From NCBI GenBank assembly GCA_021795465.1, contig JAJYPK010000014.1:1-38287 (forward strand): 38,287 nt of DNA. Direction: 5' to 3'. The number at the start of each line of letters is the position of its first letter. Position 1 is the stretch's first letter. Positions 1-38,287 of this stretch are shown here, piece after piece. The position numbers were made by a program, and so were the translations under genes. Below the pieces are notes generated by a model. It did no database searches. It worked only from the letters and a program-made list of their open reading frames with translations, and had not been told where the DNA came from. This DNA comes from Bacillota bacterium (GTDB lineage: Bacteria; Bacillota; Sulfobacillia; Sulfobacillales; Sulfobacillaceae).

Positions 1-10
1 CCCATTCAAC

Positions 11-35
11 GTAAAAGGAACCACAAAAGGTTCCT
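11..35 (-). terminator. Possible terminator after HD-GYP gene
   Basis: A 7-bp inverted repeat (AGGAACC 16-22, GGTTCCT 29-35) is followed on the minus strand by a short T tract (TTTTAC). It lies about 60 bases beyond the stop of the HD-GYP gene. The stem is short, so this is only a plausible intrinsic terminator. Confidence 0.4.
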
Positions 36-92
36 ACGCCGATCCTCATTGTCGCATTGTACCATGAAGATCAGGGCACATTCAACCGCAGT

Positions 93-1409
93 CTATCCCT
101 GGCTACCACCCTTTCCCGTGTCTGAAAACATTATCGAACCCAGATCCCATCCGTGCCCTGTCCCCTCGACTTTCGACAGGTCCGTATCCTCAGCAATTTC
201 CATGAATTTTTCCACGACACTAGGATCAAATTGAATCCCTGCCCCGGCTCGAATTTCCTCAATGGCGGATTGGTGCGGCATTGCCCGCCGATATGGTCGA
301 TCTGACGTCATCGCATCATAGGCATCAACCACTGTAATGAGGCGTGTTTCGATCGGGATCTCCATCCCACGCAAGCTATCCGGATACCCAGTCCCGTCCC
401 AACGTTCGTGGTGATGAAGAACTCCACTCGCCGCACAGCCCTGCATTTGAACGGATGTCAACATCGCACTTCCGACAATGGGGTGTCGTTGCATAATCAA
501 TAATTCATCCATGTTAAGACGCCCTGGCTTGTTCAAAATATTATCAGGCGTGCCCATTTTCCCAATATCATGCAACATCCCGGCAAAACGCACGTCTTCC
601 ACCTGATCCTCCGGCATTTTCATGTGATGAGCCAAAAGCATTCCGTAGTGACCCACCCGCATGCTGTGCCCATACGTGTAAGGATCCTTGGCGTCGAGGC
701 CTGCCAAAATGGCGCGGATTGTGTTGAAATAAGCCATGCGTAGAGCCTTGGTCAAGGTCATGGTCCAGCGCACTGCAGCCAACGGGACAAAAAAGGCTAA
801 CTCACCCCATACCCCTAACGTTTGGTACAAGCCCGCCATTAAAAAGGCGATAGGTATCATGAGAAGGAAGCTCGGAATCAAAGCCTTGTAGTTAACGCGA
901 AATATTTCTGCAATCTTCCGTTGTTTGCGTAACGACAACGCCACGAGCACAAACCCAATGTTAAGTAGAAATCCTACTGCAATGACCGTCAATAAAGGAA
1001 TGAGATTTAATACTAAACTACGGCCAGTTACATTACCTCCCATCGCTTCAAATAAAGATCCGACAACCCATCCGATAATAGCAAATTGTGCATGATTAAA
1101 AACCGTTGATGGCCACTGGATTTCCCCATTCAATTCACGACGCGTCCAAGTGGCCACCAATCCAATTACTGCGCCAATGAACGGGCCAAATATCACTGCC
1201 GCTAAGATAAGAATCGGTAGGTCTACAGCAAGTTCACCATGACCCCTAACCAGCCTAACGCTACCATATGCTCCAATAGTCGTTCCGATAGCCATAAGAC
1301 CCATGGCTGGGCTAAGAAGACCATGAAAGGCCCCGTATCCGTATATTAGCAACAAAGTGGCCGTCCCAACCACCAGTGCTATATACCATTTCATCATTTT
1401 AGGGTACAT
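93..1409 (-). CDS. Membrane HD-GYP domain cyclic-di-GMP phosphodiesterase
   Basis: This 438-residue protein has a hydrophobic N-terminal half (about residues 8-215, several membrane segments) and a C-terminal HD-GYP domain (about 230-410). The hydrolase hallmarks are visible: H248, H280-D281 in MLHDIGK, the triple His at 332-334, and GYP at 341-343. HD-GYP enzymes hydrolyse cyclic di-GMP to pGpG or GMP, so it probably lowers c-di-GMP at the inner face of the membrane. The start ATG follows AAGGAGGAG at good spacing. No GAF, PAS or receiver domain is present, so any signal must be sensed through the membrane part. A membrane GGDEF cyclase lies 2 kb upstream on the same strand, though in a separate transcription unit. 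The substrate is inferred from the family. Confidence 0.88.
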   Translation of the reverse strand: MYPKMMKWYIALVVGTATLLLIYGYGAFHGLLSPAMGLMAIGTTIGAYGSVRLVRGHGELAVDLPILILAAVIFGPFIGAVIGLVATWTRRELNGEIQWPSTVFNHAQFAIIGWVVGSLFEAMGGNVTGRSLVLNLIPLLTVIAVGFLLNIGFVLVALSLRKQRKIAEIFRVNYKALIPSFLLMIPIAFLMAGLYQTLGVWGELAFFVPLAAVRWTMTLTKALRMAYFNTIRAILAGLDAKDPYTYGHSMRVGHYGMLLAHHMKMPEDQVEDVRFAGMLHDIGKMGTPDNILNKPGRLNMDELLIMQRHPIVGSAMLTSVQMQGCAASGVLHHHERWDGTGYPDSLRGMEIPIETRLITVVDAYDAMTSDRPYRRAMPHQSAIEEIRAGAGIQFDPSVVEKFMEIAEDTDLSKVEGTGHGWDLGSIMFSDTGKGGSQG

Positions 1410-1636
1410 AATTGCTCCTCCTTACCTTGAACAACAATTATCGACCAACCGTACTAGCTAGTCTAAACGGAAGCCAGCACCAACAGTTAAAACATCCACT
1501 AACCCAGAAACAAGGTTACGTACAAACCCCTTCATGTTCGGCTATTACTCCTATCGTAATGGCCCTGTGGCCCCCACCGCTTTGGGCAATACCACATCAT
1601 TTCCGCTTCGGGTCAAATTCAGTTGGTCGAATCTTT
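1410..1636 (-). other. Leader region of the HD-GYP gene
   Basis: This 227-base gap lies between the 205-residue protein gene and the HD-GYP gene. It contains no clear intrinsic terminator. A weak promoter candidate (TTGACC followed by TGGTAT after 16 bases) can be read on the minus strand near 1589-1616. A 25-codon minus-strand frame at 1458-1535 begins with ATG about 12 bases after an AGGAG. None of these is strong. Confidence 0.3.
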
Positions 1637-2254
1637 CTAAAGTTTGCGACCGGTATAGACCAGAAATCGTCGATTAACGGCATCCAACGTGGCCCTGATT
1701 ACCGAATCCTCCAACGTATCCCGTACCACTGCACTACCGGACAGAATCTCCTCGCCTGCTTCAGCCACTGTCACCAAAAAAACTTCCGTCCCGCCGCTAA
1801 GAATCATGTTCACGCCGTTAAACCGAAGTTGCCCTAAATCCGCCAGTGCCTGATTCACGGAACCGATGGTCGCCATGGACATCGCTGCTGGGATTGTAGG
1901 TCCCAGTGCCGTGCCCTGATAGACCAGATCGCTTCGCCTTAGTCGGCATGTAGCGCTAATACCCTCCGCTACATGGCCTACCGAAAATCCTGCAATCGTC
2001 AGTCGTGTGGCCGAAAAGGATGAATCGTCGTCCTCATGGACTTGTACCACCGTTACCCAGTCTGGATCCGCATTTGCCCATCCGAAACTGCGTACTAACG
2101 CCGTGATTTCGCGCACAATGTGCCGTGGTGCCCGCTCACTGTTCGCCAGCACATGAATCTTTGGATTCTCCTCATCGTCCGTTAGGACTTGTGCCCCTTG
2201 TACATCAGGGATACGGAGGATAACGTTTTCTAGATCACGCCAAGATGTCGACAT
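1637..2254 (-). CDS. Conserved two-part protein of unknown function
   Basis: This is a 205-residue soluble protein that I cannot assign a function. The N-terminal part (about 1-70) has the pattern of a small alpha/beta unit found in hypothetical proteins of other Firmicutes: a segment beginning LENVILRIPDVQGAQV, then IHVLANSERAPRHIVREI, ending in VTVVQV. The C-terminal part (about 80-200) has alternating strands and helices. No catalytic motif, signal peptide or membrane segment is visible. The ATG follows GTAGGAGGACC, a good ribosome binding site. A strong terminator separates it from hpf upstream, so it is probably transcribed on its own or with the downstream HD-GYP gene. Confidence 0.7.
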   Translation of the reverse strand: MSTSWRDLENVILRIPDVQGAQVLTDDEENPKIHVLANSERAPRHIVREITALVRSFGWANADPDWVTVVQVHEDDDSSFSATRLTIAGFSVGHVAEGISATCRLRRSDLVYQGTALGPTIPAAMSMATIGSVNQALADLGQLRFNGVNMILSGGTEVFLVTVAEAGEEILSGSAVVRDTLEDSVIRATLDAVNRRFLVYTGRKL

Positions 2255-2331
2255 AGGTCCTCCTACGGGCCATTACTGTATTAGTTTCGACGAGTTTCCT
2301 CAGAATCCTCTTTTCTTGGGTCAAAGAATGG

Positions 2332-2363
2332 AAAAATCCCCTTCATCTGGGAAGGGGATTTTT
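2332..2363 (-). terminator. Strong intrinsic terminator after hpf
   Basis: A perfect 12-bp stem (2332-2343 with 2352-2363) encloses an 8-base loop, with GGGG/CCCC next to runs of five A and five T. It works as a terminator in either direction. It lies 10 bases after the hpf stop. Confidence 0.88.
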
Positions 2364-2372
2364 CATTGACCA

Positions 2373-2882
2373 TTAACGAGGTTCCAAAAGGCCGTACGCG
2401 CCGTCTTTGCGCCGATATAGCACGTTGATAATATCGGTTTCTCCGTTGGTGAAGACGAAAAAATCATGTCCTAATAGATCCATTTGCATCAATGCTTCAT
2501 CAAGAAGCATTGGTTTAGCAGGAAAAGTTTTTCGTCGGACCACAGTGGCGACGTCGTTTAGGACCGGTTCTCGAGGTTCTTCATGCAACGGGTGGCGACG
2601 TTTTAAGCGGGTCTTAAATTTGGCATACTGCTTTTCAAGCTTATCCACGACAAGGTCAACGGAGGCATACATATCGGGAGTGGCCTCTTCACCACGTAGT
2701 AGCATCCCCTCAATAGGGAGCGTCACTTCTACAATCTGACGTTCCTTCTCTACACTGAGGACTGCATGAGCTGTAACGGGATTGGGGTCAAACAATTTAG
2801 CCATCTTGCCTAATTTTTTGGAAACATGCTCTTTGAGAGCATCCGTGACCTCAAAATTCTTGCCGCGTACGATGACTTCCAC
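2373..2882 (-). CDS. hpf: Long-form ribosome hibernation promoting factor
   Basis: This 169-residue protein matches the long HPF family. An N-terminal S30AE domain (about 1-100) starts MEVIVRGKNFEVTDALKEHV, and a C-terminal dimerisation tail (about 115-169) contains KPMLLDEALMQMDLLGHDFF and ends GLLEPR. Long HPF binds the 30S subunit and joins two 70S ribosomes into inactive 100S particles during stress or stationary phase. The start is GTG after AAAGGGGCG. A promoter with a perfect TATAAT box lies 58 bases upstream of the start and a strong terminator follows, so the gene is monocistronic. Confidence 0.95.
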   Translation of the reverse strand: MEVIVRGKNFEVTDALKEHVSKKLGKMAKLFDPNPVTAHAVLSVEKERQIVEVTLPIEGMLLRGEEATPDMYASVDLVVDKLEKQYAKFKTRLKRRHPLHEEPREPVLNDVATVVRRKTFPAKPMLLDEALMQMDLLGHDFFVFTNGETDIINVLYRRKDGAYGLLEPR

Positions 2883-2939
2883 AAGTATTCGCCCCTTTTC
2901 GGCTTTGTCCCAATCCTTGGTGCCTAGACTGGTGAATCA

Positions 2940-2967
2940 ATTATATCATCTGATTCCACGCAAACAA
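2940..2967 (-). promoter_or_regulatory. Sigma-A-type promoter of hpf
   Basis: On the minus strand TTGTTT (2967-2962) and a perfect TATAAT (2945-2940) are separated by 16 bases. Transcription would start near 2933, giving a leader of about 50 bases before the hpf GTG. The -35 overlaps the T tract of the csp terminator. Confidence 0.65.
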
Positions 2968-2991
2968 CAATGGGACCGGATCCCCGGCCCC
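2965..2991 (-). terminator. Terminator after cold-shock gene
   Basis: An 8-bp stem (2972-2979 with 2984-2991, one G-U pair) with a 4-base loop is followed on the minus strand by ATTGTTGTTT. It lies 24 bases past the stop of the cold-shock gene. Confidence 0.6.
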
Positions 2992-3014
2992 ACCGCACTG
3001 TCGAAATTTACACT

Positions 3015-3212
3015 TTATAGGCGGACAACGTTCGCGGCTTGCGGGCCACGGTCACCCTCTACAACATCAAATTCGACACGCTCGCCTTCGTTGAGCGTAC
3101 GGAAACCTTCGCCATTAATGGCACTGTAATGTACAAACACATCGCCGCCGTCTTCACGCTCTAAAAAGCCGTAGCCTTTCTCAGCGCTGAACCATTTAAC
3201 ACGTCCGGTCAT
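3015..3212 (-). CDS. Cold-shock domain protein (CspA/CspB family)
   Basis: This is a 65-residue single cold-shock domain, the usual length. It starts [16 protein letters not shown], has RNP-1-like KGYGFLER and RNP-2-like DVFVHYSAI, and ends PQAANVVRL. It should bind single-stranded nucleic acid and act as an RNA chaperone. The frame stays open for 28 codons upstream, but this ATG matches the family start and follows AAAGGGGACA. A near-consensus promoter sits about 50 bases upstream and a terminator follows, so it is monocistronic. Confidence 0.95.
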
Positions 3213-3267
3213 AACTTGAATATGTCCCCTTTCTTGCGCCATCCCAACTTCGAGGATGACCGTGGTC

Positions 3268-3296
3268 ACTATAGCACCACCTGCCAAAAAAGTCAA
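3268..3296 (-). promoter_or_regulatory. Sigma-A promoter of the cold-shock gene
   Basis: On the minus strand TTGACT (3296-3291) and TATAGT (3273-3268) are separated by exactly 17 bases. Predicted transcription starts near 3260, giving a 5' leader of about 50 bases. Long structured leaders are common in csp genes, but this one is short. Confidence 0.75.
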
Positions 3297-3359
3297 ACAA
3301 TACTCAACATAAATCTGGATTTTTTAGGAAACTGCCACAGATTAACAGTGATTCTCACC

Positions 3360-3421
3360 TGGGGATAATGGGGATAACTCTGTTGATAACAGTCATTTCA
3401 ACAGTTTGTGGATGGGGATAA
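3360..3421 (+). repeat. Cluster of DnaA-box-like nonamers
   Basis: Four nonamers on the same strand are each one mismatch from TGTGGATAA, the complement of the DnaA box TTATCCACA. They are TGGGGATAA at 3360, 3369 and 3413, and TGTTGATAA at 3381. A fifth, TGTGGATGG at 3407, has two mismatches. The cluster lies between the GGDEF gene and the cold-shock promoter and includes a 7-bp hairpin (3380-3386 with 3398-3404). DnaA binding is an inference. Confidence 0.45.
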
Positions 3422-3440
3422 TTGGTGGCTCATCGAGAAT

Positions 3441-5105
3441 TTAATAGACCGGGTCTTTGGCGATTGTCAAGATTTTAGTGGAACGATGACGCTCTGATTT
3501 ATTCTGATACATTCGTTGGTCAGCCGCGCTGAGTAAGGCTTCCACCGTTTCTCCGTCTTGAGGATAGAGCGCCCAGCCAATGCTGACTCCTAAAAATATT
3601 TCGACATGATCGAACGCATAGCTCCCAATAATCTCCTGGATCCGGTTCAATACGACTTGTACACCACGTGCGTTCACATCGGTCAAGAGCAACACAAATT
3701 CATCACCACCGTAGCGCGCCAAAATATCGTGTTCACGAATCTCCCGACGGACCACGGAGACAAATTGACGTAGCACCTCATCCCCCCGTAGATGTCCATA
3801 GCGGTCATTTACCAATTTAAATCGGTCCATGTCTAGAAACGCGACCGCAAACGGTCGGCGTTGGGTTTGTTGTATTCCCAGTTCTTTTTCGAGTTCAGTA
3901 CGAAAATGTCGATAGTTAAAGAGATCCGGAATGAGGGGGTCTGCGATCGCCAGTCTGGTAGCCTCATGCCCTAATTCGATCTTGCGTAGAGCAATAGCCG
4001 CTTGTCCAGCAATAATCATGCCCAACTGCAAGTCAAAACCGTCGAAGACATGGGCTCGCACGTTGCCTACGACCATCACGCCCATGAGACGGCCATCCGT
4101 GACCATCGGCAGCATTAACGCCGATCGCACGGGATAGGGGTCGACGGCCGGTGCCAGTCGACTCGGAAGACGAAAGCTATCCAAAACCAGCTCAGGAGAC
4201 TGACTTTCCATCACCCAACCCGCGATACCCTCCTCGGCCCGCAGTGAGTCTGCATACGGCATTCTTTCTGGGTCAGGATAAAACACCCATTCCCGGACTA
4301 ATTGGTTGGGATCATCCTGTCGTCCGTAAACCACCAGCATCGACACCTCCATGATCTCCCGAAACGATCGCTCAATCAGCCCATACAACGTGGATCGATC
4401 GAGGGCTTTTGCAATCCCCATACTAAGATTGGCGACTCCCATGGTGTTCTTGTGAGCACGTCGGGTCTGATAGACGGCACCCAACAGCCAAGTCACAAAT
4501 AAAAAGGGAAAAATGGCGAGTAGCGCTCCCGGGCCCTGATAGGCACGTTGTAATAGCACAAAAATTGTAATTAAAGGCGCCGAGATAATCCAGGCTATGC
4601 CATCGAGACCTAGGCCTGGAACAATGTCTACCAAGGCCGCGCGGCCTTCCATGATGTAGTAGTAGGCATTGACCATCAGATGGTTCAAAACCACGGACAC
4701 GACCACAAATAAGACAATCGCCATCCAAAGGTCCACCCGGACTAGTCGAAAGGCCAGTGCGCCTGCAAATAGCGTCAGAATAAATTGCGCCATATTAAAC
4801 AGGGACAAGAGTCCACGAGGATTCTTGAGGGAACTAAGAAAGACTCCCCCTAAAAGCGCGAACGAGGCGGCGGGGAGTCCTGCCGTAAGGAAGACCGAAA
4901 AATAGCCCGCATTCGACAGCGAGATACTGCCCCGGCCCATTTTAATCGGCCACGTATCCGAAACAGCGACCATCACGATACCTAGTAGGATCGTGAGATA
5001 GTGATGTTGAGGCCACACACCCACATGCAGTCCGAGCCAACTAATGATGGCCATGCCAATAATGGACCACAAGAACCCGTCCGCTGCCTTCTGTCGTAGC
5101 GTCAT
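3441..5105 (-). CDS. Membrane GAF-GGDEF diguanylate cyclase
   Basis: This is a roughly 554-residue protein. About residues 12-215 form six to eight membrane segments, about 235-380 a GAF-like sensor domain, and about 390-545 a GGDEF domain. The active-site signature RYGGDEF is intact. An RxxD (REHD) lies exactly five residues before GGDEF, the allosteric I-site that gives product inhibition. DMDRFKLVNDRYGH is also canonical. It should make cyclic di-GMP from GTP. Two ATG codons lie six bases apart at 5111 and 5105. The second is chosen because AGGGG then sits 7 bases away, not 1. No clear terminator separates it from metK upstream, so read-through is possible. Confidence 0.9.
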   Translation of the reverse strand: MTLRQKAADGFLWSIIGMAIISWLGLHVGVWPQHHYLTILLGIVMVAVSDTWPIKMGRGSISLSNAGYFSVFLTAGLPAASFALLGGVFLSSLKNPRGLLSLFNMAQFILTLFAGALAFRLVRVDLWMAIVLFVVVSVVLNHLMVNAYYYIMEGRAALVDIVPGLGLDGIAWIISAPLITIFVLLQRAYQGPGALLAIFPFLFVTWLLGAVYQTRRAHKNTMGVANLSMGIAKALDRSTLYGLIERSFREIMEVSMLVVYGRQDDPNQLVREWVFYPDPERMPYADSLRAEEGIAGWVMESQSPELVLDSFRLPSRLAPAVDPYPVRSALMLPMVTDGRLMGVMVVGNVRAHVFDGFDLQLGMIIAGQAAIALRKIELGHEATRLAIADPLIPDLFNYRHFRTELEKELGIQQTQRRPFAVAFLDMDRFKLVNDRYGHLRGDEVLRQFVSVVRREIREHDILARYGGDEFVLLLTDVNARGVQVVLNRIQEIIGSYAFDHVEIFLGVSIGWALYPQDGETVEALLSAADQRMYQNKSERHRSTKILTIAKDPVY

Positions 5106-5259
5106 GCCCATGCCCCTATTTGTTACCCATTTTTGTATATATTCGGTATGGGTGGCGAATTTCCTCCTAATAGGTTCATTCCATCCAGATCCCTTCTTCG
5201 AGGTGTTGACTCGCGTCGGAGAAGGCGCCGTTTAGTTTTTCCCGTAAATTCCCCCATGA

Positions 5260-6465
5260 CTACTGATGGGGATGGATCATCGCGCGGTCTTTTACGGCTT
5301 CCGTCTTATTCGTCACTTCCCAGGGGAATAGCACATCGGTACGTCCGAAATGCCCATACGCCGCCGTGGGCAAATAGATGGGGCGTTGCAAATCGAGTTC
5401 GCGGATGATCGCCAATGGCCGCAAGTCAAAAACTTCTCGTACAATAGCCCCCAAGAGATCGTCGCCAATGACGCCCGTGCCAAAACTATTCACCATCACC
5501 GAAATCGGTTGAGCCATGCCTATGGCATAGGCAATCTGAATCTCGACGCGGTCTGCCAATTGAGCCGCAACCAGGTTTTTGGCAACCCACCGAGCGGCAT
5601 AGGACGCCGAGCGATCCACCTTGGTCGGATCTTTGCCAGAAAACGCTCCCCCTCCATGGCGTGCGTATCCCCCGTAGGTATCGACAATAATCTTACGACC
5701 GGTGAGCCCCGAATCGCCATGGGGGCCTCCCACCACAAAGCGACCGGTAGGATTGGTCAGAATCCGGGTCTCTTTGGTGAGCCATCCGCCGGGCTCCATA
5801 ACCGGCCTAATAACCTCATCATATAAGGCCTCTCGCAAAGTAGCTTGGGAAACTTCTTGATTGTGTTGGGCCGAAATGAGCACGGTATCCACGGCTGACG
5901 GCCGGCCATTCTGATAGCGTACAGTGACTTGGGTTTTTCCATCGGGCCAAAGAAAAGGCACCCGGTCCTGCTTACGCACCTCGGCCAACCGATAGGAGAG
6001 CCGATGGGCCAACGCAATCGGAAGGGGCATCAGTTCCGGTGTTTCGTTACACGCATAGCCAAAGACCATCCCCTGATCCCCCGCACCGATGCTCCCCATG
6101 TCTTCTTCCGAGTTGGTACCCTCGGCTTCGAAGGCATGGTCAACCCCTTGAGCGATGTCCGGCGATTGTTCATCGATTGAGGTGAGCACGGACACGGTAT
6201 CCGCATCAAAACCCATCTTCGCCCGCGTGTATCCGATGTCACGAATTGTGTCACGCACCACGCGGGGAATGTCCACGTAGCAGGACGTGGAGATCTCGCC
6301 CACTACGAGAGCCATTCCGGTGGTGACGACCGTTTCCGCGGCAACACGGGCTAAACTATCCTCCGCTAAAATGTGGTCTAAAATGGCGTCCGAAATCTGG
6401 TCCGCTACCTTATCCGGGTGACCTTCGGTCACCGACTCCGATGTAAACAAAAATTCCAGAGACAC
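5260..6465 (-). CDS. metK: S-adenosylmethionine synthase
   Basis: This 401-residue enzyme makes S-adenosylmethionine from methionine and ATP. Diagnostic motifs are [17 protein letters not shown] near the N terminus, [12 protein letters not shown] in the middle, and [17 protein letters not shown] (glycine-rich P-loop-like) near residue 275. Length and ends match the family. The start is GTG after GGGGAGGGC. Expression is very likely controlled by the SAM-I riboswitch immediately upstream, from a consensus sigma-A promoter. Confidence 0.97.
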
Positions 6466-6487
6466 TGTAAGCCCTCCCCATCACCAC

Positions 6488-6633
6488 AAAAAATCCCCTT
6501 CTCAGCGCGAGAGAAGAGGTATCACCTTACTCTCTCATCCTTCCCCCAAAGCTTGGGGGTCGGGTGTGGCACCGTGGCTTACGCCGGTTGCCGGGCTTCA
6601 TCGGGCCTGTCCCTCCGCCGCTCTTGATAAGAG
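6488..6633 (-). promoter_or_regulatory. SAM-I (S-box) riboswitch with terminator/antiterminator
   Basis: Read on the minus strand, the leader carries the S-box core: CTCTTATCAAGAG (6633-6621), GGCGGAGGGA, GATGAAGCCCGGCAACC, GGTGCCA, and the closing strand GATGAGAG. P1 pairs CTCTTATC with GATGAGAG (8 bp, one G-U). The expression platform follows: a 9-bp terminator stem (6511-6519 with 6495-6503, one G-U) and six T residues (6493-6488). A competing antiterminator can form between GAGAGAG/AAGGT of the P1 side and ACCT/CTTCTCTC of the terminator. With SAM bound, P1 forms and transcription stops before metK. This is a classic OFF switch. Confidence 0.95.
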
Positions 6634-6654
6634 CATTACCATATTGTTGTTGAA

Positions 6655-6683
6655 ATTATAAAAGGGTCCTGTCGGAATGTCAA
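6655..6683 (-). promoter_or_regulatory. Consensus sigma-A promoter of metK
   Basis: Both hexamers are perfect on the minus strand: TTGACA (6683-6678), 17 bases, TATAAT (6660-6655). Transcription should start near 6648, about 15 bases before the riboswitch P1. Confidence 0.9.
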
Positions 6684-6725
6684 TTAAGCATCGTGTTCAG
6701 AAAAGATGGTGTAAAGGGCGGGCAA

Positions 6726-6767
6726 GAGAATGCGGCTTCTCGCCGGGGGCGTCAATGCACCCCCGGC
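6726..6767 (-). other. Tandem hairpins after spoIIID
   Basis: Two adjacent inverted repeats follow the spoIIID stop by about 30 bases. One is a perfect 8-bp GC-rich stem (6742-6749 with 6760-6767, 10-base loop). The other is GAGAA/TTCTC (6726-6730 with 6737-6741). Neither has a T tract, so they could be weak terminators or 3' stabilisers. They lie upstream of the metK promoter. Confidence 0.35.
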
Positions 6768-6796
6768 CCGATCCCGAACGACCGTGTGGTCCCCTG

Positions 6797-7054
6797 TCAG
6801 ATCAGATTTTGTGTGCGGAATTTTTGGCGGGTTGCTTCACCACCGCGAAGATGCCTTTCAGCTTTATTAAGCTCGAGGACTTTTTTCACTTCATCTGCGA
6901 GGTGGGCGTTTACTTTCGGTAACCGTTCGGTGACATCCTTGTGTACCGTACTCTTTGATACGCCAAAGACTTTGGCTGTATCGCGAACCGTGGCGCCACT
7001 TTTCAAAATGTAATTCCCAATATCCATTACACGTTGCCAGATATGGTCCTTCAC
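6797..7054 (-). CDS. spoIIID: Sporulation transcription factor SpoIIID
   Basis: This 85-residue DNA-binding protein closely matches SpoIIID along its whole length. The N-terminal helix is followed by the helix-turn-helix TVRDTAKVFGVSKSTVHKD, then TERLPKVN and the conserved RHLRGGEAT segment. In B. subtilis SpoIIID acts in the mother cell, switching sigma-E genes on or off. The start is GTG after AAAGGGGCCGGAGGT, which aligns with the family N terminus. As in Bacillus it lies just downstream of spoIIQ. The mbl gene that usually follows is not here; metK is. A sigma-E-like promoter candidate lies just upstream. Confidence 0.96.
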   Translation of the reverse strand: MKDHIWQRVMDIGNYILKSGATVRDTAKVFGVSKSTVHKDVTERLPKVNAHLADEVKKVLELNKAERHLRGGEATRQKFRTQNLI

Positions 7055-7089
7055 ACCTCCGGCCCCTTTCTCCCCCCGATACTTGGTAG

Positions 7090-7117
7090 AGTATATGGCC
7101 GGGTTAAAAAATAATGC
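7090..7117 (-). promoter_or_regulatory. Candidate sigma-E promoter of spoIIID
   Basis: On the minus strand CATATACT (7097-7090) resembles the sigma-E -10 (CATACA-T). It is preceded by GCATTAT (7117-7111) after 13 bases, loosely like the -35. In Bacillus spoIIID is transcribed by sigma-E. The -35 overlaps the 3' arm of the spoIIQ terminator. Confidence 0.35.
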
Positions 7118-7143
7118 CAGAGCATTTACTCTTGCTCTGGCAT
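7106..7143 (-). terminator. Intrinsic terminator after spoIIQ
   Basis: A perfect 11-bp stem (7114-7124 with 7133-7143) with an 8-base loop is followed on the minus strand by TATTTTTT. It lies 23 bases beyond the spoIIQ stop. Confidence 0.87.
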
Positions 7144-7165
7144 AAGATCCCGATGTGATGAGATG

Positions 7166-7753
7166 TCATGAAGAAGGATGCAAGTAGGTTTCGGGATCAG
7201 TTGCCACGGTTCCTCGATACACCTGAAAATCCACGTGCGATCCGGTCTGATGGCTATAAATGTCATTGCCTCCGACCGTGCCTAGAACCATGCCTTGTGA
7301 TAAGCGCTGCCCGGCTTTCACGGAGGCTTTTCCTAAGTGTCCATAGACCGTGGTATAGGTGTCCCCATCCGATACCGTAACGGTCATCCCCATTGCAGGA
7401 TTGTCCGATACCTTCGTGACGGTTCCCGCCCAAGCCGCTCGCACCGGAGTTCCCGCCTTGGCAGCAATAGTGATACCGGGATTGAAGTACCATTCGTTAA
7501 GAGCTCCCGAGTATTGCCATCCATAAGCATTTTGCACCGGCGCATTGACTGGCAACATAAGAGGCACCGCGGTAGCCTGCGGTGTCGAAACCGAGGTTCG
7601 GCCGGAGGTTCGGGGATGTCCCCCTACACGAGTCAAGGGCGACACCACCGACCGCCCCACTGGGTGGTGCAGTGCCAAGGCCGTAATCCCCCCAGCTACC
7701 ACGACCGCTCCTCCCCCAATCAGCCCAAACAAGGTGAGACGACGATTTGCCAT
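7166..7753 (-). CDS. spoIIQ: SpoIIQ-like degenerate M23 (LytM-fold) sporulation protein
   Basis: This 195-residue protein has one N-terminal membrane segment (about 8-28), a linker rich in Thr, Pro and Val, and an M23/LytM fold (about 75-190). SpoIIQ sits in the forespore membrane and pairs with mother-cell SpoIIIAH during engulfment. The assignment rests on the fold, the single membrane anchor and the position just upstream of spoIIID, as in B. subtilis. Zinc and catalytic residues are mostly lost: the first motif HxGxD reads N91-P-G-I-T95, and the last HxH reads H173-V-D175. H139 in YGHL is kept. It is therefore probably a non-enzymatic scaffold. The ATG has only a weak ribosome binding site. 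An ordinary M23 peptidase relative is the alternative. Confidence 0.75.
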   Translation of the reverse strand: MANRRLTLFGLIGGGAVVVAGGITALALHHPVGRSVVSPLTRVGGHPRTSGRTSVSTPQATAVPLMLPVNAPVQNAYGWQYSGALNEWYFNPGITIAAKAGTPVRAAWAGTVTKVSDNPAMGMTVTVSDGDTYTTVYGHLGKASVKAGQRLSQGMVLGTVGGNDIYSHQTGSHVDFQVYRGTVATDPETYLHPSS

Positions 7754-7843
7754 GCGTAATTCCCGCTTCCTGTCGTAGTTTGAGGTGCCATCAGCATCCT
7801 CTTACTACCAGTCTGCCCATTTTATCCCAATCTATCCGGATCC

Positions 7844-8551
7844 CTAATACGTCACCGTAATTAATGGCGAACCCATATCAATTTGTTCTTGATGCCAGTA
7901 GGTATTGTAGTTAAGGGCTACCTGGATATTGACGGGGTGGCCTTGAAGATTTTCCGCGGATGGAATCAGTCGACTATCACCCGCCACTGACACATATTGT
8001 GGTGTAGCTATCCCATTCACGCGCAAGGCGCCAATAGCACTAAACGAGGCATTGATGACCGATTCGGCCTTGGCCGTCGTCAAAGGCCCCTTCATTGCGC
8101 CTTCTAGAGTCACATCCATATGCGGGACTCCTTGCCGACCCAACGTGGCCCGCACCATCTGGGTACTTTCCCGGAGACCAGAAAACCCCTGGTTGCCGGT
8201 TCGATCGACGACGAGAAAGGTACTCCCATTTTGCAATCGTTCCACGATGACGTCGGTATAGAATTTGGCAACGGTTTGACCAATAGCAATCTTTTGATAG
8301 GTGGGACCGTTAGTGGATACCATAGGGCCCTTTACATGCATACGCTGCGCGAGCGTAGTGGCCAAGCTTTGAAGGGATGGGGCCTGCCCGGACGACGGGG
8401 AGAGTTCGACCCATCCGTTAAGACTAAATCCTTTAGGGGTTGCCATTGTGGCATGGAATGCCGTTAATAGCGGAGAGACAATGCTCCCTCGCAACCAGGC
8501 TCCGACCCATAAAATGCCGGCTAGTGACGCGCCCCATAAAACAGTTTTCAT
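7844..8551 (-). CDS. ywmB: YwmB-family protein
   Basis: This is a 235-residue protein with an N-terminal signal or anchor (about residues 5-28) and an extracytoplasmic domain. The C terminus (VNIQVALNYNTYWHQEQI, then GSPLITVTY) matches the ending of the YwmB family, whose members have a TATA-binding-protein-like fold and no established function. The location next to atpC and before spoIIQ equals the B. subtilis order, with murAA and spoIID missing between them. An ATG eight codons upstream has no ribosome binding site, whereas this one follows CGGGAGG. It is separated from atpC by a terminator. Confidence 0.75.
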   Translation of the reverse strand: MKTVLWGASLAGILWVGAWLRGSIVSPLLTAFHATMATPKGFSLNGWVELSPSSGQAPSLQSLATTLAQRMHVKGPMVSTNGPTYQKIAIGQTVAKFYTDVIVERLQNGSTFLVVDRTGNQGFSGLRESTQMVRATLGRQGVPHMDVTLEGAMKGPLTTAKAESVINASFSAIGALRVNGIATPQYVSVAGDSRLIPSAENLQGHPVNIQVALNYNTYWHQEQIDMGSPLITVTY

Positions 8552-8616
8552 CGCAAATGGCCTCCCGTGGCTCATGATCTACCAAATTGTTCCACGGAAA
8601 GAGCCTTTTCATACAT

Positions 8617-8651
8617 GAAAAAGCCCCCGCAGCGCTTTCGCTACGAGGGGC
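8617..8651 (-). terminator. Terminator of the atp operon
   Basis: A GC-rich, slightly imperfect stem (8623-8634 with 8639-8651) with a 4-base loop is followed on the minus strand by TTTTTC. It begins 13 bases after the atpC stop and closes the ten-gene operon. Confidence 0.87.
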
Positions 8652-8664
8652 GATGGTTGTAAGC

Positions 8665-9090
8665 CTATTTGGTCGCGGCAGTTACGGGAGACGAACCGGC
8701 TAGTTTCAACCGATTTTCGGCTCGGGCGAGAGCCCGCTGCGCCCGCTTTAGGTCAATGTTGGGACCCCCAGTAGCGAGCATTTCCACGGCGCGCTGTCGA
8801 GCCCGTTCGGCGCGTGCCACGTCAATCTCACTGGCCCATTCGGCCGCATCAGCCAAGATAATCGTGGTGTCTCCGACTTCGAGAAAGCCACCACCGAGAT
8901 TTAGGTACTCCGTCTTGCCGTCCGCCCCGTAGATGGTCATCACATAGGGCACCAGTGGTGTGATGATGTGCACGTGGTGCGCCAAAATCCCGATTTCCCC
9001 TTCAGTGGACCGCACACTAATCATGGTCACCGCTTTGTCACATAGAGTTCGTTCGGGGGTGACCACTTTCAACTGATAGCTTGTCGCCAT
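8665..9090 (-). CDS. atpC: ATP synthase F1 subunit epsilon
   Basis: This 141-residue subunit has an N-terminal beta-sandwich (about 1-85), containing RSTEGEIGILAHHVHIITPL and YLNLGGGFLEV, and a C-terminal two-helix domain (about 90-135) rich in Arg and Ala. Epsilon sits in the central stalk with gamma. Its C-terminal helices can inhibit ATP hydrolysis. The ATG follows AGGGGGAA. It is the last gene of the operon, 15 bases after atpD. Confidence 0.96.
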   Translation of the reverse strand: MATSYQLKVVTPERTLCDKAVTMISVRSTEGEIGILAHHVHIITPLVPYVMTIYGADGKTEYLNLGGGFLEVGDTTIILADAAEWASEIDVARAERARQRAVEMLATGGPNIDLKRAQRALARAENRLKLAGSSPVTAATK

Positions 9091-9105
9091 GTCATTTCCC
9101 CCTAA

Positions 9106-11417
<2,312 letters not shown>

Positions 11418-12926
11418 TTAAAACACCGCCGTTTGCTTGAATTCTCCAATCGCCGCTTCGAGGTCCCGCGTCAGATCATCGGACAGCGCTTTTTCGGTAC
11501 GAATCGCTTCCAAAATGGATTGACGCTGCTCTTGCAAAAATCGCAAGAAGCCGCTTTCAAAGGCTCGCACGGATTCCACCGGCACATCGTCAACATGGCC
11601 CTTGACCACGGCGTAGATGACAGCCACTTGCTCTTCGACTTTAAGCGGCTGATACTGAGCCTGCTTGAGCAACTCCACTGTACGCACTCCACGAGCCAAT
11701 CGCGCTTGGGTCGACTTATCCAAATCCGATCCGAACTGCGAGAAGGCGGCCAATTCCCGATATTGTGCCAAATCCAAACGCATGGTCCCAGCCACCTGGC
11801 GCATCGCCTTAATTTGCGCAGAGCCTCCGACCCGGGAAACCGATAGACCGACGTTCACGGCGGGCCGAATTCCCGAAAAGAAGAGATCGCTCTCGAGGAA
11901 AATCTGACCGTCGGTAATGGAAATCACATTAGTGGGAATGTAAGCCGAGACATCTCCTGCCAACGTTTCAATGATCGGCAGCGCCGTAAGGCTACCTCCG
12001 CCATTTTCCGGGTTAAGATTGGCCGCCCTCTCTAGGAGTCGACTGTGCAGGTAAAACACGTCTCCCGGATACGCCTCGCGCCCCGGTGGGCGCCGGAGTA
12101 ACAACGACATCGCCCGATAGGCCACAGCGTGCTTGGAGAGGTCGTCATAAATGACTAAGACGTCCTTGCCGTTATCCCGGAAATATTCCCCCATGGCACA
12201 ACCTGCGTACGGGGCAAGATATTGCAACGGGGCCGGTTCTGATGCCGCCGCCGATACCACGATCGTGTATTCCATGGCTCCCCGCTCTTCGAGCTGGCGC
12301 ACAATACCCGCAATCGTGGATTCTTTTTGCCCAATCCCCACATATACGCAGATGACGTCTTGACCCTTCTGGTTCAAAATGGTATCAATCGCCACCGCGG
12401 TCTTTCCGGTTTGACGGTCCCCAATAATTAACTCACGCTGTCCGCGGCCGATGGGAATCATGGCGTCAATCGCCTTAATTCCGGTCTGCAATGGCCTTTT
12501 GACCGGTTGTCGCGCAACAATTCCCGGGGCCGGATATTCCACTGGTCGTCGTACCGACGTATCCATGGCACCTTTCCCGTCAATCGGTTGCCCTAAGGCA
12601 CTGACCACGCGTCCAATCAGCGCTTCGCCCGCCGGTACTTCCACCACGCGTCCGGTCCGGCGCACACGATCCCCTTCCTTGATGCCCACGTCCGCGCCTA
12701 AGATGACGCATCCCACGTTGTCTTCTTCAAGGTTTAGCGCCATCCCAAATACGCCGTTATCAAATTCCAGCATCTCTCCCGACATACAGGCGGCAAGACC
12801 ATAGATCCGAGCAATACCGTCCCCGACGGTGAGTACCACTCCCGCCTCAGACAGTTCCGTGGCAACGTGGTATTTTTCAATCTCTTCTTTGAGAATCGCA
12901 CTAATCTCTTCTGGCTTAATGCTCAA
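11418..12926 (-). CDS. atpA: ATP synthase F1 subunit alpha
   Basis: This 502-residue non-catalytic subunit has the P-loop GDRQTGKT, the motif [14 protein letters not shown] in a slightly changed form ([13 protein letters not shown]), and [10 protein letters not shown] with the conserved Arg region. It binds nucleotide and alternates with beta. Its start lies inside the end of atpH (11-base overlap), which favours translational coupling. Confidence 0.98.
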
Positions 12927-13485
12927 CGACGTAACCTCCCCCGCTACCGTTCCGTAACCGCTGCCCTAGCACGGATATCTTCCGCGCCAAACTTCCGTCC
13001 AAGACTCGGTCCCCCATGCGAACCACCAAACCCCCAATGAGTTCTGGCGCCACGGTCACCGAGAGATCGACCGTTTTGCCGGTGGCCCGAGACAGAACCT
13101 GGGATAATTCCTCGTGGTCCCTCTCCGTCAAGGCCATCGCCGTTCGGACATCTGCCCGAATACGCCCTTGATGCTTGTCCCACAACACGCGATATTCGCT
13201 AGCAATGGATTCCAATGATGTCTCGCGGCCCTTTGAAACGACCACCCACATGAAGTGCATTACAAGATCACTGATCCGGTCTTGAAATAACCGTCCCAAC
13301 AGCTCGGCTTTGGCCTGAGAAGACACCTGCGGATGCCAGAGAAAACTCTTGAGACCGGGATGGTGAAGCACCACCTCAGTAATCTGTCCGAGCTCATCGT
13401 GCACCTGGCCCTTGACCTCATCTGTACCCGCCAATTCAAACAAGGCGCGGGCGTACGGGCGCGCCACCCGTTCTCCCATCATCAT
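12916..13485 (-). CDS. atpH: ATP synthase F1 subunit delta
   Basis: This 189-residue peripheral-stalk subunit starts with [14 protein letters not shown], typical of delta/OSCP, and ends with [22 protein letters not shown]. It links the b dimer to the top of alpha3beta3. The ATG overlaps the atpF stop as ATGA and AGGGA precedes it by 7 bases. The next two codons are also ATG, so the exact start is uncertain by two residues. Confidence 0.95.
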
Positions 13486-13976
13486 TGGAGATTCCCTGCA
13501 TCGCGCAATAGCTCTTGGACATAATGATGCTGATCGGCATCGGAAAGATTGCGCTCTAAGAGTTTACCGGTAGCCATCATCACCAGGTCGGCCACTTGGC
13601 TGCGAATTTCGGTAAGAGCTGCGTCTCGCTCATGGATAATTTCGTCCAGCGCGGCCTTTTGTCGATAACTGGCCTCGCGTTGAGCATCCTCAATAATTTT
13701 TTTAGCTTGGTCTTCGGCTTCGCGGCGTGCTGCCGCAATGAGATTTTTCGAGTCATCGCGCGCTGATCGCATCAGCGCTTCTTGTTCGTCGTGTAGTTGC
13801 TGAGCCTGCCCGCGCAATGTTTCCGCATCATGAATTTGCTTGGCGATGTTTTCCTTACGCTTCTGCATCGAAGCGATGAGAGGCTTATAAACAAAGATGC
13901 GGAGCAGAAACAGCAGGATGAACCACTGCACGATTGCCGCAATCATGTTCAGTGCGGTTAAGGACGTGGTGGACAC
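13482..13976 (-). CDS. atpF: ATP synthase Fo subunit b
   Basis: This 164-residue subunit has an N-terminal membrane segment (about 8-28), then a long charged helix (about 35-150) rich in Gln, Arg, Glu and Ala that forms the peripheral-stalk coiled coil. The PLIASMQKRKENIAKQI junction is typical. The start is GTG after AGAAGGGAG. It overlaps atpH by four bases. Confidence 0.95.
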   Translation of the reverse strand: MSTTSLTALNMIAAIVQWFILLFLLRIFVYKPLIASMQKRKENIAKQIHDAETLRGQAQQLHDEQEALMRSARDDSKNLIAAARREAEDQAKKIIEDAQREASYRQKAALDEIIHERDAALTEIRSQVADLVMMATGKLLERNLSDADQHHYVQELLRDAGNLQ

Positions 13977-14022
13977 TTTAAAACTCCCTTCTGCAATCTC
14001 CGTATACGATCCGTGGGGCTAT

Positions 14023-14298
<276 letters not shown>

Positions 14299-14319
14299 CT
14301 ACTACGTAAATCAGCAACA

Positions 14320-15012
14320 CTAGTGATCTTTGTTAGCCTGAATGCTCATGTACGCCACCATCAAGATGGTAAAAATCAGGGCCTGAATCAAAGAAATCAC
14401 TAAGCTAAACACAAGCCATAGGGTACCGACAAAAATTGTCACTAGAACCCCTGCAATGCCGTGGGGTGCATTGGTCGTCATGCGCAAGACTAATTCTCCG
14501 GCCAAGATGTTACCAAACAACCGAAATGCAAGACTCACCGGCATGACCAATTGCTCCAAGGCATTCACGATGAATCCGAAAACCGGAATCGGTTTCCAGA
14601 ACCATCCAACGAGGAATCCCCCAATACCTTTGTACTTAATACCTGCCCATTGAATCAGCAAAAAGATCCAAATCGCAAGCCCCGCCGGAATACTCAAGAA
14701 GGCCGTCGGGGAATGTATCCACCGCGTGCCTATCCCTGGCAACGGCAAGAGACCCATCACATTCGACACCACAAGCAACAAAAACAGCGTAAGCGCCATC
14801 AATGTCAGATTAGGAGCCAACGCCGGTGGAGCCATTTGACCGACCAAATCGTCGAAGGTCTCCAGCGCAGTTTCCATCAGATTCTGCGCTCCACCGGGCA
14901 CTGCCGTGCTCACCTTCCGTACCGCCAACAGACCAAATCCCAAAACCACCGCCATGGCGATCAATCCCCAAATAAATGGAGGCCATTCGAATCCGGTCAA
15001 GGAAAAATTCAT
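14320..15012 (-). CDS. atpB: ATP synthase Fo subunit a
   Basis: This 230-residue membrane protein has five to six membrane helices. The essential Arg sits in SLAFRLFGNILAGELVL. The C-terminal helix region is typical (SLIQALIFTILMVAYM). It forms the proton half-channels next to the c ring. The ATG overlaps the atpI stop as ATGA and follows AAGGGGGTG. Confidence 0.97.
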   Translation of the reverse strand: MNFSLTGFEWPPFIWGLIAMAVVLGFGLLAVRKVSTAVPGGAQNLMETALETFDDLVGQMAPPALAPNLTLMALTLFLLLVVSNVMGLLPLPGIGTRWIHSPTAFLSIPAGLAIWIFLLIQWAGIKYKGIGGFLVGWFWKPIPVFGFIVNALEQLVMPVSLAFRLFGNILAGELVLRMTTNAPHGIAGVLVTIFVGTLWLVFSLVISLIQALIFTILMVAYMSIQANKDH

Positions 15013-15386
15013 CCATTCACCCCCTTGCCCCTATGCTGGATGAAAGCCCATATCCCGTACATTGCATGTGGTATGAAAAGCGCTACCACAGTCCACCGAA
15101 GATTGACATAGGTGTACCGATGTAGCACATAAAAATACACCGCCAACACCAACAATCGGGAGAACAAACGCAAGTTAACACTCGTCACCGCGGCCCGCTG
15201 ATTAAGCCGCGCCCAAAGCGGGAGTCGCAACCCTAGACCGACCAAATCAATGACCCCAGGAATAATTCCTAGGGACAGTCCCCAAACCACATTCGATCCC
15301 GTCACTAATCCCGCGACCGCGAGTAGTGCCGCAAGCCCTAGAGAAACTGCAGCAGACTTTCGCCAAAGGTTTGTGAAATCGTTCAC
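15009..15386 (-). CDS. atpI: ATP synthase protein I
   Basis: This 125-residue protein has four predicted membrane segments and no cofactor motif, in the expected place before atpB. AtpI-type proteins help c-ring assembly or magnesium transport; the exact role is debated. The open frame extends further upstream to 15467 but would then run through most of atpZ. The GTG at 15386 overlaps the atpZ stop as GTGA, fitting the overlapping style of this operon. It has no good ribosome binding site, so coupling is likely. Confidence 0.8.
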   Translation of the reverse strand: MNDFTNLWRKSAAVSLGLAALLAVAGLVTGSNVVWGLSLGIIPGVIDLVGLGLRLPLWARLNQRAAVTSVNLRLFSRLLVLAVYFYVLHRYTYVNLRWTVVALFIPHAMYGIWAFIQHRGKGVNG

Positions 15387-15616
15387 TTTAACAAAACCCG
15401 CGAGAGACGATAGAGCCCATAAAATCCAACTCCGATCCCCACTACTACTCCGATTAAGGTCAACCATGGAGTCGTATGCAACAGTCTATCAAGCCACTGG
15501 CCGAGAAGAAAGCCCAAAACGACCGACACGACCAACTGGAAGCCGAGGGTTGTCGCAATCGCTAGACTGCGCGCAACCGTGCGTCCTTTGGAACCAGACG
15601 TGCCCGTGTCGCTCAC
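15383..15616 (-). CDS. atpZ: AtpZ/AtpI-family small membrane protein
   Basis: This 77-residue protein has two membrane helices (about 19-42 and 50-70) separated by a short loop, matching the ATPase_gene1 (AtpZ) family found first in many Firmicute atp operons. AtpZ with AtpI has been linked to magnesium or calcium transport and c-ring assembly in other species. The start is GTG with GGGAG five bases upstream. It is the first gene after a leader of about 225 bases. Confidence 0.78.
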   Translation of the reverse strand: MSDTGTSGSKGRTVARSLAIATTLGFQLVVSVVLGFLLGQWLDRLLHTTPWLTLIGVVVGIGVGFYGLYRLSRVLLK

Positions 15617-15686
15617 CCTTTCTCCCGTCTACTTTTGGAAGTGTACCCAACAACCGACAAGAATATCAACATATTGCCAGTTTGTG

Positions 15687-15712
15687 CGATGTTCCAACGA
15701 GCCGGAACATCG
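15687..15712 (-). other. Hairpin in the atp leader
   Basis: A perfect 9-bp inverted repeat (CGATGTTCC 15687-15695, GGAACATCG 15704-15712) with an 8-base loop lies about 70 bases before the first atp gene. There is no T tract after it. It could stabilise the mRNA or bind a regulator; the role is unknown. Confidence 0.5.
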
Positions 15713-15847
15713 GTAGCGAAGGCAATTGAGCCAAAATCCCTGCACTTCCTCTACCACTATACGGGCGTCGTTCACGGAATTAGTCAGGTTATGCTACCGT
15801 GCGGGAGATTAGCATCAATGAAGAATCAACATTCTCCACGCTAAACT

Positions 15848-15877
15848 AGTATAGAAAATCGGAGCATTGCACGTCAA
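15848..15877 (-). promoter_or_regulatory. Sigma-A-type promoter of the atp operon
   Basis: On the minus strand TTGACG (15877-15872) and TATACT (15853-15848) are spaced by 18 bases. Transcription would start near 15841, leaving a leader of about 225 bases. Confidence 0.65.
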
Positions 15878-15902
15878 TAGCTCATTGGATAAGCAGAGGA
15901 TA

Positions 15903-15938
15903 AGAGCCCCGCTCTGGAGGCCCTTTTAATGAGGCTCC
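15903..15938 (-). terminator. Weak tandem hairpins after upp
   Basis: AGAGC/GCTCT (15903-15907 with 15911-15915) and GGAGGCC/GGCTCC (15916-15922 with 15933-15938, one bulge) lie between the upp stop and the atp promoter. Neither has a clear T tract, so termination here is doubtful. Confidence 0.3.
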
Positions 15939-15951
15939 ACTCGTGGTACCG

Positions 15952-16572
15952 TCACAACGTACCGAATTGGCGATCACCGGCATCTCCTAATCCCGGGATA
16001 ATATACCCCCGTGGATCGAGCCCGGTGTCCAATTGCGCAGTAAATACCGGGACATCTTCATGGCGCGTCGACACGAAGTGCACCCCTTCTGGAGCTGCAA
16101 TGACACTGACCAAACGAATGTCACGGGCCCCTTCGTGCTTCAAATAATCTAACGCATCAACGGCGGAACCTCCCGTGGCCAACATCGGATCCAGCAGTAA
16201 AAAGGGGTGATCATCGCGGTGACTTGGAAAATTACTATAATAGCGCACCGGTTTCAAGGTCTCATGATCGCGGTACATACCCAAATGGGACACGATCGCA
16301 CCAGGAATCACATCTCGAAATCCCTCCACCATTCCAAGCCCTGCCCGGAGCACCGGAACCAAAATGGGCTCTTTCGTGAGGCGATAGCCCACCGATTCAC
16401 TAAGGGGAGTCGTCACATCGTGACGCTCAATGGGAAGTTCATCCAGAACCGGATAAGCCAAGAGTCGTGACACTGCCGTAAGCGTGTTACGAAACTGATC
16501 GACACTAGTACCCTTGTCTCTAAGGGTCGCAATATGCACTTTGACTAACGGGTGTTCAACGACGATGAGCAT
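15952..16572 (-). CDS. upp: Uracil phosphoribosyltransferase
   Basis: This 206-residue enzyme joins uracil to PRPP to give UMP, the main pyrimidine salvage step. The PRPP-binding loop is LLDPMLATGGSAVDAL. The uracil site near the C terminus (PRGYIIPGLGDAGDRQFGT) is conserved. The ATG follows AAGGAGC at about 10 bases. Its position before the atp operon matches B. subtilis, but glyA, which normally precedes it, is absent. It lies 24 bases after the ywlG-like gene and is probably cotranscribed. Confidence 0.97.
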   Translation of the reverse strand: MLIVVEHPLVKVHIATLRDKGTSVDQFRNTLTAVSRLLAYPVLDELPIERHDVTTPLSESVGYRLTKEPILVPVLRAGLGMVEGFRDVIPGAIVSHLGMYRDHETLKPVRYYSNFPSHRDDHPFLLLDPMLATGGSAVDALDYLKHEGARDIRLVSVIAAPEGVHFVSTRHEDVPVFTAQLDTGLDPRGYIIPGLGDAGDRQFGTL

Positions 16573-16596
16573 GGCACCGATAGCTCCTTATTATTT

Positions 16597-17193
16597 TTAT
16601 TTGACCCGTGTGCGGGTCGCTATGATTTCCTTTGGAACATTTTTCGCCTTTCCATACTGAGCGCGGTGCCCCCCAATCAACGGAGGGCGGCACCGCGCAG
16701 CGGTGACTACAGCTCCACCGATTTGTCTAATACTAAGACGGACGGGTACCGCCACCGGCTCTAAATGCATACCAATCAGGGTTTGTCCGACATCAAGGCC
16801 CGCTTCGGCACGAACGCTCGCGACCACGACCGGATCCTGGTATTGCTCCATGGCAGCCGCGGCAAGGCTCCCTCCCGCCTCCGGTACGGGCCAGACATCG
16901 ACTAAGTCCCAGTGGTACTGTTCTTGCACCCGACGTTCCACCACCAGCGCACGATTGATATGTTCACAGCCTTGGATCGCTAAAGATACCGTGTCGGGCA
17001 ACGCTTCGAGCACGGCGGTTACCAAGCGCCGTGCTAGCGGAAGATTGTGGGCACTACCAATGGGCTCCCCGACGACTTCACTCATGGACCCTCCTAAGAC
17101 CAAGACACCTAGTGGCAGACGACTCTCGATACGACAAAGCTCATGGACCAGCTGTGCCAGGTCTTGCTCCCAGATCCTGTACTCAGAGTCCAT
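16597..17193 (-). CDS. ywlG: DUF436 / TIGR01440 family protein (YwlG)
   Basis: This 198-residue soluble protein belongs to the uncharacterised DUF436 family. Features include GVLVLGGSMSEVVGEPIGSA near residue 28, LAIQGCEHINRALVVE, and a C-terminal half with AVPVRLSIRQIGGAVVTAAR. B. subtilis ywlG occupies the same place between rpiB and upp. Function is not established. Its start overlaps the end of rpiB by 11 bases, so it is cotranscribed and probably coupled. Confidence 0.88.
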   Translation of the reverse strand: MDSEYRIWEQDLAQLVHELCRIESRLPLGVLVLGGSMSEVVGEPIGSAHNLPLARRLVTAVLEALPDTVSLAIQGCEHINRALVVERRVQEQYHWDLVDVWPVPEAGGSLAAAAMEQYQDPVVVASVRAEAGLDVGQTLIGMHLEPVAVPVRLSIRQIGGAVVTAARCRPPLIGGHRAQYGKAKNVPKEIIATRTRVK

Positions 17194-17635
17194 GCGTGTT
17201 TTGTTCCAGCTCCTGGATCATCTCGAGTCGACGCACATGCCGACCGCCATCAAATTCGGTATCCAACCATACTTGCAGAATTTCTTGAGCCAAAGCGGGC
17301 GCCACAAATCGAGCCCCCATAGTCAAAATATTGGCATCGTTATGTTGTCGCGATAATCGCGCAGAAACCACATCATGCGCTAAAGCGGCCCGAATGCCGT
17401 CCACCTTGTTAGCCACCATGCACATCCCTTGACCACTCCCACAGATGAGCAAACCCCGTTCCACAGCACCGTGCGCGACCGAGGAAGCAACTTTCTCCGC
17501 ATAGTCTGGATAATCGACAGATTCTGGACCGAATGTGCCAAAGTCTTCTACGTCCCACCCGCGTTCCATCAGATACCGTACCAGTGGTTCTTTTAGAGGC
17601 CAACCGGCGTGATCTGCTCCTACTGCGATACGCAT
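17183..17635 (-). CDS. rpiB: Ribose-5-phosphate isomerase B
   Basis: This 150-residue enzyme interconverts ribose 5-phosphate and ribulose 5-phosphate. RpiB/LacAB hallmarks are the N-terminal MRIAVGADHAGWPLK, the active-site Cys in GLLICGSGQGMCMVANK and RAALAHD. The ATG at 17635 was chosen because it lies 10 bases after AAGGAG and matches the family start. A GTG six bases earlier overlaps the previous stop (GTGA) and is only four bases from it, so it is a possible alternative start. It feeds ribose phosphate towards PRPP, which fits with upp nearby. Confidence 0.93.
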   Translation of the reverse strand: MRIAVGADHAGWPLKEPLVRYLMERGWDVEDFGTFGPESVDYPDYAEKVASSVAHGAVERGLLICGSGQGMCMVANKVDGIRAALAHDVVSARLSRQHNDANILTMGARFVAPALAQEILQVWLDTEFDGGRHVRRLEMIQELEQNTHGL

Positions 17636-17637
17636 TG

Positions 17638-18111
17638 TCACTCATCTCCTTCATGTGCCACTGGACGTGCGCTCGGCACGTTCTTCGCTACACGACGTAT
17701 GAGATCGTATAGTGTTGATGCCAGCTTATCATAAACTTTACTATCCCAGCCGATGGGGTCGCCAATATCGCCAAACTCACCGACCCACTCCGTCAAGAGG
17801 TGGACCTTTTTAGCCCAGTGTGGTCGTCTCTCGAGGATAACGTCTCGCTGTGCGCCTGTCATGCACACCACCCAGTCCGGCTCTTCTGTCACTTCATCAA
17901 GATCTCGCGATTGATGGTGGCTGAGGTCGGCACCATATCGCGCCACGGCCTCTTGCGCGAAATTCGCGGCAGGTTGTCCCGACCACGCTCGAGTCCCGGC
18001 TGAAGTGGCCTGCGGTGCCTGGTACATGTGATTCCATAGGGCTTCGGCCATCGCACTTCGACAGGTATTCCCGGTACAAACAAAAAGAATGTACTGCGTA
18101 TCTTCTTTCAC
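17638..18111 (-). CDS. ywlE: Low-molecular-weight protein phosphatase, YwlE-like
   Basis: This 157-residue phosphatase has the catalytic P-loop CTGNTCRS (CX5R) near residue 12 and the general-acid Asp in GDIGDPIGWD. The Thr in the loop (CTGNT) is the residue that gives arginine-phosphate specificity to B. subtilis YwlE, and the gene holds the same position before rpiB. It may therefore remove phosphoarginine marks, but the kinase McsB is not in this window. The GTG start overlaps the ywlC stop as GTGA and follows GGGAGG. Confidence 0.85.
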   Translation of the reverse strand: MKEDTQYILFVCTGNTCRSAMAEALWNHMYQAPQATSAGTRAWSGQPAANFAQEAVARYGADLSHHQSRDLDEVTEEPDWVVCMTGAQRDVILERRPHWAKKVHLLTEWVGEFGDIGDPIGWDSKVYDKLASTLYDLIRRVAKNVPSARPVAHEGDE

Positions 18112-19109
18112 GAGATCCTCCCGTCATCGGGGTCGCCCGAAGCTTTCCCTAGGCGATTGGCAATCGCTTCACCCAAAGGGGTCTTCGGAACCCAACTGAC
18201 AATAATGGTACGAGGCTTCCTGCGATCCAGGAGCCGTAGCCCATAGAATAGCCGATGAGCCACTTCTTGGTCAGTGTCCCCTAAATTATAAAACAATGAC
18301 GGCCTTATCGCGTCACCAATAGCATGAGATGCCAGCAGTGCATAAGATGCCTGATTATCCAAGCTGGACCACTTTTTATCGATTTCATCCACCGATTCTG
18401 TCTTCCACCACCATACGGGCACCGAAGGCGCGTAGTGGCGATATTTCATACCCGGAGCCCTGACGGGCGCGTCCGCCGATGCCCGAATCACCGTCCCTAA
18501 GTAGGATTCCAATTGTTCCAACGCGATAGCCCCGGGCCGCAATAACACCGGAGGCGTCACCGTCACGTCAAGCACCGTGGACTCGAGCCCCCATTGGGTA
18601 GGGCCGTCGTCCAGAATTAACGGAATGCGCCCGTTAAGGTCTTCAAAAACGTCACGAGCCTGGGTCGGGCTCGGCCGGCCCGATAGATTAGCACTAGGCG
18701 CGGCAATGGGACAACGACAGGCCGCGATCAACGCCTGCGCCACTGGATGGCTCGGGGCACGCACAGCCACCGTCTCCAGTCCGCCGCGAACGACCGATGG
18801 CACGTGGGCATCGGCCGGCAAAACCAGGGTCAAAGGCCCTGGCCAATATGCCAGTAGCAGTTGGCGAACCGGTTCGGACACTTTACCGGCCACCACCCTG
18901 CTAAGTCCATTTAGACCCGAGACATGCACAATGAGAGGATTGTCAGCCGGACGACCTTTGGCTTGGAAAATTTTTTGGCATGCATTGGCATCCCAAGCAT
19001 TGGCCCCCAGTCCATATACCGTTTCGGTCGGGAACGCCACTACCTCTCCAGCACGAATCAAACGCGCGGCTTCCAAGACATCGTCTGGTGAACTCATTAC
19101 GGTCTTCAT
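18108..19109 (-). CDS. ywlC: Threonylcarbamoyl-AMP synthase (Sua5/YwlC type)
   Basis: This 333-residue protein makes threonylcarbamoyl-AMP from Thr, bicarbonate and ATP for the t6A modification of ANN-decoding tRNAs. The YrdC domain (about 5-200) has AFPTETVYGLGANAWD, KGRPADNPLIVHV and APSANLSGRPSPT. A C-terminal Sua5 domain (about 220-325) follows the linker containing APGMKYRHYAP, the signature that separates Sua5 from short TsaC. The ATG follows AGAGGAGC. It heads the ywlC-ywlE-rpiB-ywlG-upp run with overlapping junctions. Confidence 0.96.
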   Translation of the reverse strand: MKTVMSSPDDVLEAARLIRAGEVVAFPTETVYGLGANAWDANACQKIFQAKGRPADNPLIVHVSGLNGLSRVVAGKVSEPVRQLLLAYWPGPLTLVLPADAHVPSVVRGGLETVAVRAPSHPVAQALIAACRCPIAAPSANLSGRPSPTQARDVFEDLNGRIPLILDDGPTQWGLESTVLDVTVTPPVLLRPGAIALEQLESYLGTVIRASADAPVRAPGMKYRHYAPSVPVWWWKTESVDEIDKKWSSLDNQASYALLASHAIGDAIRPSLFYNLGDTDQEVAHRLFYGLRLLDRRKPRTIIVSWVPKTPLGEAIANRLGKASGDPDDGRIS

Positions 19110-19160
19110 CGCATGCTCCTCTAGGCTAAAATCGTCACCCCAACATCGCCTCTCATGATA

Positions 19161-19463
19161 CTACCTGGGTCGCAGGAGACCTGTGAAAGAATCCATCCCG
19201 CCTTGAAGTTTAAAGACGCGGGAATAGCCCTGCTCTTCCAACACTTCGGCCGCATATTCACTAGCACCCCGGCCATACTGGCAAAACACCACCAGTTTGG
19301 CATTGGCATCCCATTGCCACTCTTTATCTTCCAGGTCGGTGACCGGAACATGCACGGATCCCGGTATTGCCCCGATTTGAGCCAACCTCACATCGATAAG
19401 GATCAGATTTTCACCGGAGTCTTTCCAGTTCAGAACGTCTTGGATGGTTACATATTCTGCCAT
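19161..19463 (-). CDS. Single-domain rhodanese-like protein
   Basis: This 100-residue rhodanese domain carries the active-site loop VVFCQYGRGASEYAA with the catalytic Cys. The N-terminal LILIDVRLAQIGAIPGSVHVP and C-terminal GYSRVFKLQGGMDSF segments match the family. It probably transfers sulfur between thiol carriers. The ATG follows GGGAGG, which lies in the end of prmC; only one base separates the two genes. It is not part of the B. subtilis version of this block. Confidence 0.92.
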   Translation of the reverse strand: MAEYVTIQDVLNWKDSGENLILIDVRLAQIGAIPGSVHVPVTDLEDKEWQWDANAKLVVFCQYGRGASEYAAEVLEEQGYSRVFKLQGGMDSFTGLLRPR

Positions 19464-19464
19464 T

Positions 19465-20301
19465 CTAATCCTCCCGCTTCGCCCAAATTACGCGTTCAAT
19501 CCCTCCATAGTCTTGGACCGTCTGGCATCCCTGAAACCCCTGGCCCTGAAGATGACTCATGGTCCATGGCGCTTGACCCTGACCAACCTCCAAAAAGATA
19601 TGGCCTCCTCGCACCAATTTGCGTTGCGCCGCGTCGATTAAGGCGGCAATCAATTCGGTTCCGATGGGCCCTCCATAAAGCGCCATGGCGGGTTCGAAGG
19701 ACAACTCGGGAGCCAATTGGTCGCGGTCCTTGGTGGACACATACGGTAAGTTTGCCACCACTACATCCAGCGGATTCTCAATCGAGTCCAGAAGACTCCC
19801 CTGCAGCCATGTAACGGGCAGACCGAGCCTTTTCCCATTTTCAGCAGCGATCCTAAGCGCCTTTACACTGGGATCGATTCCGAAGATGCGAGTCTCAGGA
19901 TTTTTGATACGGTCTCGTAAAGCCAGTGCAATGGCGCCGCTACCGGTTCCGACATCCACCACACGATCAATTTTCGAGGGCAGGTGGTCAAGTACGGTTT
20001 CCACCAGGATCTCCGTCTCCGGTCGTGGGATAAGCACTGCCGCGCTCACCCGCAACGAAAGTCCCATAAATTCTTTGGAGCCCACAATATAGTGGAAGGG
20101 TTCACGTCGTACCCGACGCCCTAGCACTTGATCATAGACTACGATTATACTCTTTGGCGTCTCTTCTGGGTGTAATACCCAATCCGCATAGGATCGACCA
20201 CTGGCATACTCCCACAACAAGCGTGCTTCGCGTGCGGCATTCTCAATCCCGGCTTGAGATAATTTCTCCATACCGGCTCGGATATGGTCTTGCCATGTCA
20301 T
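19465..20301 (-). CDS. prmC: Peptide chain release factor glutamine methyltransferase
   Basis: This 278-residue enzyme methylates the Gln of the GGQ motif of release factors. The N-terminal helical domain (about 1-75) has [13 protein letters not shown]. The methyltransferase core has the SAM site [15 protein letters not shown] and the substrate motif VVANLPYVS (NPPY with Leu for the first Pro). Its start overlaps the prfA stop as ATGA, so enzyme and substrate are coupled. Confidence 0.96.
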
Positions 20302-21380
20302 TCAGCGTCCCTAGCTGCCAGTTGGAGTTCCTGATGCTGGGATTGCAGCGCGGCAATAATTTCTTCAATATCCCCATCCATCACGCTATCTAGTCGATAG
20401 AGCGTCAATCCGATACGATGGTCCGTGAGTCGACCCTGCGGAAAATTGTAGGTGCGGATACGTTCGGACCGGTCGCCCGTCCCTACCTGAGACCGACGTT
20501 CATCCGCGACTTCACGCGCTTGAGTGGCGTCCACGAGATCTTTCAATCGGGCGCGCAACACCTTCATCGCCTTATCCCGGTTTTTCAACTGGGACTTCTC
20601 ATCTTGACACGACACCACGATTCCCGTCGGGATATGCGTGATACGCACAGCCGATTCGGTCTTGTTTACGTGTTGACCGCCAGCACCTCCCGAACGCATC
20701 GTCTCGATCCGCAAGTCATCAGAATTAATGACGACGTCTACTTCTTCGGCTTCCGGCATGACCGCGACGGTGACCGTCGACGTGTGAATCCGGCCCCCGG
20801 CTTCCGTCAAAGGAATCCGCTGAACCCGATGCACACCACTTTCAAACTTCAAACGGGAATAGGCACCTGTCCCTTCCACCATGAAGATGATTTCTTTGAC
20901 ACCACCAATGTCGGTGTCGCTTAAAGAAAGCACCTCAACGCGCCAACCTTGGCGCTCTGCGTAACGGGAATACAGTCGAAACAGCTCAGAGGCAAATAGG
21001 GCTGCCTCGCCTCCACCGGCTCCGGCACGGATTTCCATGATGACATTTTTCCGATCATTGGGGTCTTTCGGCGACAAAAGATCCTGGAGCTCCACTTCTG
21101 CTTCCACGAGTTCGGCACGATGAGATTCCAACTCTGTTTCAGCCCAGTGCCGGGCCTCGACATCGTCGTCCCGTACCATCTCCTTTAAGGTTTCAATCTC
21201 CTGAGATAAGGTTTTGTAGCGGGCATACCCCATGACTAATAACTCCCATTCAGACATCTCCTGGGAATAACGTCGCAGGCGCTCAGGATCCTGACCGATG
21301 GCGGGATCCGACAACGCTTCTTGCAGTTCCTCATAATGCCGTTCCGCGGACTCCAGCCGCGAGCGCATCATGTCATCCAT
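20298..21380 (-). CDS. prfA: Peptide chain release factor 1
   Basis: This 360-residue factor reads UAA and UAG. The catalytic GGQ is at about residues 234-236 in GGAGGQHVN. The anticodon-like tripeptide is PLT (about 190-192) in [14 protein letters not shown], of the P-x-T type of RF1 rather than the SPF of RF2. The frame is open for 23 more codons upstream, but this ATG gives the usual length of 360 and follows AAAGGTG. It is followed directly by prmC. Confidence 0.97.
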
Positions 21381-21411
21381 CTTTATCACGCACCTTTGTT
21401 CGTCGGCAATT

Positions 21412-21437
21412 AAAAACAGAGCCCCAAGGGCCCTGTT
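21412..21437 (-). terminator. Terminator after rpmE
   Basis: A 10-bp stem (21415-21424 with 21428-21437, one G-U on the RNA) with a 3-base loop is followed on the minus strand by a T tract. It lies 12 bases after the rpmE stop and just before prfA. Confidence 0.85.
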
Positions 21438-21448
21438 TGTGGGAGGCA

Positions 21449-21649
21449 CTACTTCATGCCGTATCGCTTCCTAAATCGTTCCACACGACCCCCACTGTCA
21501 ATAATACGCTGTTGTCCCGTGTACAACGGGTGACATTTGCCGCAAATTTCTATCCGCACATTGCTCTTGGTCGAACCCACGTTATAAACGGCACCACAGG
21601 AACAAGTGACCGTAGTCCGTGCATATTTCGGATGAATATCAGCCTTCAT
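21449..21649 (-). CDS. rpmE: 50S ribosomal protein L31
   Basis: This 66-residue L31 begins MKADIHPKY and has four Cys (CSC and CGKC) of the zinc-binding type, with [20 protein letters not shown] at the C terminus. The frame is open for 12 codons upstream, but the ATG at 21649 matches the family and follows AAGGTG. It has its own promoter and terminator. In Bacillus zinc-starved cells replace this form with a Cys-less paralogue; none is seen here. Confidence 0.97.
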
Positions 21650-21693
21650 TACATCACCTTCTTCCAACCGGACACTATAAAACATCGTGCTCT

Positions 21694-21722
21694 AGTATAA
21701 CAAACTCCTAGATGAAGAGCAA
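21694..21722 (-). promoter_or_regulatory. Probable promoter of rpmE
   Basis: On the minus strand TTGCTC (21722-21717) and TATACT (21699-21694) are 17 bases apart. Transcription would start near 21687, about 38 bases before the rpmE ATG. Confidence 0.55.
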
Positions 21723-21787
21723 TCCATACGTGATGACGGGAATTCGCTGCGTCGTTACGGCTCGGATCGGTATGACGACTTGCGACC

Positions 21788-21821
21788 AAAAAAGAAGAAG
21801 TGGCGCCGGATGAGACGCCAC
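21788..21821 (-). terminator. Terminator of the glpX-rho operon
   Basis: A 6-bp GC-rich stem (21800-21805 with 21816-21821), with a 10-base loop, is followed on the minus strand by TTCTTCTTTTTT. It lies about 200 bases beyond the 211-residue gene. Confidence 0.6.
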
Positions 21822-22020
21822 CTGGGTACAACGTGTTGCGGTTCTTCAGACTCTCACGGTTCGCAACCCAAAAGTCTGCAAATCCAAGCCTCCTAGTTTA
21901 CCCGACCGGGTCGGTTTTTCATGCTTCTAGTGTTTTGTGGTATCCAATGCCCTATTCTTTGTTAAGGTTCCGTCTTTCTTATGATGGCCTTCATCTCGGC
22001 ATCGCCAGAAGCGCCAACCT

Positions 22021-22656
22021 TTAGCGGGGCTCATCGGGTTCTGGCGGCAACCGGTAATATACCTCCCCCGTTTCATCAAGAAACTCCAGTCGCGGTACAT
22101 CCTGGGAGTCCACCACCATGCGTAATCGCGTGTTCCCTTTGGAATCCATGAGTTGCACCCCAAGGTCCCCGTCGGCACTCTTTCCAATGGTAGCTCGGTG
22201 ATGGCTCCAACGATCGGAGTTCTTAAACAGAGCCTCTTTCCGCGAACGCTCTTCCCCAGCTGGCATGGAGGTGATGGTTGACCACTCTTCCATCCATTGC
22301 GCAAGGGGCAGATCGGGACGATCCCATAGCGTCAAGCCATATTGGTTACGCCCATCAATATCTTGACCATAGGTCAGGCCAATCACCTGATCCTGGTGAT
22401 ATTGATCGAATAGAAGCGCCGCCTCCCCGTTGCCAAACACCAGACCGCCACATTCCTCACCGTCGCTATTGTAAAAAAGCATGCCAGCCGCATCGCTACC
22501 GATCTGACGTTTATGGACTTTATCTCCGAGCACGATATCGGGAAAATTTTCCGCATTAAAGAGGGTCATACGTAGCGTTCCATTGCGGTCGATGATATTA
22601 AGGCGTTCCACATCGAGGTGCCGTATGCGTGACGTATTTTTCTCATCCCCATCCAT
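22021..22656 (-). CDS. Conserved protein of unknown function
   Basis: This 211-residue acidic, soluble protein has no membrane segment or signal peptide. I recognise the style (ERLNIIDRNGTLRMTLFN, then AGMLFYNSDGEECGGLVFG, then LLFDQYHQDQVIGL) from conserved hypothetical proteins in several phyla, but no function. It looks beta-rich, with a C-terminal half repeating the theme (VQLMDSKGNTRLRMVVD, PRLEFLDETGEV), as if built from two related units. The ATG follows GGGGGAAG. It lies 46 bases after the histidine kinase and is probably the last gene of the glpX-rho-regulator-kinase run. Confidence 0.7.
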   Translation of the reverse strand: MDGDEKNTSRIRHLDVERLNIIDRNGTLRMTLFNAENFPDIVLGDKVHKRQIGSDAAGMLFYNSDGEECGGLVFGNGEAALLFDQYHQDQVIGLTYGQDIDGRNQYGLTLWDRPDLPLAQWMEEWSTITSMPAGEERSRKEALFKNSDRWSHHRATIGKSADGDLGVQLMDSKGNTRLRMVVDSQDVPRLEFLDETGEVYYRLPPEPDEPR

Positions 22657-22702
22657 CAGATCTTCCCCCGTTTCGGTTCACTCACTGATTCACACCGCCA
22701 CG

Positions 22703-24136
22703 TTAATTATCCGACAAAATAGGCAGTTCGAGAATAGCTACCGTCCCTCCAGATTCCAGATTCTCTAGATGAATCGTGCCATGATGCTGTGCCATTACTT
22801 CCTGAACAATGGCGAGCCCAAGCCCATTAGAATCGCTTCGCGCCTGATCTCCGGTCACAAACCGTTCTAGCACATGGGGTAAAATTTCCGGAGGAATCCC
22901 CGGCCCTTGATCGCGAATAAACACGCGCACCCGATCGGGGTGAACTTCCGTACGAATGCGAATGGGGGCGCCCGGCGGAGACCATTTCATGGCATTGTCC
23001 AAGACATTCATCAGTGCTTCGACCAGATGGTCAAGAACCCCTGCCACCATGACATCGTCTTGGCGTTCCCAATAAATTTGATGTCCAGTCTTTTGGATCA
23101 AAGGTTCCATACGGTCGAGTGTCGTGCCAATCCACTTGTCCACCGAAAGCGAAGCCAGCGGGCCAATTCCGGTTTGAATGCGCGTCGTCGCCAATAAGCG
23201 GTCCACCAAGCGCTTAATACGCATCGTTTCCAAGTATGCGATTTCTACAGCCCGATCCATCTCAGGACCTTCGACGACATGATCCCGAATGGCTTCTAAA
23301 AATCCCCGAATAGAGGTAAGGGGGGTGCGAAGATCGTGCGCGACATGGCTCAATAAGGCTTCTCGAATTTCCGACTCACGCGTAAGTTGGTGAACCTGGA
23401 GGTCAATGCGGTCCGCCAACTGGTTGAACTCGTGAGCAAGTTCTTTCACTTCTTGGGGTCCTTCAGGCACCGCGCGTACCACCGCGACTCCGCCCTCCAT
23501 TTGTGCGACGGTTTTGCGTAGCGATTCCAAAGGCTTGGATAGGCGACGACTTATCCCGTAGGCGAGCATACCCACCAGCCCGATGGCTACCAACTCCGCG
23601 AGTAACAATAACAGGGTCAGCGAATTAGCTGTGGCATTCGAGATGCTCAACGGGGACTCCAAAAACACCCCCCCGTAGACTTGGCCAGGACCAGTTACGG
23701 GCACTCCCACGACAGCCTCAGGGCCAGCTTTAGGCGATCGTGAGATACTTCTCACGATCTGTCCCTTGACTAACACGGTATAGAGTTGACTGCGGGACCA
23801 AGGTGCCGCGGGTACTTTTTCGCTTCCGGTCTCAAAGAGGATTGTCCCAACATTATTGAGCACATACACTCGGTCCTTTAAGGTCCGCTGTAGCACTTGA
23901 ATCAAATAGGTAGCCTCCGGCCCATAGAGACTCCCCGAATAGTACCCTTGCATAACCCGAGAAATCTCGGTCCCGCGGAGCACCAAGCCCTGGACCTGAC
24001 TGCGCACCAAATATTGACGAAATGCGACCCCAGAAATACCTAGGGCCAACCCCAAAACCACACTGGCCACCAACACGTGACTGAACACCAGACGGGTCGA
24101 GAGGCGACCCCACCAGGTCTTTAAAGGACCGCGCAT
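22703..24136 (-). CDS. Membrane sensor histidine kinase (HAMP-HisKA-HATPase)
   Basis: This 477-residue kinase has a first membrane segment at about 14-36, an extracytoplasmic region, and a second segment near 172-194. A HAMP domain (about 195-250) leads to HisKA with the phospho-accepting His in SHVAHDLRTPLTSI. The ATPase domain has the N box (ALMNVLDNAMKWSP), G1 (DQGPGIPP) and G2 (NGLGLAIVQEVM). It should phosphorylate the OmpR-type regulator two bases upstream. The signal is unknown. Confidence 0.93.
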   Translation of the reverse strand: MRGPLKTWWGRLSTRLVFSHVLVASVVLGLALGISGVAFRQYLVRSQVQGLVLRGTEISRVMQGYYSGSLYGPEATYLIQVLQRTLKDRVYVLNNVGTILFETGSEKVPAAPWSRSQLYTVLVKGQIVRSISRSPKAGPEAVVGVPVTGPGQVYGGVFLESPLSISNATANSLTLLLLLAELVAIGLVGMLAYGISRRLSKPLESLRKTVAQMEGGVAVVRAVPEGPQEVKELAHEFNQLADRIDLQVHQLTRESEIREALLSHVAHDLRTPLTSIRGFLEAIRDHVVEGPEMDRAVEIAYLETMRIKRLVDRLLATTRIQTGIGPLASLSVDKWIGTTLDRMEPLIQKTGHQIYWERQDDVMVAGVLDHLVEALMNVLDNAMKWSPPGAPIRIRTEVHPDRVRVFIRDQGPGIPPEILPHVLERFVTGDQARSDSNGLGLAIVQEVMAQHHGTIHLENLESGGTVAILELPILSDN

Positions 24137-24138
24137 GA

Positions 24139-24852
24139 CTAACCGCCCACTCGCGCTTCTGGCTTAAATCGGTACCCCTGACCCCACACCGTCTCCAAAT
24201 AGGCATAGGGTGAAGACGAATGGACCAGCTTATGGCGGAGTCGGGTAATGTGCACATCAACAGTGCGTGCATCCCCATCAAAATCAAATCCCCAGACTCG
24301 GTCCAGTAGTTGTTCGCGGCTAAACACCTGCTGCGGATGTTTAGCCAGAAACCATAGTAAATCGAATTCTCTCGGGGTAAGGCTCAAAGTATCCTGGCCG
24401 CATACACAAAGACGTCGGCTGTAGTCCAGCATGAGGCCCGGAAATCGCATGGTCTCAACATCTTCTGGGGGTAGTATGGCTGACGCGCGACGCATTACGG
24501 CTCGGACTCGGGCCACCAATTCACGCGGACTAAATGGCTTAATGAGATAGTCATCGGCCCCTGCCTCTAGACCGGTGATTCGGTCTTCCTCTTCGCCCAC
24601 CGCCGTGAGCATGACCACCGGCAACCAGACATCACGCCCGCGGACCGTCGTTAGCACTTCCCAACCGTCCACGACCGGCAGCATGATGTCTAAGACGACT
24701 AAGTCAATAGCGTGATGCTCCAGAATTTCTAAGGCCTGGTCACCCGATCCCGCCTCCATCACACCGTAGCCCGCTCGTTCGAGATACATGCGGCACAACT
24801 CACGAATATGCGGCTCATCATCGACGACCAGGAGAGTCGCTGCCGCTGTCAC
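24139..24852 (-). CDS. OmpR/PhoB-family response regulator
   Basis: This 237-residue regulator has a receiver domain (about 1-120), with acidic residues in VVDDEPHIREL, the phospho-accepting Asp in LVVLDIMLPVVDG and Lys in LIKPFSPREL. A winged-helix DNA-binding domain (about 135-232) has LTPREFDLLWFLAKHPQQVFSR, then LLDRVWGFDFDGD. Its GTG start touches the stop of rho, with AGGGGGG in the end of rho as ribosome binding site. The kinase gene follows after two bases. Confidence 0.95.
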   Translation of the reverse strand: MTAAATLLVVDDEPHIRELCRMYLERAGYGVMEAGSGDQALEILEHHAIDLVVLDIMLPVVDGWEVLTTVRGRDVWLPVVMLTAVGEEEDRITGLEAGADDYLIKPFSPRELVARVRAVMRRASAILPPEDVETMRFPGLMLDYSRRLCVCGQDTLSLTPREFDLLWFLAKHPQQVFSREQLLDRVWGFDFDGDARTVDVHITRLRHKLVHSSSPYAYLETVWGQGYRFKPEARVGG

Positions 24853-26829
24853 CTAGTTAGATCCCCCCTGACTCGCTAAAAAGAGTTTGAAAAACTCTGG
24901 ATTGCTACGGGTCCGCTTCAAGTTATGCAAGAGGAGTTCCGTTGCTTCAGGAGTGTTGAGGTTATGCACCGCTTTACGAACCAACCACACCACTTCTAAC
25001 TCTTCGGCCGACATCAATAGGTCTTCGCGTCGGGTTCCCGATCGCTTGATATCCACCGCCGGAAACGTACGACGTTCTGCGAGCTTACGGTCTAGATGGA
25101 GTTCCATATTGCCGGTACCTTTAAATTCTTCGTAGATCACGTCATCCATGCGAGAACCCGTGTCGATTAATGCCGTAGCCAAAATCGTCAGGCTCCCACC
25201 CTCTTCAACTTTCCGTGCAGCCCCAAAAAATCTCTTGGGTTTATGCAAAGCGGCAGGATCCATCCCCCCCGACAATGTGCGTCCCGACGCCGGGATGGTG
25301 AGGTTATAAGCCCTTGCAAGACGTGTAATGGAATCGAGTAAGATCACGACATCTTTGCCCATCTCTACCAGCCGCTTGGCCCGTTCCAGCACCATTTCTG
25401 CGACGCGTATATGGTCTTCGGGGGGTTCATCAAAAGTCGAGCTCGCCACCTCACCCCGAACCGATCGTTGCATATCGGTCACTTCTTCCGGGCGTTCGTC
25501 AATTAAAAGCACCATCAGATGGGCTTCGGGATCGTTTTGAGAAATGGCATTGGCCAACTTTTTTAGCAGAACTGTCTTCCCCGCCTTAGGCGGTGCAACC
25601 ACCAATCCCCGTTGCCCACGACCAATTGGGGCGATGATATCGACGAGTCGGGTCGCCAACTCATCGCGACCGGTTTCCAAATGAAATCGGGAATTTGGGA
25701 AAATCGGGGTCAGTCCGTCAAAATCTGGGCGCTCGGCGGATTGTTCGGGACTTAGCCCGTTGACAGCCTCCACCCGCAACAGCGCAAAATAGCGCTCACC
25801 TTCTTTAGGAGGTCGGGCCTGACCGGATACCTGGTCGCCCGATCGCAAGTCAAATCGCCGAATTTGAGACGCAGAGACGTAGACATCTTCGCGCGACCGT
25901 TGAAAGTCCGTCGGACGCAAGAAGCCATAGTCGCCAATCACATCGAGCAAACCTTGGGCGAAGATAAATCCATCTTGGTGCGTACGTGCTCGGAGAATTT
26001 CCCAGATAAGTTCCGCTTTGCGGTAAGAACGGAAATTTTCGATATTCAGGGTTCGAGCCAGTTTATAGAGGTCCAACAACGTCATGGCGTCTAATTGTGC
26101 CATGGTCAGTTGTGGTTCGCGATTACTCTTCGGTGGAAGGTCGCGACGGTTCGTACTGGGTGTCGGTGCCCCATTGGTACTAGGTCGGCCATTGCGATAC
26201 GGTTGGGAGGCCGGTTGCGGCCCGGGAGGTCCTGGTCGACGTGGTGCCTGATTCGGTGTTGGTCTTGGGGATGTTCGGTCACGATGCGCAGGAGGAGCCG
26301 TACGCGTATCGGCCAGCCGAGCCGGCAATGCCGAACTCTCCGTTTTTTGCGGAGTTTTTACTGGGTATGGCATCGGCGATGCCACATCAACCTCAAGCGG
26401 AGGGGGTTCTTTGGGCCCTGTGGTGACCTCCCGATTGGGCGTCGGTTCATGGTTAATCGCCACGCTGGGCTCGGGGTTGGTGGTCTCTTTGGGACTCTCG
26501 ACCGCTTCGGCTGGGTTGGCCTCCTGCGAGGTCTTTTTTGATGACGCACGCGTTTTCCGGGGGGTCTTCCCTGATTTTGGTTCCGCCACCTTCTGCTCTG
26601 CGTCTTTAGCGGGCTGCTCGCTAGGTTCGACGACCTCCGTCACCAAAGACTTGGCGCTGGCAGTTTTACGAGGTTTGCGGTTAGACTTCGGTGTCGGTGC
26701 CGATGTTGCCTCTTTGGGTGGCAACACCTCAGGCGTCGTGGTAGCGTCCTCTTTTTTGCGAGATGGCTTCCTTTTACGTGTTTTTGGTTCTGTAACAATC
26801 ATGCCTTCTGGGTTTTCTTCACCGGCCAT
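24853..26829 (-). CDS. rho: Transcription termination factor Rho with long N-terminal extension
   Basis: This is a 658-residue Rho, about 230 longer than E. coli Rho. Residues 1-240 are low-complexity and rich in Lys, Pro, Thr, Ser and Arg. Then come the Rho N domain (about 246-282, [21 protein letters not shown]), the RNA-binding cold-shock-like fold (about 295-360) and the ATPase: Walker A PPKAGKT at 413-419, [26 protein letters not shown]. Rho is a hexameric helicase that ends untranslated transcripts. The ATG follows AGGAGG at 12 bases, a longish spacing. It lies 24 bases after glpX. Confidence 0.97.
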
Positions 26830-26853
26830 GAATCAAGAATGCCTCCTATCTAT

Positions 26854-27822
26854 CTAGACACGCTTTCCGTTGGTTTTCTTCAAATCGTTGTGGTGATCCG
26901 CGGTGACATACCGCACCGTTCCGGTTAACGACCGCATCACCACGGAATGCGTTGTCGAATACAATGACCCATACCGCACGCCTTTTAGGAGATCCCCATC
27001 GGTAATTCCGGTGGCTACATATATCACATCGTCGCCTTCTACCAAATCGTCGAGGCTCAGCACACGGGTCGGTTCGGTAATGCCCATGCTCCGCATCCGT
27101 TCTGTTTGCTGTTCGTTTTCAGGTTTCAGGCGAGCCTTCATTTCCCCACCCAAGCACTTCACCGCAGCCGCTGCAATAACTCCTTCGGGTGCTCCCCCCA
27201 GGCCAATCAGCATATCCACGCCAGAATCCGAAACACAGGCGGCTACCGCAGGCGATACATCCCCATCCGTGATGAGTTTAATACGAGCTCCGGCATCACG
27301 GATTTGTTCTATCAGGGCGCGGTGCCGATCACGATCCAGCACCACCACTGTCAAGTCTGTAACGTCCTTGTTAGATGACCGCGCAAGACGTTTTAAGTTC
27401 TCGGCTACAGGAGCGTCGAGGTCGATACAACCGAGCCCGGCGGGACCCGTCACAATCTTTTCCATGTACATATCTGGTGCATGCAACAGGCGACCCCGTG
27501 GTGCTACAGCCATCACCGCAATGGCGCCCGGTGAACCTTTAGCGACTAAATTGGTCCCTTCCAAAGGATCGACGGCAATATCCACGGGGTCACCCGTACC
27601 CGCGCCGATATGCTCACCGATATACAACATTGGAGCCTCATCCAGCTCCCCTTCTCCAATGACCACGGTTCCTTGAATGTTGACGGTGTCCAGCATGGAT
27701 CGCATGGCGTCAACCGCCAACTGGTCCGCACCATTTTTATCCCCTCGACCCATGAGACGGCCTGCGGCAAGCGCTGCAGCCTCAGTGACTCGAACAAATT
27801 CCAGCGCTAATTCGCGCTCCAT
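26854..27822 (-). CDS. glpX: Class II fructose-1,6-bisphosphatase
   Basis: This 322-residue enzyme converts fructose 1,6-bisphosphate to fructose 6-phosphate in gluconeogenesis. GlpX hallmarks are VVIGEGELDEAPML, IAVDPLEGTNLVAKG (metal binding), APDMYMEKIVTG and the C-terminal segment with ATGITDGDLLKGVRY. The ATG at 27822 was chosen because GGGAGG lies 8 bases upstream and the length equals the Bacillus protein. A start five codons earlier would sit on the ribosome binding site itself. It is followed by rho, as in B. subtilis. Confidence 0.97.
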   Translation of the reverse strand: MERELALEFVRVTEAAALAAGRLMGRGDKNGADQLAVDAMRSMLDTVNIQGTVVIGEGELDEAPMLYIGEHIGAGTGDPVDIAVDPLEGTNLVAKGSPGAIAVMAVAPRGRLLHAPDMYMEKIVTGPAGLGCIDLDAPVAENLKRLARSSNKDVTDLTVVVLDRDRHRALIEQIRDAGARIKLITDGDVSPAVAACVSDSGVDMLIGLGGAPEGVIAAAAVKCLGGEMKARLKPENEQQTERMRSMGITEPTRVLSLDDLVEGDDVIYVATGITDGDLLKGVRYGSLYSTTHSVVMRSLTGTVRYVTADHHNDLKKTNGKRV

Positions 27823-28112
27823 AGACGGTCCTCCCATATAGCTCGTACGGCGGCTTTCTTATCGAGGTGTATGACACGAACTGGTACGGGCAAACGCTCC
27901 ACGCCGTGCCGCGAATCGGGGCGCCAAAGTTTCCCAACGCCAATCTCCCGGATTGCTCCGGCCTTGGTGGCCGAGTATTTTCCAAACTCTCGAACCCGAA
28001 CATATTGTCGCCAGGCTCGTGGTTTCTGCGGAAAATTGGCTCGCTTTGGCTTTTTTTTGAATCCTTGAGAGGTGTGTCGATAGTGTGTCCAACTTTTATA
28101 GTACCTAGTCAA
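27807..28112 (-). CDS. Possible small basic protein upstream of glpX (doubtful)
   Basis: A 101-codon minus-strand frame fills most of the gap before glpX and overlaps the glpX start by 16 bases. The product would be very basic, with Lys/Arg-rich first third and a segment RVREFGKYSATKAGAIREIG. The start would be TTG with no ribosome binding site, and other frames here are also open, so coding is doubtful. I recognise no family. Confidence 0.25.
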   Translation of the reverse strand: MTRYYKSWTHYRHTSQGFKKKPKRANFPQKPRAWRQYVRVREFGKYSATKAGAIREIGVGKLWRPDSRHGVERLPVPVRVIHLDKKAAVRAIWEDRLWSAN

Positions 28113-28169
28113 CTACATAAATTTTGATCGCGCATGCATAGTAGCACATCTTCCGCAAAATAACAAGAA
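27823..28169 (-). other. Leader region upstream of glpX
   Basis: This 347-base gap between glpX and the receiver gene has a promoter near its upstream end (28138-28166). If that is the only promoter, glpX has a leader of about 310 bases. Apart from the doubtful frame at 27807-28112, I see no gene and no textbook riboswitch. Confidence 0.5.
28138..28166 (-). promoter_or_regulatory. Sigma-A-type promoter upstream of glpX-rho
   Basis: On the minus strand TTGTTA (28166-28161) and TACTAT (28143-28138) are 17 bases apart, immediately after the receiver gene. Transcription would start near 28131. Confidence 0.55.
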
Positions 28170-28571
28170 TTATCCCGTCGTCCCATCCACGGGTCTTGTC
28201 GGCATCTCGGATTGAGTTGCCAACGTTTTTTCGATACTCCCAATCCATAGTTGGAGTTCCTTGAGTTTGAACGGTTTGGTCCATCGATGAACTCTAGGAG
28301 GCCAAGTGGACATTGACGACAAATCCCCCGACATCACCGCCACTTGGCATCGAGGAGCGGCGATCATAAATTCCGCGAGCACATGTTGCGTGGATTCACC
28401 GGGAAGATTCCAATCAATGAGGAGCAACTCCGGGCTCGAACCGTTCAGATCAAATAACGCCTTGGTAAGCATTTTTCCAGAGGTATAGGTTATCACTTGA
28501 TGATCCGCACTTAAAACCTCATCGAGGATCTCTAAGAGACTCTCATTATCGTCTACCACCCAGATCTGCAT
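28170..28571 (-). CDS. Stand-alone receiver-domain response regulator
   Basis: This 133-residue protein is a receiver with no output domain. The acidic pair is in WVVDDNESLLEIL, the phospho-accepting Asp in LLLIDWNLPG, the Ser of VAVMSGD and the Lys of HRWTKPFKL complete the active site. It ends in a short polar tail. It could act in a phosphorelay, a place held in B. subtilis by Spo0F, which also lies upstream of glpX-rho, although sequence similarity to Spo0F beyond the fold is not obvious. The ATG follows GGAGG at 5 bases. A GTG two codons earlier is closer to it and less likely. Confidence 0.85.
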   Translation of the reverse strand: MQIWVVDDNESLLEILDEVLSADHQVITYTSGKMLTKALFDLNGSSPELLLIDWNLPGESTQHVLAEFMIAAPRCQVAVMSGDLSSMSTWPPRVHRWTKPFKLKELQLWIGSIEKTLATQSEMPTRPVDGTTG

Positions 28572-28627
28572 GCGCACCTCCTCCTTCCCCTACATTCCCC
28601 ACATTGGCCAAAAAATCCTGCTACATC

Positions 28628-28643
28628 GTTACGATTTTGTAAC
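28628..28643 (+). promoter_or_regulatory. Small inverted repeat before htrA
   Basis: GTTAC (28628-28632) and GTAAC (28639-28643) form a 16-base dyad 48 bases before the htrA ATG. A weak -10-like TAGACT lies downstream at 28655-28660. It could be an operator, but the repeat is short. Confidence 0.25.
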
Positions 28644-28690
28644 AAATTCAGGCTAGACTACAACCACTATGATTAAAGGAGGCAGCTCTG

Positions 28691-29890
28691 ATGCACCCGT
28701 TCACCAAAACTTTAAGCAGTGCGATACTCGGCTTCGCCGTGGGAGCTGGCGCGGTAGGAGGAGGCATTTTCGCCTATCATGATATTGTTCCACCGACGCA
28801 AAACCAAGGTAGCCAGGCGAGTGGGCCTTACGCCAAGGTGGCCACCTACACTCCGCCGACGATAGCCATCGGGCCTAGCACGGTCTCTAATGTGGTCAAG
28901 AGAGATGGCGGCGCGGTGGTAAAAATTGTAGCGACGGTACCGGCATCTAGTTCGTCTTCGTCGTCCCCGTATTTTAATCCCTTTTATGGTTCAATTTTCG
29001 GTAACAATGCGCCCCAAACCAGTGCCCAGACCGATATTGGATCCGGATTCTTCTTTAACAGCAAAGGCTACCTGATTACCAACGACCACGTCATCCACGG
29101 CGCAAATAATATTCAAGTGTACGTTCCGGGATACTCTAAGCCATTTCGCGCCACCCGGGTTGGAACCGACTATGCCACCGACCTGGCGGTGCTGAAGATT
29201 AATCCCCCCAAGCCCGTACCCTCCTTGGTACTTGGCAACTCGAATAGCACTCCGGTCGGTGCCTGGGATATTGCGATTGGAAACCCCTATAACCTCAGTC
29301 ATACGGTCACCGTGGGGGTGGTGAGCGCCAAGGGACGTCCGTTGACCATTGGCAGCCGAAACTACAAAAACTTGTTGCAAACTTCGGCCGCCATCAATCC
29401 TGGCAATAGCGGCGGTCCGCTCTTGAACCTGGCGGGTCAAGTAATCGGCATTAACACCGCCGTCTCCACCCAAGGTCAAGGCATTGGATTTGCCATTCCT
29501 ACCTCGACGGTAGAAAAGATCTTGCCGCAACTAATGAAAAACGGGCATGTCACCCGTCCCTGGATGGGCGTCTTTATCGCGACGGATTCCCAAGCCATGG
29601 CGCAACACTTTGGTCTAAAAACCTCGACCGGCGTTGTCATCGCCTATGTAGAGCCGCAGAGTCCGGCCGCCAAGGCGGGTCTGGCCACGGGAGACGTCAT
29701 TACGGCCGTGAACGGCACCGCCGTATCTCGTGCGAGCAATCTCAAATCCATGATCGATAAACTCACCGTAGGCACTAACGTCCACGTTACCGTCAATGAC
29801 CAAGGCCATACCATAACCAAGACCGTTACCTTGGGCCAAGAACCCAACGGCCCGATTACGGTCCCATCGAATGCTGGTCTTGGGGGATAG
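28691..29890 (+). CDS. HtrA/DegP-type membrane-anchored serine protease with PDZ domain
   Basis: This 399-residue protein has an N-terminal membrane anchor (about 9-29), a Ser/Pro-rich linker, a trypsin-like S1C domain (about 65-285) and one PDZ domain (about 290-385). The catalytic triad is intact: H133 in TNDHVIHG, D164 in YATDLAVLKI and S240 in GNSGGPLL. It should degrade misfolded proteins outside the membrane. The ATG follows AAAGGAGG at 8 bases. It is divergent from the receiver gene, with about 120 bases between them. Confidence 0.95.
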   Translation: MHPFTKTLSSAILGFAVGAGAVGGGIFAYHDIVPPTQNQGSQASGPYAKVATYTPPTIAIGPSTVSNVVKRDGGAVVKIVATVPASSSSSSSPYFNPFYGSIFGNNAPQTSAQTDIGSGFFFNSKGYLITNDHVIHGANNIQVYVPGYSKPFRATRVGTDYATDLAVLKINPPKPVPSLVLGNSNSTPVGAWDIAIGNPYNLSHTVTVGVVSAKGRPLTIGSRNYKNLLQTSAAINPGNSGGPLLNLAGQVIGINTAVSTQGQGIGFAIPTSTVEKILPQLMKNGHVTRPWMGVFIATDSQAMAQHFGLKTSTGVVIAYVEPQSPAAKAGLATGDVITAVNGTAVSRASNLKSMIDKLTVGTNVHVTVNDQGHTITKTVTLGQEPNGPITVPSNAGLGG

Positions 29891-29924
29891 AGAGCGCGGC
29901 TTCGTGCCTAAAATTGTTCGTTCC

Positions 29925-29950
29925 AAGAGAGCCGCTACAGCGGCTCTCTT
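29925..29950. terminator. Shared hairpin between htrA and the acetyltransferase gene
   Basis: A 12-bp perfect inverted repeat (29925-29936 with 29939-29950) lies between two convergent genes. The stem ends in CTCTCTT, giving a T-rich arm on either strand, but no long T tract follows. It probably serves both genes. Confidence 0.6.
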
Positions 29951-29956
29951 CATGAT

Positions 29957-30412
29957 TTAAGGCCGAACTGGTTTTTCCATCTCATAACGCGTCACCTGAT
30001 ACCCATGCCGTTCATAAAGGCGGACCGCATTCAGATTGGATGCGGTCACATAGAGCCGCGCTACACTGAGTCCTTGTTGTTCTACAAAATCATGAGCCTT
30101 TTCCAATAAGAGTTTAGCCAGTCCTTGATGGCGGTAGGGTTCACATAAATAGACTTGGTCAATCGATCCGAAGGTTCCTTGCAGATCCATCCGAATCGCC
30201 ACCCAAATAAAGCCCACGAATTGGGTGTCGTCCTCCAAAATAAAGATCCCGTTCTCGAATGGCCGACGACCTGCCGAGCGCAGGCGCTGAGCCTGGTCCG
30301 CCAAAAATGCCGGGGTACATACGAAGCGTGGAAAGTTCAATTGGTATAAATCACATTGAGTACCCAATATCAACCGATAATCATGTTGAGGGCGATAGGC
30401 GCGCACGTGCAC
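29957..30412 (-). CDS. GNAT-family N-acetyltransferase
   Basis: This 151-residue protein is a single GNAT domain. The acetyl-CoA-binding motif A is YRHQGLAKLLLEKA, preceded by the strand IDQVYLCEP and followed by LYVTASNLNAVRLYERHGYQ, the usual motif B. The substrate is unknown. The start is GTG after AAGGAG at 8 bases. It converges on htrA and is next to the permease terminator. Confidence 0.9.
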   Translation of the reverse strand: MHVRAYRPQHDYRLILGTQCDLYQLNFPRFVCTPAFLADQAQRLRSAGRRPFENGIFILEDDTQFVGFIWVAIRMDLQGTFGSIDQVYLCEPYRHQGLAKLLLEKAHDFVEQQGLSVARLYVTASNLNAVRLYERHGYQVTRYEMEKPVRP

Positions 30413-30487
30413 TCTACTAACTCCTTCATTCGGAATCTAACGTTTTATTCTTCAGTCTGCCTATGTATGCGGCGCACGTCAACATGG

Positions 30488-30527
30488 AAAATAATTGAGG
30501 ACACGCCGAGTACCGGCGTGTCCTCAA
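30488..30527 (-). terminator. Terminator after the NCS1 permease
   Basis: A perfect 14-bp stem (30495-30508 with 30514-30527) with a 5-base loop is followed on the minus strand by TTATTTTCC. It lies 14 bases after the permease stop. Confidence 0.87.
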
Positions 30528-30541
30528 GACCTCTCGAATTG

Positions 30542-31930
30542 CTATGACTTGGTGATGTCGCGCCGAACCGTCCGCGTCCCAAGAACCCAATACAATAGGG
30601 CTGCCACCACAAAACTGACGTAATATGACAAGTCCCCAATCTGAGGGAATTGGTAGGCTATCGGTCCCGTGTACAGAGTCTGGTCGAAGAACGGAATCGA
30701 TACAATAATAGCCGCCAACCATGCAAAGAGCCCGGGCCGGATTACGCGGCGGGGGTCGTAAAATAGGTCGGTGGTGTATCGCCCCCGATGGACAACCAGA
30801 AAGTCGATGAGGACCACAGCCACCCATGGCGACAGCCAGTAGCCCAAAAGAAACAAAAAGTTCTCGAAGTCGGCATAATACGCTTGATGGGAATACAGTG
30901 CCAGAAAACCTCCCACAATTCCCACCAAAATTGCGGCCACCCATCGCTTGATCGGGATATTGACGACCAAAGCCGATAGCGATCCTGAATAGATATTGAG
31001 GACATTGGCCGTCACGGTTCCGATAATGACAGCTAGGAGTGTAACACTGACCAACCAATGGGGTTGAATGCCTGCAAGAAGGCTCATCGGGTTCGCTGAC
31101 ACCGCAGCCTTGGGAAACGCAATCGCCAGGGCCACCCCGACCAATTCGAGCCAAAGACATGCAATAAAATTCGAGCTGGCCGCATTCCAAAAAACCTTTT
31201 TGGATGGGGTCTTATGACTTAAATAGCGCGTGTAATCGGACGAAAACACCGTCCATCCCAGCAAATAAGAGAGTGCCAGCCCTGCTGCTTCAACCATAGC
31301 CCCCGACATACTTGGGTAAATCTTGGCGTTAAAAGCCAGATGATAATTGACGTGCGCGAAAGCGAAGAACGACACCCCGATAAACACTAACGTAAGAATT
31401 AGGGCCATAAATTTCTCGACGGCATGGATCATATTGTAGCCGTACACCGCGACCGCTACTTGAATGATCACCATGACCACCAACGCCACCACAAAACTGC
31501 TTCCGAATAAGGTTTCAAACGCAAAAGATCCGAGGACCGTATTGACGGCAAACCACATCACGCCGGCAATCATGTTCAAAAAACCCGGAATGAAGTTCCC
31601 CACGAATCCAAACGCCGCGCGAGAATGTACCATCTGAGGCACCCCAAGCCGCGGTCCGAACGTCGAAAGCAGCCCTAAAAGAGTGACACCAATCAGATTG
31701 CCAATTAAAAGCCCGATCGCGGCATCTGTGAAATTCAAACCAAAAAAAGCCACCGCAGCGACACCCGTCGTTAATGTCGCCAGTTCCACATTAGCCCCAA
31801 ACCATAATGTAAAGACCGATGATACCTTCCCATGACGCTCGTCTTCGCCAATGTGCTCAATGCCTTTAGGCTCGATGCGGATGACTTCATCCCCATATTG
31901 CATGGATTCTTGGTGTTCCGTGGCCGCCAC
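30542..31930 (-). CDS. NCS1-family nucleobase permease
   Basis: This 462-residue protein has about twelve membrane helices and belongs to the nucleobase-cation-symport-1 (purine-cytosine permease) family. Family segments include VSSVFTLWFGANVELATL at helix 1, FGFVGNFIPGFLN, and SSDYTRYL. These transporters bring in cytosine, purines, allantoin or hydantoins with protons or sodium. The operator upstream (two CCGAACAAT boxes) suggests purines, but the substrate cannot be read from the sequence. The start is GTG 8 bases after GGAGGTG. It is monocistronic, with a strong terminator. Confidence 0.92.
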   Translation of the reverse strand: MAATEHQESMQYGDEVIRIEPKGIEHIGEDERHGKVSSVFTLWFGANVELATLTTGVAAVAFFGLNFTDAAIGLLIGNLIGVTLLGLLSTFGPRLGVPQMVHSRAAFGFVGNFIPGFLNMIAGVMWFAVNTVLGSFAFETLFGSSFVVALVVMVIIQVAVAVYGYNMIHAVEKFMALILTLVFIGVSFFAFAHVNYHLAFNAKIYPSMSGAMVEAAGLALSYLLGWTVFSSDYTRYLSHKTPSKKVFWNAASSNFIACLWLELVGVALAIAFPKAAVSANPMSLLAGIQPHWLVSVTLLAVIIGTVTANVLNIYSGSLSALVVNIPIKRWVAAILVGIVGGFLALYSHQAYYADFENFLFLLGYWLSPWVAVVLIDFLVVHRGRYTTDLFYDPRRVIRPGLFAWLAAIIVSIPFFDQTLYTGPIAYQFPQIGDLSYYVSFVVAALLYWVLGTRTVRRDITKS

Positions 31931-31955
31931 TCTGCGCCACCTCCGTGTTCATTTA

Positions 31956-32000
31956 TTGTCCGAACAATTGCAAGTTAAATATAGTACATTGTTCGGGATC
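31956..32000 (-). promoter_or_regulatory. Paired PurR-like operator (PurBoxes)
   Basis: CCGAACAAT (31960-31968) and its exact inverted copy ATTGTTCGG (31988-31996) are 19 bases apart. The core matches the Gram-positive PurBox CCGAACWWT, which in B. subtilis occurs as inverted pairs bound by the PurR repressor. Flanking W positions match only partly. One box lies between the -35 and -10 of the permease promoter and the other just downstream of its start, which fits repression. Confidence 0.7.
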
Positions 32001-32007
32001 TAGTCAA
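31978..32007 (-). promoter_or_regulatory. Promoter of the NCS1 permease
   Basis: On the minus strand TTGACT (32007-32002) and TATATT (31983-31978) are 18 bases apart. Transcription would start near 31971, about 40 bases before the GTG start, within the operator pair. Confidence 0.65.
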
Positions 32008-32110
32008 TTTCTATTTGACACGATTCGAAGCGAACTAATGGGATGGAAGTTCCCGCGATAAAAAGGTATTATTAGGAAAAGTTCTTATTGCAAAGTGAGG
32101 AAAAGCCTAC

Positions 32111-33505
32111 ATGCGGTTAAACCCAAGTATCTTTCGAGAGTATGATTTGCGCGGGTTGGTGGATCAAGACATCCAACCTGAAGGCGTCGAACAACTGGGT
32201 AAAGCCTTTGGCACCTACCTACAGAATTTCGGCTTGACCGAATGCCTACTAGGATGGGATAGCCGGGCCTCGTCGCCCACCTATCGTGATGCGGTGACCC
32301 AAGGGTTGCTGGCGACAGGAATCCAAGTCATCGATATCGGTCAAGTGACCACCCCTATCTTTTATTTCGCCCGCGTCCATTACGGTATCGAAGGCGGCAT
32401 CATGATCACCGCCAGCCACAATCCCGCTGAGTATAACGGATTTAAACTGGCACGGGGCAAATCGACGATCTATGGTGAGGAAATCCAGGACGTTCGCCGT
32501 ATTTTCGAATCCGGCGAATTTCGCGTTGGAACCGGCGGGATCAAACACCAGGATCCGGTTCCCGTCTATCTTTCTATGTTGGCCGATAAGATTCACCTCG
32601 GACCACGATCTTTAAAGGTCGTGGTCGACGCTGGTAATGGGACCCCTGGTCTCTTTACCAAAGACGTCATGGAAGGCTCATTTAAACTGAAAGATCCGAC
32701 CTACCTCTATTGCACCCCGGACCCCACCTTCCCTCATCATCATCCCGATCCCGTAGTGGCCAAAAACTTAGTCGATCTGATTGCTACGGTAAAACGCGAG
32801 GGAGCGGACCTCGGCATCGCCTTTGACGGAGATGGGGACCGGATTGGAGTGGTGGACGAAGAAGGCAACGTGATTTGGGGCGATCGTCTCATGATCCTTT
32901 ATTGGCGCGAAATTCTCGCGAAACATCCCGGATCTCCAGCCATCATCGAAGTCAAATGCTCACAGACGCTGTACGACGAAGTTCAACGGTTGGGCGCCCG
33001 TCCCGAATTCTTTAAGACCGGACATTCCTTGATAAAAGCTCGCATGCGCGAACTCGACGCCGTGTTTACCGGGGAAATGAGTGGGCATATGTTTTTTGCC
33101 GACGAATACTACGGCTACGACGACGCGTTTTATGCCGCGGGACGCCTGTTACGGATTTTGTCCCATACGAATCAGCCCCTCTCCGCGCTCTTGGCGGATG
33201 TCCCGATGTTGCCGTCAACCCCAGAAGTCCGGATCGACTGTCCCGACGACCAAAAATCCCGTGTGGTGGCCACACTCTTAGCCCACTACCAGGCACGCCA
33301 AGACCTCACGGTCATTACCATTGATGGACTACGCGTGATCTTTCCTCATGGTTGGGGACTGATCCGCGCGTCCAACACCCAACCGGCTTTAGTGGCACGC
33401 GCGGAAGCCGACTCTCAATCCGCTCTGAGAGCAATTACGGAGGATCTCGCGCAGCAATTATCTCAATTCCCGTTTATTGGTCCCATTGATTGGGACGGAG
33501 AATAG
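32111..33505 (+). CDS. Phosphomannomutase/phosphoglucomutase
   Basis: This 464-residue alpha-D-phosphohexomutase moves phosphate between C1 and C6 of hexose phosphates. The N terminus FREYDLRGLV is typical. The phosphoserine S102 is in TASHNPAEYNG, the metal loop D239-G-D-G-D-R is intact, and the sugar loop reads GEMSGHMFF. The GEMSGH loop is typical of the bifunctional PMM/PGM subgroup, so both mannose and glucose phosphates are likely substrates. The ATG follows GAGG at about 10 bases. The promoter is unclear, though a TTGACA occurs at 32015. Confidence 0.95.
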   Translation: MRLNPSIFREYDLRGLVDQDIQPEGVEQLGKAFGTYLQNFGLTECLLGWDSRASSPTYRDAVTQGLLATGIQVIDIGQVTTPIFYFARVHYGIEGGIMITASHNPAEYNGFKLARGKSTIYGEEIQDVRRIFESGEFRVGTGGIKHQDPVPVYLSMLADKIHLGPRSLKVVVDAGNGTPGLFTKDVMEGSFKLKDPTYLYCTPDPTFPHHHPDPVVAKNLVDLIATVKREGADLGIAFDGDGDRIGVVDEEGNVIWGDRLMILYWREILAKHPGSPAIIEVKCSQTLYDEVQRLGARPEFFKTGHSLIKARMRELDAVFTGEMSGHMFFADEYYGYDDAFYAAGRLLRILSHTNQPLSALLADVPMLPSTPEVRIDCPDDQKSRVVATLLAHYQARQDLTVITIDGLRVIFPHGWGLIRASNTQPALVARAEADSQSALRAITEDLAQQLSQFPFIGPIDWDGE

Positions 33506-33580
33506 AGACGACATAAAAAAGGCTTTTCCTCTCCAGTGGCGAATGTTTTTTGCATAAGCTTGTTCCCCGGGAGGACCTTT

Positions 33581-35053
33581 ATGCGTGGATGGCAACGTGG
33601 GTTGGGCATTTTATGGTGGATCGCCCTCGGCTTTTGGGGACTCATCCTGATTCTTGATATCCTAGGGCGTTTTGGTCAGGCCGAGTCCCAACCCTTTGTC
33701 TCGCTTTCGATGGGCATTACATGGGTTCTGCTCTTAGGTGTCACGCTCATGTGGATCTATGCGCGATGGCGGTTTAGAATGTGGCTTGCTTTTTGTGCCC
33801 TGTTAGGCCTCGATTGGTCCACTCGCGCGACGGTCTTGACCCTGTTAGGGGCAGGGACCATCCTCATTGGAACATCCTACATCCTACGCCATCGAGACCG
33901 TGGAGTGCTGTTAGGGCGGCGGTGGGGCTTTTGGCCCACCCGTCTTTCCACGTCGGATCGCTTCTTGCACCTTCACGTAATTGGTCCTACCGGTTCGGGT
34001 AAGTCATCGAGCATTTTGCTGCCTTTGCTGACCCAGGATCTGAAAGCAGGTCGCGCGGTGGCCCTCATCGAGCCCAAAGGCGACTTGAGTCTAGCGGCTT
34101 ACCGGTGCGCTATTCAATCCGGCCATACGGTCATTTTATTCGATCCCGAATCCGAATCCTGTCCTCACTATAATCCTCTGGCGGGTCCACCATCGAGCGC
34201 CGCCGAAGGCATTTCTTGGGCCCTTAACCAAATCGCCGAAGCCGGCCATCCGTTTTATGCCGTATCCTCCCGTGTCTTGCTGATGTATACCGTCATGGCG
34301 GTTAAAGAAGTCCAAGGCGATTCGGCCAATCTCGAGAGTGTCGTGGGCTTTTTGCGACGGGACGGCGAACGGGATGCGATTCTCTCCCAGGTTACCGATG
34401 ACCGGGTTCAGCAATATTTTCGCGATCAAATCCGACAACTCAACCCTCGTCAAGCCATGGAACAACGTCAAGGTCTTTTAAATCGCCTCGAACTGCTTTT
34501 GATGAACCCCGACATTCGTCGAGTGCTGAGTCCTCCCTACGACTTTGAATGGGATAGTGTCTTAAAAAACCAGGTCAGCGTGTTTTGTCCTTTGGGATTG
34601 GCGCGCATGGGAGACTCGGCGCGGGTGCTAGGCACGCTCCTCTGGCACGGCCTCGCAATGGCCAGCTATCGACGGCCTTTGGATGGCCCCCTGCCTCCGT
34701 ATTTTCTTTACCTCGATGAATTTCATGAATACGTGACCCCGGATCTCGGAGAATTTCTCGCCTTAGCGCGGGGCTACCATCTTGGCCTCATATTGGCACA
34801 TCAAGATTTCGGTCAGTTGAGTGCCCCACTTCGCGAGGCCATCCTGGCTAACGGACGTCAGCGGGTGGTATTAGGAGGCGTTGCGCCCACGGATTTTGAC
34901 ATTTTTGCAAGCGCCGCGAGCCCGTATCCGATCGATCCCACCTTGAGGTTTTTTCCCCAAGGACGGGCTTGGGTACAGTTGACGCAACACGGCAAGCCCA
35001 GACGGCCCTATAGTGTCAATCTTCGCTACGAGCCGTTAGGCGACTCCAAATGA
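33581..35053 (+). CDS. VirD4/TraG-type coupling ATPase
   Basis: This 490-residue protein has three to four N-terminal membrane segments (about 8-100), then a P-loop ATPase domain of the VirD4/TraG type. Walker A is GPTGSGKS (135-142) and is followed by ALIEPKGDLS. Walker B is FLYLDEF (375-381), and further on come LILAHQDFGQL and ILANGRQRVVLGG. Such proteins bring DNA or protein substrates to type IV secretion pores in conjugation. No relaxase, VirB4 or pilin gene is visible. The ATG at 33581 follows GGGAGG at 7 bases and was preferred over an ATG 15 codons upstream. It overlaps the next gene by four bases. Confidence 0.85.
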   Translation: MRGWQRGLGILWWIALGFWGLILILDILGRFGQAESQPFVSLSMGITWVLLLGVTLMWIYARWRFRMWLAFCALLGLDWSTRATVLTLLGAGTILIGTSYILRHRDRGVLLGRRWGFWPTRLSTSDRFLHLHVIGPTGSGKSSSILLPLLTQDLKAGRAVALIEPKGDLSLAAYRCAIQSGHTVILFDPESESCPHYNPLAGPPSSAAEGISWALNQIAEAGHPFYAVSSRVLLMYTVMAVKEVQGDSANLESVVGFLRRDGERDAILSQVTDDRVQQYFRDQIRQLNPRQAMEQRQGLLNRLELLLMNPDIRRVLSPPYDFEWDSVLKNQVSVFCPLGLARMGDSARVLGTLLWHGLAMASYRRPLDGPLPPYFLYLDEFHEYVTPDLGEFLALARGYHLGLILAHQDFGQLSAPLREAILANGRQRVVLGGVAPTDFDIFASAASPYPIDPTLRFFPQGRAWVQLTQHGKPRRPYSVNLRYEPLGDSK

Positions 35054-35808
35054 CGACGTGGACCCGTGTGCTAAAGGCGACTGGGATGCTGACCCGTACC
35101 CAAAGTGACCAAATCGATGCGGGCGCTTGGGTGACAGCACTCAACAGCGGTCAATGGATCCTCTATCGAGAGGCCGTGTGGGATCCCGAACAATTCCAAC
35201 GAGGCGGACAGATCGCTCATCGGGTTCTGATCACTAGCATTTACCTGGCGCTAAACCAGCAAATGGCTGAGTGGGAACGAGAAGTCACCCGCGGTGAGGT
35301 CACTGCGGACGCCCGATTCCAACTTATCAAGAGCCCTTGGCGATACTGGCTCGAGGCCGACACCGGTAAAGAGACCAAGCGTCAGTGGCTAGCGAAACTG
35401 GATCGCTACCGGACCACCTTTTGGGATGAGGACGATATCCTATTGGTTGTTGCCGCCGGCCGTGCTACCCGCTTGGGGCGTCTTGCGACGTGGATAGAGG
35501 AAGCCGCCTTGCCGCTTGGATGGATTCTCCTCGGTGCTGAGGCATGGGAGTCCCCCAATGATTTGGACCCCAGCGAGTGGGCCCTTCATTCTCCCCGACC
35601 TTTGTCCACACCGCCTATCGCGCCGCATCACGTGGAGTACTCCGTGGAAAATCACGGGCCGATTCCTGCCCAAGAAGTTTCTCGGTGGACCCAACAAGGC
35701 TATCAACTGAGTTACACCAAAATTGTCGCTGGCGGTGAACTCCGCGTCTTGACTCGTCAGCACTCCCGATTCTTCAAACATGTGCCTCGTAAGCCCACGA
35801 AGCGTTAA
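35050..35808 (+). CDS. Replication-relaxation-like protein (possible)
   Basis: This 252-residue soluble protein starts inside the end of the coupling-ATPase gene (ATGA). The central region (about 55-165), with H57, E76, D87, the pair WLEAD (E102, D104) and K116, resembles the replication-relaxation family. Those genes commonly sit beside TraG-like genes, and the spacing of the acidic residues and Lys suggests a nuclease-like fold. The usual N-terminal winged helix is short or diverged. The assignment rests on pattern and context, with moderate certainty. Confidence 0.55.
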   Translation: MTTWTRVLKATGMLTRTQSDQIDAGAWVTALNSGQWILYREAVWDPEQFQRGGQIAHRVLITSIYLALNQQMAEWEREVTRGEVTADARFQLIKSPWRYWLEADTGKETKRQWLAKLDRYRTTFWDEDDILLVVAAGRATRLGRLATWIEEAALPLGWILLGAEAWESPNDLDPSEWALHSPRPLSTPPIAPHHVEYSVENHGPIPAQEVSRWTQQGYQLSYTKIVAGGELRVLTRQHSRFFKHVPRKPTKR

Positions 35809-35957
35809 TCCCTAGAATTTTGGTTGCACTCTTCGATCTTGGCCCACATTCCCAACACGTCTCCAAAAAAGCCTAAGACTTGCAGCAGGATTTTTTGAAG
35901 CCGGTGTGGAATAATTGCTTCACTTGTCGATTCATGGAGATTTAAGGAGGTTTTGTG

Positions 35958-36629
35958 GTGGAGATCAAGGGCGACAAACGGGGACTCAGGGTATTAGCTC
36001 ACGGCTTCTCTGAAGAAACCCCATTGATCGAAGATTTACGACGCACCTTGACGGATCGTTCCGAGTTTTTAGGTGCGGCCGCGTTATTGGTGGAAGTCGA
36101 TGGACTAGGCCTCAGCACCACCCTATTCCAACAGATAGCCGACGTGTTTACGGAATTCCCCGCCTTAAAGCTTCGTGGGATTCAATCGCCCGATCCAGGT
36201 CCGGCCCTCTTAGACCTCGATTCAACACGGCCCACGGTTCCGTTGTCCCCACCGCTGGTCGTTCGACACACAGTGCGCTCAGGCCAACAAGTTCGACATA
36301 GCGGTGACCTCGTGATTGTTGGCGACGTCAACCCGGGAGCCACCTTAATCGCGTCCGGTGACATCATGGTTTTCGGCTGGCTACGGGGTACCGTATATGC
36401 CGGACAACCCGATCGTCGGGAACGAAGTATCTATGCCGTGCGCTTTCAACCTTCCCAAATCAAGATCGGGGAGGTATTGGCCCTCGGTGATCGCGACGGC
36501 CAAAGTCCAGAATGGGCACACGTGGAAAGTGGCGGTATCGTCGTCGAATCCTGGACCGATGTGCATATTCCGGATTCCGTTACCCCCGAGAGTCGGTATC
36601 GGCGGAATTCTTCGGGTCTCAGTCATTAG
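35958..36629 (+). CDS. minC: Septum site-determining protein MinC
   Basis: This roughly 223-residue protein has a variable N-terminal domain (about 1-95) and a beta-helical C-terminal domain with the MinC signature: RSGQQVRHSGDLVIVGDVNP, then GATLIASGDIMVFGWLRGTV. MinC blocks FtsZ polymerisation at wrong sites, with MinD as membrane partner. No minD is in the window. Two GTG codons are adjacent; the second (35958) is 7 bases after AAGGAGG and was chosen. Its 3' end overlaps the convergent Nudix gene by 11 bases. Confidence 0.9.
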   Translation: MEIKGDKRGLRVLAHGFSEETPLIEDLRRTLTDRSEFLGAAALLVEVDGLGLSTTLFQQIADVFTEFPALKLRGIQSPDPGPALLDLDSTRPTVPLSPPLVVRHTVRSGQQVRHSGDLVIVGDVNPGATLIASGDIMVFGWLRGTVYAGQPDRRERSIYAVRFQPSQIKIGEVLALGDRDGQSPEWAHVESGGIVVESWTDVHIPDSVTPESRYRRNSSGLSH

Positions 36630-37119
36630 CGGCGATCCACTGGGACAGGGCGTCTCTGGTTGATTGAAAATAAATGTTCCTCCAAGGTAGGTTGGTGGCT
36701 GGAAACAACGCCGCTTCCAGGCACTCCGGCCCCCATGATACCTGCTCCCAGTGGACTCGCATTGCATAAACTACCAAAGTGGTGGGATTCCCGCGGTAGC
36801 TATACACTCCCACAAATGTCAACGTTTCGCGATCAAAGGGTAATTGGACCTCTTCTTGCATTTCGCGCAAGGCGGCCTCGGGAAGGTCCTCCCCGACTTC
36901 ACGATAACCTCCAGGGATCACCCAATAGCCGAATCCCGGATGAATGGCTCGACGCACCAGCAATACCTGGTCGTTAACGGTGTAGGGGATCATGGACACG
37001 GCGACGCATTCCGTTGGATACGCAATACGACCACACTGCGCACACACCGAACGGATCCTCTGATTTAATGTCTGGTCTTTCAACGCCCCCCCACAATGGG
37101 AGCAAAATTGTGTCGTCAT
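36619..37119 (-). CDS. Zinc-ribbon Nudix hydrolase
   Basis: This 166-residue protein has an N-terminal zinc ribbon (CSHCGG and CAQCGR, four Cys) and a Nudix domain with the box GYREVGEDLPEAALREMQEEV, near the consensus GX5EX7REUXEEXGU. It likely hydrolyses a nucleoside diphosphate derivative such as ADP-ribose or NADH-like compounds; the substrate is not clear. The ATG at 37119 follows GGAG at about 8 bases. The frame also allows a TTG start two codons upstream. Confidence 0.9.
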   Translation of the reverse strand: MTTQFCSHCGGALKDQTLNQRIRSVCAQCGRIAYPTECVAVSMIPYTVNDQVLLVRRAIHPGFGYWVIPGGYREVGEDLPEAALREMQEEVQLPFDRETLTFVGVYSYRGNPTTLVVYAMRVHWEQVSWGPECLEAALFPATNLPWRNIYFQSTRDALSQWIAAND

Positions 37120-37185
37120 CAGCAAAACTCCGTCGAAAATTTTACGAGCTTGTCATCCCGGATGGAGGTATCACTCCCACTGCCC

Positions 37186-37194
37186 TGTTACAAT
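37186..37194 (+). promoter_or_regulatory. Candidate extended -10 promoter
   Basis: TGTTACAAT (37186-37194) fits an extended -10 (TGnTAtAAT) about 36 bases before the DUF2103-like gene. No clear -35 precedes it. Confidence 0.3.
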
Positions 37195-37229
37195 GGACTG
37201 AAGAGAGCCACTGGGGGAGGGACCTTGTC

Positions 37230-37550
37230 ATGGCAAAATACCGTCAAGATAAGATTAAGCGGCAACATCATGTGGTAGAGGGTCTGGAGCCAGGCCTGGA
37301 ACTCCTCAATAATTTAGACCTGGTGGATGGCATCATCCCCGCCGTCATCCGCCGCAAGAAAGGAGGCACCCTGGGATTTACATTTCAGTACTATACGCCC
37401 AGTGGATTGAAGCTGATCGGGCGCTCCGGTGGCGCCGTTCAAGAAGTCTTCGTGATTACCAAGCAACCCCAAGCAGTCCTAGAGGCCCTCTACGACAGGC
37501 AACTCATTCCGCGTCCGAAAAATTCGGATCCCCCGTCAGTCCCAAACTAG
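37230..37550 (+). CDS. DUF2103-like small protein
   Basis: This 106-residue protein has RQHHVVEGLEPGLELLNNL, then VDGIIPAVIRRKKG, then YYTPSGLKLIGRSGGAVQEV. The pattern (His-rich start, IIP, then SGxKLIxRSGxxVQEV) is one I associate with the DUF2103 metal-binding family, but without a search this is only probable. The ATG was chosen because GGGGGAGGG lies about 8 bases upstream. The frame extends further into the divergent Nudix gene. No function is known. Confidence 0.6.
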   Translation: MAKYRQDKIKRQHHVVEGLEPGLELLNNLDLVDGIIPAVIRRKKGGTLGFTFQYYTPSGLKLIGRSGGAVQEVFVITKQPQAVLEALYDRQLIPRPKNSDPPSVPN

Positions 37551-37622
37551 TCGCCATCAAGAACATCGTCCCTCCAGAGAGGAGTGTTCCCAACCCGATA
37601 GCCGTTCTATCCTACGCTCTTC

Positions 37623-38072
37623 CTATCGGTGGGGATTTGGGTGTTTTTTATAAGCTCGGCGCAGCATCGGACGAAATATCGCGGTGGCCAGAGCCAGACC
37701 TAAACTTAACGCACCCGCCGCGAAGAGCGCGGTAAATCCCGTCCGAATTCCTGTGTTCGAATGACCCTTCAAGAAGGCTACCATAGCCTGGTAAACGAGA
37801 TAACCAGGAACAAACGAAATGATCGCGGGGACCATAAAGAGCGTCACGGGTTGCCGTTTCTTGATGGCGGCAAACTCAGCCAGCACCCCGACAATCAACG
37901 ATCCCACAAAGTCCGGCAACAACCCGGCACCGGTAACGCTTCCAACCACCGTCGCCCCCATCCAAGCTACCGCCCCAATGGCTCCCGCGATCCATAAATT
38001 GATCCCCGCCACCTGATACAGATACCCAAAGGCTACCGTGGTAAGACCCGCCAAGATCGCTGCACGGATCAT
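37623..38072 (-). CDS. ThrE-family exporter, DUF3815-type half
   Basis: This 149-residue membrane protein has four to five hydrophobic helices and the motif VPAIISFVPGYLVYQAM, typical of the small ThrE_2 (DUF3815) half of split threonine/serine exporters. Its partner, the DUF1212-type half, overlaps its start (ATGA) and continues beyond the right edge. The pair should export threonine, serine or related small solutes. The ATG follows GGGGG at about 9 bases; a TTG two codons upstream is possible. Confidence 0.8.
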   Translation of the reverse strand: MIRAAILAGLTTVAFGYLYQVAGINLWIAGAIGAVAWMGATVVGSVTGAGLLPDFVGSLIVGVLAEFAAIKKRQPVTLFMVPAIISFVPGYLVYQAMVAFLKGHSNTGIRTGFTALFAAGALSLGLALATAIFRPMLRRAYKKHPNPHR

Positions 38073-38287
38073 GGCCAACGGCCCCCAAAAGATAGATACA
38101 CGTAAAGAGGCAAACTGGCGCCCGCGGCAACCGCACCACCAACCAAAAGGGCTTCCAGCAAGCGCGCTGCAGCCGACAACAGATCGCCAGCGATGCCATC
38201 ACGTACAGCGGTAGTTAACAAAAGACCGGGAGCCAGGACCATGATGCCCCCGACTAAGATGGCGCCTGGACGAAACACGGGATCTTG
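38069..38287 (-). CDS. ThrE-family exporter, DUF1212-type half (C-terminal part)
   Basis: The C-terminal 72 residues of a membrane protein are visible; the rest lies beyond the right edge. The segment GGIMVLAPGLLLTTAVRDGIAGDLLSA has the pattern of the DUF1212 (ThrE N-terminal) family, where the equivalent reads PG..lt.airDli.gdl. Its stop overlaps the ATG of the DUF3815-type half. Confidence 0.75.
   Translation of the reverse strand, partial: QDPVFRPGAILVGGIMVLAPGLLLTTAVRDGIAGDLLSAAARLLEALLVGGAVAAGASLPLYVYLSFGGRWP

Follow-up and report, generated by a model that had tools for sequence, protein, structure and literature searches.

The PurR regulon of Bacillus subtilis comprises the purE operon, purA, pbuG, pbuO, xpt-pbuX, guaC, glyA, nusB-folD and purR. 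A spacer of 16-17 bp has been published between the 14-bp PurBoxes of this system, in which repression by PurR is relieved by PRPP and is also favoured by high ppGpp (PMC8789054).

In the window, i.e. the whole 38,287-nt stretch of DNA analyzed here, two exact copies of the 9-mer CCGAACAAT face each other across 19 bases upstream of a gene encoding an NCS1-family permease (Table 1). They are located precisely where the initial annotation had placed them (window 31956-32007), and its assignment of one box to the promoter spacer and of the other to the region just past the start site agrees with the promoter scan, the predicted promoter giving an expected transcription start at about 31971. The sequence comparisons described below make it highly probable that the facing boxes constitute a canonical two-box operator for a B. 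subtilis-type PurR, which would control the permease gene, and that this gene and the operon purB-C-Q-L-F-M-H-D make up the visible PurR regulon.

Table 1. Features of the permease promoter region (window coordinates) and of the associated purB and purR loci
Feature	Position	Strand	Remarks
PurBox A, CGAA-centred 14-mer TTGTCCGAACAATT	31956-31969	+	core CCGAACAAT at 31960-31968; just past the expected permease start
Spacer separating the 14-bp boxes, 17 bp	31970-31986	.	holds the -10 hexamer
PurBox B, inverted	31987-32000	-	core CCGAACAAT at 31988-31996; between the -35 and -10 hexamers of the permease promoter
-10 hexamer TATATT, permease promoter	31983-31978	-	18 nt from TTGACT; register relative to the boxes kept in most relatives
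-35 hexamer TTGACT, permease promoter	32007-32002	-	promoter scan
NCS1-family permease gene (462 aa, PF02133)	30542-31930	-	target gene
Phosphoglucomutase/phosphomannomutase gene	32111-33505	+	divergent; boxes approximately 114 bp from the gene start
purB operator, 37-bp geometry	C71:18679-18715		7 bp before purB; 2 mismatches
PurR gene of the genome	L010 886-1728	-	

A lone CCGAACAAT is unremarkable, since exact copies also occur at 25740 (-) and 35186 (+) and, with one mismatch allowed, the window holds 12 matches against 11.75 expected. The chance expectation for a facing exact pair at any gap of 10-30 is approximately 1e-5 per window, and facing pairs were absent from 300 shuffled windows. 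The bases preceding the two cores are TTGT and GATC, each of which departs twice from AWWW; the box flanks also differ from relative to relative, so that the A/T flank consensus of B. subtilis is met in part. The initial annotation had regarded the spacing as slightly wider than that of B. subtilis, a doubt that reflects a difference in measuring frame. The published spacer is measured between 14-bp boxes and the 9-mer frame adds two bases, and therefore the 19-base gap of the window is canonical. In the 9-mer frame, 54 of 80 purE loci from Bacillus and its relatives have a gap of 18 and 12 a gap of 19; a further 12 lack a clear pair and 2 have another gap. These loci were obtained with a Bacillus PurE query whose identity is supported by its 98% match to B. 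spizizenii.

Throughout the 3.58-Mb genome, pairs with a 19-base gap and at most three mismatches were found at 6 sites (0 for the reversed control). Just two of these had fewer than three mismatches, namely the window site with none and the purB site with two. The gene purB heads a de novo purine synthesis operon, whose genes purB-C-Q-L-F-M-H-D were confirmed, and guaA and hpt are located close by. The scan for paired boxes proposed in the initial annotation thus has its second good site next to purine genes, and the pair is not confined to the permease promoter. None of the five further NCS1 paralogues found in the genome is among the good operator sites. The four sites with three mismatches (on contigs C83, C128, C166 and C230), two of which are placed inside ORFs, do not match the quality of the main two and were rejected. 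The same applies to the looser pattern CCGAAC-N15-40-GTTCGG (12 sites versus 10 in the control), whose matches beyond the two real ones are mostly GC-rich and were left uncounted, and to a GC-rich one-mismatch core match at C67:15577 that precedes a gene for a putative solute-binding lipoprotein.

The genome encodes a single PuR_N protein (PF09182, 83 bits, E 3.8e-23), composed of the PuR_N winged helix and a phosphoribosyltransferase domain, as had been anticipated for a PurR homologue. It scores above the curated cut-off of TIGR01743 (276 versus 258.7 bits), and its best match among solved structures is PurR of B. subtilis (1P4A, 7RMW), with 44% identity. The helix-turn-helix stretches of the two proteins are closely similar (AKSTLSEDLLLI in the genome and AKSSISEDLTII in B. 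subtilis), and the core of the PRPP loop, DDFMKAGGT, is identical. Together with the purB operator, this homologue supports the earlier proposal that a PurR probably acts in this lineage. No PurBox pair was seen at the genome's own purR.

Comparison with relatives, which are not independent samples, revealed the pair upstream of 29 of 30 permease orthologues (59-100% identical), with a gap of 19 in 27 and of 20 in two of them, and a gap-19 pair at 27 of 30 purB promoters; none of 90 shuffled upstream regions contained a gap-19 pair with five or fewer mismatches. The boxes are kept while the spacer largely varies; the exception is a hexamer resembling a -10 element, which lies +13 to +15 from the first box. 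This hexamer occupies the same position between the boxes in most sites of both the permease and the purB groups, and a -35 hexamer, clear in most sites, is found at -9 to -11. As the register is common to both groups, the operator brackets the core promoter. At class level, a permease with 51% identity (G047) has a pair with a gap of 18 just upstream, and in other lineages of the class pairs are found before purE in G053, before purC and a nucleoside hydrolase gene in G037, and before purR itself in G059. The G037 pair (L030 1501-1537; G037:C157:9862-9898) has a purC-like gene on one side and a divergently oriented inosine-uridine nucleoside hydrolase gene on the other, and perhaps serves both. 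The G059 pair (L019 1501-1537; G059:C251:9093-9129), placed directly before purR, suggests autoregulation of PurR in that relative but not in the genome of the window.

Within the family, nearly all relatives have a PurR-sized match to TIGR01743. There is none in G009 and G017, both members of genus g9 (97 and 96% complete; loci L193, L197 and L077), whose purB genes carry no boxes. G017 is also the sole permease orthologue of the 30 with no pair upstream, and the box test at the permease in this genus rests on it, as no permease match was found in G009. Genus g9 has apparently lost the PurR regulon and, being without PurR and both box sets, represents a natural control, although this contrast is that of one genus and one evolutionary event. 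Two further genomes deviate: G035 has a PurR, yet no pair directly before purB, and G021, the opposite exception, has both operators and no PurR found in its 94% complete draft, while its genus-mates have one. The PurR gene, the shared purB operator, the conserved pair and its absence where PurR was lost all support the initial reading of the boxes as a PurR-type operator.

According to the mechanism proposed by analogy with B. subtilis, PurR dimers would occupy both boxes when purines are plentiful and PRPP is low in relation to ppGpp. Since the boxes bracket the -10 hexamer, direct occlusion is the simplest reading, i.e. bound PurR would block RNA polymerase. PRPP would then free PurR, expression of the permease and of purine synthesis genes would rise together, and the permease would most likely serve salvage by importing a purine or purine derivative.

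The permease matches PF02133 over its full length (161 bits against a cut-off of 23.5) and does not reach the cut-off of any NCBIfam NCS1 subfamily model tried (TIGR00800, CytX, CodB and allantoin permease), the scores being 144 against 353, 128 against 310, and lower for the rest. The nearest solved structure in a profile search is the hydantoin permease Mhp1 (E 7.6e-9); a single-sequence search of the PDB gave no match. A 65%-identical paralogue in G025 (L219, G025:C74:22000-38000) is located among purine salvage and degradation genes encoding adenosine deaminase, guanine deaminase, an allantoinase-like protein, formate-THF ligase and FolD; this locus has no PurBox pair, but does include a borderline match to the glycine riboswitch, its score right at the threshold (L219 7326-7410). 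Membership in the PurR regulon and the purine-gene neighbours of this paralogue favour a purine or purine derivative as the likeliest cargo, which is reasonably probable and cannot be put more firmly because PurR regulons hold other functions and NCS1 substrates are unreadable from sequence. The alternative that the operator is real while the permease carries a non-purine substrate, e.g. a pyrimidine, hydroxymethylpyrimidine or a cofactor precursor with ties to purine or one-carbon metabolism, is possible but the less likely of the two: the B. subtilis PurR regulon includes such non-purine functions as steT, pycA, glyA, folD and pdxST (PMC8789054), sequence is a poor guide to the substrate of NCS1 proteins (PMC11633122), and the permease does score on the CytX and NCS1 models, albeit far under their cut-offs, whereas the setting of the G025 paralogue among purine genes and the lack of a thiamin riboswitch in the window argue against it. 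The Rfam scan of the window likewise revealed no purine riboswitch. The scan identified a SAM riboswitch (RF00162, 92.9 bits) at 6532-6633 (-), upstream of an S-adenosylmethionine synthetase gene (5260-6465).

The divergent phosphoglucomutase/phosphomannomutase gene is probably not the main target of the operator. That the boxes chiefly serve this gene instead of the permease gene appears very unlikely. In favour of this reading, the boxes overlap a weak promoter-like match on the + strand, and some members of the related family f2 have the pair closer to the phosphomannomutase gene than to the permease. In most relatives, however, the boxes keep a locked register with the permease -35 and -10 hexamers, and where another ORF is the nearest divergent one (L223, L037 and L038) the operator has remained beside the permease. 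The surrounding region (approx. 24853-33505) encodes Rho, a GlpX-type phosphatase, a response regulator, an HtrA protease, a GNAT acetyltransferase, the permease and the phosphomannomutase; this gene order, from Rho to the phosphomannomutase, is mostly kept in several relatives (L218, L220, L221 and L223) and has no evident link to purines. Binding of another regulator, e.g. a GntR- or TetR-type repressor, to a palindrome that resembles PurBoxes by coincidence is the least credible reading, for although box A by itself is a near-dyad (ATTGTCCGAACAAT) of the form used by many dimeric repressors, the identical geometry recurs on the de novo purine operon of the same genome, the CGAA cores and the spacing are those of Bacillus purE operators, and the boxes are missing from the genus without PurR.

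The highly probable control of the permease gene by PurR extends the known PurR regulon by an uncharacterised NCS1 transporter, which is a sound and fairly ordinary addition. It places the PurR-PRPP switch in a deep lineage and gives a transporter outside the named NCS1 subfamilies a testable physiological role, the same role being predicted for its orthologues across the family. Within the collection of papers searched, no text mentions both Sulfobacillus and PurR. We lean slightly towards a broader view, in which PurR of this class controls a distinct, uncharacterised NCS1 branch devoted to purine salvage. Such a link would be ancient (visible at 51% permease identity) and absent from the B. 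subtilis regulon list, and at both transporter and purine-synthesis promoters the operator would keep a mostly constant register around the -10 hexamer.

The described system shares with the PurR-PurBox regulon of B. subtilis the inverted CGAA-cored boxes with a spacer of 16-17 bp, an orthologous member of the PurR family, and the control of de novo purine synthesis alongside base permeases. The two differ in the permease controlled, which here belongs to the NCS1 family, whereas those of the B. subtilis regulon are pbuG, pbuO and pbuX, and in the size of the visible regulon, which is small (two operons) and, unlike that of B. subtilis, does not include a box pair at its own purR. They also differ in the placement of the boxes, which bracket the -10 hexamer here and lie just upstream of the -35 at the B. 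subtilis pur operon (PMC8789054). With the Mhp1/NCS1 family the permease has the full-length PF02133 domain in common, while remaining below every NCBIfam NCS1 cut-off; among the NCS1 proteins of Bacillus spizizenii the nearest is only 32% identical to it, and no PurBox pair precedes the gene of that protein.
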